Below, in pieces: positions 1-64,000 of a stretch of 64,000 nt of DNA. The translations under genes and the position numbers were made by a program. Origin of the DNA: Bolinopsis microptera (Eukaryota; Ctenophora; Tentaculata; Lobata; Bolinopsidae); contig NC_087081.1 in assembly GCF_026151205.1 (NCBI RefSeq), forward strand, positions 7,931,246 through 7,995,245, given 5' to 3'. The notes under the pieces were generated by a model. It searched no databases. It worked only from the letters and a program-made list of their open reading frames with translations, and was not told the DNA's origin. Within the stretch, counting starts at the first letter, position 1. Each line of letters starts with the position of its first letter.

Positions 1-1569
1 CATCCTGACATGTCGTAATACGAATGAACAAAATAGCCTGGGGTCCTCAGGTAAGAATTTCGCTACTTTTATACCGCTTATATTTATAAAGTTATAAATA
101 AACCGGCGTCACTAGCTATTAAAATTTCTATACATGGATTGCTGAGTTACCTGGGGACCTCATGTCAGGCTATCATGTTCGGCGCGCGGAATGACAGGCT
201 GAGCGCCGCGCGGCCCAGTAAATTGTTGAGTTAGAGTAACTCTGCAGTATCGAATGTCATCCCCTCGTCTGCATCGTGGATAATGTAAAATAATGTTATT
301 ATCGACTTGCATATACATATTACATATTACATTGACGGATGTTACTCGTCTAAATTTCTTCATTCTTCGAATTAGTAGCAGGCGCCGCTTTCTTAATTCT
401 AGAATTCAAATACCAGAGGGGCCATCTACTTAGGTCTAGGACGTCCGCCAAAATTTTCAAAACCACCCCCTCCCCCGGCTCGACGTTCGGATTTCCAGCT
501 CGCTACTTTTAAATTTAAGAATACAAATGAAACCAACTCAAATTCATTGTTATAATTTATTTTAACGGGTGATACTCGTAAAATATCTGTTCCATATATT
601 CGACGAGTCCAACTCGGCGCGCGTCCTGGTAGGTTGTAAACCTACAAGTACAAAATTTATTCAAAGAGTTGAAATAGAATTCATAGAGTTGAAATAAATG
701 GGACTTTTTCGTTAATTCTGCCAAAATTTCCGGACGTCCGGATTTTGAGTAACCATGGCCATTTCAGTAATCAATTTAGTAACCATTTCATTTAGTAACC
801 ACTGTAGACAATTACACTCTAAAATCTGTAGGAAAAATTAGGTAATGGAGGTCATAACAAATGAATGTCAATGAACAATTTGCATAGTTGTGTTACACTG
901 CGATACATAACAAACTTTTAATCAATTCAAATATGGTAAGCATCTCAATCTAGTCAGACATAAGTAAACTATACTATCAATTAAAATTGGTTAAGTGCAT
1001 CGTCATGCGGTATTAGCAGCTTATTTGAAATGGAACAGCGGAAAAAATTAGCTATACGGAAGTCAAATATCATTCTAATAAAATACTACAATAAATAGTT
1101 AATAGTAATACCCAAATTTAAATTAAGAACAAAATTATACGTCCGTCATCGCATACACAGAAAATTGCAGAACACAACGAATTAGAAATAATTATGCCAA
1201 GCCCATATTTGGTCAAATTCAGGCTCAATTATGCCTAATCATCTTAAGATGTCCAAAACCATGCTTTGGGTGCTATATTTGTAGCTACTAGTCTCTTGAA
1301 CATATAAAGAAAGTTTTATATTAAAAAACAAGACCATATTTGGGCATACGCACCAATTTGATAGATTTCAGCCCACAAATTAGTAAATTATCAATATTTT
1401 TGGATGAGACAAACTTTTTAAGGAAGGTTACTACACATTCTCTATTAATAACAGCTCTAGAATATCTTTTAAACATTGGATTCTTTGGTAAAAATTGCCA
1501 AAAAAGAACAAATGAACCATTGTCAAACTAATTATCTGCAGTTCGGGAAAATGTTGAAAACTTTTGCGG
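1..1569. other. AT-rich non-coding DNA, no gene recognised
   Basis: I see no exon with a recognisable protein family on either strand. It lies downstream of the minus-strand amino-acid transporter and may include its 3' flank. A short GC-rich block near 175-235 weakly resembles, in inverse orientation, 22.88-22.92 kb. Confidence 0.5.
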
Positions 1570-1723
1570 AACGTGACAGTGTGATGACGTCACGTGGCAG
1601 TGTGATGACATCACGTGGCAGTGTGATGAAATCACGTGGCAGTGTGATGACGTCACGTGGCAGTGTGATGACGTCACGTGACAGTGTGATGACGTCACGT
1701 GACAGTGTGATGACGTCACGTGC
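1570..1723. repeat. 21-bp minisatellite abutting the transporter stop codon
   Basis: About seven copies of a 21-bp unit of the form GTGACAGTGTGATGACGTCAC. Each unit carries an E-box-type palindrome CACGTG and a CRE-type palindrome TGACGTCA. The array starts immediately beyond the TAG stop (1724-1726) of the minus-strand transporter, so it lies in its 3' UTR or flank. The open frames across it on both strands are by-products of the repeat. Confidence 0.9.
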
Positions 1724-4700
1724 CTAAAATCCTTGCGTGCTTGAAGGGTCTTCAACAACTATTTCTCCAGCAAACATACGCTGTAACGCGTCTAGCGTGC
1801 AGACGATACCCCTGCAGTAAGTGTGATAAATCAAATAACTGGGTAATCAAATATTAAATTGCTTTGTTAATTGTGTCACTCACTTCAACGTGAGTTAAAT
1901 AGTGTTAATTCCGTGATCAATATGTGGGATCAGGAAAAAATTCTGGCGGTATAATATTTTTCATACTTTCATACTGATAAAATATACTTTTGCTCACCCT
2001 ATAATTCCGATAGTTAATATTATAATATCCCAAATCTTTTCTTTTTGAGTTAGGGACCTGTTAAAAGAATTAATTAATTATTAATAACTAATTAATTTGT
2101 CAATATTCTTCAGTTTGTACATATGTTTTAAAATAAGGTTCAGTTGACCAGTGCTTTATAATTATTTATAACATATAATTAATTATAAAGCACTGGTAAA
2201 CTGAACCTTATTTTAAGATACAATAATATTATGTTTCGTTTTTCGCTCTCTTGAGCGAATCACAATTGATTACTATAAAACTAATACATTTTTTCTTAAA
2301 TAACAAATAACAGCTCACTCTAATAACTAATGACTTACTCTTTGAATATCTTGAGGTGGAAGAGAGCAGGAAGTATGAAACCCAGTAGGGTACAGCAAGT
2401 AGCACCCACAAACGCCATCAGTATGGAGAAGTTGGGGACTATCGCTATTACCACGTAGGTAGTCAGTACCAGGGAGACTCTCATCATGTTCTGAAAAAGT
2501 AGGTAGTCAGTACTAGGGCGACTCTCATCATGTTCTGAAAAAGTAGGTAGTCAGTACTAGGGAGACTCTCATCATGTTCTGAAAAAGTAGGTAGTCAGTA
2601 CTAGGGAGACTCTCATCATGTTCTGAAAAAGTAGGTAGTCAGTACTAGGGAGACTCTCATCATGTTCTGAAAAAGTAGGTAGTCAGTACTAGGGAGACTC
2701 TCATCATGTTCTGAAAAAGTAGGTAGTCAGTACTAGGGAGACTCTCATCATGTTCTGAAAAAGTAGGTAGTCAGTACTAGGGAGACTCTCATCATGTTCT
2801 GAAAAAGTAGGTAGTCAGTACTAGGGAGAGTCTCATCATGTTCTGAAAAAGTAGGTAGTCAGTACTAGGGAGACTCTCATCATGTTCTGAAAAAGTAGGT
2901 AGTCAGTACTAGGGAGACTCTCATCATGTTCTGAAAAAGTAGGTAGTCAGTACTAGGGAGACTCTCATCATGTTCTGAAAAAGTAAGTAGTCAGTACTAG
3001 GGAGACTCTCATCATGTTCTGAAAAAGTAGGTAGTCAGTACTAGGGAGACTCTCATCATGTTCTGAAAAAGTAGGTAGTCAGTACTAGGGAGACTCTCAT
3101 CATGTTCTGAAAAAGTAGGTAGTCAGTACTAGGGAGACTCTCATCATGTTCTGAAAAAGTAGGTAGTCAGTACTAGGGAGACTCTCATCATGTTCTGAAA
3201 AAGTAGGTAGTCAGTACTAGGGAGACTCTCATCATGTTCTGAAAAAGTAGGTAGTCAGTACTAGGGAGACTCTCATCATGTTCTGAAAAAGTAGGTAGTC
3301 AGTACTAGGGAGACTCTCATCATGTTCTGAAAAAGTAGGTAGTCAGTACTAGGGAGACTCTCATCATGTTCTGAAAAAGTAGGTAGTCAGTACTAGGGAG
3401 ACTCTCATCATGTTCTGAAAAAGTAGGTTGTCAGTACTAGGGAGACTCTCATCATGTTCTGAAAAAGTAGGTAGTCAGTACTAGGGAGACTCTCATCATG
3501 TTCTGAAAAAGTAGGTAGTCAGTACTAGGGAGACTCTCATCATGTTCTGAAAAAGTAGGTAGTCAGTACTAGGGAGACTCTCGTCATATTCTGAAAAAGT
3601 AGGTAGTCAGTACTAGGGAGACTCTCATCATGTTCTGAAAAAGTAGGTAGTCAGTACTAGGGAGACTCTCATCATACATACATGTTACATGGCGAGATCT
3701 CCATCCAAAAGGATTAGTCTGCGTCATCTGCGTCATTACTTTGTATTATACAACTTCGGCGGGTAATATTTCTCCATCCTTTTCGATCTGCAGCCAATCT
3801 TCTCATACAATCAATCGTGAGTCCATTACGATCCAATCTCTGCTCAGCATCTTCAATAAATACATCATTTAAGCTCTTCCTAGGCCTGCCTCTTGATCGT
3901 TTCCCATGTTTGGGTTTCCATTCAAGTAGATAGTTAGGTAACCGATCTTCAGGCATTCTACTGACATGTCCAAACCAACGTAGCCGTTTTGTTGCTATTA
4001 TGTCAGTAAGAGCAGTTATTGAAGCCCTTCTTAAAACATCTTCATTTCTTACTCGATGGAACCACCTCACTCTCAGGATTCTGCGTAAGCAGTACTGATG
4101 GAAAGACTCTAATCTTCTTGTCTGCACTTGAGTCGTGTTCCATATCTCACTTCCATCATGTTCTGAAAAAGTAGGTAGTCAGTACTAGGGAGACTGTCAT
4201 CATATTCTGAAAAAGTAGGTAGTCAGTACTAGGGAGAGTCTCATCATGTTCTGAAAAAGTAGGTAGTCAGTACTAGGGAGACTCTCATCATGTTCTGAAA
4301 AAGTAGGTAGTCAGTACTAGGGAGACTCTCATCATGTTCTGAAAAAGTAGGTAGTCAGTACTAGGGAGACTCTCATCATGTTCTGAAAAAGTAGGTAGTC
4401 AGTACTAGGGAGACTCTCATCATGTTCTGAAAAAGTAGGTAGTCAGCACTAGGGAGACTCTCATCATGTTCTGAAAAAGTAGGTAGTCAGTACTAGGGAG
4501 ACTCTCATCATGTTCTGAAAAAGTAGGTAGTCAGTACTAGGGAGACTCTCATCATGTTCTGAAAAAGTAGGTAGTCAGTACTAGGGAGACTCTCATCATG
4601 TTCTGAAAAAGTAGGTAGTCAGTACTAGGGAGACTCTCATCATGTTCTGAAAAAGTAGGTAGTCAGTACTAGGGAGACTCTCGTCATATTCTGAAAAAGT

Positions 4701-7700
4701 AGGTAGTCAGTACTAGGGAGACTCTCATCATGTTCTGAAAAAGTAGGTAGTCAGTACTAGGGAGACTCTCATCATGTTCTGAAAAAGTAGGTAGTCAGTA
4801 CTAGGGAGACTGTCATCATATTCTGAAAAAGTAGGTAGTCAGTACTAGGGAGAGTCTCATCATGTTCTGAAAAAGTAGGTAGTCAGTACTAGGGAGACTC
4901 TCATCATGTTCTGAAAAAGTAGGTAGTCAGTACTAGGGAGACTCTCATCATGTTCTGAAAAAGTAGGTAGTCAGTACTAGGGAGACTCTCATCATGTTCT
5001 GAAAAAGTAGGTAGTCAGTACTAGGGAGACTCTCATCATGTTCTGAAAAAGTAGGTAGTCAGTACTAGGGAGACTCTCATCATGTTCTGAAAAAGTAGGT
5101 AGTCAGTACTAGGGAGAGTCTCATCATGTTCTGAAAAAGTAGGTAGTCAGCACTAGGGAGACTCTCATCATGTTCTGAAAAAGTAGGTAGTCAGTACTAG
5201 GGATACTCTCATCATGTTCTGAAAAAGTAGGTAGTCAGTACTAGGGAGACTCTCATCATGTTCTGAAAAAGTAGGTAGTCAGTACTAGGGAGACTCTCAT
5301 CATGTTCTGAAAAAGTAGGTAGTCAGCACTAGGGAGACTCTCATCATGTTCTGAAAAAGTAGGTAGTCAGTACTAGGGAGAGTCTCATCATGTTCTGAAA
5401 AAGTAGGTAGTCAGTACTAGGGAGACTCTCATCATGTTCTGAAAAAGTAGGTAGTCAGTACTAGGGAGACTCTCATCATGTTCTGAAAAAGTAGGTAGTC
5501 AGTACTAGGGAGAGTCTCATCATGTTCTGAAAAAGTAGGTAGTCAGTACTAGGGAGACTCTCATCATGTTCTGAAAAAGTAGGTAGTCAGTACTAGGGAG
5601 ACTCTCATCATGTTCTGAAAAATTAGGTAGTCAGTACTAGGGAGAGTCTCATCATGTTCTGAAAAAGTAGGTAGTCAGTACTAGGGAGACTCTCATCATG
5701 TTCTGAAAAAGTAGGTAGTCAGTACTAGGGAGACTCTCATCATATTCTGAAAAAGTAGGTAGTCAGTACTAGGGATACTCTCATCATGTTCTGAAAAAGT
5801 AGGTAGTCAGTACTAGGGAGACTCTCATCATATTCTGAAAAAGTAGGTAGTCAGTACTAGGGATACTCTCATCATGTTCTGAAAAAGTAGGTAGTCAGTA
5901 CTAGGGACACTCTCATCATATTCTGAAAAAGTAGGTAGTCAGTACTAGGGACACTCTCATCATATTCTGAAAAAGTAGGTAGTCAGTACTAGGGAGACTC
6001 TCATCATGTTCTGAAAAAGTAGGTAGTCAGTACTAGGGACACTCTCATCATATTCTGAAAAAGTAGGTAGTCAGTACTAGGGACACTCTCATCATATTCT
6101 GAAAAAGTAGGTAGTACGTACTAGGGAGACTCTCATCATGTTCTGAAAAAGTAGGTAGTCAGTACTAGGGATACTCTCATCATGTTCTGAAAAAGTAGGT
6201 AATCAGTACTAGGGAGACTCTCATCATGTTCTGAAAAAGTAGGTAGTCAGTACTAGGGAGACTCTCATCATGTTCTGAAAAAGTAGGTAGTCAGCACTAG
6301 GGAGAGTCTCATCATGTTCTGAAAAAGTAGGTAGTCAGTACTAGGGAGACTGTCATCATATTCTGAAAAAGTAGGTAATCAGTACTAGGGAGACTCTCAT
6401 CATGTTCTGAAAAAGTAGGTAGTCAGTACTAGGGAGACTCTCATCATGTTCTGAAAAAGTAGGTAGTCAGTACTAGGGATACTCTCATCATGTTCTGAAA
6501 AAGTAGGTAATCAGTACTAGTGAGACTCTCATCATATTCTGAAAAAAGTAGGTAGTCAGTACTAGGGAGACTCTCATCATGTTCTGAAAAAGTAGATAGT
6601 CAGCACTAGGGACACTCTCATCATATTCTGAAAAAGTAGGTAGTCAGTACTAGGGAGACTCTCATCATGTTCTGAAAAAGTAGGTAGTCAGTACTAGGGA
6701 TACTCTCATCATATTCTGAAAAAGTAGGTAGTCAGTACTAGGGAGACTCTCATCATGTTCTGAAAAAGTAGGTAGTCAGTACTAGGGAGACTCTCATCAT
6801 GTTCTGAAAAAGTAGGTAGTCAGTACTAGGGAGACTCTCATCATGTTCTGAAAAAGTAGGTAGTCAGTACTAGGGAGACTCTCATCATGTTCTGCAAAAG
6901 TAGGTAGTCAGTACTAGGGAGACTCTCATCATGTTCTGAAAAAGTAGGTAGTCAGTACTAGGGAGACTCTCATCATGTTCTGAAAAAGTAGGTAGTCAGT
7001 ACTAGGGAGACTCTCATCATGTTCTGAAAAAGTAGGTAGTCAGTACTAAGGAGACTCTCATCATGTTCTGAAAAAGTAGGTAGTCAGTACTAGGGAGACT
7101 CTCATCATGTTCTGAAAAAGTAGGTAGTCAGTACTAGGGAGACTCTCATCATGTTCTGAAAAAGTAGGTAGTCAGTACTAGGGAGACTCTCATCATGTTC
7201 TGAAAAAGTAGGTAGTCAGTACTAAGGAGACTCTCATCATGTTCTGAAAAAGTAGGTAGTCAGTACTAGGGAGACTCTCATCATGTTCTGAAAAAGTAGG
7301 TAGTCAGTACTAGGGAGACTCTCATCATGTTCTGAAAAAGTAGGTAGTCAGTACTAGGGAGAGTCTCATCATGTTCTGAAAAAGTAGGTAGTCAGTACTA
7401 GGGAGACTCTCATCATGTTCTGAAAAAGTAGGTAATCAGTACTAGGGAGACTCTCATCATGTTCTGAAAAAGTAGGTAGTCAGTACTAGGGAGACTCTCA
7501 TCATGTTCTGAAAAAGTAGGTAGTCAGTACTAGGGAGACTCTCATCATGTTCTGAAAAAGTAGGTAGTCAGTACTAGGGAGACTCTCATCATGTTCTGAA
7601 AAAGTAGGTAGTCAGTACTAGGGAGACTCTCATCATGTTCTGAAAAAGTAGGTAGTCAGTACTAGGGAGACTCTCATCATGTTCTGAAAAAGTAGGTAGT

Positions 7701-10700
7701 CAGTACTAGGGAGACTCTCATCATGTTCTGAAAAAGTAGGTAGTCAGTACTAGGGAGACTCTCATCATGTTCTGAAAAAGTAGGTAGTCAGTACTAGGGA
7801 TACTCTCATCATGTTCTGAAAAAGTAGGTAGTCAGTACTAGGGACACTCTCATCATATTCTGAAAAAGTAGGTAGTCAGCACTAGGGAGACTCTCATCAT
7901 GTTCTGAAAAAGTAGGTAGTCAGTACTAGGGAGACTCTCATCATGTTCTGAAAAAGTAGGTAGTCAGTACTAGGGAGACTCTCATCATGTTCTGAAAAAG
8001 TAGGTAGTCAGTACTAGGGAGACTCTCATCATGTTATGAAAAATTAGGTAGTCAGTACTAGGGAGACTCTCATCATGTTCTGAAAAAGTAGGTAGTCAGT
8101 ACTAGGGAGACTCTCATCATGTTCTGAAAAAGTAGGTAGTCAGTACTAGGGAGAGTCTCATCATATTCTGAAAAAGTTCAAATAAAGTTAAAATGAGTTG
8201 ATTTTCTGCTTAATGAGAATTGATTAGATTTGTGTTTATTACCTAGACTTAGCAGTAAAGAAATTGTTTTTAATCTGTATATTTCGTGCTATGATTAATT
8301 AATATCGGACATAATAAATAACAATAACGACTGTCACGTGACGTCATCACACAGTGCATTGTAACTAGATCATTACTTTAGTGTAAAAAACTTACAGATT
8401 TGTGGAGATTGTCAGTGCTTCTAAACTTTTTATCTAACAGTTTTACCACTGGAAACATCATTACTGAAAAAGAGGTTTTACTTACTTATCATGATTCATA
8501 TTACATTGAATTATAATGCATACATCGTACTTTCAGTTTATTTTACCGTAGCGATTTCAAAACATTTTACCGTACATTATTTTCCTGTACTCAATTAGAG
8601 TTTTATACAGAAACGAATAAATTTTTAGTTTTATAGTGCTTCAAAAGGTGGTACCAAAAATAACATATTATATCACATCATATTATATAAATTTATTCAA
8701 TAATTGTAATACTTGGATAAGTGAAGAAGAGACTGAAAGACAGACAAAGTCTGACAATATTAGGAACAATCCCATCAGGGAGATTAAGTGTGATAATCTG
8801 CATGGTAGTGTGACCAAAGGACATGTAACCGCAGACACCAAATGTTATGTACAGGATCACCAGCAGTGTTAGCCTGCAGAGGAATACAGTGTTATGTCAC
8901 GTGACAGTGTGGTTACGTCACGTGACAGTGTGGTTACGTCATGTGACAGTGTGGTTACATCATGTGACAGTGTGGTTACATCACGTGACAGTGTGGTTAC
9001 ATCACGTGACAGTGTGGTTACATCACGTGACAGTGTGATGACGTCACGTGACAGTGTGGTTACATCACGTGACAGTGTGATGACGTCACGTGACAGTGTG
9101 GTTACATCATGTGACAGTGTGGTTACATCACGTGACAGTGTGGTTACATCACGTGACAGTGTGGTTACATCACGTGACAGTGTGATGACGTCACGTGACA
9201 GTGCCATGTGAAAGTGCGATGACGTCATGTGACAGTCTGATTCAAGGTCATGTGACAGAGATTACCGCACCCTTTAGATAAAAACTCACTCTTTGCTATT
9301 ACTAATAGTTTGAGATACAGATTATAAGCATATTATAAAGTAATGTTACCATAGTAACAACACCTTACACCATGGTCATAAATAATTAAATAAAAACTCA
9401 CGCTTTAGCGAATATTTTTTTAAAGCTCTTCCGCAGGTTCTGAGCTACTGAAGTTTCTAAAGCTAAAATCATTCCTGCTCCTTCAAAACAGTACATGCTT
9501 ATACCCAGAAAGAAAGGTAGGTTTACTAGCGACTCTTCTCGTAGTCCTTTCCTGGGGTTTAACTTAGTTACAATTAATTAATTGTATAATTTGCTTAATT
9601 AAATTATTGGATGATAAGTTAATAGTATATTATTTTCGTAATCCTTTCCTGGGGTAAAGGGTTGTAAAGTTTAGCATAATATTATGCTAGCTAGCTAATA
9701 AGTTAAGTAGTTCATTTGTAAGGCAGGTTGTTTTAAACTGATAATAAGATGATCAGTTTAATACTATTAATAGATAATATTAATAACAATCTGTTATAAT
9801 TCTTATAAAAAACCGAAGTACTCACTCGATATTATCGAAATGTTCGAAGTCGAACCAAAAGACCACCACGTAAGCGAAGAGAGTAGCGAAGTCTGCCATC
9901 AAACTGAAAATTGCGAGACTTTTCAGAGTCCTTAACAAGTTTAACATAATCCAGCCAGGGAGCAGTAGCAATCTGAAATTATAACTTATTAGAAATAAGT
10001 TAAAATTTAGTTTTCTTCAACCTAAAATTTGAACTTATTAGAAATTAGGACTTATTTGTAATTACCTTACTCGGGAATATTATAGCGGGTTAATTTATGA
10101 CTGGGAAAATTAATAACCGGGAAAAATATGGCGGACTTTCCCAAAACCCGCCAAATTATCCCGGTCATGTATTTACCGGTGGCCGACCTTTCAAGTTTTT
10201 TTTCAGAGGTCAACAAATTTTCAACCGAAATTTCTGTTTTTGTTACTTGTTAAAGAAGTTATTTCAATTTACAGTTACTGATATTACTCAGAAATAGAAA
10301 AAAAGACACGTCTCTAGTATTTAAAGGAAAATAAATCTATAGCAATAATAAGTCAAATCTTCATTAAAGCGTATTCTCATTCTCATTATCGCTAATGTCC
10401 CCTCCATTATCATTATTGATATCCCCCTGCTGCTGACCGTCAAATTCGAAGTTGTATTGTTGTCTTAACAAGACTTTCATTTTGTCCGCTAATGGGGCTA
10501 CTGCTCTGAAGGTCAGCCGGAGCTTAATTTCCTGCCCACCGCTTGGTATTGGGAAACGTCTTGGCTTTGCATCTTCAACTGCTCCAGTAATCAATTCACC
10601 GTGGACCACGAAATAGTGGCACAGTTTACTCACTTCATGGGCAAGAAAAGTGAGAATCACGGTCCACCCTGAAATCTGATTTCTATAACCAAATTGTGAT

Positions 10701-13700
10701 TTTTATAACGAAATTATGGTAGCAACAGCCAATAAAGTTACAGCCCTCCATCCTCTGCTTCAAAAGTCTTCTCTAGCACATATGAGACTTCAGGTAAAAT
10801 ATGATGATCACCACCCCCTTGGAACCCCATAATCTGAGTCGGCGGGTTTTTTTATGACTGGTAAAATTTTTGACCGGGACAAATATGGCGGAATCTTCCA
10901 AAACCCACCACTTTATCCCGGTTATAATAATCCCGAGTAAGGTAGTTACAATTTAGCTTTATGTAATCCGAAATTAGAACTTATTAGAAATTAAGACAAG
11001 TTACAATTTAGTTTTCTACAATGTTAAATTAGAACTTAATAAATAAATAAATAAATTCTAACATTTATTGCACGCTTCGACAATAAAAATACCCAACAAA
11101 GATGTACATTTAAGTCATTCAAGCGAGACTTAGTGTTGAAATACCAAGATTATGGACTTTTTTAGTTTTTTAAACAGTTCAGATTTTATGAACAAATATT
11201 TGTATGAAGTTAACTTATTTAGTGTTTAGAAAAGTTTACAGTTCTGCCAGGCCAAAGGCTTTACTTTGGCCTTTTAAGCCAAGGCCTTACACAACTACCT
11301 TACTCGGGAATATTATGACTGGGATAAAGTGGTGGGTTTTGGAAAATTCCGCCATATTTTCCCCGGTCATTAATTTTCCAAGTCATAAATTAACCCGCTA
11401 TAAGATTCCCGAGTAAGGTAAACTTATAGTAATACATTTTGATGCTTGGTTGGTTTTGGAAATTCCGCCATATTTTTCCCGGTCATTAATTTTCCCAGTC
11501 ATAAATTAACCCGCTATAATATTCCCGAGTAAGGTACTGTAACTTTGCGCCTAAACAATTTTGAGACAAATTAAAAATCAGAATTTACACTACTAACAAT
11601 GTATCTAAAAACTTATCTAACACTTATTTTACTTCGGACATTCCAACAGCCAAATCGTTTTACAAGGTTAACCAGCCAATTACAGGAAGCCGAAGGATTC
11701 AATTATACATTAATTGGCCATTGACGGTATGGTAGTGTGTACCATACTTCCTTCACCCGAGACTTCACTGCAATGGGCAGCTCCTCATTTAACCCTCACA
11801 CCCGGTTTTTCGAGTATTTAGCTAATTGGACCGGCGGCATAGACCACTCGGAATCCTTAGCTGAGCGTCAACGACGCTCACCCCATGGCTGGTAGCTCAG
11901 CTGGGAATCGAACCTGTTACCTCGCAGGAAGATTTACCAACTGAGCCACCCAGCCAAAATGAATAGATAATACAACTTCATCAGCCTACAAATCGTATCA
12001 ACTCTAGATAAGAATATATAACAAAAGGTTCCTTGGTTTAGTACCTAAAGAAGTGCGCATAATAATATTTCCAGTTCAATCTTTCCGTTCAGACCCATTC
12101 TTGATATTTGGCAATATCAAGAACAATTTCACAAATTAAGGCGACTTAAAAACCCTTTGGTTTCCCTTGGAAACAAACACCAAAACCAAAATTAGCACCT
12201 CACGTGATGTCATCACACCATCACGTGATAGTGTGATGACGTCACGTGAAAGTTTTATGGCGTTACTTGGTAGTGCGACTTACATATCCTTTGGTCTCCC
12301 TGGAAACAAACACCACAACCAACATCAGCACACTCAACACGTGCAAATACCCCGCCACCCAGAAAGGGTGATTATTATACCCATACTGACACACAATAAT
12401 ACTAACAGCTGCTCCAAACTTGGAGCCCGTGATACAGGCTGACAGACCCAGTCCCCTGATGGCAGTAGGGAAGTACTCAGTAGCAACCAGATATGGGAGG
12501 AGGTCAGCTCCACACTTTAATATCCCCACAAACGTTATAATGCATTGGAAAGCCATCTTAGAAGTGGGCGTGGAACTGGGGCAGTTGTAAAAGTAGAAGT
12601 TGAAGGATATGAGCAGGAATGCGATTATATAGCCAGTCTCTTTCCGTCCTATCCATATAGCGGAGACAGCAGCCAGGATGGCTCCAACTGGGCTGATCAG
12701 CGTTGTCATGGCTTGGTGAAATAGTTTGTCGGAATCCACTATGCAGGGTTGCGTGGGTACTAAAAATCCATGGGGCCGGATACAGTATTCATCTTCTAAC
12801 AAGCTTGATTCATAGAAGGTATATCCGTAGTACAAAGCTTGAACGACAAACCCGTACGTAGCTAGAAGCATCATATCCGCTATTGGGAGGTTGTAACCGG
12901 ACAGCCTGCAAGCGCATCCAATTGAACCGTGAGGGTTATTGCCCGTATTTTCCTCGTCCTGGGTCATGGGCACCAAGTTGTAGTCCGGATTAGGTGAATC
13001 TCTCGTCCCTCTCCTCTCTGTCGTTCCCTCTCCAGTTATAGCCGGCTCTGGGGCTATTCCTGTGGAATCACTTTTACCGGCTTCTTTTTCCTCTTCTTCT
13101 TTTCCATCACCGCAACAGGAAACACAACAGGAAGAACAACATTTGCATTCGTTCAACGATTGTATTTGTTCCAGTGCCCTCCTTGCTTCCTTCTTCTTCC
13201 CCGCAGCGATGCTATATCGTGGGTTATCATCACTCAAACATAAGAACAACAGAGCAGGAACGTGAACCACATTAACAGCCAGGATGATAGCTCTCCACCC
13301 CATACTCTCATTCAGCAGCCAGGACATCAGCACCGCGAACGCTATCCCTGATGCTCTTACTGCTGCTCTAAGTGCCAGTACTGAAACCTTCCAGCGACTG
13401 GGGACCACTTCTACTAACAACGCTATAACTGGTGCCATACCTCCCCCTATGAAGAACCCTGTCGTCATCTGGAGGATAAGGTACATTGGGAATCCTGTGG
13501 AGAATCCTGTGAGTATCCCGGACACCAGCAATCCTGACACCATGGCCATTATCACTTTCCGTCTCCCATACTTGTCACTTAAAGGTGAACAGACAGTGGA
13601 ACCGCAGAATAGTCCTAAAACAACCCCGAACTCAATGAGGAACAGCTGATGTTGGTCCAGCTCCCAGTGGCACGTGACTATATTACTCACAACTGATTGT

Positions 13701-16700
13701 ATGGCGAGTTCAACTCCTTCAAAGATGATGAACAAACAAGGGGACAACACGAACAGCAGTGTTCCAAACCCCAGTCCTGACTGGTCAATGGCAGCACCAA
13801 CTGTTCCAATATTCAAATAATCCTCATCTTCTTTCGCAGTAAAATACTGTGTACTTGACTTTATTGATTCAACCAAAGTGGAGTTTTCTGAACAGGTGGA
13901 ATTTCTTGATGTTTGAGTCTCCCGGTCTGCCAAGGTCACTCTATCCGTCTGTACAGCATTCTCTGTCTTGCTCCTTTTCGAAAAATAGCGTCTAATGGCA
14001 GACTTCATAGATGTAAAGAAACCATCTCTCCAACAATAAGTAAAAGAAGAGAAGTGAAGTGTAGTAAACTGAATTGAGGTCGCCTCAAGTTTCTGAGGTA
14101 CCCTCAAGTGTTTGTACACGGTTAGAGTGTTATGAGTTCAACTGATCTATATAAATCAGTTATTTAGAATATATATTCGCATGTATCCACACTATATTTA
14201 CATTACACGTTCAACGTGATATCATTATCAGTGCAGTGTGTACAACACCAACTACACCGATCAATTGCCAATCTGCGAAACATTTAATTATTATTATCAC
14301 TTCGAGATGGCCAGGCCTACTCTCATGCTGTCTATAGGTGATGATTAACTCTGAAAAACTAGGGACAACTAGGGAATGATCCCAGAACCTCGACATTTCG
14401 CGTATCTTGCTCTACCAATTGAGCTACTGACCCTGATTCTCAGAGCGAAATCACCACTCATATACAGCACAATTTCATGCTTTGTGTGGAATATCATTTA
14501 TCAGTTATTTAGAATATATATTTATATATTTTTATATATTATATATTATATATAGTTATTTAGAATATATATTCGCATGATACATGCGAATTTATATTCT
14601 AAATAACTGATAAATGATATTCCACACAAAGCATGAAATTGTGCTGTATATGAGTGGTGATTTCGCTCTGAGAATCAGGGTCAGTAGCTCAATTGGTAGA
14701 GCAAGATACGCGAAATGTCGAGGTTCTGGGATCATTCCCCCATATCCAAAAAAATTTTTAATTTCCTACATTCTCAATTTTTTCGTTTTCTGTGGCCCAC
14801 TCGCTTCGCTCGCATAAAAAGTCTTTGTATTCGCGCGGTTCAAAGATTTTTCATGGCGGATTCCAGATTCTCAATTTTACTTTTTTAGTGCCCGGAATGC
14901 TTTTTAATAGATAATCCTAGGTTACTTTTGGGGGCGAAGCCCCCGAAAATTTTGCAAATTTAAACTAGATTTGGCCTCCTGGAACGAATCTGACAATGGA
15001 GAACGATTTTAGCATACTATTTTCTGATTTCAATTTTTATTGGGATAAATTGTCTGGATTCTAGAATCCCTAAACACTTGGCTTAACTAAAGCACGAAAT
15101 AGGATACAGCATGAAGTATCAAGAGTTTATAATTTTAGCAAAAATGTTTTCTCATCTACTACCATCACTTTCTGCTTCCAAGCTATAAACTAATACAGGG
15201 TTAAGGGAATTTGGAGAAGGAAGCAAGTATGAGACCAAATATTCAAGAAACAAGGAATTTAAATTTTCCAAAAATATAATAATGACTATTAGTATTTACT
15301 ATTTAAATAAGATAGGAAACGCAACAAAGAATGCTTATGCATTATGCATGTTTAGACGTATTACATCAACTCATAATACTATATAATGTTCTTTGAACTC
15401 CTGACATAAAGTTATTACAATTGCATTGATGACCGTTCACAACATTACATGATTGATAATGATATTATCAAAACTGGAATGGTAGTCTATATTGGGATTT
15501 GCAGAAGTTTTCTATAGCCGCCCCCATCCCCCCATGGGTGGTTTTTAGAAAAGAGTGGTTTCTTGCCATTCTCGTAGCAACCTGTTGAACAAGCTTTTCA
15601 CCCTCAGCAGAACATGGTGATGGAACTTTGGACGATTCATGATTAATAGGAAGTTCAACAACCCAATGTAAGCAACAAAAGCAAGCGGGCAGAGCGACTA
15701 ATTAAAAAACTAGAAAAAGTCCAATTCTCACGCCCATTCTAGCATCATCGTACAGATTAGTTAAAACGCCCTGTTTTTCTGATATTTTCTCACGCCACAC
15801 GAATTTGGGCTGGGTGTGTGCAGTGTGATACACACATTGAAGACGTGATGTGTATATGCTACTGCTTGCCAATACAGATTATCGGGTGACACTGTAGACA
15901 TATCCGGTTTCTTAGACTAGATAAGTAGATAGTAAAATGTTAATAAAGTAATAATGACAACTATTTATGTCGTGTACGCGAAAATGCCCCAATAATTAGC
16001 ATCTGGTTAGTGGTTACTTGATGCACAGATTTTGTAGCTAATAGCAAAAAACTTTGGTCTGTGAAACGAAATTTGATAGACTGGATCAGTGGATCCCTGA
16101 CTGAGGACATTTAAATAACGGTCCAGCAACTTTGAGTCTGCTCTTTCACTTAAATTCCTACTGAAATATTATCGAAAATTCTCAGAGTTGGCTCTCGAAT
16201 TTCCTACTTTTTGTCAAAAATTTCCTACTTTTAAAAATTTCCTACATTCTTAGAATGCGAGAATGCGGGTTTTTGGATATGGGATCATTCCCCAGTTGTC
16301 CCTAGTTTTTCAGAGTTAATCATCACCTATAGAGAGCATGAGAGTAGGCCTGGCCATCTCGAAGTGATAATGATCTATATAAAGTTTGATACTGTTACAG
16401 TGTAATGTCCAGAACTGATCTATATAAGTTGGACTGGAGTTACAGGCTAGAAGACACTGGAATTAAAATTGGCGGAATCAGGTTTGTTAACATAAAAATC
16501 AAAAATGCCGAATAATCAAAACATGGCCAAAACCAAGCTCGTATGTTATTACAGTTATCCATACTAGCAGGAACCCGTATAATATAACCCTAAACGGTGT
16601 CAAGACTCAAAATACTAAAATAATTATTACCTATTTAATTGGCGTTTTTGACACCACTTGGGGGTCCAAATTTTCGGCTCTAAAATCATTATTCCTTGGC

Positions 16701-19700
16701 CAATTTTTTATTTTTTCAAGCTGATTTGAAGGCCATTAAAGCATTTGACCCAGCCAAAAAAGTTCCAGTTGTATATCTTTTACGGTTTATGCGGAAAGTC
16801 GCGTTAAAGTTGATGCCGTGGTGTCAGTAAAATGGCACAGATATATATATATCGTCTCGCTTTATATATAGTAAGATGATTGATGATGTATAATTTCAAT
16901 GTAGTCCGAAGAGTCATAATTCTCTTCGCGTCCAAGAATGGCGTTCATCTGATCTCTAATTTTTATATAGTATTTAGACAGCAGTCAAAATATAAAGCAG
17001 AACAGACTGAAAAATAATTCTAACTTTTAGTCCAGAGCAAATTACGGAATCATGAGGTATATCCTAATTTTAAAACGTTGGACAAAATTGGTATCTTATT
17101 CAAAATCCTTAGCATACCTTAGTATAGCGTGCATTATACGTTTAACATGTTTATCTGATTATGTCGTGTAGTTTTATTGACTATTGATTTAATTAAATTT
17201 CTGATTTTTCTGAATACACTCAGGGATGACAATGAAGGTAAATAGATAAATTGACATTTCTACGTCATACTCATTGCTGTATGCAGTATGTATGTATTTT
17301 CTGTAGAGCGGTTGTTATAAATATCTCCGGGATTTCGACGCGGGATCATATTATCACTCAGCCCGGCCCGCTGTTAGATAAACATCTCAAGGTGATATCA
17401 TCCCGCCCCGGAAATTTGTATAAACCCGGCCCGCTTTTTAGTCGTAACTGATGTTTATCATTCAATTCTCCGACTTACAATAATCAATGATACTGCTGAT
17501 TAGAACTCGATAATAGTAGAACAGTTAGACGCGCGATCACGTGGGCGCGTCACGTGCGTACCACGTGCCACCAATAGCATACGCCGAGTCTATACCACGT
17601 GACACGAAAGCGCACCACGTGATATGAAACATCGTAACCGTCCACTTCTTTTACACGCAAATTCCTGGGAACGTTGCCAAAGCAGCTAATTCTTGGAATT
17701 TCTCCAACGCGTGGCGTGAGAAGTTGGCGACTAGCCAGCTACCCTTGTCCGTGCCCTAAAAATAGTATTGTTTTGCTTGCTCTCCTTCCAGCTCTTGTTC
17801 CTGCTAACGTTCAAGCTATTGCTCCACTATGACAGATCGGTTTGACATTCAGATTGATGAACTGCTTTCCAATCACTCTCTTCTAAAGTATAAATCCCTT
17901 GTCGAAATCGCCGGAGATAATTATAATCCATAAACACTTCACGCTCAGGGCTAAATAAATGTAATCCCTCAGCTGGCGCTTCGGGATTACATATTAACAC
18001 AAAACTCGTGCGCTGCGCGCACTCGTATGTGTTTATCAGATCATCCCGCTAGCGCGGGATGATCTGTTATATAAACCCTTTGCGTGGCGGGTTTATGTTA
18101 TTATAATTAAGACAGTGGCCAATTTTCCGACGGAATATCCAATTACATTGCATTGCTTCCAGTATTTCTGGCAAACAAAGCTACTCAAGGTTAACTTCGT
18201 GACGGGAATCCGATTATAGCTTTATAGTTATACCTTTTACTTTTTACTCCGAATAAACGTATGTTTTGCTGCCACGATAACTTGTTTCAGTTTTAAAACG
18301 TTTCTTCCTCTCTATTGTATCCAAACCTAAAACCAGAAATGACGTCAGATTATTCTACTACTTATATAGGCGGGACTGGATATGAGCAAAAAACCATGGT
18401 ACATCTTGCCCCAATCAACCTCACCCTTGCAGCTTACATCATCATCCAGAACTCAATGATAATCTATCATTATCTCAAAGACTGGAAAAGACTGTCTTCC
18501 CTCCTTTTCATTCTCATCGCTGCTGCCGACATTGGAAGTGCTTGTTCAGCAATAGCCCGGGGATCAGTAACTCTGTTGTGCGCGAACAATGAACACTTGC
18601 CGTTGCCAACGTGGGTGTACGTGACAAACACTTCGTTTGGTTACTTTTTCTACGTAACCTCCACATTGTTCGTATTGGTTTTGACGATTGTTAAAACGAT
18701 CACCTTAATAACACCAGAATGTGTGTGTGTGTGTGTGTCTGTCTGTCTGTCTGTCCGTGTGTAATTTCCGGTCGGTTATACAAAAAAAACGGTAAGAGTT
18801 ACGGGACTGATTTTTTCGGTATAGTGTCGACAAAACTCTGATGAAGCCCATAGGAAATTTTTTAAAAAATCGGCCGGTGGTAAGTGGTTTTATTGATGGT
18901 TTTGTACCACAAATGTTACATAAAGTTGCTTGAGCAGAACGGCAAGAGTTACGGGGCCTGCTCTCTCTTTCTCTCGCTCTCTCTCATTACTGTGTAATAT
19001 GTTATCTGCTGCATTTAAGTAGCGTCATAATTGGATTAGCCCGGAAGATTTGCTGTAATGTTATACCTTAAGCTTATTAGGGGAGGGAGTACTGTTAGTG
19101 TTTGGGGTCTGTTTGGACTGCAGAGAGAGAGAGAGAGAGAGAGTTCATACGACAATGTTATGCGTGTTTTCAAATATAATATGCGGGTGTGGTGCGGAGT
19201 TAACAAGGGTTAATTTCTATAACGATTTAAGCGGTTCAGGACGGGAGTGATGAGGTGTAATACTCGGTGTTCAGACCTTATGATCATGGAATGTGGTGCC
19301 TAATAATGATTAAATTATCCACAAGAAATAACTGATTATGAGATTATTGTTTAAGAAACTATTGGGTCACCTAATGCGGGTTTTGACTCAGCGGGTAATT
19401 ACTCCTACCCTTTTTAACTGCGGCAGTGAAATCCCGGCCGTAGGCCGGGTTACACTAGTCAATATAATAAATCCATTCTACAGGCTCCAAGAGCGGGCTT
19501 TGAAGGTTTGCTTAGCTATATTTCCATCTGTAGGGCTTATTTTGATTTCGGTGGACATATGGCATTGGATAAAAAAATATCGGTCCCGTTGTGTGAAACT
19601 GGGTGCGTGGGAGTTTCTAATAAACTTAAGCTTGGTTGGCGAGGCCACCTTGGCCGAAATTTTGGGATCCATTATGAATCCTGGAACTATTGGTTCGCTC

Positions 19701-22700
19701 ATTAGTATGACCCTACTTTCCTTTGAGTTTGCCATACCTGGTATACTTGTGCTTATTTGTATGTTTTTACAAATGTTTTACATCAAGCGTTCTCTTGGGC
19801 AAAGTGCAGACCCGCGACAAAATACTGCAAACCGGGCTAATCTCACAATATTTATGATATCCTTTCTGTATTTATTGAGCATATCTGTTTACTCTTGCAA
19901 CGAAATCATTCTCCATTGTTGTTGGCCAAATAATAATCACCTATTGGATATTGACTATAGCTGGAACCTGGTGGCAAAATTCACCCTACCACTGGTAAAT
20001 GCCGCACTGTTCCCGACCATCCTGATCCTGCGTAAAGCCGAGCTGAGAGTAATTTACAGAGGTTACATATCTACATTTGTACATCTGCCAGTCACGGTGT
20101 TCTGTAACATTCGTCACAGAGTCAGTGGGTACACATTTAGTACAAAGGATGAAGGGGTACACAGACATTAACTACAAAAAACTATCCGAGGAATCCGTAT
20201 GGAAACGGATTTGTGTCAAACATAAAATAAAAAGAAAAAAGAGTGATGTATTTTAGATTTTGTAAAAGACAAAATGATGAAAAAAAAGGCAGAAAAAAAC
20301 AAAATAAGGAAAAAATGTTTTCAAAGTTTAATGAAGGTTAGTTTAATTTGCGATCGTTTATTAAAAAGAAGAAAAATTTAATGTTTTGAGTGTTTGATAG
20401 TGTTAAACTCTGATTCATATGATTTAGAAATGTTTTAGATAAGAAAATAACGGATTATTCTAAATATTTGATTTTATAAAAGACAAAATAAGGAAAAAAA
20501 ATGTTTAAAAAGTTTTATGAACGTTAGTTTAATTTGCGATCGTTTATCAAAAAGAAAAAAATTTAATATTTTGAGTGTTTGATAGTGTTAAACTCTGATT
20601 GATATGATTTAGAAATGTTTTAGATAAGAAAATAACGAATTATTCTAAAGATTTGATTTTATAAAAGACAAAATAAGGAAAAAAATGTTTAAAAAGTTTT
20701 ATGAACGTTAGTTTAATTTGCGATCGTTTATTAAAAAGAAAAAAATTTAATATTTTGAGTGTTTGATAGTGTTAAACTCTGATTGATATGATTTAGAAAT
20801 GTTTTAGATAAGAAAATAACGAATTATTCTAAAGATTTGATTTTATAAAAGACAAAATAAGGAAGAAAATGTTTTAAAACTTTTATGAACGTTACATAGT
20901 TAGTTAGTTTAATTTGCGATCGTTTATTAAAAAGAAAAGTAATGATTTGAGTGTTTGATAGTGTTGAACTCTGATTGATTCAAAAACAAGGAAACGGCCT
21001 TGTTTGTGACACAATTTGTTAGCCTGATATTAGACTATCGGATGATTTCATTAATTTGCTTAAGGCTCTGTTCAGTGTTCATAAATTAAATTTATTACTT
21101 TGACAAAATAATGAATAATGATTGATATAAAATTAATTACTGCAAAAATAAGCGTTTTAAGTTTTCGTGAAAATAAGAATATCGGGGGAATTTATTCAGT
21201 TTATTAAAGACATGCTAAAACTAATTCTAAAAATATGGTATGATTATTAAAATTATGTGCGTTTAAACAGATAAAGATTAACTTATTTCGCTTTTCCCAC
21301 GGCCGGTACACACCCTAACATCAGAGATCTACACTCTTTCTCTATTTTTCATACTTTTAAGTACCGCTGATTTGAAATTATCTATCGCATAATATATCTA
21401 TTTTTATAAAACTTGTAATACTTCATACTCACTTAATATCATACTCTCAGAAGTAAGTAAATAATACTTAAATCATTATAAAACTACATACTACAAAAAA
21501 CATTTAAAACTACTTAAAAACATTTTAAAATAGTTATAAAATTTTCCAAATACTTCATTAACACTATAAAATACTTCATACTCACAGAAGGCCAGAGTAG
21601 TTGAAAGCAGGAATGGACAGGACCACATTGTGAGGTATAAATATAGCGTAGGCACAGCAGAACCCAACTTGAGACAGGCAGAGACTGACCTCAACCAGCC
21701 AGCGTCCGGTGTTACCCAGGGCAACCTGGCCAACATCCCCGTACTCGAGGTCAACGTCCTGAAATAATGTCTGGTAACTACAGAGTGCTGTTAAAGCGCT
21801 CATAAACCGTTTTCAGAGTGATTTCAGTCTAAGTTGACCCGGCAGAGAGCACTAAAACTATATCCTCTGCCTGTTGTTACGCTTTATCCAATTATTCCTC
21901 ATTCTACGTCAATTTTAAATGGCAGCACTATTATAATAAACGTGAAGGTTTTGAAATAGGGTAACAATTGACAAAAAGTTCTAAAATGTGACAGCAACTT
22001 TCAAAGATAGTAGCAACTGGCGAGTCGGATAATTAAAATGATGGAAATGAAGGGGAATTGGTGAAAATGACACATTTAGCCAATGACAACACACATACAG
22101 CTATAATACCTGAAACTGGTCGAAAACCACATCAGATCAGCGATTCACCGGATATATTTTAGAGATGATGAGCTCACGACGCAACCAATAATTGCTCTGA
22201 GAGCGCGGAAAAGCTATGTTGAAATGTATTCGATTCCGCGCGTTACATTTAAGAGGACCTCATCAGCCATTACGTGAGTCGTCATATCTGCAACTCTTAC
22301 ACAGTCAGTTAGTCTTACAAAAACCAAAGAGATGTTTGCCCAGAATGGCTCTGCAAGGATCTTTTGTAACCTACAATTACTGCACCCTAGCTCAATTAAA
22401 AAACGAATTACAACTAAATATTTAGGGGAAAAAGGTTCCCATGCCCTATATCATAACGTTCACCTTGTTGTCTTGGTCGATGTCATAAGAATTTCTTAAC
22501 CACCTACTGGATTTTTTCCCGATCCATGACTCAAAGGCACAAAAGAGTCAAGGACAATGGTTAGCGAACGAGGTTTTTTTTGATATGGTAGCTTTGCGAC
22601 CGTGTGTGCATGCCAATATGTCGCCCACGTTCTTAACTAGCCTGCGCAAAGTTATTTTGCGAGATATTCTGAATTAAATAATTATTGTCGCGCAGCGCTG

Positions 22701-25700
22701 AACTGACCAAGTGAATTGTTAATTCCACCATGATATGTACCTATCCTACTAGGCACTAATTGATAGAATATTGTTATTATTGTTAGAATTACTATTTTGC
22801 ACAGATCCTTGTCAGGTTGCATTAACAAGTCAAACAATAAAACTAACGGTTACACGATTTCCAAATTCAATATGGAATTAGCTGGGCGGCGCTCGGCCTG
22901 TCACTCTGTTATATCTGCATGCTTATAAACAGTAAAGACTGGGGACTCAGGTTATATTGAATATATAATAAAATAAGCCATCACTGATCGGGAAATTGAG
23001 CGGCCATCCACAAAAGAAAAGCGGCCGCATTTCTTGTTGGCTGGTGCCTGGTACTGTTTGATAATCAAATCTAATCAAAGAAGAAGGGAAGAAGTAAGTA
23101 CAAGTTATAAGGAAGAAAACCTTATCGCTGGGTTTCCAATTGGGTCATTTTGGGAAATTAACATATTAAAGTAACATAAAGTAGCTCGGTTTTTAAACTA
23201 ATTACAAATCTATTACATGTATTAAGTATTAAGTGATGGGATGGAAACCAGGTGTAGCTAGTCCTCAACCTGGCTCCATAATATGAAGGACTTGTTTTAA
23301 TTCTAAATGGAAAGCTCGAATATATTAAGCAATCGAATTAACTATATTATGATATTAAGTTGTTGGTTAAGATGTGACCATTGCACTGTTTCGAAAAGAG
23401 ATATCAGGTAAGCTTTAAATACAATTTCATTACGAGAGAAGTTTCCTAATTTCATGATGTAAATGGTTGTTGGATAATTTAGCTTATGACAAGAGATATT
23501 GTTCCAGATACTACAGTGAAGTTTTGACATTAAGTTATTTGTTTTAGGGAAAAATTAGATATGGGCGTTGTTTTGAACTATCTCTTTTATTATATCTAAT
23601 AATAGCAGTTTCCTTAAAATTGGAAAATGTTTGCCACCCTACCACATGTAAAGCGTGTAATATCTACGTTTGCTAAATACAACATGTATGTACTACAACA
23701 GATTACCAGATTTACCACCCTAACCATGTACATTGTACGGTAACCGTGCTGTAACGTAAACTATGGCACACACCTCTGTGCGGCTTAACTAGTAAAAGTG
23801 TGTGTGGCGTTGGCTATAGGGACTAGGGGTACTACTACAACTTTTATATAGAGACTACAATAGGGATTATGGTACCTTAATACGTAATGAAATTTTAACT
23901 TCTACACAATAAGAGGTCTGGAAAGGAGGGGGTCAAACTGTTTGACAAGTTTAGAAGTCGTTGTTTCCCCTAAAGTGAGTGTCGCAGTAAATATCATTAG
24001 TTATAAAGACGTTTTTATCAAGAACGTGAGAACAATGTGTAACATGTCGTGAGTGAAATTAACTGAGATCAGAGCTGAAGCCTGAACATTATGCTATCTA
24101 ATAATAATAATACAGGGGGGCCAAAAGTCAGTACCCATACGTTGGGTCTTATACCACCTCTGTGTTTTATATAAATTGAGAGTCGTTGCTTTGCAGATGG
24201 CATACTGTACCTACTTGTTCGAGGATTCCGTCACCAAAATTTTAAAATTATATTTTTGGGGGCCACACCCAATCAACATCGAATTGCTTATACTGGTGTT
24301 TGTGAACATGTTAGAGACTCCATTGTTACATATTGCAATAGGTAATTTAATCCGGAATATAATCTGAAAAGATGGTGCGAAACAGATTTAAAATGACGAA
24401 GTTATCAAGCAATTTGTTTATCTCGTTAGCAAAATTGATTGGGTACTCAATGATTATCCAATTATGACACCGTAATTAGGCTCTCTGCACGATTCCCATA
24501 ATGCAGATCTAGCCTCAACCCAATCACCTGATCAGTTATCACACGTAATGAACAAACTCGTTATGCTTCATGTCTCGGTCATCTGAGAAGCTAAAACTCT
24601 CATTTTTTCAGAACAAACGTAATTTAAATAACCAAACACCATTCAATAAAATTTGGCTCGATCCGACTATCAACAAATCAAAACTATCAAATAAATGCGA
24701 AAATGAACCTTCGTTTGAAAAAAATGAACACGAATATTTTTCGATTTGACAAATTGCTCGAACCGGTGGTGGTAGTAAGTCATCCTAGAAAGAATTATTT
24801 CAATTGGGCACTCAGTGACTGAGCTATTAAGGCCAACGTATGGGTACTGACTTTTGTCCCCCCCCCCCCCCCCCTGTATTATTAAACAACATTAAATTCG
24901 AGTAAAATTTATCCTATTTGAAACCTGTGTGATAACATTCTCGTAATAACGCACATTGTGCGCTTGCAAAACACGTGTTACCTTATTGCAACCCGAACCA
25001 GATAACTTATTCCCTGTGATGTTTCTGCCATTGGAAAAGGTAAAGAAAATGAGGTTTTAATCGTTATAGTGTCCAATATATAGATTTATAGATAGAACAT
25101 TACCAAAATTAGGATTTGCTGATAGAAATTTAGAAATGATTATTCATAACTGACTAGTTGGAAAAAATAAAAGAATAAATTTGCTTTCGCAACTTGCCTG
25201 GTTAGAATCAAGAAAATATTAAACCTGATTAGAAATCAAGGAAATATAACCTGATTAGAAATCAAGAAAATAATACCTGACTAGAATCAAGGAAATATTA
25301 CCTGTTTGGAGTCTCCCTCTAATAGTTTCTCCAGATCTAGTTGCTGAGATAATATCTTGTACTTGCAGTCTATCACTAGGAACATCGCCTTAATACTGAA
25401 ACATGTTATTATTAGTCAAATGCTTCACCTCATAATTGTATATCATTTTGGTGATTATCTCACTCTTTTTAGAATAAGGGAGCGTTTACATAATATTACG
25501 TCAGCAAGTGTTTGGCCATGTTTACCCCTCACCCCCGGCCCCCTCCGTCAGCAACTGTCAGCATCAAGCGACCCCCCCTCCCTAACCGCAAAACTATTTT
25601 CGGCTCATAATGATCAGGGAAGCATGAAATGTGGTTTCCAGTAAGACTTTGAATAATATGTGACATTTTTTGTTGGTCCGAGTCATTTTCGATATCAAAT

Positions 25701-28700
25701 GCGTAGGTACCTCTACAGGGAGGTTCCCCACTTCCGAGCTCACATTACAAAGGGGAAGCATGCCTAATGCCTTTCGAGATCACAAAGGGGAAGCCTCGAC
25801 TCCATGATCGTATATCGAGGGGTAGGTGCGGACTTCGAAAAACCAAACTTGAATCAACAAAATGCTGGCCAAAATTCATGTATCTTTGCTGTCAGCAAGG
25901 CCCAGACCCCCTACCCCCCGCCCCCCCCCCCCTCCCCGTCAGCATTTCCCAACCCCCCCGGCACCCATCGGCTGCTGACGTAAAATTATGTGAACACTCC
26001 CTAACTATTCTTTATCATGCTAATGTAATGAATCTCTTGCTTTGTATTGCAGGATGTGTGATGCACTGGTGCAAGTTATGTACTGGCCAATTAATATTGA
26101 GGGTGCTAGGTAGGAGGGTGTGGTAATTATAACTTTATATTATAGCTTAATCAGATAAATAAATAAACAAATAAACCCTAACATTATTATATACAGTAAA
26201 ACCCCGATTTACCGCAAACCCCGATTTACCGCGGCCATTTCCTTTCCCCCAAATAGGGCTTAACATGTATAATGTAAACAAACAAAACACCGATTTATCA
26301 CGGACCCTGATTTACCGCGGATGTTTCCTTTCCCCCAACTCCGCGGTAAATCAGGGTTTAACTGTATAATACAGCTTAACGTTTCAACCGAGGTTCAGAT
26401 GTATCTAGAATTAAGGTAGTTATTAGTTTATTAGTTTACCCTGTGTTAAGTAACCGTGCGTGAAGTGTCCATCGACAGATAACCAAATTGCCTAGTTTAT
26501 TAATGGGTAGCACTTTGAGTAGTGGGTAGTGGGATCAAGACAGGGGTCAATACAAATATTTTAGTATTTTCATTGAAGCTCAATTTTCCCGGCACCGCCC
26601 TCCAAAAAGAGACTGACCCTAATTCAACCAACGAAGGATTTTCATGCTTTGGAGACATGATAAAACTACAAAATCCACTTAAATCTCGCAGTGAATAAGT
26701 AACCACAAAATCCAAACAAAGCTGGATTGTCACGTGACAAAGCATAATGGTCATGTGACCCAAACACTTATCATACTTAAAAGAAAGATGTTGCAGCGTG
26801 AACAAAAACTCGCATGATTGTCCCTCATTTGACAAATGGCGACGCATCTTCACTATTCACAATAATTCTCTTTGTTGTAGGATGCTACTTAAAGCTCGGA
26901 GCAGAGTAGAGTGTTAGTACTGCAGTTCAACAGCAAGGTGTTGGTGTTGAACTAGAGCAATATAGGGGGGGGGGGGGGTGACACCCCAATATAAAAGCTT
27001 ACATTTCGTTTTGGGGTTTTTATCAGCATGGTTAAGTTAGACGTCTGAAAAATGTTTAATACCGAGTTTTAGTGATTAAGTAAGACTAGGATTTAAATTT
27101 TACCTTCTAGCAGCCCTTGAGTGACCAATTATACAGTAACCCACTATAGAGTGACCCACTTTAGTGACCAACTTCAGTGACCCACTATAGTAACCGAATA
27201 TAGTGACCCACTATAGTGACCCACCATAGAGTGACCTACTAGAGCTAGAGTAACGAACTTTAGTGACCAACTATATAAATACACACTAACAGTTACTATT
27301 TATCAGGAAGGCATGTCCACCCGCCGTACTGCTTACGTATTCTGCTTGGTTAGCCTACTAGCAGCTCTCACTTCAGGTGGCTATTTATTTAATTTTAAGT
27401 ATTAAAGTATCAATTTTGTAAAACGAATTCATCAAAACTTAAATAAGTAACTTAAATAACTAACTTAAACAACTAACTTAAACAACTAACTTAAACAACT
27501 AACTTAAACAACTAACTTTAATGACTAACTTTAATAACTAACAATAACAATAAACCCCTCTCAGATGCTCAATTCGTCTCTCTGCAAAACATAGCGAAAC
27601 TAGCGAAACTAACTGGCATGAAAGAGGAGATACAGACAGACGGAGGTGATATTATCGAGCAGTATGAGGCTCAGGAGATTGCCAGATCCCTCCAGATTTA
27701 GAGGGAGAAAATGTTGTGTGAGATTGATTTGTGGGCGTTTGCAGAGGATTTTTGAGGTGGTGTGAGTGATTTGAAATGAATTTTAGCATTGAATAGTTTA
27801 TAGTTGATGTAAATCGAAACTAACCGTTTTAAGCCTTTTTTAGTTGAGTGACTGTTTTAGTGACTGTTTTAGTGACTGTTTTAGTGACTGTTTTAGCGAC
27901 GGATATTGTAAACTTGTTGAAATTGTAAACTTGTTGAAACTTTGCATTACAATAATATGTATAATACGTGTGTATTATTTAATAAAACAACGATTCGACC
28001 ACTTGGTACCACTTCCACCTAGTAATAAAGATAACAATCCTTATTGATAAAAATAAACTGATGTTAAAAAAAGTTGTATCATAAACAAAACGATCAATAA
28101 TTCAAGAATAATCTAAAATTATTACTATAAGTAATACCTAATTTAACTATTAATCATAAAATTGCAAATTTACAGTTACCTAAGTACTGCCACGAATGCT
28201 AACACGATTGCACCTTCAATAATCCCCGCCTGAAATGAAATAGTTACAGTTAAATGATATTAATTTAGTTAAAACTCCACAACTTCTAAAGCACCATGTT
28301 ATTGAGTTCAGTATTGGATAACCCGGATAATATATAGATTTACTGAGAGTCAAGAGTGTTACCATGGTTACTGAAAGTGTACAAGTGTTACCATGGATAC
28401 TGTAACATGTAACCATGGTTACTGTAACATGTAACCATGGTTACTGTAACATGTAACCATGGTTACTGTAACATGTTGCCATGGTTACTATAACATGTTA
28501 CCATGGTTACTGTAACGTGTTACCATGGCTACTGTAACATGTTACCATGGTTACTGTAACATGTTACCATGGTTACTGTAACATGTTACCATGGTTACTG
28601 TAACATGTTACCATGGTTACTATAGTATCAAACCTCTTTAAAAGCGTAAGGTAGACCGAGTATCCCAGCTCCAACGAATGTGATGAAGATGTTACCATAG

Positions 28701-28756
28701 AGACTGATAACTGAAGATTCCTGGCCTCCACCTCCATCATGCATTACTAGAACCAT
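1724..28756 (-). CDS. SLC36/AVT-like proton-coupled amino-acid transporter (11 exons)
   Basis: Multi-pass transporter of the Aa_trans family, expected to move small amino acids with protons across lysosomal or plasma membranes. Exons on the minus strand are 28756-28634, 28229-28180, 25395-25302, 21758-21586, 9972-9826, 9551-9402, 8873-8713, 8463-8396, 2490-2339, 2057-1998 and 1811-1724. All have GT-AG borders and all phases fit, giving 421 aa plus stop. Exon 1 has the family TM1 signature (GNIFITFVGAGILGLPYAFK). Later exons show LSQVGFCCAYAIFIPHN, FFLGISMYCFEGAGMIL, a short TYP/MMFPVVKLL exon, and NMMRVSLVL with VGATCCTLLGFILPALFHLK. A second in-frame ATG lies at 28744. The gene spans 27 kb because introns hold an MFS gene, a 7TM gene, a secreted-peptide gene and a 5.7-kb satellite. 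I infer the family from sequence; substrate is unknown. Confidence 0.92.
2128..2215. repeat. Foldback (short inverted repeat) in transporter intron 9
   Basis: Two arms of about 38 bp (2128-2165 and 2178-2215) are near-perfect reverse complements around a 12-bp AT loop; the arms contain AATAAGGTTCAGT. It looks like a small MITE or a stable cruciform. It lies between exons 9 and 10 of the transporter. Confidence 0.8.
2446..8175. repeat. 44-bp satellite, about 119 copies, made of a 3' splice site
   Basis: Head-to-tail array with a period of 44 bp, running from the exon 9 start to 8175 and interrupted only by a LINE fragment at about 3675-4154. Read on the minus strand each unit is TTTTTCAG followed by AACATGATGAGAGTC and the next 20 bases of transporter exon 9. 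It is therefore the end of intron 8 plus the first 36 bases of exon 9, repeated. The unit nearest the gene (2461-2504) still carries the exon version (CAGTACCAG instead of CAGTACTAG). Variants (ATACTCTC, ACACTCTC, CATATT) cluster at 5.7-6.1 kb, which suggests local homogenisation. It fills almost all of intron 8. Confidence 0.97.
3675..4154 (-). mobile_element. Fragment of a non-LTR retrotransposon (C-terminal end) inside the satellite
   Basis: A 137-codon open stretch (about 4127-3714, minus) reads RLRWFGHVSRMPEDRLP and KHGKRSRGRPRKSL, typical of the region after the reverse transcriptase of LINE ORF2. The catalytic core is absent. It interrupts the 44-bp array between two otherwise normal units. 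It occurs once only, so it probably arrived after most of the amplification. Confidence 0.85.
8894..9240. repeat. 21-bp E-box/CRE minisatellite upstream of transporter exon 7
   Basis: About 15 copies of a unit CACGTGACAGTGTGGTTACAT or its TGATGACGT variant. It is the same family as the arrays at 1570-1723 and 12.2 kb. On the transporter strand it ends about 20 bp before the exon 7 acceptor at 8874. Long frames through it on both strands are repeat artefacts. Confidence 0.92.
10065..10942. mobile_element. TIR DNA element with TA target duplication (copy A, 878 bp)
   Basis: The ends are CCTTACTCGGGAATATTAT and the inverted ATAATCCCGAGTAAGG, both flanked by TA, as for Tc1/mariner-like elements. 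About 100 bp of subterminal sequence is also inverted between the ends. The middle holds a 98-codon protein-like stretch described separately. It lies in intron 4 of the amino-acid transporter. No transposase is visible, so it is non-autonomous. Confidence 0.8.
10364..10668 (-). pseudogene. Exon-like coding stretch inside the TIR element, function unknown
   Basis: Open for about 100 codons, from a plausible acceptor (TTTCAG then GGTGGACC at 10668) to a stop at 10364. The protein starts WTVILTFLAHEVSKLCHYF, continues with PRRFPIPSGGQEIKLRLTF, and ends in an Asp/Asn/Gly-rich acidic tail. The composition is unlike surrounding DNA and looks like a genuine terminal exon. I do not recognise the family. 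It may be a host exon captured by the element or a remnant of an element gene. The listed open frame begins with GTG, not ATG. Confidence 0.45.
11298..11418. mobile_element. Short MITE of the same TIR family (copy B)
   Basis: A 121-bp element with the same CCTTACTCGGG / CCCGAGTAAGG ends and TA on both sides. It is essentially two terminal regions joined with no interior. It lies in intron 4 of the transporter. Confidence 0.85.
11440..11534. mobile_element. Half copy of the same MITE (copy C)
   Basis: It contains one terminal region only, matching the right half of copy B and ending CCCGAGTAAGG followed by TA. The left end is missing. Confidence 0.7.
11610..11957 (-). repeat. tRNA-derived SINE (copy 1)
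   Basis: On the minus strand the head is tRNA-like: GGCTGGGTGGCTCAGTTGG (A-box region), then GGTTCGATTCC (B box). A body of about 270 bp follows, ending in GTTGGAATGTCC and AAAATAAGTG. The body matches the copy at 48.0-48.4 kb, including the block GAGGAGCTGCCCATTGCAG. It is not a functional tRNA gene, because the acceptor stem is poor and the SINE body follows. Confidence 0.85.
12196..12253. repeat. Short run of the 21-bp E-box/CRE repeat
   Basis: Two to three units of CACGTGATGTCATCACAC type lie directly downstream of the MFS gene. The gene's last coding bases and their downstream neighbour (about 12150-12182) are near-duplicates flanking these units. Confidence 0.8.
12263..14008 (-). CDS. 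SVOP-like MFS transporter nested in intron 4 of the amino-acid transporter
   Basis: Single-exon reading frame of 581 aa from the first good ATG at 14008 (MKSAIRRYF); the frame is open further upstream but only from GTG. It is a major-facilitator protein of the SV2/SVOP/organic-cation group, expected to carry small organic solutes in vesicle or plasma membrane. Twelve hydrophobic segments are visible. The MFS loop motif is clear (SPLSDKYGRRKVIM), and WIGRKETGY marks the second half. The loop between the halves has a Cys cluster (residues about 286-300, CKCCSSCCVSCCG) followed by an acidic run. The end, RETKGY then VSRTTK, overlaps a strong donor GTAAGT, so splicing to another 3' exon is possible. 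It is transcribed in the same direction as its host gene. Confidence 0.85.
   Translation of the reverse strand: MKSAIRRYFSKRSKTENAVQTDRVTLADRETQTSRNSTCSENSTLVESIKSSTQYFTAKEDEDYLNIGTVGAAIDQSGLGFGTLLFVLSPCLFIIFEGVELAIQSVVSNIVTCHWELDQHQLFLIEFGVVLGLFCGSTVCSPLSDKYGRRKVIMAMVSGLLVSGILTGFSTGFPMYLILQMTTGFFIGGGMAPVIALLVEVVPSRWKVSVLALRAAVRASGIAFAVLMSWLLNESMGWRAIILAVNVVHVPALLFLCLSDDNPRYSIAAGKKKEARRALEQIQSLNECKCCSSCCVSCCGDGKEEEEKEAGKSDSTGIAPEPAITGEGTTERRGTRDSPNPDYNLVPMTQDEENTGNNPHGSIGCACRLSGYNLPIADMMLLATYGFVVQALYYGYTFYESSLLEDEYCIRPHGFLVPTQPCIVDSDKLFHQAMTTLISPVGAILAAVSAIWIGRKETGYIIAFLLISFNFYFYNCPSSTPTSKMAFQCIITFVGILKCGADLLPYLVATEYFPTAIRGLGLSACITGSKFGAAVSIIVCQYGYNNHPFWVAGYLHVLSVLMLVVVFVSRETKGYVSRTTK
14293..16372. 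repeat. Inverted duplication of a tRNA-headed SINE, one arm split by a transposon
   Basis: The left arm 14293-14521 is the reverse complement of 14594-14740 joined to 16294-16372 (about 227 bp each), with an AT-rich loop of about 72 bp. Each arm contains a tRNA-like head (GTCAGTAGCTCAATTGGTAG, then GGTTCTGGGATCATTCC). The right arm is interrupted by the 1.54-kb TIR element at 14741-16281. The left arm is intact, so it shows the empty-site sequence directly. Confidence 0.88.
14741..16281. mobile_element. 1.54-kb non-autonomous TIR transposon with 8-12 bp target duplication
   Basis: Its ends are CATATCCAAAAA and TTTTTGGATATG (12-bp perfect inverted repeat). It is flanked on both sides by GGATCATTCCCC. 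Because the flank and the TIR share bases, the true duplication is 8 (ATCATTCC), 10 or 12 bp; 8 bp would suggest a hAT-type element. No transposase frame is visible. TTTCCTACATT recurs near both ends. Confidence 0.85.
16563..16877. repeat. 315-bp dispersed repeat, copy 1
   Basis: It starts ACTAGCAGGAACCCGT and ends near ATCGTCTCGCTTTATATATA followed by GTAAGAT. The same unit occurs at 28842-29169 and 55313-55767. The three copies are highly similar, have no terminal inverted repeat and no open frame. The family is unknown. Confidence 0.85.
17538..17621. promoter_or_regulatory. Cluster of five CACGTG E-boxes
   Basis: CACGTG occurs at 17538, 17551, 17562, 17596 and 17616, with a CCAAT motif at 17570 (CACCAATAG). 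The surrounding GC content is higher than the neighbourhood. It lies about 0.7 kb upstream of the 7TM receptor ATG and about 0.2 kb upstream of a 34-codon ORF (17829-17933, MTDRFDIQIDELL). It looks like a promoter or enhancer bound by bHLH-Zip factors, either host or transposon-borne. Confidence 0.55.
17959..18096. repeat. Four consecutive stem-loops
   Basis: Hairpin 1: ATGTAATCCC / GGGATTACAT (17959-17992). Hairpin 2: GTGCGC / GCGCAC (about 18008-18022). Hairpin 3: a perfect 13-bp stem CAGATCATCCCGC / GCGGGATGATCTG with a TAGC loop (18037-18066). Hairpin 4: ATAAACCC / GGGTTTAT (18071-18096). They lie between the E-box cluster and the receptor start. Confidence 0.75.
18339..20171 (+). CDS. 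Orphan seven-transmembrane receptor (two exons), nested gene
   Basis: Join 18339-18724 and 19484-20171, giving 357 aa. The start is the ATG at 18339 (MTSDYSTTYIGG); the frame runs a little further upstream only from TTG. Seven hydrophobic segments are visible: LAAYIIIQNSMIIYHYL, SSLLFILIAAADIG, YFFYVTSTLFVLVLTIV, CLAIFPSVGLILISV, a fifth near AIPGILVLICMF, IFMISFLYLLSISVYS and KFTLPLVNAALFPTILIL. The splice was chosen because exon 1 TPEC, joined to VLQERAL, aligns without gaps to [11 protein letters not shown] of the second receptor at 44.3 kb. The acceptor is CATTCTACAG. The donor falls inside a (GT)n run. The exon order suggests a rhodopsin-like or lineage-specific GPCR; the ligand is unknown. 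It lies in intron 4 of the amino-acid transporter, opposite strand. Confidence 0.75.
18720..18757. repeat. (GT)n/(CTGT)n microsatellite carrying the receptor's splice donor
   Basis: It begins at the last codons of receptor exon 1. Because every second base is a GT, the donor is one of several overlapping candidates. Confidence 0.85.
20260..20985. repeat. About 185-bp tandem repeat, four copies
   Basis: Units begin near AAAAGACAAAATAAGG and include TTTAATTTGCGATCGTTTA and TTTGAGTGTTTGATAGTG. Starts fall at about 20266, 20478, 20664 and 20848. It lies just 3' of the 7TM receptor. Confidence 0.85.
21759..24112. other. Transporter intron 3, part without recognised gene
   Basis: A 69-codon frame at 22216-22425 has no recognised family and no clear splice context. 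The rest shows nothing beyond AT-rich DNA and short direct repeats. Confidence 0.4.
24113..24876. mobile_element. Mariner-like TIR element, 764 bp, decayed
   Basis: The ends are CAGGGGGGCCAAAAGTCAGT and the inverted ACTGACTTTTGTCC followed by a C-run, each flanked by TA. About 35 bp is inverted (through CCATACGTTGG). No intact transposase is visible. It lies in transporter intron 3. Confidence 0.82.
25200..25301. repeat. 27-bp tandem repeat of the exon 3 splice donor
   Basis: On the minus strand exon 3 of the transporter ends CAG and the intron begins GTAATATTTCCTTGATT. Three more copies follow: CAG GTATTATTTTCTTGATT, CAG GTTATATTTCCTTGATT and CAG GTTTAATATTTTCTTGATT. Each repeat therefore re-creates a CAG/GT donor. 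Confidence 0.85.
25478..26001. mobile_element. PIF/Harbinger-like MITE, 524 bp
   Basis: The ends are GGGAGCGTTTACATAATATT and the inverted AATTATGTGAACACTCCC, flanked by TAA on both sides. A 3-bp TWA duplication is typical of PIF/Harbinger. The interior is C-rich and encodes no transposase. It lies in transporter intron 2. Confidence 0.8.
26194..26364. mobile_element. Pogo/Tigger-like MITE, 171 bp
   Basis: The ends are CAGTAAAACCCCGATTTACC and the inverted GGTAAATCAGGGTTTAACTG, with TA on both sides. The sequence ATTTACCGCGG recurs internally. No coding capacity. Confidence 0.85.
27313..27701 (+). CDS. Small secreted peptide gene (two exons, 66 aa)
   Basis: Join 27313-27376 and 27565-27701. 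Exon 1 encodes a textbook signal peptide (MSTRRTAYVFCLVSLLAAL, then TSG) and ends at a GT donor in phase 1. Exon 2 begins after CCCCTCTCAG in matching phase and encodes about 45 residues: DAQFVSLQNIAKLAKLTGMK, then an acidic region with IIEQYEAQEIARSLQI and a TAG stop. There are no cysteines in the mature part and no internal dibasic site. An AATAAA lies near 27980. It sits in intron 2 of the transporter on the opposite strand. Function is unknown; a secreted peptide hormone or membrane-active peptide are possibilities only. Confidence 0.7.
28390..28625. repeat. 22-bp minisatellite next to transporter exon 1
   Basis: About ten copies of CATGTTACCATGGTTACTGTAA type, each with a CCATGG palindrome. 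On the minus strand it begins about 10 bp after the exon 1 donor. Confidence 0.92.
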
Positions 28757-28841
28757 TAGTCAGTTAATTAGACTTAATCAGATCAATAAATAAATAAACA
28801 AATTCTAACACATGTTACACGTGGCTTTAACAATTAACTAA

Positions 28842-29169
28842 ACTAGCAGGAACCCGTCTAACCCTAAAATGGTGTCAAGACTCAAGAGACTAAAACAATT
28901 ATTACCTATTTAATTCGCGTTTTTGACACCACTTGGGGTACCAAATTTTGGGCTCTAAAACTCCTATTTCTTGGCCAATTTTTTATTTGTTCATGCTGAT
29001 TTGGAGGCCATTAAAGCATTTGACCCAGTCAAAAAAGTTTCAGTTGTATATCTTTCACGGTTTTTGCAGAAATTCGTGTTAAAGTTGATGCCGTGGTGTC
29101 AGTAAAATGGCACGGATAAATAAATATATATATATATATATATATCGTCTCGCTTTATATATAGTAAGA
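28842..29169. repeat. 315-bp dispersed repeat, copy 2
   Basis: Same unit as 16563-16877, same orientation, with an expanded (TA)n before ATCGTCTCGC. It lies just upstream of the transporter start. Confidence 0.85.
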
Positions 29170-29706
29170 TAATGATAATGCAAATTTTAGTAAAATTAGT
29201 TCGCCTTGGCCTTATCCTTAACTCCTTATTGACTCTGTTACTGTAAAATACACAACTCCGTCACATAAAAGACTGTACATAAAGGAAACTGAGATCTGGC
29301 AATACCTCAGATAAATGAAAAGTAATGATAAAGTAGTCCCCCGATATTTCGTATTTGGAGTGAAGGAAGTACCGAAATATTGAAAGTTCTACATTTAAGA
29401 TGGAAAGTTCGGTATTAAAAAATGCTTTATTCAGATATTATATGATACAAGGTATTTTAAGTTAAAAATTAAATGTCGGCATCTAGCTGATGAAACTAAG
29501 TACCTTAGGCTAAAACTTACTGCATATTATATAAAGATATAACTATGAGCATAATTATCATAATAGTTAGCATAATAAAATTACGAATTATCATTTTTTG
29601 AACATACAACTATTCCTTACTGAACATGACGTGATAGATTACACAATCAAAAGTTGTGACCAAGTTTGAGTATAGGGAAATTGTAACGTTGATAATTGTG
29701 CTATTA

Positions 29707-29915
29707 GGGGTCGTTCACATATTACGTAATCACTTTTTGGGCAATTTTAACCCCCCCCCCCTCCCCCTACGTAATTAGTTTTACACATAGCTATTGTGTC
29801 ACAATTACACTAGCGTTATCATTTGGAAACCCCCATCCCCCCCCCTTCGGCTGATTACGTAATATATGAACAACCCCCCTCCCCTCAGCTGATTACGTAA
29901 TGTGTGAACGACCAC
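29707..29915. mobile_element. PIF/Harbinger-like MITE, 209 bp
   Basis: The ends are GGGGTCGTTCACATATTACG and the inverted TAATGTGTGAACGACCAC, flanked by TTA on both sides. It has a C-rich interior and no coding capacity. Confidence 0.8.
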
Positions 29916-30418
29916 TTACTAACACGGCAGAGGACAATTTTAAGGTTCTAATAGTGGAGTGCGGTTTATCAGTTCCTTAGTTTGGCGCTATAACTTAAAC
30001 TTGTAAGCAGATGTACTACTTTGTTACTTTGTAGGGCTTCATAGAATCCTCTATCGGGCCATCGAAAAAGTCGACCCCCCGGACAGTGTAGAATTAACAA
30101 TTATTAAAATTTCATCGAACTTCAAAAATAATGGTCAGAAATACATAACACTGCACACGAAATTCAAAGCATGAAATGATGGTTAAAGTGGCAAGAAATA
30201 TCCGGGGTCGACCGTAGCTTGTTACCATGGTAACCGTAGCTTGTTACCATGGCAACTTTTAACGCGCAAATAACACTCTTAATGGTTTCTTATTCTAGTT
30301 CCCGTTCTTTTAAAGTCATAATAATCAATAATTATAAAGATATCAAGGAAATACAATAGAACCCGTATTATATACCGAGCTTATCAGGGGATGAGGGGAA
30401 ATTAAACGTGTATTATTA

Positions 30419-30945
30419 TTATAGAGGTACCCTGTATATAGGTACCCTGTATAGAGGTACCATGTATAGAGGTACCCTGTATAGAGGTACCCTGTATAGA
30501 GGTACCCTGTATAGAGGTACCCTGTATAGAGGTACCCTGTATAGAGGTACCCTTATTAGAGGTACCCTGTATAGAGGTACCCTGTATAGAGGTACCCTGT
30601 ATAGAGGTACCCTGTATAGAGGTACCCTGTATAGAGGTACCCTGTATAGAGGTACCCTGTATAGAGGTACCCTGTATAGAGGTACCCTGTATAGAGGTAC
30701 CCTGTATAGAGGTACCCTGTATAGAGGTACCCTGTATAGAGGTACCCTGTATAGAGGTACCCTGTATAGAGGTACCCTGTATAGAGGTACCCTGTATAGA
30801 GGTACCCTGTATAGAGGTACCCTGTATAGAGGTACCCTGTATAGGGGTACCCTGTATAGAGGTACCCTGTATAGAGGTACCCTGTATAGAGGTACCCTGT
30901 ATAGAGGTACCCTGTATAGAGGTACCCTGTATAGAGGTTCCACTG
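30419..30945. repeat. 15-bp array, about 35 copies
   Basis: Units of GGTACCCTGTATAGA are nearly identical. Because 15 is divisible by three, long open frames appear on both strands; these are artefacts. It lies between the transporter and astacin genes. Confidence 0.97.
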
Positions 30946-32060
30946 TACAGCCATTTGGTAAGATTGAGAGGGTACCATAATTTTAGAGAGAAGTTTGAAA
31001 TTTACAATTTATAAGGTTAAAAAGTTAAACGGAGAGAAAGTTGAGACATTAGAGTAAGACAACATGACGTGTTGAGGTTGAAATAATTAAAGTATGTACA
31101 CATCTTATTGAATTGATTTATAATTGATATAAACTATAATTCATTAAAGTTACATTGTATATTAAAGTACCACGAAAATTGAACGACTAAATTCTTTCTG
31201 GTTCTTAGAGGAAACCTAACATAAAAATTTTCAATCTCTAAGAGTCTAAGATTCGTCTAGATGCCAACTTTTATAATTCATGTATTTATATTCTAATAAC
31301 AAAAAGACTTGACCAAATATCATGTAATTTAACTCGCACACATTTATAATATTCATATTTTCAAAGATTTTTGAGTTTTTATCTAATAAAAACCCTTCCA
31401 CCATTCATTTTTGTCTCATTATATTCGGTGAACCATAAATTGATAAACTAATACAATATTAATTATATCTAAACGAATTTCGATAAACTCAGTGAGTTTT
31501 AATCTAATATATAATACAATCTAATATAATCCATTATAATCATGAACTCTGTAAATTTGAAATATTGTAATGATTTCTATTGCTTAAATAATCAGTTTGT
31601 CAAACAATAATATCGAGAGAAGTTAAAAAGTACATTATCAGAATATTCTGAATTCTGACTAACTAAAAACAAATTGTGTAAATTTGCATAATACTATAAA
31701 TAATTAGCATAATATAAAATCATAATATTATTACATAATCATATTAACACAGGAACACGAATTTATATTCACGATGAAATTTCAAGTCTTTTGATTTTTA
31801 GTCCAACAACATTCAAAACCCTAAATCTTGCAATCAAGAAAGCACTACAATATTATAGCAGTCAGCCTTATTTGTTATTAATAAGCAAAACGTTTTAAAT
31901 TTAACTACCCTTGATTGGGTAGCAGGCACTAATTTAAATAAAAAGTGGAAATAGTTCAAAAAGCAGCATGGTGACGTCACGTGATCACTGTAATGACGTC
32001 ACGCGAGCAGTATAATGAAGTCACGTGATGTCACGTGAGTAGTGTAATGACGTCAAGAAA
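30946..32060. other. AT-rich intergenic DNA
   Basis: No gene seen. At 31970-32055 a few degenerate units of the E-box/CRE 21-mer (GACGTCACGTGATCACTG type) lie immediately beyond the astacin stop codon. Confidence 0.5.
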
Positions 32061-32856
32061 TCAGAGCTCCTCGTCGCCAGAGTCACCGAACTCAAAGGTG
32101 TTGTGTTCCGGGGAGTCGTTATCGTCTTCAGTCACGGGACAGTCACGTGATATCACTTTCTCTTTCACTTCCCTAAGGGTATCACTTTCAATTTCGCTGC
32201 AGAGAAATCTCGAATATATTATCATGACTCAGGTATATTATAACAGCTTGTGAACCATTTGGCCATCAAAATGTATCTTTCAATAAAGAATAAACTAATA
32301 GCAAATAGGTACCCAGGTTTGTTGACAGTTTTGTAGCAAGGTTCCACACAGCACAACTTTACTGCTCGTCTGTACCTGCATTCCAAAATAGTTCACTCTA
32401 TTTTACTCAATTTAACTCAAATTTATTAAATCTTACTGAATCTGCTATCTATGTCCAAGTCAGAATATCTCTAAAACAGGATTCATTCATCCTACTGCAG
32501 GTACATACTATAGTAACCATGGTTACATATTACAGTAACCATGGTTACATTTACCCAGCTGCACTGGTACACCCAACTGGTACATCTACTCAGCTGTTAC
32601 TAACCCAGGACAGGTGTTACTCTTCCCGCCGTCCCTGTCCCTGGTACACAACCTAAACCTCAGCTGCATTCCTCGTCCACACTTCCGGTTACAGGGAGAC
32701 CACGGCGACCACCCCGACCATGAGGATTGATCTGAGAGGGATTAATGATGGGTCAGAGAGGGTAAGCGAGGGGTTCGTGAGGAGTCGAGGAGTCACTAGT
32801 CAGAGGGGTCATTTCTTAAAAAAGAAACAGACTAACAGACAAACAAACAAACAAAA

Positions 32857-32893
<37 letters not shown>

Positions 32894-35800
32894 GGATAGA
32901 AACCATTATTTTAGTCCCAAAACACACGATTTACACGAAACAAACAAACAAACAAACAAACAAATAGACAGACAGGATACAAACCATTGTTGTAGTCCCC
33001 AGCAGCTCCATCATCTTGAGCCCCGCCACCCCAACACGGACCAGAAACTGATTTATATTTAGTAACAGCTTTAGTGCACGTGGTGTCTCCACAGGGTATT
33101 TGTATTTCGTGCTCGTAGGGGACTTCTTGTATACACAGGTCTGGGGGTGAGGTTAGTTATTATCACTATTAAATAAAATAATTGAGTATATTATTCTTGA
33201 GTTATTATCAAGGTAATGTAAATTAACAAGTTGAGTTACTGTGTGAAACAGAATGCGACTTAAAATTTAACAGCACTATATATTAAAGTTTATTCAAAAG
33301 AGTTGACAGAATAAACTCATCAACCAGCAATTATAACATGATACAACAATTAACTAACTAATCAGCTAACTAGTTAATTAGTTAATTAGATCTCACCAGA
33401 AGTAGCAGTAGGATCAGGATCCACATCATTGCCCTCCCAAGACTCAGTCGGTTCTACCTTCTTCTTACCTAACTCATACTGTGTCTTATTCCAGTTACAC
33501 ACCATAACCTTCTTCTCCTTTCATTACCTGGTAATTAGGTAATTAGTACCAGTGATAAAAGAGTTATTAGTAGTTAATTATCAGGCAATTAGTAGCGCAG
33601 GTAATTGAGTGATTATTTAATTAACAGTTACCTAGTCGAGCAGTCAGGTATAAAGCAGATTTTGTGTTTTGAAGAATTAAAAGTTTTAAATATCATTATG
33701 AACCCAATCAGGAGTAACACAAATAACAGCTGAACAACAATATAATTAATATTAACTAACTTAAAGATTTTAATCAATTAATTAACTAATTAACTAATTG
33801 AACAATTGAAATATAATTAACGAACAGGCATGGAGCATATCTCCCAGTCCACACCGTTCTCTTTACAAGCGTAGTGTTTCATCTCTTTGACTTGTGTGTC
33901 CACATACTTGGTACCGTACTCACATTGCTCCTCTGCAGTTGTTTATTAATAAGTTAATGTAATGCATATTATGCAATACAATAATGTAATTATTTACTGC
34001 TAGATAATTATGTAATATTAGACGGATAAAAGCTAAAGGACATCACGTGACGTCATCACACTGCTCACGTGACGTCATCATACTGTCACGTGACGCCGTC
34101 ACACTACTCACGTGATGTCATCACACTACATTAATACTCACCCAGATGCTGAGTGCACTGGTAGAGGGTATTAGCTCCGATTATATCGTATCCAGATAGG
34201 TATCTCCTTTGTCCCATATCAGCGGGGTTTTCTGCCAGCTTCTTTACTCGCAGTGTTTGTAAACCTGAGTTAAGCTCAGTTAGTTAAATTTAGTAAAATG
34301 ATGAAAAATTTATATCTTGTTAGAATTTACCATATTATAATTTATATGGTAAATTCTACCTTTTCTAATGATGATCGCTTGATAGGTAACATAATATTAC
34401 GTATTATTATATATATATTAGCTCGAAAATTGGGCACATTTTGATAAGTCATTAAATATTTAACAGTTAACTCCGAGAGGAAGAATATGTCAGATGCTAT
34501 CAGCCTTCTTGGGGTATAACACTTAGTTTACAACTAATTAATTAATCACTTAATTACTTTTAAAATCAACCTACCGGGCTGAGATCTGAAGTCGTAAGGA
34601 CCGTAGTGGGTAATAGACAAGTAGTCATAAGGAATACCTCGGGGGTCTATCTCATTACTGTTATACTTAGCAAACTGAAACAATCATAACTACGTCATCA
34701 TCTAACAAACTGAAACAATCATTATACATAATAATATAAATATATTCTCATTATATAATAATCCCCCTCCAGATTATATAATAGACAATAGACATCAGGC
34801 GGAGTGAAACCAGCATTGATAGATTAATGTATCTGGAAAATTAAACATTTAAAAGTTCACTGAAAAGGACACGTTGTGATGTAGAGGTGTAAGAAACAAG
34901 AACTTTAGATTAGAACGTCTTAAAACAAATCCACAATTCCAGGCAACACTGAACACACGCTCTCGGGACGATACAAAATATAAATTCACATTTCACATCC
35001 TTATCTAAAAAAGTTAACAAAACATAACAGCGCAATACACTCAAACTTAATCTGGCTTGAGTTCAACGTTTCTTCTAACAGACAATCTAACAAACAAACT
35101 CGGTAACCATGGTTACCTGTTCTCTTTTATCGTATCTGATATTAGCCCAGATAATATCAACATAGTCGTCACGATCCGGTCTACTCTGTTCGTGGAAAAA
35201 TCCTGCGTTTTGATTGGTTACTTTGAGAAAATATACTGTGTTTTGATTGGTTACTTTAGATAGGTTCTTATACTGTGACAGCTTTGTAAATGTATTCGCA
35301 TTTAAATTTCACACAATAAAAGAATAAATTATGAAAATACACCACATGGTTAACAGCTGACAGAATATCATATTAACAAGGAATACAAGGAATACAAGGA
35401 ATACAAGGAATACAAATTTAAAATCTTGAGCTACAATAGTAACTGTTAAGATAATAACAATATCATAAGATTTGAATTTATTATATTAATATAACTTAAC
35501 TAAAGTGAAAAATAAAGATTTGACATAAAATATTTTGTTTTCAGTCGCCTTGGTAATGCTGTAATGCTTGAGCCAGGTCACTTTGCAGTTTGCACTCGTC
35601 GTTGCGCGAAAAGAAACAAAAGCGGTTACAGTGATTTTCAGTGTTCACTGTTCATGTACTGGCCAGAGAGTCAACAAATTTCTTGCGGTTGTTAAAACAC
35701 GTAGTGGCAAACCTAGCAACGACTCTCGTGAGGTGGACTTGACTTTCGTTCGTGATAAGTTCAATGATTTCACTGTTGTTGCTGATGAATTTGAGGACGT

Positions 35801-38800
35801 TTGCTCCAGGGATGACATTGTGAACAGAATAAGATGTCGCAGACGGTTTGATTGGATTTGATATGAGTGACTGGATCTTGTCTAGGACTTTTCGCCTCGA
35901 TGCAGCGTTAAGATCACAATGGTTAAGGAAGTGATCTTCATTCTCAATAATACCAGAACCTAAGACTATATTGCACCAGGAGCATATTCGCTCGTCACGA
36001 GGAGTTTGATTATATCGGCCAAGTTCAATTTCGAGTCGATGTGCACTGATCCGCAGTCTTGTGATATTAGCACGGTCTGCATATTTAATGACACTATCTA
36101 GGTAATACTCTTTGTTAAATTTGGATTTTAGGTCACGATAGAATTCTAATTTCCGAGAAGTGTTGATACAGGACCCCCAATATTCTCTAAAGTTACATTT
36201 CAAAGTTTTAGTAATGACGTGTGGTGTGAATATTTTACTCCCGATGGGTTGTGTTGATTGAGGAGGAATTCGTTTCTTGAAACCGTTGTGAATAAGAAAG
36301 TCCTCTTTTGGTGGTTTTGCAATACTCGGGTTTCTTTCGAAAAGTAACTTGGAGTGATTGTTTTTGAGTGTGCGGTAGGCTGTGACATGATCGGTAGAGA
36401 AACATGGGTCTAGCGCGAGGACAGGCTCCAAACCCCTGTACCAGTCCAATTTCATGTTCATCTGTTCTTTGAAAGCTAAGGAGACAAGGGAGTTATCTTT
36501 GAGATTTTTCAAACGTTGGCTATATTTGAGAGTGAGGTTAATACATTCATAGATTAATGGGTAGCGGCCTGACTCACCCCAGACGCCTGCGTTGCTGGCT
36601 TTACGATTTACCCCCAGTGACCATTTAAGAAAGTGAAGGTGAACTTTTTCGCTGTTCAGAAGGCTAATTTTCTTGAGGATACTAGTTTGAAATTTTGTTT
36701 TTGGGTCGGCATCCATATTGAGATCGACTTGTTTTGTTATGTGTTTTATGATAGCCATGTTAGGTGTGTAAATAGGCGCTCCGTAAAGAACGATAGGTTT
36801 AATAAGACCATCAAAGAGTGTTGTTAGAGAGCGGAATGATAATTTGGATTTGTTTACTGAGCTTTTCATGGCATAAAGTGCACGCATGGCTTTCTTTTTG
36901 AGCTCAGTTCGGGCATTTGTGAAAGTGCCGGATTTGTGTATTTCGATTCCTAGATAGCAGTATGACTCGACTTCTTCTAACAAGTGATCACCAATTTTCA
37001 GGGGAACCGGCTGATAAGTATCAAAACGGGCATTAAATTTCATGAGTTTAGTTTTATCTGCATTAATTTCGACGCCCCATTCCAAGCAGAAATTGTTCAA
37101 AGCATCGAGTTGCTTTTGGAGGGTTTTGGGGTCCAGTGCCAAGAGTATCAGATCATCTGCCCATAGTAAGTGACTGATAAGTTGGTTCATTAGTTTCGGA
37201 CAGTTATCATATTCTAGTCGAGGGGAAAGATCTCTGATGTATATCTTAAATAGATCAGGGGAAAGTGGATGACCCTGTTCAGTTCCTTTATTGATATCAA
37301 ATTTTTCGCTGACAAATCCAGATAGTTTTATCTGGCCAGTGGAATTTTTATACATATGTTTAAGAACATTAAATGTTTTGCCAGTGATACCTAGTTTAGC
37401 TAATTTTAAGAAAAGAGCTTCACGGCAAACAGAGTCGAAGGCCTTCCGGAAGTCCACAAAAACAGCATAGACGGGAACCTTGAGCTTTTTGTATTTAGAC
37501 GTAATGGTGTTGAGTGTGAGTATGTGGTCATATGTTTGAGCTCCTTTAGCGAAGCCAAGTTGTTCTTGTCTCTGTTAGATGGCTAGAATTATAGTAGTGC
37601 AGTAGTGCTGAAATATACAAAATATAATAACCTAAGTAGTAACTTGATCTCATTATTAAATATTAATTATTTAAATATTATACATGTTACATATTATTAT
37701 ATTATTACGTCCAAACATTCTACAATTTAATGAAGCTATTAGTACTTTAGTACTATGTATCGCTGTGTGCACTACTGTATACTATTAAATAGTATTTTTA
37801 GTACTATTTAATAGTATAGCAGTGTCACAGCAGTGTCACAGAAGTGTCATAGCAATGTCACAGCAGTGTCACAGCAGTGTCACAACAATGTCACAGCAGT
37901 GTCACAGCAATGTCACAGCAGTGTCACAGCAGTGTTACAGCATTGTCACAACTTCACAGCAGTGTAACAGCAATGTCACAGCAGTGTCACAGCATTGTAA
38001 CAGCAGTGTCACAGCAGTGTAACAGCATTGTCACTGCAGTGTCACAGCAGTGTTACAGCAATGTCACAGCAGTGTCACAGCATTGTCACAGCAGTGTCAC
38101 AGAAGTGTCATAGCAATGTCACAGCAGTGTCACAGCAGTGTCACAACAATGTCACAGCAGTGTCTCAGCAATGTCACAGCAGTGTCACAGCAGTGTTACA
38201 GCATTGTCACAGCTTCACAGCAGTGTAACAGCAATGTCGCAGCAGTGTCACAGCATTGTAACAGCAGTGTCACAGCAGTGTAACAGCATTGTCACAGCAG
38301 TGTCACAGCAGTGTTACAGCAATGTCACAGCAGTGTCACAGCATTGTCACAGCAGTGTCACAGCAGTGTAACAGCATTGTCACAGCTTCACAGCAGTGTA
38401 ACAGCAATGTCACAGCAGTGTCACAGCATTGTAACAGCAGTGTCACAGCAGTGTAACAGCATTGTCACAGCAGTGTCACTGCAGTGTCACAGCAATGTCA
38501 CAGCATTGTAACAGCATTGTCACAGCTTCACAGCAGTGTAACAGCATTGTCACAGCAGTGTCACAGCAGTGTCACAGCAGTGTCACAGCAATGTCACAGC
38601 AGTGTCACAGCAGTGTCAACTGTCACAGCAGGTATGTTGACATGCCATTATGCGGGAACACTAAGCTACAGCAGTGCCACAATCAGGCAATCAAAAGCTT
38701 TTATTGTTCTGGACTCTAAAGAGGCCCATTACACTTTACTTGGGTACTACAGTTAATGTATCTCAAAATAATTTTTGACGGACATAAAATTCATGGTCAA

Positions 38801-39748
38801 TGAGGTTTTTAAGTTCTTCAAAATATGGAAATATAACGCAAATTTGGAAATTAATATATCATACGTTTTGAACTAACCTATAACATGAGCAAGTTCGTGG
38901 AGTGCAAACCCGGGAGTTCCACACCCTTTACCAAGCGAGAGGAGTTGTTCACCGTCCCCCCTTCCTATCGTCGCAAAACATCTGAACAATTTCAATATTT
39001 AGTGAGGAGTTGTTCACCGTCCCCCCTTCCTATCGTCGCAAAACATCTGAATAATTTCAATATTTAGTGAGGAGTTGTTCACCGTCCCCCCTTCCTATCG
39101 TCGCAAAACATCTGAACAATTTCAATATTTAGTGAGGAGTTGTTCACCGTCCCCCATTCCTATCGTCGCAAAACATCTGAACAATTTCAATATTTAGTGA
39201 GGAGTTGTTAACCGTCCCCCCTTCCTATCGTCGCAAAACATCTGGACAATTTTAATATTCAGTGAGGAGTTGTTCACCGTCCCCCCTTCCTATCGTCGCA
39301 AAACATCTGAACTAGTTCAATATGGGGGGGGGGGGGGGGTCACCAAAACACGGAAGTGTGCAGTAATAAATACCACACCCGCAATAACATCGGACCCTAG
39401 CAAATAAAGTAGCATAAATAAATCAATCAAACATAATATCATATATTATTATATACAACATAAGTTATAGTAAGTACACATTTTAATCGTTTCAATAATA
39501 TCTAATCTTGTGTGAGTTTTTTATTTTGAATTGATAACACTTATTATATACTTTTGAGTAAACGTTGGCTGGTATTTCTGTCCCCAACAAAAAACACAAC
39601 ACTAATTAAGTATACTAGTTTACTTACCCCTTGCCACTGGCGAATCTAACATAGTTGGTATCTGATGGTAACTTCTTCCTAAACCTGATACACGTGTTCA
39701 ATTCCCAGCTCCTCATAGCGGACTCTAGAGCATGCAGCTTCCTCAGAC
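32061..39748 (-). CDS. Astacin-family metalloprotease with TSP1 domain, 5' end missing
   Basis: Secreted zinc protease. Exons on the minus strand: 39748-39628, 38981-38878, 35202-35117, 34674-34575, 34264-34142, about 33932-33826, about 33512-33397 (border unsure), 33140-32985, 32731-32605, 32375-32313, 32196-32061; phases fit elsewhere. The catalytic domain reads SAMRSWELNTCIRF, then GEQLLSLGKGCG, zinc site HELAHVIGFFHEQSRPDRD, turn YDYLSITHYGPYDF, and ends GANTLYQC. The Met-turn methionine of astacins is threonine here. Two Cys-containing exons follow, then a thrombospondin type 1 repeat (WSGWSPWSPCNRKCGRG to VKLCCVEPC, split by an intron) and an acidic tail ending GDEEL. Signal peptide, propeptide and the first strand of the protease were not found upstream. 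Confidence 0.88.
34043..34135. repeat. E-box/CRE 21-mer, four degenerate units
   Basis: CACGTGACGTCATCACACTG and variants, immediately 3' of astacin exon 34264-34142 on its strand. It is the same family as arrays at 1.6, 8.3, 8.9, 12.2 and 32.0 kb. Confidence 0.85.
35652..37575 (-). mobile_element. 5'-truncated LINE with reverse transcriptase core
   Basis: Open for about 640 codons. It starts just inside the reverse transcriptase at LGFAKGAQTYDHILTLN and VFVDFRKAFDSV. It continues with GTEQGHPLSPDLF, the active-site box as WADD (LLWADDLILLALDP), then a C-terminal region with CSWC and HFLNHC zinc-ligand spacing. The endonuclease and ORF1 are missing, as expected for 5' truncation. The frame is intact to its stop at 35652, so the copy is probably young. 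The first ATG-like start is actually GTG; this is a fragment, not a host gene. It lies in an astacin intron, same strand. Confidence 0.9.
37815..38633. repeat. 11-bp array with higher-order repeat
   Basis: About 74 units of AGTGTCACAGC with scattered variants. Blocks such as CAGAAGTGTCATAGCAATG recur about 260 bp apart (37.84 and 38.10 kb), so a second-level unit has been amplified. The many overlapping reading frames are artefacts. It lies in an astacin intron. Confidence 0.95.
38940..39322. repeat. 65-bp tandem repeat of an astacin splice acceptor, six copies
   Basis: On the minus strand each unit holds ATTGAAATTGTTCAG followed by ATGTTTTGCGACGATAGG and the next part of exon 38981-38878, up to GAACAACTCCTC. 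The copy nearest the gene is the real exon start. Each of the other five is a complete duplicate acceptor plus the first ~41 exon bases. The outer edge is a run of G. Confidence 0.92.
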
Positions 39749-39764
39749 CTGTAATTAAGCAATT

Positions 39765-39862
39765 AGTGATTGTTAATTAGTGAGCTAATTGCTCAATTAG
39801 TGATTGTTATTTAGTGAGCTAATTGCTCAATTAGTGATTGTTATTTAGTGAGCTAATTAGTG
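39765..39862. repeat. 34-bp repeat next to an astacin acceptor
   Basis: Three copies of AATTAGTGATTGTTATTTAG plus TGAGCTAATTGCTC. On the minus strand it runs to within about 20 bp of the acceptor at 39749. Confidence 0.85.
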
Positions 39863-41285
39863 AAATCAATCGAGTCATTCAATAATAAGTTAATATATCT
39901 GGATAGTGGGAAGGTGAACTAAATCACTAATTTTCAACTCGAACACAGGGAATTCATTTTTGAAATGTTTTGAAAAAGTTTATTCTTCAAATATTGTAAT
40001 TGTGGTACTAAAAGTTGTGTCTGACCGAGTTGATTACGATCCTGTAAACATATTTTTTTTAAATAGCCAAATTATAAGCGAGAAAAACACGTGCAATGCT
40101 GCCCACAGGAGGCCCACATACAGCTGGCCCTGATCGTGCTTCACGGTGAATTTGTATTATTCACAGCAATGTCAACTAATAGGCCATTAATAATTATTAC
40201 TGCATTATTAATGCCGTAATTACGCGCAGTTATTCCAGACTGAATTTGTTATCTGAGACAAAAAGTAAATTAATCAGTTTCTGCACAGAATGGAAATTCA
40301 AAAGGAATTTGCAGGTACACTTCTCTTGTGCAAATACAAGGTTAACAAGTTACCACGATTACCAGGGTTACCAGGGCCGGGTTACCAGGTTACCATGTTA
40401 CCAGGCAAAAAGGTTAACAGGTCACAGTTTTCTCGACCTATGACGGTGAACACGATACAAGTTGTCTTCACTGGATGCAAAATGATTCAGAAATAAATTA
40501 CAAAAGGTAATTATACTATTACCTATTATGTTATAAAATTTGTGGTTTTGCGAATGGCTTAGAGCAATTAACGACGACATAATTATAAGTTACAGTGAAA
40601 ATCTTTAAAATCTCACAATATATAGAATATTACAACACTCTTACAATATTCCAACCACCTTAAGTTAAGATTGCCACATTTAGTTATTTTCATTTAACGT
40701 TACAAAGAAAAGATATTGGCAATCATCTAGCAGTCCATGGAACTAAATAAACATGATACTATAAAAAAGAACTGTCAATTAAACCTGATCATTAAATTGA
40801 TTAATTTCATGCCATCTCAATAAATTAAAGAACCTCAAAACCAAAACATAAAAAACATGTAAACTTATAAAAGGTGTATGATAATTATGATGGGCCCATG
40901 TAAAGTAATAAAAATTAAGTTCTAATTATAAGTTTAACTCTCAATCAAAGTCAATCAAGAATATAAGTGAACATTCAATATTCAAATTTAAGCTTATATT
41001 ATTATTATTAATAAAACCATTTAATACAGCGCGATAGGGTCACGAAAATGAAAAAAGTTTAGGTTAAATCAAATTTATTATATACATGGGTCACTGGCGG
41101 GCGCAGAAGAATACTGATATATAATTTAACTCTCATTTTACATCAAGTTATTCATCTGACCATTTCTACCTAATTATAAATCGTTCAAACATAATCAAAT
41201 CCTACCCGACTATTATTCGTATCCCAAAAAATCAATCTCAGTTTAAAGTCTTGACATCCGTTTCCGCATCAGATACTTCCCTATT
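39863..41285. other. Spacer between astacin and pyridoxal kinase
   Basis: I searched the minus strand for the astacin propeptide and N-terminal exons and found none convincing. A short GGTTACCAG-type repeat lies at about 40340-40420. Confidence 0.45.
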
Positions 41286-44200
41286 TTAAGAAGATTCCTT
41301 CACTAAAATAGCCTGCACAAACTCCGGCGGGTCCTCCAGATCGGCTTTACTCTGTATCAACTTTAACTCCTTATCATAACTCCCTGGGGTGTCCAAGTGT
41401 TTGAAGCTCTCGTACGTTCTGTTAAGGACTGCGTAGGTAGTGTTGACTGTGTTTGTCATTATTTTAACGGGGTTGTCGGGGTGTTTGTGTGACCAGATCA
41501 GGAAGGAAGCTGCGAATACGTCACCTGGGGGTTTACAGGGAGTTATGTTTCGATTTTTGAGAAAAGACAATTTTTGAGAAAAGACAATTTTTGGGGAAAG
41601 ACAATCTTTGAGAAAAGACAATTTTGTTATTTATCACCAATTTATCACATAATCAATCAATAAATATACATCCGATTGATGTTAATTATCTGATGAATAT
41701 GATTGTTCGTTTATCATGTTATTTACAACTTTATAATTTAGAGAGATGTCCAATGGGGGAAATCAAGAATTGAAGTCCAATCAGTAAACTGATCATTTCT
41801 TTTATGAACCGCTTCATTCATATTTGAAATGGCGATTCTTTTGTGAAATTACTTTGCAGAGGTTAAATAATTTTGCAGAGGTTAAATAACTTTGCAGAGG
41901 TTAAATAACTTTGCAGAGGTTAAATAACTTGGCGGAGGTAACTAACCTGATCCGGTAAAGGAACTTGGAATTCGTGGAATGCAAACTTTCACTTTCGTTT
42001 CCCCTCGGTTGAAACTACCAAGGCTCACCTGGTAAGAAGTATAAAATATCAATTACATAATACGATATCAAATACATATCAATGGTAAACGTACTGTAGT
42101 GCGACACGTACTGTAGTTCGTGTCGCACTACAGTTCAGGTAGCGTACTGTAGTGCGACAGTGTCGATCTTGGAGGTTTTCGCACTAGGGTACGTGTCGCA
42201 CTAGGGTACGTGTCGCACTACAGTACGGGAATCCATATATCAATTACTGCCATGACTATCATATTATTAGCTGAAAATTTATTCGCGAGTTTCTGATGTG
42301 TTCTCAAATTAACAACAAACTGAAACTGAAATGTGTCTATAATACGAGAAATGATTTCATTGTCCCACTAAGATAAGGTTTCAACATGAATCTGATAAAC
42401 AAGATAATATCTCACAATTTCGTCAGGGTTGTCTCCAATTTCTCCACTAGTTATAACAACTGTCTCTGCTTTGCCTTGTGAGTGTAACTTATCACAAACC
42501 TGTTGCAAATGAAATCTAAGAGGGTTCAAAGAGTTGATACAGGATAAAAAACTTCGAACCCCGGACAAGAAAACCCAAGGTTAATTATGTGATAATTCAT
42601 AATAATCCCCCTGTGATAGTCCCTAACAATTATTAATGGTAGTCATGACAACCACATTCCTTACCTTCCACCCATCAGCCTCGCACGTGATTGACATTCC
42701 TGAGAGTTTCTCTGCCTCAAACTGGTTGGGGAGCAGAACGTCCGCTATTGGTACAATACTCTTCTGATACACGGACAGTAGCGCCTGCAAGTAGTGTTTA
42801 GTAACGGATATTGTCCGGTTAGTGTCCTGTTAGTAACCGGTTAGTGTCCGGTTAGTAACCGGTTAGTGTCCGGTTAGTGTCCTGTTAGTAACCGGATAGT
42901 GTCCGGTTAGTGTCCTGTTAGTGTCCGGTTAGTGTCCTGTTAGTGTCCTGTTAGTAACCGGTAAGTGTCCGGTTAGTGTCCGGTTAGTGTCCGGTTAGTG
43001 TCCGGTTAGTGTCCGGTTAGTGTCCTGTTAGTAACCGGTTAGTATCCGGGTAGTAACCGGTTAGTAACCGGTTAGTGTCCGGTTAGTGTCCGGTTAGTAA
43101 CCGGTTAGTGTCCGGTTAGTGTCGGATTATATATTACTGTGTCAGGTAACGGTTAATGTCGGGTGGGTTTTGTGTGGTTTTAACTTGCAGACCAGATTCC
43201 AGCCTATATTATATTGTTAGCTATCCTTCTTGAGTTGATTTGTTTATTAATCATTATATGAGCGGGATATTGATACCTCAGTCCATTTCATACCCTACAA
43301 GTTTTACAAGTTTTACAAGTTTTACAAGTTCTACAAGTTCTACAAGTTTTACAAGTTTTACAAGTTTTACAAGTTTTACAAGTTTTACAAGTTTTACAAG
43401 TTTTACAAGTTTTACAAGTTTTACAAGTTCTACAAGTTTATTTACCGTCTAGATTGGTGCAAATGGCCCATTTTTTGACAATATGTTTTGAAGTCAACAA
43501 CATTAGAGTCACTAGTAAGCTAGCACAGTGTAATGACTGCTAATTGCATACTGCACATAACATTTAATTATTGATCATAACATTTTAGATAAGTTTCATG
43601 ATAGATTTTCTAGAAATATTCAAATGTTTTATTGTTTTATCTTTTTCTCTTTTGCAGCTGCAGTTTTTTTGTTTTCGCATCTAATTCATAGAACGTAATT
43701 TCTGTATAAAACAATATAAAAATTCACGTTGATTTGGGTAAAAAAAGATCTCACGGTCAAATATTAATAATGGATTTTCAGAAACATTAGGATATCGAAA
43801 TGTTTTGTGATTGAACAGAAACAGTAAATGAATCGTCAAAAAAAAGTAAAATACATATATTAAAGATCTTTAAAAACTAGGCGCCATTACTCAGCTGGAC
43901 ATACACACGTTATTTAAATGAATTACAACTTAAGTCAACATTTGTTCAAGAAAGAAAAATAATCAAGATAACCGTTCAATAACTAGCATTTATAAATTCC
44001 ATTAGTAAAACTGGGACTTTCAAATCGTTTCTGCCTTTTTCATCACTTTATAATTTTCCCGATTCATGCAATAATCTCTCTTCCATCATCAGACTCAGTA
44101 CTCGCTCTTATCCGTTTCTTGGCACGTCCAGCTAAGTGTTCAGAGGGGGAATTTGGTCAGAAAGTAACTAAGCTGGCTACTGAACTGGGTACTTAGTTTA

Positions 44201-47200
44201 TTTGATTCAGAGGTAAATTCCTTAAAAATGAGATTTAAATTATATTAAAGTATTGTACTATTCTTCAGGGCCTGCCAGTATATAATAACTTTAATCTAAT
44301 ATTCAAATCAAATTCTCAAGTCCGCTTTAAACAGGAGCATACTTCACAGAGTTACAATGTCTGCAACTTTTCCTCGTAACCTTATTCTTCAGACATTTCC
44401 TCAGCTGTGGAACACGTGCTACCAACACCCCCGGGGACAAGACAGAGAGGATGAAGAAAGGGAGGTAGCCCATCAGGTACAAACTCTTCCAGTCCTTTGC
44501 TCCGTTCTCAACACACACGCTAAAGGGCTGGTTGAGGGTGCATGACGCGCACACAATGAACACCACCCCCTTCATGATCATAGTCAGGGTGTACCTCCCA
44601 TCCTTCTCATCATCACAGCTGGAAGTACCGGTACAGTGCATCACTACCTGTGTAAACACACACACAATAGTTACCCCAACACACGTAATCAGAGGCAGGG
44701 CAGTGTACAGCATGTCTATAACACATTCCGGGATGGAGGCAGCCTTATCTCCAAAGTCCTCCTCGGAGATCAACATCCTCATCATCAACTCTACCACCCT
44801 TGGCTTGCCAGGTTGGTAGAAAAACGCTATCAGGAAGCTCTTTGTGACACCACCGTTGGAAAAGGCGGCCCACCCGACGTGGTTAACATAAAGTCCCATC
44901 TCAAGAACAGCAATAGCTGCCCAGAAGAAGAGCCAGGCTATGATAGAGCTGACAACTGCTCTCCTGTTGATCCTACAGACGGGGGAGCTCATGTTGATGG
45001 AGCGGATAACTGTTACCACCATACTGACAAAAGCTAGGACCTTGAAAGCGAGGAATGAGAGGTAGTGAGCAGGGACTATGAGTAACATCAGGGTCGAGGA
45101 AGGGTCTCCTTTTGTAGCGAGAATCAAGGCAAATAGTATGGTGTGCAGACCAGCACAGATTCCCACAGCAAAGTTGCAGAGACTGAGCAGGAAACAGAGG
45201 AACGGTACCATACTTTCAATGCTCTTAACCCGGTTCCAGTAATGGTTTAACACCCCCAGGTTGAGAAAGGAGGCTGTTAGGAACAGGAAGAGAGTTCCCA
45301 TTACAGTTCCCATGTTCACACCGTCTCCAAAGTAATAAGGATCAACAACCATGTCGCTCGGTTCAAGAGTGCCAACTTGGTCAGGATCAAACGTTCCTAG
45401 GGTCCCAACAGCGGCTGGATCGAAGGTTCCAAGGGTCCCAACAGTACCGTCCATTGAGGGGAGGGTGGGGGACGAGGTGAAAGAAGAGATGTTAGTGAGT
45501 AGAACAGAGGAGGCGTCCGAGTAATTCATGTCTGTGATTGCTGAAGGTAGGTAGCTGGTTACATATTTTTGAAAGAGCACTTAAAATACTATAATTAATA
45601 TAAATGTACGAGAAAGCTCGATAAAACGTTTCATCTAAAACCTCTTGAAAATTGATAGGAAGGAGAATTTAGGCTGACCAAATGAAAGAAGAAACTACAG
45701 ACCATAAAAACAAAATAAATAAATAATCTCAGAATCTCAAATACAAGTAATCATAAATTAAGCACAAAATCAAATTAAACAAGCAATAAATTAATAATAT
45801 CACAAATGTGAGATATAGTTTTATACTCGAAAGAACAACCACGATTTCTATAATACATGCGAAGAGCGTCACAATTCTTCATAATAATGACGTAGACCAG
45901 TGACGTAAATGACGTAAAATGACGTAGAGAGCATGTTAGATCATTTTTAATGTTTATTACGTTTCGTCGTTAGGTAAACACACCCTCCTGTCAAGATTGA
46001 CGTAGAACAGTAACGTGAAGATTAAATCTTTAAATTTGGAGCATGTTGAATGTTCATTACAGAAAATGAAGGCGACAAACAAATTATACAATATTATTCA
46101 ATGTGAACACTAATGTGCTGCTATGGTAATGTGCTGCTATAGTATTGTGAGCGCTATGGTAATGGAACTCTGCATACGTTTACAGGTGATCCCAAATATT
46201 TTAATAACATTATACGTAGACGGACACAGATGTAAGAATTTAAAACGTGAGGTATGCCAACTGCTCGTATAATCAGAGATAAACCGAGCGAAAATGGACA
46301 AATCCAACAAAAAAATCCAACACGCGGTGTCTCAGTGTCTCACATACTGCTCACCATGCCCTAACAAAGAGACTGGCACACCACAACTTAATGAAGTTAA
46401 ACAAGTGTTAAACTTCGAACCTTAGAAGGTAAATCTGTACCCAAGTTTCAATGCACCGGCAAATTAAACGACCGTAGAAGCAGCACAACAGAACGGGTTT
46501 ACTACTTACTACTAGACATAGCGTTCCAGAGAATAAAATAGAGCATACCAGAGTGCTCGATCTATTTCTATAGTATCGTGACTTTAACACTGATGCTAAA
46601 GTAACGCTGATAAAGTGTAGTGTTTACCTGGCTTCCTTTATGCTGCTAGGAAGCTCGGAAGTGCGTCTGACACGGACTGTTAACTAACAACAGAATAACT
46701 GATGAAATTCAATCGGTAGAGCCTTTATAAACGGGAAAGGCAAAAGCAAAAGTGTGGGAAAAATAAAACGTTTGCAAAAATTTTAGGCTAGACATTCCTA
46801 TCATTTATCAGAATACCTGTTTAAGTTTTGACAGTAGAGTTATATTTGATAGTATCACACCACTGAAAGTGACGGTTAAATGACGGCTAAATGACGGTCA
46901 AATGACGGTCAAATGACGGTCAAATGACGGTCAAATGACGGTCAAATAAAGGATAATATTGTATAAATCCCACGGTAAAATAAACGAGATGCACTCCTCC
47001 CACCCTCGTTCAACACGACAACTAGAGTGAGGAGCACGTCGGACACCCTAACTTTTAGACGTCACTCATCATGTAAATCATGTAATATTTCTTATCTTCT
47101 AAATGATGACCTAGAAGTGTCAGAACTGCTCATACCACTTCATGTGTGGTGTCATGGTAACAAGCCGTGTTCCCAAGGTAACGAGCCGTGTCACGTGATA

Positions 47201-50200
47201 ACTTTCTTTCAGTGGGAACGTGGAATTATCATCAATTGCAATTCAAAAACAAGCATAAATAACAAGAATAAGCTCAGTGTTTAAATTGCTGTCAGCCGTG
47301 GGCGATCGATGAAATAATTGTAATGACCAAATTGAAGTTTCGTCAGCTAAAATAAACGCATGTAAGCTGTAAAGCAAACACACCTTCAAGTCAAGATTGA
47401 CGTAAAACAGTGGAGCTTAAATCACTCTAACAAGCTTACGTTATAACTTTATAAGGCTAAAATAAGGATCTAGGTTAATGCTACAGGTTCGCTTTGAAAG
47501 GAGCAAATTCAACATGGTGTCCTGTTAACTAACATTGTTAAAATATCAAAAATAAGATAAGAACAGAAATGTCAGAAATGAAATAATTATAATTAATGAA
47601 TCTTTCCGACCGGAAACTGATCGGTATGTGAAGATAATGTGCCAAGGAGCTGAAATTGTTACAAAATATCACCCCGAAACTCGATTATATTCATCTTTTG
47701 ATAACAACATAAAGTATCAGTTTCAGTTTACACTTTACATGGTATTGGTGATAACACAACCAGTGGGCAGCATGTGATAAACACCACTTGGTAATGACAG
47801 TGGAACTGTGCTTTTCAAAGGTTGTATCTTTACAAATCATGGGATTTACCAAATCATGGGATTTACCAAATCAATAATGGGCAATAATGATAAATTGAAA
47901 TTTGATAACACCACTTTTAAGATACAACTTATGCTCAGCAGTGTTTAAACTAGTCATCCCAGAAAATAATTTGAAAACTAGGTAAGTAGTGGTAGCTGAT
48001 GCTTGAAAATGAATCGTGAATTTTTTTTTTTTTTATCTAGACACTTATTTTACTTCGGTGTATTCCAACAGCCACAATGTTACACAAGTGCAACCAGCCA
48101 ATTACAGGAAGCCGAAGGATCTTTTTGGCCAGTGACGGTTAAGGTAGTGTGTACCATACTTTCTTCGTCCGAGACTTTGCTGCAATGTGCAGCTCCTCAT
48201 TTAACCCTCACACCCGATTTCTCGAGTATTCGGCTGAGTAGACCGGGGGGCTGCATAGACCACTCATGATCCTTAGCTGAACGTCGACGACGCTCACCCC
48301 ACGACCAGGCAGTCAGTGGGTTTCGAACTCGCAACCTAACGATTGTAAGACAGGCGTTCTAACCAACTGCGCTACCTGGCCGTTGAAAGGCCGTTTACTA
48401 ATGCAGAAAATGATACTTGAAAAAAATATGTTAGAATCTAACAACATATTATATTATGATCAACATAGATTATCGATAAAGTTTTTCAAGTTCATTTAAG
48501 GACAGTTTAAATAAGAACGTTTTTAGGAGGGCTTTGAAAGATTCCAGGGATTGAACCGATGAGATGTTATCAAGCAAAAGATTGCAAACCTTTGGAGCCA
48601 CCACAGACAAACTACGCTCACCAAACTGACAGTTAAACGATGGAACAATAAGTTTTAATGAGTGACCATGGTAACTAGTTAGTAACCATAGTAACCACGT
48701 GAAATTTCATATACGTGATACGTCAGTAAATTGTTATGAACTAAAATGCGAAGTACAAAGAATTTTATGAAATGGTAATGGTTTTAAAACTATCCGATTC
48801 TCACATTTGTTTACAACGGACTGTTGATTGGATAGTCAATACCGTTGTAGTTTTTGTCATACTGACAAAACGTGTTTATCCGATAATATCTTCTATGTTT
48901 TTCTTGTACATCATACTTGAAAATCAAGAAAATCGGCGGCCATAAAATTCCTGTTTTGAAAGTTTTCATCTGTACTTTTATCACTGACCATCGCTTTTAG
49001 CATAATATATTATACATTTTGGCCAATCTTATTATATTATGTTTGTTTGATTTGCTGTACATATTTTGTGTATTTACTATCTTGTAGTTTTAAATCAAAT
49101 CAGCTATTCGTGTCAAAACATAACAAATTATTTAATCTAGGAAAACAACAAGTTGTTATACATTCTTAAAACCTTACAATTCTGTTAGGTTCCTGTAATA
49201 GACAATCAATTAACATTGACTTTATCTTTAAATAACATAATTTTATAATTTTAAAATCTGACATATTTTTTTATTAAAACAAAATATTTACCCTAACCTC
49301 GGGCACGTAGAAGTGTCCTTCATCCCCCATTACAGGATCACACACATACTTTATGTTTGGGTTCTTCTCTCGCAGGTCTGTCACCGTCCTGGCAAGTGTT
49401 TCCAAGAAAGAAGGGTCCCCAACGTATCCTGACACATTTTGCATTTGAAGTTGTTTTTGAAGTTACAATACCATAAAAAGGATAAACTGCTGTTGGAAGA
49501 TGTGATTGGGCCGTTGTAAAGTTTGTGTGCTTTAAAGGTTTTATAGGTAAGATGAGATATTCTTAAAGATTTAATCAAACTAGGCGAATATTTTAAATAA
49601 ACTTGACAACGCCGTGTTTAAAAGCTAATCTAATATGCTCACACGAACTTGGAAGGGTAACATACATGTTCAGTTTAATAATAACATAATCGTAACATAA
49701 TCGGATGTCATTTCAGATGAGAATAGAATAATTTTATAATTATTTGCTAGGATTCATAAAAAGAAAAAAGGAAGTACAGAACCTACTTGTCACTGTAAAA
49801 GAATTTAATTAAAACCCGAAAAACTAAATTCTCACCTGTAGTTACATAATCGTAAAAGTTCAAGTTGTTTTCTTTAAGTCCAGTGTATAGATCAGTTATA
49901 TCCTGTGCCTTTAAGATCTGACCCTTGATACCCTTCCTGTATCCTGTGTGGTTACTCAGCTGCACTGAGTTAATCGCGTCCACCTGAAGTATTTCTGGTG
50001 TTGTGTGTCACACACCAGGTAAAATATGCAATATTTGTGTCATAATTACTTAATTATTAAGTTATATGTTAACATAAAATTAATAAATTATTAATACTTT
50101 GTTAATAACTTGATTAATACTTAACAAATTTCTTAAATTGCACGACGAATGCGAAATAGGAGTAATTATAAGTTCGGACTAAGTAAACAAAATGTATAGG

Positions 50201-50792
50201 TACATTCCCAGGGACTAAGGATTGCCTTACAGATGAAACTTTAAGTTGAATCTAAACATTTAGTTTGCTTTGTCCAAACTTGATTATTACTTTATAATTA
50301 TTTAATTACGTCTGAACTAAGTAAACTACATGTTCTGAACAACTGAAAGTTTCACGTATGAAAGAAAATTATCAGGGACAATACCATAATTGTGTTTTAA
50401 ACGTGAAACGTTTAGTTGGTCAGAACATTTACTTTGTTCGAACGTATACACACACAAACCAGTAATTACACATTAGCAGAACGTAGATTATGTTATTTTA
50501 ATACTTTAAACACTACTATCTTAGTTCTTACTATAATATATAAATAATTTGAGGCTCTAATGATGTAGTTTTACGAAGATTTCAAGCCTTACGTTGTGTG
50601 TCCAAAAGCATTAGATTATATTAATATTAGAAAGCTGCAAGTAACTAACTAGCTTATATTAGACTATAAAATTCTAACGAATTTTCAACATACCTGGAAA
50701 CCATGTAAGTGAAGAGGGAACACTGATGATTTATTTCCAACATAACCGCAAACAACATGACTTTGAATTGATAGTATTCGTGGGGTGCTCAT
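41286..50792 (-). CDS. PDXK: Pyridoxal kinase (7 exons, complete)
   Basis: Phosphorylates pyridoxal, pyridoxine and pyridoxamine with ATP in the cytosol, the first step of B6 salvage to PLP. Exons on the minus strand are 50792-50694, 49983-49836, 49428-49298, 42784-42665, 42499-42416, 42028-41947 and 41524-41286; every phase fits, giving 300 aa (human is about 312). Seen in order: [82 protein letters not shown], and [12 protein letters not shown] with the catalytic Asp of the ribokinase-fold GTGD box (here GSGD, split by the last intron). It is shortest where vertebrate enzymes have an ATP-lid loop. Intron 3 (6.5 kb) contains a complete 7TM receptor gene. MAD1 lies 0.7 kb upstream on the same strand. 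Confidence 0.96.
41555..41625. repeat. 19-bp repeat before PDXK exon 7
   Basis: Four copies of GAGAAAAGACAATTTTT. On the minus strand this is a pyrimidine-rich TTGTCTTTTCTC series, starting about 30 bp upstream of the acceptor at 41525. Confidence 0.85.
41855..41940. repeat. 19-bp repeat after PDXK exon 6 donor
   Basis: Four to five copies, on the minus strand AAGTTATTTAACCTCTGCA. The unit resembles the intron start itself (GGTTAGTTACCTCCGCCA at the donor), so it may be an amplified donor region. Confidence 0.8.
42820..43130. repeat. 11-bp array upstream of PDXK exon 4
   Basis: About 28 units of AGTGTCCGGTT alternating with AGTAACCGGTT and AGTGTCCTGTT. It ends about 35 bp before the acceptor at 42785. 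Confidence 0.93.
43297..43440. repeat. 9-bp array
   Basis: About 16 units of ACAAGTTTT or ACAAGTTCT in PDXK intron 3. The Ser/Thr/Phe reading frame is an artefact. Confidence 0.93.
44327..45529 (-). CDS. Orphan seven-transmembrane receptor nested in PDXK intron 3
   Basis: Single-exon gene of 400 aa, started at the ATG at 45529 ([11 protein letters not shown]); upstream extension begins with GTG only. The extracellular N-terminus has an N-glycosylation site (NYS) and three tandem copies of VGTLGTFDP-like sequence (about residues 30-60). Seven hydrophobic segments follow, from [17 protein letters not shown] to [18 protein letters not shown]3 ends [20 protein letters not shown], the position of the DRY box in rhodopsin-type receptors, but without DRY. 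The C-terminal tail is Cys- and Lys-rich. It aligns around TM3 with the receptor at 18.3 kb, so the two are distant relatives. Ligand and coupling are unknown. Same strand as PDXK. Confidence 0.75.
   Translation of the reverse strand: MNYSDASSVLLTNISSFTSSPTLPSMDGTVGTLGTFDPAAVGTLGTFDPDQVGTLEPSDMVVDPYYFGDGVNMGTVMGTLFLFLTASFLNLGVLNHYWNRVKSIESMVPFLCFLLSLCNFAVGICAGLHTILFALILATKGDPSSTLMLLIVPAHYLSFLAFKVLAFVSMVVTVIRSINMSSPVCRINRRAVVSSIIAWLFFWAAIAVLEMGLYVNHVGWAAFSNGGVTKSFLIAFFYQPGKPRVVELMMRMLISEEDFGDKAASIPECVIDMLYTALPLITCVGVTIVCVFTQVVMHCTGTSSCDDEKDGRYTLTMIMKGVVFIVCASCTLNQPFSVCVENGAKDWKSLYLMGYLPFFILSVLSPGVLVARVPQLRKCLKNKVTRKSCRHCNSVKYAPV
45600..48020. other. PDXK intron 3, distal part
   Basis: No further gene recognised. 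A tandem TGACGGTCAAA (11 bp, about seven copies) lies at 46868-46948. An open 85-codon frame at 47027-47284 has no recognised family. A possible 5' exon of the receptor near 46628-46680 (minus, with acceptor and GTAAAC donor) is too weak to call. Confidence 0.4.
48021..48385 (-). repeat. tRNA-derived SINE (copy 2)
   Basis: On the minus strand the head is GGCCAGGTAGCGCAGTTGG, then GGTTGCGAGTTCGAAACC (A- and B-box regions). The body is shared with the copy at 11.6 kb (GAGGAGCTGCACATTGCAG) and the element ends in a run of 13-14 A. The poly(A) tail gives its orientation. Confidence 0.88.
48386..49297. other. PDXK intron 3, start-proximal part, no gene seen
   Basis: AT-rich DNA with no recognised coding or repeat structure. 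Confidence 0.4.
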
Positions 50793-51493
50793 CACAAAAA
50801 AAAGCTCCCTATTTCCAGGATAATCACGATATTATCTAGTCTGATAAGAATTGCTACAATGATTAGAAAATACTAATGAGCTCTTTAGATGTATGAATAA
50901 GTTATATTACAAAATTAAGCATTAATATTATCTCATTTGAAAGATAGTGTCGTGTATTGGAGCCGTACAACAAAAGAAACTCAAGTAGGTTTTTATTAAA
51001 GTATGTAATGTTATCCATTGGAAAATCCAACACAATTATAATAGGCCGTTAAATAAAACAGCTACCAACGACTAAGTTGTGCATTGCCCCGTCAACAATC
51101 AGTCCAGTGTGATTGTTTGTGTACTAATTGACTGGTATATAAATATTATCCTAAATTGTTTTTATTTGCAATGATTTTCAACATTAATGTATAAAATTTA
51201 TAATTTTGTTAATTGCTGATTTGCCATGTCAAATGTCAATGAAATCATTTATGGAAAAATTTGCCTAGAGATAAAATACTAGTTTTACGATAGACTTATC
51301 TTATGTAAAATCTGTGCATAAAAAACATATTAATAATTTAACAAAACGATAAAAAGATAAACTAGAAATGAGTATAATTTGGAATATAACAAGTCTTATT
51401 CCCAAGATTAGATTATCAAGATTCTGCAGTTCTATCAATATATTATATTCTTGACACGGAATCCAAATCTAATCAATAAATCCTTTAACCTGT

Positions 51494-53382
51494 TTATTTC
51501 TTGTAACCACCAAACTCGCAAGTGTACTCAAGCTCTGCCCCAATATTCACAGTTTGACGGTGAAACAGGTCGGACGTAACGTCAGACAGAAAGAGAGGAA
51601 TGGATCGGTGCTGTGTTAGTTTGGAAATGTGAGCTTGTAGGTCGAGCGTCTTGGTGAAGCGACTCTCCATAAGCTGAAGGTTGTTCTTGACTCTGTAGAA
51701 CAGAATGTTATCCTCCTGAGACTCCGCGAACACAGAGAGAGAGAATACTGGTTATCAGCTGGACACGTCACACTGTACCCAAACAGATCAAATATACCCT
51801 CTTTAAACTCCTTCACTTTAGCTTGGTAGATAGTTCGGGTTTTCTTCAGCGCAGCTTCACTCTCACTTAGTTTCTGCTGTGCACGCTCAAAATCACTTAC
51901 AAGTGAGGAGTTCTGTGAAGATTCTACTTGGTGCTTTAGTTTTGTGTTCTCATTTCTCAGTCTTTTTAGTTCCATGTCCAACTTATCTTGGTAAGGGTTG
52001 TGTTTCATGTGCAGAATCTTAAGACCTGCTTTCTTGGGTAGATGTTGTCTGTCGTCCTCGTTTGTGGTCTGGTAGGTCTCCAGCAACTTCCTGCAACTAG
52101 CAGCTTCATCCCTGTATTCAGCGACCTTTACCTCACAGTAGTTCAGTTTCTTTTTCATCTCTATGTACTGCTCACTTTCGGTGTTAGCACGCTGTTCTAG
52201 CTGGGTGTATGTGGTCTTTAGCTCTGACAGCTCAGATGTTAGTGCGTTCTTCTCACTCTTCAGTTTCTCTAGCTGGGAAGTCAGGTGTAAGGTGTCTTTC
52301 TCCAGTGTTGAAACGGTAGAAATTATAGAGAGAGGGGAGCTCATCTTCAGCTCTGACTTAACTCTAACCCAATCCTTCAGATCAGCTGTTAAAGAATCAT
52401 GTTGGTCTTTAAAGGAGTGATAATCAGTGAGCTGCTTCTTAAGGGTCCTAACCTCCTTCTCTACGTCTTCTAACTTTATCTTCAGGAGACTAGAGTTGTC
52501 TTTCTCATCCCTCATATTCTTAATATTCCTTTGCAGTCTCACATTCTCCTCTTGTATTTGAGAGGACTGTATTATTTTATCCGGGAATACACTAGCGTAG
52601 ATCTCTTTGTTTTTCAGGGAATCTAGCTCCATCCTAAGTTTGAATTCTGACTGTTGGAGCTCAGTGAAATGAGATAACCTGGTGTCTATCCTCTCCATAT
52701 CTGCAGTCAGGTTTGCAATTGTCATGTCCTTTAGTCCATTAGCGTTTTGTAACTTGATTATTTCAATCTCCTTCTCTTCCAGTTCCTCCTTCTGTCTCTT
52801 TGTAGCTAACCACACCTCATGTGAAGACTTCCTCCTTTCACTGAACAGCTCATCTGTTACTTGCATCAACTTTGTCTTCACTTCACCCACTTCTCCCAGA
52901 AGCTTATCATTCTTCTCTGACATATCTTTGTGAAACTTCCTGTATGCTTCAGAGACACTCTCCAATTCTTCAGTTAGATCGTTATTCTTTTCAAACAGAG
53001 TGTTTCTTTGGCTGTAGATTCTATCTCTAGCATTCTTTTCCTCCTCATCTTCCCTCAAAGAGGAATGTTTCCTCTCTTGGTCTTTGAACTCGGATTCAAT
53101 CTTTAGCTTCTGGTTTTCTTCTTTCAGCTTGGTTACCTGCATCTCTAGTAGGGTGAGTTTCTTCACATAATCCACATGTTTCAGTGTTTCTACAGAATCC
53201 ACACTCCTAATAGAGGTTCCGCTGTCTTCTCTGAGTCTTTTTATAGGATGTGATGTCCTGCTGCTAGAGCCAAACCTGTCTACACGTGATGAAACACTGT
53301 CAGATGGTGTTTGGAACTGATCATCTGTTCTCATCCTGTTAATAGTAGTTGTCATGCTTGAAAGTTCAAACTTGAATTGCAT
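51494..53382 (-). CDS. MAD1L1: Spindle checkpoint protein MAD1, single exon, with a frameshift near the C-terminus
   Basis: Coiled-coil scaffold that recruits MAD2 to unattached kinetochores and nuclear pores. It starts at ATG 53382 (MQFKFELSSM). Residues about 60-440 are almost continuous coiled coil rich in Glu, Lys, Leu. The MAD2-interaction motif is visible at about residues 452-461 (LKILHMKHNP). A second coiled coil follows, then the RWD-like head begins KVKEFKEGIFDLFGYSV. After ADNQYSLS the frame is broken inside an AG/CT repeat (51734-51744). The conserved continuation (VFAESQEDNILFY to HRSIPLFLSDVTSDLFHRQT) lies in another frame and stops at 51494. Total length would be about 630 aa (human 718). 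Either a sequencing or slippage indel, or a damaged allele. There are no introns. Confidence 0.9.
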
Positions 53383-54359
53383 CTGTACATGAATTACGTG
53401 TAATGATTTGGTGGAGCTACCATTCTTTAAATGATTACATTATTATGTAAGAGGTAAATTAGCAACATAAAATCCAAACATTGCAAAATGATACATAACT
53501 GATAAGATCATCAGTAAATTTCATCAAGTCGGAAATTTCAAATTAGGCCCAACAGCCCTAATAATAAATTAATAAACTTCCATATGCATGGATGGAACCA
53601 AAGATAATCATTACAGATGATATCTCGAGTGTTCTCCAGATAATTATCTCCTTTCATTTTACTTATCATCTCATCAGACACTTTCCAATGATGATGATCA
53701 CAATAAATTCCTTTTAGGACAAAATTCTTCTTATATTTCTTCTTGGAATTGATTTCATTAGTCATATTTGGGTGTAATAATCAAAATTATTCATTCAGCA
53801 AAAAGCAACCTCGAAAGAATTTTAAATATGATCTCCTTGAATATTTCTAAATGGCCTCAACCAGTGGCGTAACGTTGTCTGTTGGCGCCCCAAACACCCC
53901 AACCCTGCCCCCCCCCCCCCCCCCCCCCCCCCCCACCGAAAAAGCGCCTCCTCCCCTGTTGGCGCCCCTCCCTAAAATTGGACATTAGGGGGTTTTAGAG
54001 GGTACGCAGTAAAGTTTCTTTGCACTTTGCTCCTCCTGTGTACAATATAGTTGATAATCAAATTATACATCGAAACACGACATTCAAATAGACCGAAAAG
54101 CTAAGGAGTTCTGAGATGCATGAACAATGACACTTACAAGAGTAAAGGCTATTCTTGTGCAAATATGCGCTCCTACTAAATCGCTCGCCCAAATTTTAAG
54201 AAAATTCTTGTGAAAAGGCCCTTTGGGTATGAAATTTATCTGGATCGGTGTATTTTTGGACGCTGATTCCGAATCACCCCCCATGACGTAGGGTAAAAAT
54301 GCTTCCCTGGAGAGTTCTGGGCAAAAAACCGTTTTGGTCACGTGACAGGCTAGTAAAAC
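53383..54359. other. Intergenic DNA upstream of MAD1
   Basis: AT-rich, with a C-run of about 28 bases (53907-53934). No gene recognised. Confidence 0.45.
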
Positions 54360-54371
54360 ATGAATTCGATT

Positions 54372-54462
54372 GTTTAGGGCTCGGGTTAGGGTTAGGGTTG
54401 TGGTAAGGGTTATGGATAGCTTCGGGGTTATGGTTAGGGTTAGGGTTGGGATTAGGGTTTAT
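54372..54462. repeat. Short interstitial telomere-like TTAGGG runs
   Basis: Several GGGTTAGGGTTAGGGTT blocks mixed with degenerate units (GGGTTGTGGTAAGGG). It is short and flanked by unique DNA, so not a telomere. Confidence 0.7.
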
Positions 54463-54664
54463 GTAAAACCGTTTTGTACGGCTGCAAAACCATAAAAACC
54501 AAAGTCACGTGAAATTTTTGGGCGAGCGAATTAGTAAGAGCCGCAAATATGACATGATTTGCTTCAGCGCTCGATTTTTATAATACGATGTAGATTGTCG
54601 AAAATTTGCGCGGCGCGCATAAAATTTCAGTTTCACTTCAAAATAACTTTGGTAATATCAAATA

Positions 54665-54830
54665 TTTGTATTAAAAACATTTAACGTAGTCCTTATATTA
54701 CGAATACAAGATATGCGAACAAAAACTTAAGTTTTGTCATGTGCTAAGGTTTGATCATAATTTCAAAATGTATTTGTTCGCATATCTTGTATTCGTAATA
54801 TAAGGACTACGTTAAATGTTTTTAATATAA
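54665..54830. repeat. 58-bp inverted repeat
   Basis: Arms 54665-54723 and 54772-54830 (TTTAACGTAGTCCTTATATT and its inverse) with a loop of about 48 bp. MITE-like foldback. Confidence 0.85.
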
Positions 54831-54835
54831 ATATG

Positions 54836-55045
54836 TGTTTTACAATTATTTCGGCGCGTACTAATTTGCAAATTTGCAAATTAGTACGTTGATTCACGAT
54901 GTCAATCCTTCGCAGCTCGGTGAGGCACAGTGGTGCATTTCGCCGATCTACCGAAGTGGTTGCGAGAAGCATTATTTGATGCGCGCGCGACCCAGTAGTG
55001 CATCGCGCTACAAATTAGTACGCGCCGAAATATTTGTAAAACAGT
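54836..55045. repeat. Palindrome split by a small insertion
   Basis: The sequence TTTCGGCGCGTACTAATTTG before the insertion is mirrored by CAAATTAGTACGCGCCGAAA after it. The 123-bp element at 54889-55011 sits in one arm. Confidence 0.85.
54889..55011. mobile_element. ~120-bp element with 11-bp target duplication, copy 1
   Basis: It begins TTGATTCACGATGTCAATCC and ends CATCGCGCTAC, flanked by AAATTAGTACG on both sides. No terminal inverted repeat, no A tail. Confidence 0.85.
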
Positions 55046-55312
55046 AAACCACATTGTGATTTGTGTATAAGTTCATGTTTATTATAATCAAAATGCGATC
55101 CGACGGCCTGTAGAATTTTGCCCAACGCAACAGGCAACAATTTATTATTTCATCAATAAAATGAGACAATGCATGTTTGATGTAAACATGGAGCCGTGGT
55201 TTGATTAAAAAAAGTGCAATGCGCGGCGCTCTTTTCAATCTTTTTGCATGTACGTGAAAGTATTTGGTAATAAACTAGCAAACTAATTACATTTTTTGCT
55301 GGATTCAATACA

Positions 55313-55767
55313 CTAGCAGGAACCCGTATAAAATAACCCTAAACATTGATTCACGATGTCAATCCTTCGCAGCTCGGTGAGGCACAGTGGTGCATCTCGC
55401 CAATCTACCGAGAAGCATTATTTGATGCGCGCGCGACCCAGTAGTGCATCGCGCTACAACCCTAAACAGTGTCCATGTCAAAACTCAAGAAACTAAAATA
55501 ATTATTACCTATTTAATTCGTGTTTTTGACATCACTTGAGGGTCCAAATTTTGGGCTCTAAAATCATTATTCCTTGGCCAATTTTTATTTTTTCATGATG
55601 ATTTGGAGGCCATTAAAGCATTTGACCCAGTCAAAAAAGCTTAAAGTCTCAGTTGTATATCTTTTACGCGTACGGTTTTTGCGGAAAGTCGCGTTAAAGT
55701 TGATGCCGTGGTGTTAGTAAAATGGCACGGAAAACTATCGTCTCGCTTTGTATCATGTATATAGTAA
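55313..55767. repeat. 315-bp dispersed repeat, copy 3, interrupted
   Basis: Same unit as at 16.6 and 28.8 kb, split by the small element at 55346-55457. Confidence 0.85.
55346..55457. mobile_element. ~120-bp element with 11-bp target duplication, copy 2
   Basis: Same ends as copy 1, flanked by AACCCTAAACA on both sides. The uninterrupted copies of the host repeat show the empty site, which proves insertion. Confidence 0.9.
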
Positions 55768-55942
55768 AATAATTGTAATTAAAACTAATACATGTACACT
55801 TTAGTGCAGCATCCTTATTACTTTGATTTAGATATTTACATTATTTTACATGCTCGCTTTAATTTACCACATGGCTAATCAATCATTATACATTAATATT
55901 GCGGGGGTCGTTGCATACTATTACTACTGCTTCATGACGCTT

Positions 55943-56068
55943 AATTGATTCACGATGTCAATCCTTTGCAGCTCGGCGAGGCCCAGTAGTGAATTTCACT
56001 TATTTACCGATTAGAGTTATTTGATGCGCGACGCGGCCCAGTCTGTTGGTGCATCGGGCTAGGCTACA
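55943..56068. mobile_element. ~120-bp element, copy 3 (diverged)
   Basis: It begins AATTGATTCACGATGTCAAT and ends GGCTACA, with ATGACGCTT on both sides. A further partial match lies at about 61233. Confidence 0.75.
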
Positions 56069-56109
56069 ATGACGCTTTTGTTTCACGATCACAATTCAAA
56101 ATAAAATTG

Positions 56110-56270
56110 CCGCCTTTGTGCTTTGCTCACCCCGGCTGTGCCCCCGGCAAATGCATGGTTTTTGGCCGGGCCGGGGTTTACCCCCGGCGATTTGCCAAAT
56201 TTTGGCCGGGGCCGGGAAGGGCCGGGGGTTGTGATTTTGGACGGGGCCGGGGCCCCGGTCGACCACTGCC
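56110..56270. repeat. GC-rich CCGGCCCCGG low-complexity block
   Basis: Repeated GGCCGGG/CCCCGGC words in an AT-rich neighbourhood. Open frames here are composition artefacts. Confidence 0.6.
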
Positions 56271-56499
56271 ACTGTAATATTTGTTCACCCATAGTTTTGA
56301 TATGTTACTTAATGTTATCTCAAATCAATCGTATAACTGATGATCATCTTACAAAGACAAAAAGAAACGACCAAAGTCATAGTTTGAAGTGCAATAATCC
56401 ATCAAATCTGTCAAAATTGTGTTCAGAACTTTTAACATTTGACTTTCGAATCGTTTAATCCATTTAATCCGTTTAATCTGTTTGAATGTGGGACAAAAT

Positions 56500-56840
56500 T
56501 TGGAAATTTCATCTTCAAAAACTGAAAATGGGACAACATGATTTTGCAATTTTCTTCCGGATTGTTAAGCTTTCTGCTGTGAGCTTCCTCCGACCGAAAT
56601 CAAACTTCCAGCACCGCAATCGAGTCATATGCCATCTATAATTGACTTATTAATTGGTTGCAGGTCAGACATTCAGTCAAAACTTAAACAGTGAATTTAC
56701 GGTCCTGGAAATTTCATCTTCAAAAACTGAAAATGGGACAGAAAATGGGACAACATGATTTTGAAATTTTCTCCCGGATTTTGACTTCCAGTACCTCTTA
56801 ATTTGGTTTCGTACCATCATCAATTAACTGACTAATTGGT
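56500..56840. repeat. Tandem duplication of about 200 bp
   Basis: ATTTCATCTTCAAAAACTG and GGGACAACATGATTTTG recur at about 56.50 and 56.71 kb with similar following sequence. No gene seen. Confidence 0.7.
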
Positions 56841-57047
56841 TTCTGGGCAAGAAGTTCATCCAATCTGTCAAATTTGTGTTCAGAAATTTTTAGAAAATGT
56901 GACAAGAAACTTCTTACCTTTGATCCCATGGCCCATTAATTGCAAAACCCTACCTTTCCTCTTGACAAGCCGTCTAGATTCCGTTTAGTATACAGTATAC
57001 CTTACCTTTGATACCTTTGATCTGCTTCATCGAAACTCGACAGGCCA

Positions 57048-57890
57048 TCAGAGTTGCTGACCACCCCAGAGAGAAGATGCCTCTCGATCGTTACGCCAGT
57101 CCAGTATAGAATTGGAGTTCGGTGATGTGAAGCCCCGGATTGGCGGTTTATCCGGCAAGGAAAGCATGAATGCCGTCATATGATGCTTGAAGCCATCATG
57201 TTTGGAGACTGCACGTATGTGCGAAGGTATACAGTTCCAGAGTCTGGGACCCATTACACCAAATGATGTTTCATATAGAGTCTGGTGAGCAGCTGAGCTT
57301 TTTGTACGGACAGCTGGAACCTTAGCAAGGGTACCCAATCGTGGATTTACTGTGAACTGTACTTCAAGGTCGTTGGATGTGAAACCATGTAGGATTTTCC
57401 ACATGTGCATGACAATGTAACGTTCTCTGCGCCTCTGAAGTGACATGAGGGACAGGGTTTTTAGGCGATCCCAATAATGGAGATGCTGTAAACCATGGAT
57501 CTTTGAAGTGAAAGTTCTTTGTACACTTTCAAGCTCCTGAATTTCATACACTTTCGCCGGATTCCACAGAGGAGAGCAATACTCTAAGTGGCTACGGACT
57601 AGTGACTTGTATAGTGTTAACATAACACCAGTATTGCGAGAGTGGAAGACACTGAATACCCATGCTGCCATCTTCCTCGCTTTATCACAACTAGATCGTA
57701 TGTGTGATGTCCAGGACGTATCACTGGATACTGTTATACCGAGATCACGGAGCTGATCCACAGGACTGAGTATAGTACCAGTTGATGTTCTGTATTGGAA
57801 CTGTTCATGGACAAAAGGAAGCTCATAGAGAGGATTACGTTTGTTGGCAAGATGGCATATGTACTCAAACTTATCCTCATGTAGTGCCAT
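57048..57890 (-). mobile_element. 3' part of a CR1/jockey-type LINE ORF2
   Basis: Open for 280 codons from an ATG at 57890. It reads DQLRDLGITVSSDTSW, KSLVRSHLEYCSPLWNPAK and ESVQRTFTSKIHGL, typical of the region after the reverse transcriptase. The catalytic core is absent, so it is 5'-truncated. Not a host gene despite the ATG. Confidence 0.9.
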
Positions 57891-57899
57891 GTTGTATAG

Positions 57900-58845
57900 A
57901 GTACCATATCAGGAATTGTTAACGTTCTTTTTGTTGTTGATAGTAATGGTAATTGATAATAATCCATGGAAATAGAATGACATATATATCACATATTAAT
58001 CCAATATACCATTTATTATGAATAATTATGCCAACATGTCATTTACTATTAGTAGTCCGTGAACTGGGTCGGGCTTCTTGGAAACTGCCTCATACGTTAT
58101 GTTATCTTCAAGCCAAAGTCGTTCACAGATATTTTATCAATTGTGATCGATATTGTTGAGAAGCCAGAAAAGCAATAAACAATGACCTATGACCATCAGT
58201 GACCATTCAATGATCATCAGCAATATTCTTTTTTTGATATTGTCTTGGATATTTTGCATCGCCTGAGCTAAGTACCGCTATAAATAGTTTTTATCAACAA
58301 AGGATGCTCCCTCTCGGAGAAGAAGCGATATGATAAGCAGTATTCTTTGGTCTAAAGAGAGCTATTGAAGCCTCCCTCTTGAATTCACTAACGGACAAAG
58401 ATACGATCCTTATTCCTTATGGATCGTTCTGTTAGATCACACTATTACTATACCTGTATATGCTGCATGCTACAATGGAATAACTAAAAAATGCAGATCA
58501 CCATTTTGATTTGCAGTAACGTTAAACTTCAAGCATGCATCAATAATTTCACTAAAACTAATGTTAGGAAAACCACGCTTCGTCTTCAAACATTTCTTTG
58601 GCAAAATGATCCGAATCGGATCATCCGATTATATCCCCTTTATGTTGTGCCGTTTAAATTTATCTTTTTCACAGTGCACTCTTTTATAAAGCGCCATTAT
58701 TCTTATTCTAAGTCAAGCAATTCTTGTAGAACATATTTATTAACATAACGTAACTGTGAAATTGTGATTTGAAAGCTATGTTTTTATGCATAGCTTTAAT
58801 TTAGCAAGTGATAGATAATTTGCAGAAGTGGGAAGAATCGGTTAA
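57900..58845. other. Intergenic region upstream of the SRCR/LDLa gene
   Basis: No gene seen. It should contain the promoter of the plus-strand gene; I could not identify a distinct core element. Confidence 0.4.
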
Positions 58846-61800
58846 ATGAGAACGATCATGAATCTCCAACTTGTTCTTCTCGTTTCTTTATGTCTCGCTA
58901 CAAAGTCACACGAGGGTAAGAATGGAAATATCATTTCATTTTTAGAAAAGATTTTATCAACAATATACAGATGGACATTTTCATTTGGTAAACCCATGTT
59001 ATCATATAGCTAGTACAGGTACGGTTACATTCCTCTCAAAAACACCGTCCTCTATAAGCTTTTAATGGATAGCCGAGTTCTATACAGAGGTTAACCAAAC
59101 TTAGCACTGTCTGGATCAGGTCTAAAGGATAATTTACTTAATGCCTTCTTAACCATACCATATTTCGATTGGCGCAGCCATTAAATCATTCTATACGCTG
59201 AACTATCGGAAACGTATTACAATCTACATAAAAACGCAAACACCCTACAATACACCTTTTTTGTAGGTTCTACAACCCATCCCGTCATTGAATCGTCTGT
59301 CAAGAATACAGATTATCATCAAACTTCAACGACAGTTTCATGGTACCTAAATCAAAACATGGCTGAAGACAGAACTAGTGCAGAATCCACAAGGAAACCA
59401 GCTGTGGTGTCAACCAATCAAATACCAACAAATCAGAAAGCGACCTTGAAAGCTACCACCATACAATCAACCACAGCAAAACCAACAATACTGAAAACAA
59501 CCATTTTGAAACCGACCAGTGTGAAGTTTACCCACGTTAAACCAACACTCACGAAATCGATCACCCGGAAGGAAAGTGGTGCTTCAAATGCTATACCCAA
59601 AAACAGTGAGTGGCAGGTTTACAATACATCACCTTATATTATCGCTGAGCTATAGATGAACAAGAAATAAATTTGTCTTCCGAAATCTTCGAAGTGCGTA
59701 TAGACTATGAATATTGACTTCAAATGATCTCATTCTGCAATTCTCCCCATCCCGCGTTGTAAAAGCAACCATGTACTAAATTTTCATCTTAAAGATTGGA
59801 ACGCAAAAATGGTCGAATTGTGGTCTCTTTTTAAAGCAATAATTATGGAGAAAATAAGATAAATTAAATTCTGATTAAGATCAATAACCTCAAACTTCAA
59901 ATCAATCAAATGTTTTCAATTACAATCAATATATTATATACAATGTGTTATTTTGCAGATGAACCAGTTGAAGGTGTCAGTTTGTTCCGTGTTATCAGTG
60001 AGTCTGGTGATGACGTACTCCCAGGAGAGAAAGGATTATTGCTCTACAAGGGGGCCACAGTGTGTAATAAACCTTTCAGTACCTCTACAGCTAACGATAT
60101 CTGCAGAGAACTGGGTTACACACGAGCAATGCTTTGGGATAGTGGAAATTATCCTCTTGATTTCCAAGAAAAATTTGATATCGCATTTACAAAGACAGGT
60201 GGTAGGCTTGACTGTGATGACTGGAGGACCTGCTCAGTTTTCACTCATTACAACACCTGGTGTAACCACTTCACTGATGTGTTTCTAACTTGTGCTGCAG
60301 GTATTTAGAATATGGTATTATAGAATCCCTTTTGAACTGTTGTTTATTTAGTTTGAAGGGGTTGCATTACTCATGAATAGTGTCAGAGCCTCACATGAAA
60401 TATCAAAATACAATTTCCGTCGTGTTCCTATGAATAAAGCTAGCCCTGAAGAAGAAGTGTATAAACGAGGAAGCTTTAGTCGACAAAATTTGAGTTTTTA
60501 TTGATATTCTAAATTTCATTTCACGGAACTTGAATTTCTTTTTTTTAGGAAATAATAAGACCGGAGAAGACAGTTCACAAATTGCAGGTAAATGCGATTA
60601 TAATAGCATCATATGAAATATGCAATTATTTCACCCAAATTATGCGATAAGTTGCCATGAATTATGCGATTATTTGTACATGAATTATTACCTAAAAGGT
60701 GCTCAATCATCAAGTGGATGTCAGTGAAATACAATCGTGAAAATAAAACAAGCAATTGAATCTGAAATATAAACGTAATGAGACAACTTTAAATTTAATG
60801 TTATGAATTTTCAGACGAACCAGTTAAAATTGACAGCTTGTTCCGTCTGGTCAGTGGGTCTGGTAAAGACGTACCACCGGGTAAGAGGGGACTGTTACTT
60901 TACAAAGGGGGCACAGTGTGCAAACATTACTTTAGCGATAATTCAGCAAGCGCTATCTGCAAAGAGCTGGGTTACACACGTGCAATGAGCTGGACTAGTA
61001 ATGGTGACATTTTATATAATGCGATTGATCCGGATCGCAAATACAGAAATGAATTGGTTATGACACTGGATCGTGTAAACTGCTTTATTGATGAGTGGAG
61101 TTCTTGCACTTATTCGACTTCTCCTGGCAACTCCTGCTGGCATAATGATGTGTTCCTTACTTGCTCCACAGGTACCTTAAAGCAAGAATCGTATTTATTA
61201 TATGGGCGACTGTTAAATTTTCCGACCCTTGGCTGATTATGTCAACCCTTTCCAGCTCGTAAATCTTTGATCTTGTTTTTAAAATCTCGGTTAATAAAAT
61301 AAGGATAACAGTTATTAAGTGTAAAACCTACGCAAAAATACAATTTCAATTTTTGTTCAAAATTGCAGTGCAGTTCAATTAAATTAATTTAAAAAATTGT
61401 TTTGAATCCCACTAGTATTCGCATTGAAACTATGATCACATTTCAGAGTTTATGTGGGAATTTAAGCGAGCAAGTCTTATTAAGGTGGTCAACGGAACCA
61501 AAACAGTTGCTGAAAACGAGGGTCTTTTAATTGTAACTGTGATAAGTAACAAGGATCAGAAAGAGATAAACGGAACTGTTTGCAATGATAATTTTGATTG
61601 GCATTCAGCAAATCTGTTTTGTCAGTCTATTGGCTATATTTTTGCTGACTGGGGAAGCTACCCAAGAAACTTGGAATATGCCCCTAAGTAAATTTTTAGT
61701 TAATCGTTCAATATTATAATGGATCCGAAAACTAATTTGAACAGTAATATTTACACACCTAAATTACCTGGTTAAAATTGTGTTTAGCTGATAGTGATTA

Positions 61801-64000
61801 AATTTTATCAAAAATCTGAGCTTCTTTGCACTGAATAATTTTGTGTACTTCTTCAAAAGCTAACAAAAAACGATAGCTTAGATTAATTAAATGTTATAAT
61901 TATCACTGTCCAGATCTTGGCTGAATAACACAAAAAGAGGTGTACCGATTATAATGGATGATGTGCGATGTGGACTGAACGATACAAATGTATCAATGTG
62001 CGACATGAGGATCATGAGACACAATTGTGAATATAAAGATAATATCTGGCTCCACTGCTTTAATCAGACAGGTATGAATCGATTATCTTATCGAATTTTA
62101 TTTGAACGCACATTAAGTTCAAAATTATGTTCGTTCACGCAATGTGAAAAAAAAAATAATGTTTTTCAGGGTGCACTGACAGAGACACGAAAACATGGAA
62201 ACCTGAACAAAAACATTGTTCCACCGCAAATATCGGTGGATTTTTGAAACAGGTATGCTTCGATAATAGCGAAAAACACTTTTATCACATTTGTGGGAAC
62301 ACCAACATATCATATGACCTGAATGAAAAGTTTGACAGAAACAGTGGGTTCTACAAGATGTCCGGTGTTTCTTCTGTGTGTGACAATGACCAGTATGCTT
62401 ACCAGGCGTGTGGGTTCAGCATCACAATAACAAGAAACTCACAGTTCATGTGCGGTGGTTACTTTCTTACTGGTAATAAACAAGGAGTAAATAAATTTGT
62501 TGAGTGTAACAACGAATGTGAAAATGTTTCAAGCGTAAAAAGGTCAAAGCGTCCTCGTGACAGAGAATCTGACGCAACTGTTTGTAACGACAAGTGCGAT
62601 GAGATATTATGTGAAGATGAAAGCAAGTGTAACGGAGTTAAGTACGGGATCCGTTGTTTCGAACATCGTGAACTGACCTATGTGCCTGCATCCCAGATAT
62701 GTGACGGTTTTAAGGGTTGTGATAATGGGAAGGATGAGGAGCACTGTGAGATTAATGATAACACAACGCAGACCTGCGTGCGTTTCCGTACAGCCCAGGG
62801 TAGCAGAGACCCTATATTCAGCTACACCAGGTGTAGTGTGTTCGATTTAAGACACCATTGGACAGAGCCGTACTGCGCTGAATATCTAGACCAGACAAAC
62901 TGCACTGATGTGAACAGAGTGGGCGGTTACTGTTCAATTGGTGGCTTCATGTCCAGCGTATCTAAGTTCGTACTCTGTGACAGTCCACAAGTAAAGTACA
63001 ATCATAAGATGGAACCAGTTTCTATTACTAATCTTTGTGACAATAATCTACATAATGAGTGTTTTTCGCCGTCTGATATTACAAACTGTGTGGTTCACAA
63101 ACACAAACTCTGCGATGGAGTTAGTGATTGCATAGACAATAGTGATGAAGAAGACATTTGTCGTTTTACCACAGTGGGTCATTTCAAATGTAACCGCACT
63201 TTTAATGCAAAAAAATACATGGAAATACCTGTATCTTGGATATTGGATAACAAAACTGATTGTTTAGATGGTGAGGATGAAAAACAGATTGGTTACTGTT
63301 TGGTAAACGGGTCTGTGTCTATCGTCTCAAAGTACGTGATCTGTGACAGTCATTTGAATGAGAGACGAACTCCGTTATGCGACGATAAGTTAGATACTGA
63401 ATGTATCTCCTCGTCTGCTTTTACAGACTGTGTGGTCCACAAACACAGATTTTGTGACGGAGTTTATGACTGTAGTGATGGTAGCGATGAAGCTCACGAT
63501 ATGTGCAGTCGTACTACGTCAGGTTCCTTTAAGTGTGAGCGCATTTTCAGTGCTAAAAAGGACTTGGGGATACCTTTCTCCTGGATATGGGATGACCAAA
63601 CTGATTGTGTTGACGGCAAGGATGAGGAGAGAGAGGATACGTGGAAATCGTGTGGAAAGGAAGAAGAAGGGACGTATAGAGTGGTATTACGAAAGGAAAC
63701 CTGCCAGAACGTATTCATATGCAAAGGATTAAATTACGTTGACTTTGATCACCTTTGTGATCATGTTACCGTAAATTCGTGTCCAATTGAAAATAAGGTC
63801 TGTAGGATTTCGCGTGATTATCCAAAAATCGAAACTTCTACTGGGAAAGAAACTTGTTCAGTGCGGGGTTTGTGTAAATCAAAAAACGTATTTAAAGATA
63901 CAACATGTCATATCAGGGAATTCAAGAGATCATCAGAGGATGTTTTCGGTATCAGAACAATGCTCACTGCTCCCACCTCCAAAGTGGACTGTAGTCTTCT
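58846..64000 (+). CDS. Secreted/ectodomain protein: signal peptide, Thr-rich stalk, 3 SRCR, LDLa-type Cys-rich exon (partial at 3' end)
   Basis: Exons 58846-58915, 59267-59605, 59959-60300, 60549-60587, 60815-61171, 61447-61687, 61914-62071 and 62170 to the window end; every phase fits, at least 1125 aa. Exon 1 is a signal peptide (MNLQLVLLVSLCLATKS). Exon 2 is a Thr/Lys/Pro mucin-like stalk. Exons 3 and 5 are each one SRCR domain (TVCNKPF, ICRELGYTRA, VFLTC). Exons 6 and 7 form a third, diverged SRCR split by an intron. Exon 8 is over 1.8 kb, open throughout and Cys-rich. It includes a possible furin site (VKRSKRP, about residue 640) and LDLa-type calcium motifs (ICDGFKGCDNGKDEEHC, DCIDNSDEEDIC, DCSDGSDEAHDMC). 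It is likely a secreted or membrane receptor for ligands or particles. The end and any membrane anchor lie outside. Confidence 0.9.

Follow-up and report, generated by a model that had tools for sequence, protein, structure and literature searches.

The 3' splice site of a putative amino-acid transporter gene has been multiplied to 119 copies in a single intron of Bolinopsis microptera, within the 64,000-nt stretch of DNA analysed here (the window). Each copy is a 44-bp tandem unit that joins the end of the intron to the beginning of the following exon, and the last copy runs into the exon proper. Judged from the reading frame, and from similar arrays in the same genome, this is probably a neutral minisatellite of the kind called a mirage, tolerated because splicing would use the 3'-most acceptor.

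The array and its host gene

The array lies on the minus strand at 2455-8175 and consists of 118 full units and one that is split, or 119 when the start of the real exon is included. On the minus strand each unit reads TTTTTCAG followed by AACATGATGAGAGTCTCCCTAGTACTGACTACCTAC (44 bp), i.e., 8 intron bases and the first 36 exon bases. The preliminary description was thus right that an intron-exon junction had been amplified, and its estimate of about 119 near-identical acceptors in intron 8 agrees with a count of well over a hundred; it was also right that the array stops at the real exon, but the end lies at 2455, not 2446. The TRF score of 9,138 excludes a chance origin. The units are very alike (mean divergence 1.3%; 70 of the 118 full units match the consensus), and TTTTTCAG is unaltered in all full units except two; one unit has an altered T tract and one spacing is 45. 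The earlier statement that every unit carries an acceptor is true of 117 of the 118 full units but not of an upstream one, in which the AG has been lost (8036-8043). The exon's own copy differs from the array unit by a single synonymous change at unit position 29 (CTG vs CTA). Both breakpoints have AC in common, as noted before (intron ...TTTGAAC before TTTTTCAG; exon ...CTACCTAC before GTGG), although a two-base microhomology is weak evidence.

Is this a satellite, as it had been called? It is a tandem array, but a single-locus minisatellite describes it better because a search of the 264.65-Mb assembly, of a kind that can miss common words, placed the 88-bp dimer at this locus alone, whereas satellite DNA occurs at many loci. 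The most distal unit (8132-8175, minus strand) directly follows the end of the ancestral intron (TTTTAACTTTATTTGAAC immediately before TTTTTCAG). Units 117 and 118 each have changes of their own. Unit variants are scattered irregularly along the array: higher-order repeats were not detected, shared blocks being no more frequent than in shuffles (largest lag score, p = 0.37), and a weak signal at lag 4 comprises four shared units (p = 0.012 for lag 4 alone). One unit is split by a 478-bp insertion (3676-4153, minus strand, in the gene-sense orientation) with CATCAT on both sides (3670-3675 and 4154-4159). The insertion contains an open frame, which we take to resemble the terminal part of an ORF from a non-LTR retrotransposon and which had no Pfam match. 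Forty scored places in the assembly, this one included, are 98-100% identical; the identity to the 39 other copies marks the insertion as young, and at this spot the array predates it.

The host gene is predicted to encode an SLC36-like (SLC36/PAT) amino-acid transporter: the joined exons of the window match Pfam Aa_trans (PF01490, 6.7e-40) and, in the PDB, proton-coupled amino-acid transporter 1 (PAT1; 9v3t, 8.6e-22), and the PAT1 alignment runs across the exon junction LHKS/NMMRVSLVL. The real exon, called exon 9 before, occupies 2339-2490 on the minus strand (152 nt; encoding NMMRVSLVLTTYVVIAIVPNF...LKIFKE); both matches support the start at 2490 that had been proposed for it. Its acceptor, TTTTTCAG at 2491-2498 (minus strand), is the 3'-most of the 119 copies; on its 3' side stands a GTAAGT donor (2333-2338), and unspliced read-on reaches TAA at once. 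The preceding exon (8396-8463, minus strand, 68 nt, IMMFPVVKLLDKKFRSTDNLHKS) has a GTAAGT donor at 8390-8395 and is separated from the array by 220 bp. The intron is now 5,905 nt long; the ancestral one, starting at 8395 and ending at the acceptor of the most distal unit, would have been about 228 nt. Further upstream on the minus strand are transporter exons at 8713-8873, 9402-9540 and 9825-9972, the edges of the last two being approximate, and a weak Aa_trans match at 21450-21758 (22.4 bits, below the cut-off), which contains stops and likely marks an exon region further upstream in this gene. Searches of about 10 kb downstream, by eye and by script, did not find the last exon (TM11).

When the arrays in the window were screened by script for acceptor-like sites in their final units, the 44-bp array and a two-copy repeat at 29837 were flagged, and no others. 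A second repeat in the window, at 38939-39323, is by its appearance a candidate boundary array.

Reading frame and choice among acceptors

The preceding exon ends, and the real exon starts, on a codon boundary. When the 117 full upstream units (including the one without AG; the split unit was left out) are read from the acceptor position, every one meets an early stop: 114 after 16 residues, typically NMMRVSLVLTTYFFRT and a stop, two after 11 and one after 31. This stop arises irrespective of the number of units included. The argument made earlier, that 44 is not a multiple of three and extra units would mostly break the frame, is too weak: every full upstream unit is a predicted poison. Splicing to any of them should yield ...LTTYFFRT-stop or a close variant, hence no full transporter; nonsense-mediated decay of such RNA would hinge on a further exon downstream. 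Regulation of exon length, one of the outcomes considered before, is unlikely, since even one added unit would cut the protein short. The reading frame thus suggests that all copies except the one at the edge are intronic.

How, then, would the splicing machinery tell the right acceptor from its copies? Since a unit also precedes the real acceptor, real and upstream sites share a common context, identical from -18 to +3 in 92 of the 117 upstream sites, from -20 to +20 in 76 and over 48 nt (-28 to +20) in 71. In a position weight matrix (PWM) made from 72 acceptors that a script picked from kinase and kinesin exons of the same genome, 98/117 upstream acceptors equal or exceed the score of the real one, which itself stands at a percentile of 0.28 among the 72 sampled. 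With such local near-identity, the choice must come from position; for most upstream sites, position alone is left to mark the right acceptor. By eye, the exon-derived CTGAC in each unit, whose A lies sixteen bases upstream of the TTTTTCAG end, is a candidate branch point.

Under intron definition or first-come-first-served choice, the earliest good acceptor is preferred; under exon definition, it is the last. The locus is therefore a natural test of the acceptor-choice rule, 71/117 full upstream acceptors being equal to the real one over 48 nt: use of the last acceptor, if found, would support a position-based choice (e.g., exon definition) over first-come choice. The scenario that we favour begins with one short tandem duplication, which would have copied the acceptor of the ~228-nt intron; its breakpoints, at intron -8 and exon +36 with AC shared, are visible in the DNA. 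Growth to 119 units may have followed by unequal exchange or slippage, the units being tolerated since they would become intron. Splicing would take place at the 3'-most acceptor, next to the intact exon, as the coding frame and RT-PCR in amphioxus suggest, and the last acceptor would most likely be chosen by pairing with the exon's own downstream donor, i.e., by exon definition. Exon definition by this donor is not assured because no last exon was found and direct read-on meets TAA. The array itself would have no required function.

Acceptor arrays across the genome and competing explanations

The array is not alone: the genome contains no fewer than six other acceptor mirages, of 3 to ~10 units each, besides an array in which the acceptors are almost bare. 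Three copies of TTTTCAG at 23-53 nt spacing match at 1,012 places, against 200 for the reversed pattern. The 100 places listed amount to 21 arrays, 20 of which were fetched; three of these end in an open frame that starts with unit bases, and no recognisable exon was seen in the other 17. For two of the three, Pfam supports coding after the array: L014 (45 bp x 3) leads into a thrombospondin type 1 exon and L025 (37 bp x ~10) into one of an M1 peptidase; the third (L019, 23 bp x 4) has an open frame up to GTAAAT and no Pfam match above the cut-off. Among 20 arrays with TTTGCAG or TTTTTAG (all 11 from the places listed in one search, 9 of 27 from the other), one is a further mirage (L126, 43 bp), the open frame of which includes a likely membrane helix and has no Pfam match above the cut-off. 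In all, 36 of the 40 acceptor-like arrays fetched lack a recognisable exon at their end. A paralogous Aa_trans gene has an array before the homologous exon (L006, 33 bp x 8; Pfam supports coding), with the frame open throughout. Elsewhere in the genome, an ionotropic glutamate receptor (L009) has kainate and delta receptors as its best matches; among the first 60 rows listed of 164 and of 366 matching sequences, no protein is named as ctenophore.

A sample of exon starts picked regardless of repeats gives an idea of frequency: 2 of 91 lie inside acceptor arrays. The sample comprises 31 kinase starts (from 136 listed Pkinase matches) and 60 kinesin starts (from 109 listed), hand-picked where the match begins inside the domain, with tandem gene copies and split matches excluded; two members (L064 and L065) look like near-duplicates, 72 of the 91 yielded an acceptor, and an exon edge is not proven for every start. 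Three arrays were flagged over an exon start, one of which (L102, 2.1 diverged copies) was left out of the count. Both of those counted are in kinesin genes with Pfam support for coding: one is a true boundary array (L072, 49 bp x 7, coding after the array), while the other (L118, 26 bp x 15) includes the acceptor and only about three exon bases.

Tandem acceptor-like heptamers exceed their reversed controls 2.7 to 11 times (704 against 62 and 408 against 151, besides the TTTTCAG pattern above), and this excess could be more than neutral spread. A few big arrays dominate the listed heptamer matches. A donor pattern, three GTAAGT, shows a like excess (17,071 matches against 3,121 for reversed controls); the first 100 places listed span only 2.6 Mb, and no exons are assigned among them.

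Three observations make neutral birth the best fit, on present analysis, among the four outcomes offered by the preliminary description (the others being a splicing decoy, a kinetic delay and regulated exon length): (i) the genome has more acceptor arrays; (ii) unit lengths are blind to frame, only two of the eight (44, 33, 45, 23, 37, 49, 26 and 43) being multiples of three; and (iii) acceptor bases are not measurably conserved, with 2 of 20 variant types falling in the 8 acceptor positions of the 44 (P = 0.27), although with only 20 types weak selection on these bases could have gone unnoticed. Repeat coverage around the 91 exon starts is about 8% at 200-400 nt upstream and 4.6% in the last 40 nt; inside the exon it drops to 1.3% over the first 40 bases, and the 80 bases after these have none. 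The genome is rich in minisatellites, of which those inside exons are probably lost; survival of acceptor-crossing arrays, in which only the 3'-most copy must work, suits the neutral account. Mirages, these data suggest, are a general by-product of a high minisatellite load.

Could the array instead act as a brake, some transcripts being spliced early, stopped and lost, so that its length tunes the transporter dose? Upstream, 117 acceptors are usable (the split unit and 116 full ones that keep AG), and some facts would suit a brake: a stop follows from every full upstream unit, most sites score no lower than the real one, and splicing to the distal acceptor, which is transcribed 5.7 kb sooner, brings back the 228-nt intron of the ancestor. 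Yet poisoning is not a common property of these arrays, given the two multiples of three among eight and the open frame of the Aa_trans paralog, and the acceptor signal is conserved no more than by drift; amphioxus mirages, in the parts of PMC3087553 drawn on here, are reported without splicing disturbance. We consider such a brake unlikely, and slightly more so its strict form, in which poison acceptors compete with the productive one and unit number, varying between individuals or cells, sets the amount of transporter. If it were true, the other mirage-bearing genes of this genome would share a layer of length-coded expression control.

Tandem arrays are error-prone in assembly, and the true array might be far shorter; in what was drawn from PMC3087553, the amphioxus BflGb6 mirage is reported as aberrant in the draft assembly. 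An artefact is nevertheless very unlikely here, with variants spread irregularly over the units, the 478-bp insertion at one place inside and, as weaker support, similar arrays elsewhere in the same assembly. Moreover, 5.7 kb fits within the length of long reads. Least credible of all is that the array helps the locus in some other way (as recombination hotspot, through chromatin or by intron enhancement) and the splice site is incidental: the portions used of PMC4039745 and PMC12783039 connect intronic minisatellites with splicing choices or put them forward as recombination hotspots, but nothing in the window was noticed to point to such a role, and the unit is merely exon plus eight intron bases.

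Relation to known systems

An acceptor array of such length was not found in the literature searched; the new features are its size (119 units), a frame poisoned from every full upstream unit and the recurrence in the genome. A human counterpart on the donor side is the 6-16/IFI6 gene, in which Turri, Cuin and Porter (1995) reportedly described a minisatellite with multiple splice donors, copies being used to vary the transcript; as here, a short tandem repeat is said to multiply a splice site at an exon edge, but the site is a donor, not an acceptor. Human segmental duplications contain internal tandem repeats at exon-intron boundaries that arose by minisatellite expansion, with units of about 30 bp; they share this mode of growth at boundaries but, in the sections of PMC2812944 used, have about four units, are often retained in an alternative transcript and are linked to intron gain. 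CeRep25B of C. elegans is likewise an intronic minisatellite linked to splicing choices but is palindromic and lies in chromosome clusters, and its description, as far as used, states no splice-junction origin (PMC4039745).

The closest parallels are the mirages of amphioxus, the only setting in which this name was met in the literature searched. They are described, in the portions used, for Adh3, the globins BflGb6 and BflGb9, and PGBD5 (PMC3087553, PMC3902484), the last added in PMC3902484, where troponin C is also cited. Their structural features, as far as PMC3087553 sets them out, are found here: a repeat across an intron-exon boundary (8 intron and 36 exon bases, 119 copies), a genuine section at the edge (the last copy continues into the PAT1-aligned exon) and splice signals in many copies (AG in 117/118 full units). 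Mirages are further characterised in PMC3087553 by concerted evolution that spares the copies at the edge, by unstable length (between haplotypes or somatically) and by undisturbed splicing; as to the first of these, the array shows 70 of 118 full units equal to the consensus, unique changes in units 117 and 118, and shared blocks at the level of shuffles. By its sequence, the array fits the structure of a mirage. In amphioxus, too, the accessible accounts describe tandem copies of the boundary with acceptors in the intron and the genuine exon at the edge, report the other copies as spliced out and record recurrence within one genome. The Adh3 units are reported there as 10-72 bp long; BflGb6, by the same accounts, has 3 and 6 units of 150-160 bp in two haplotypes, against 119 of 44 bp. 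What sets the ctenophore array apart from the amphioxus mirages, as these sources present them, is that all of its full upstream units poison the frame.

The array and its counterpart in a paralogous transporter

The 44-bp acceptor array is interrupted by a 478-bp insertion (3676-4153, minus strand) with CATCAT at either flank; 39 other scored places match it at 98-100% identity. Judged from sequence, this is a young mobile-element fragment. The paralogous Aa_trans gene (locus L006, from contig C10 of the genome assembly G000) carries an acceptor array of its own, eight units of 33 bp at L006:2556-2823, across all of which the frame stays open; use of an upstream acceptor there would lengthen the protein by 11 residues per unit.

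Other minisatellites of the window

Five places (1571-1722, 8897-9203, 12221-12275, 31972-32055 and 34043-34127) hold minisatellites whose 21-22 bp units are related to one another and TCACGTGACAGTGTGATGACG-like; one of these minisatellites ends 24 bp ahead of an exon acceptor. A tandem repeat of 5.9 copies of a 65-bp unit (38939-39323), beside which an ATG at 38885 is followed by a partly open frame, may be another boundary array; if so, the boundary is perhaps that of a donor.

An apparently nested gene, neighboring open frames and intron-poor genes

An intronless frame of 624 aa resembling MFS/sugar transporters (12266-14137, minus strand; PF00083, 9.7e-23) shares its strand with the Aa_trans gene and is flanked by Aa_trans exons; apparently, it is nested inside an intron of that gene. 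Open frames that resemble a GPCR, a likeness judged by eye only, lie before the window start (L004, window -4933 to -7146, minus strand), some 7 kb downstream from the transporter exon. Genome-wide, 22 of 32 Lig_chan-Glu_bd matches fall within open frames of >400 codons; by this measure, ionotropic glutamate receptor genes that have few introns or none are numerous in G000.
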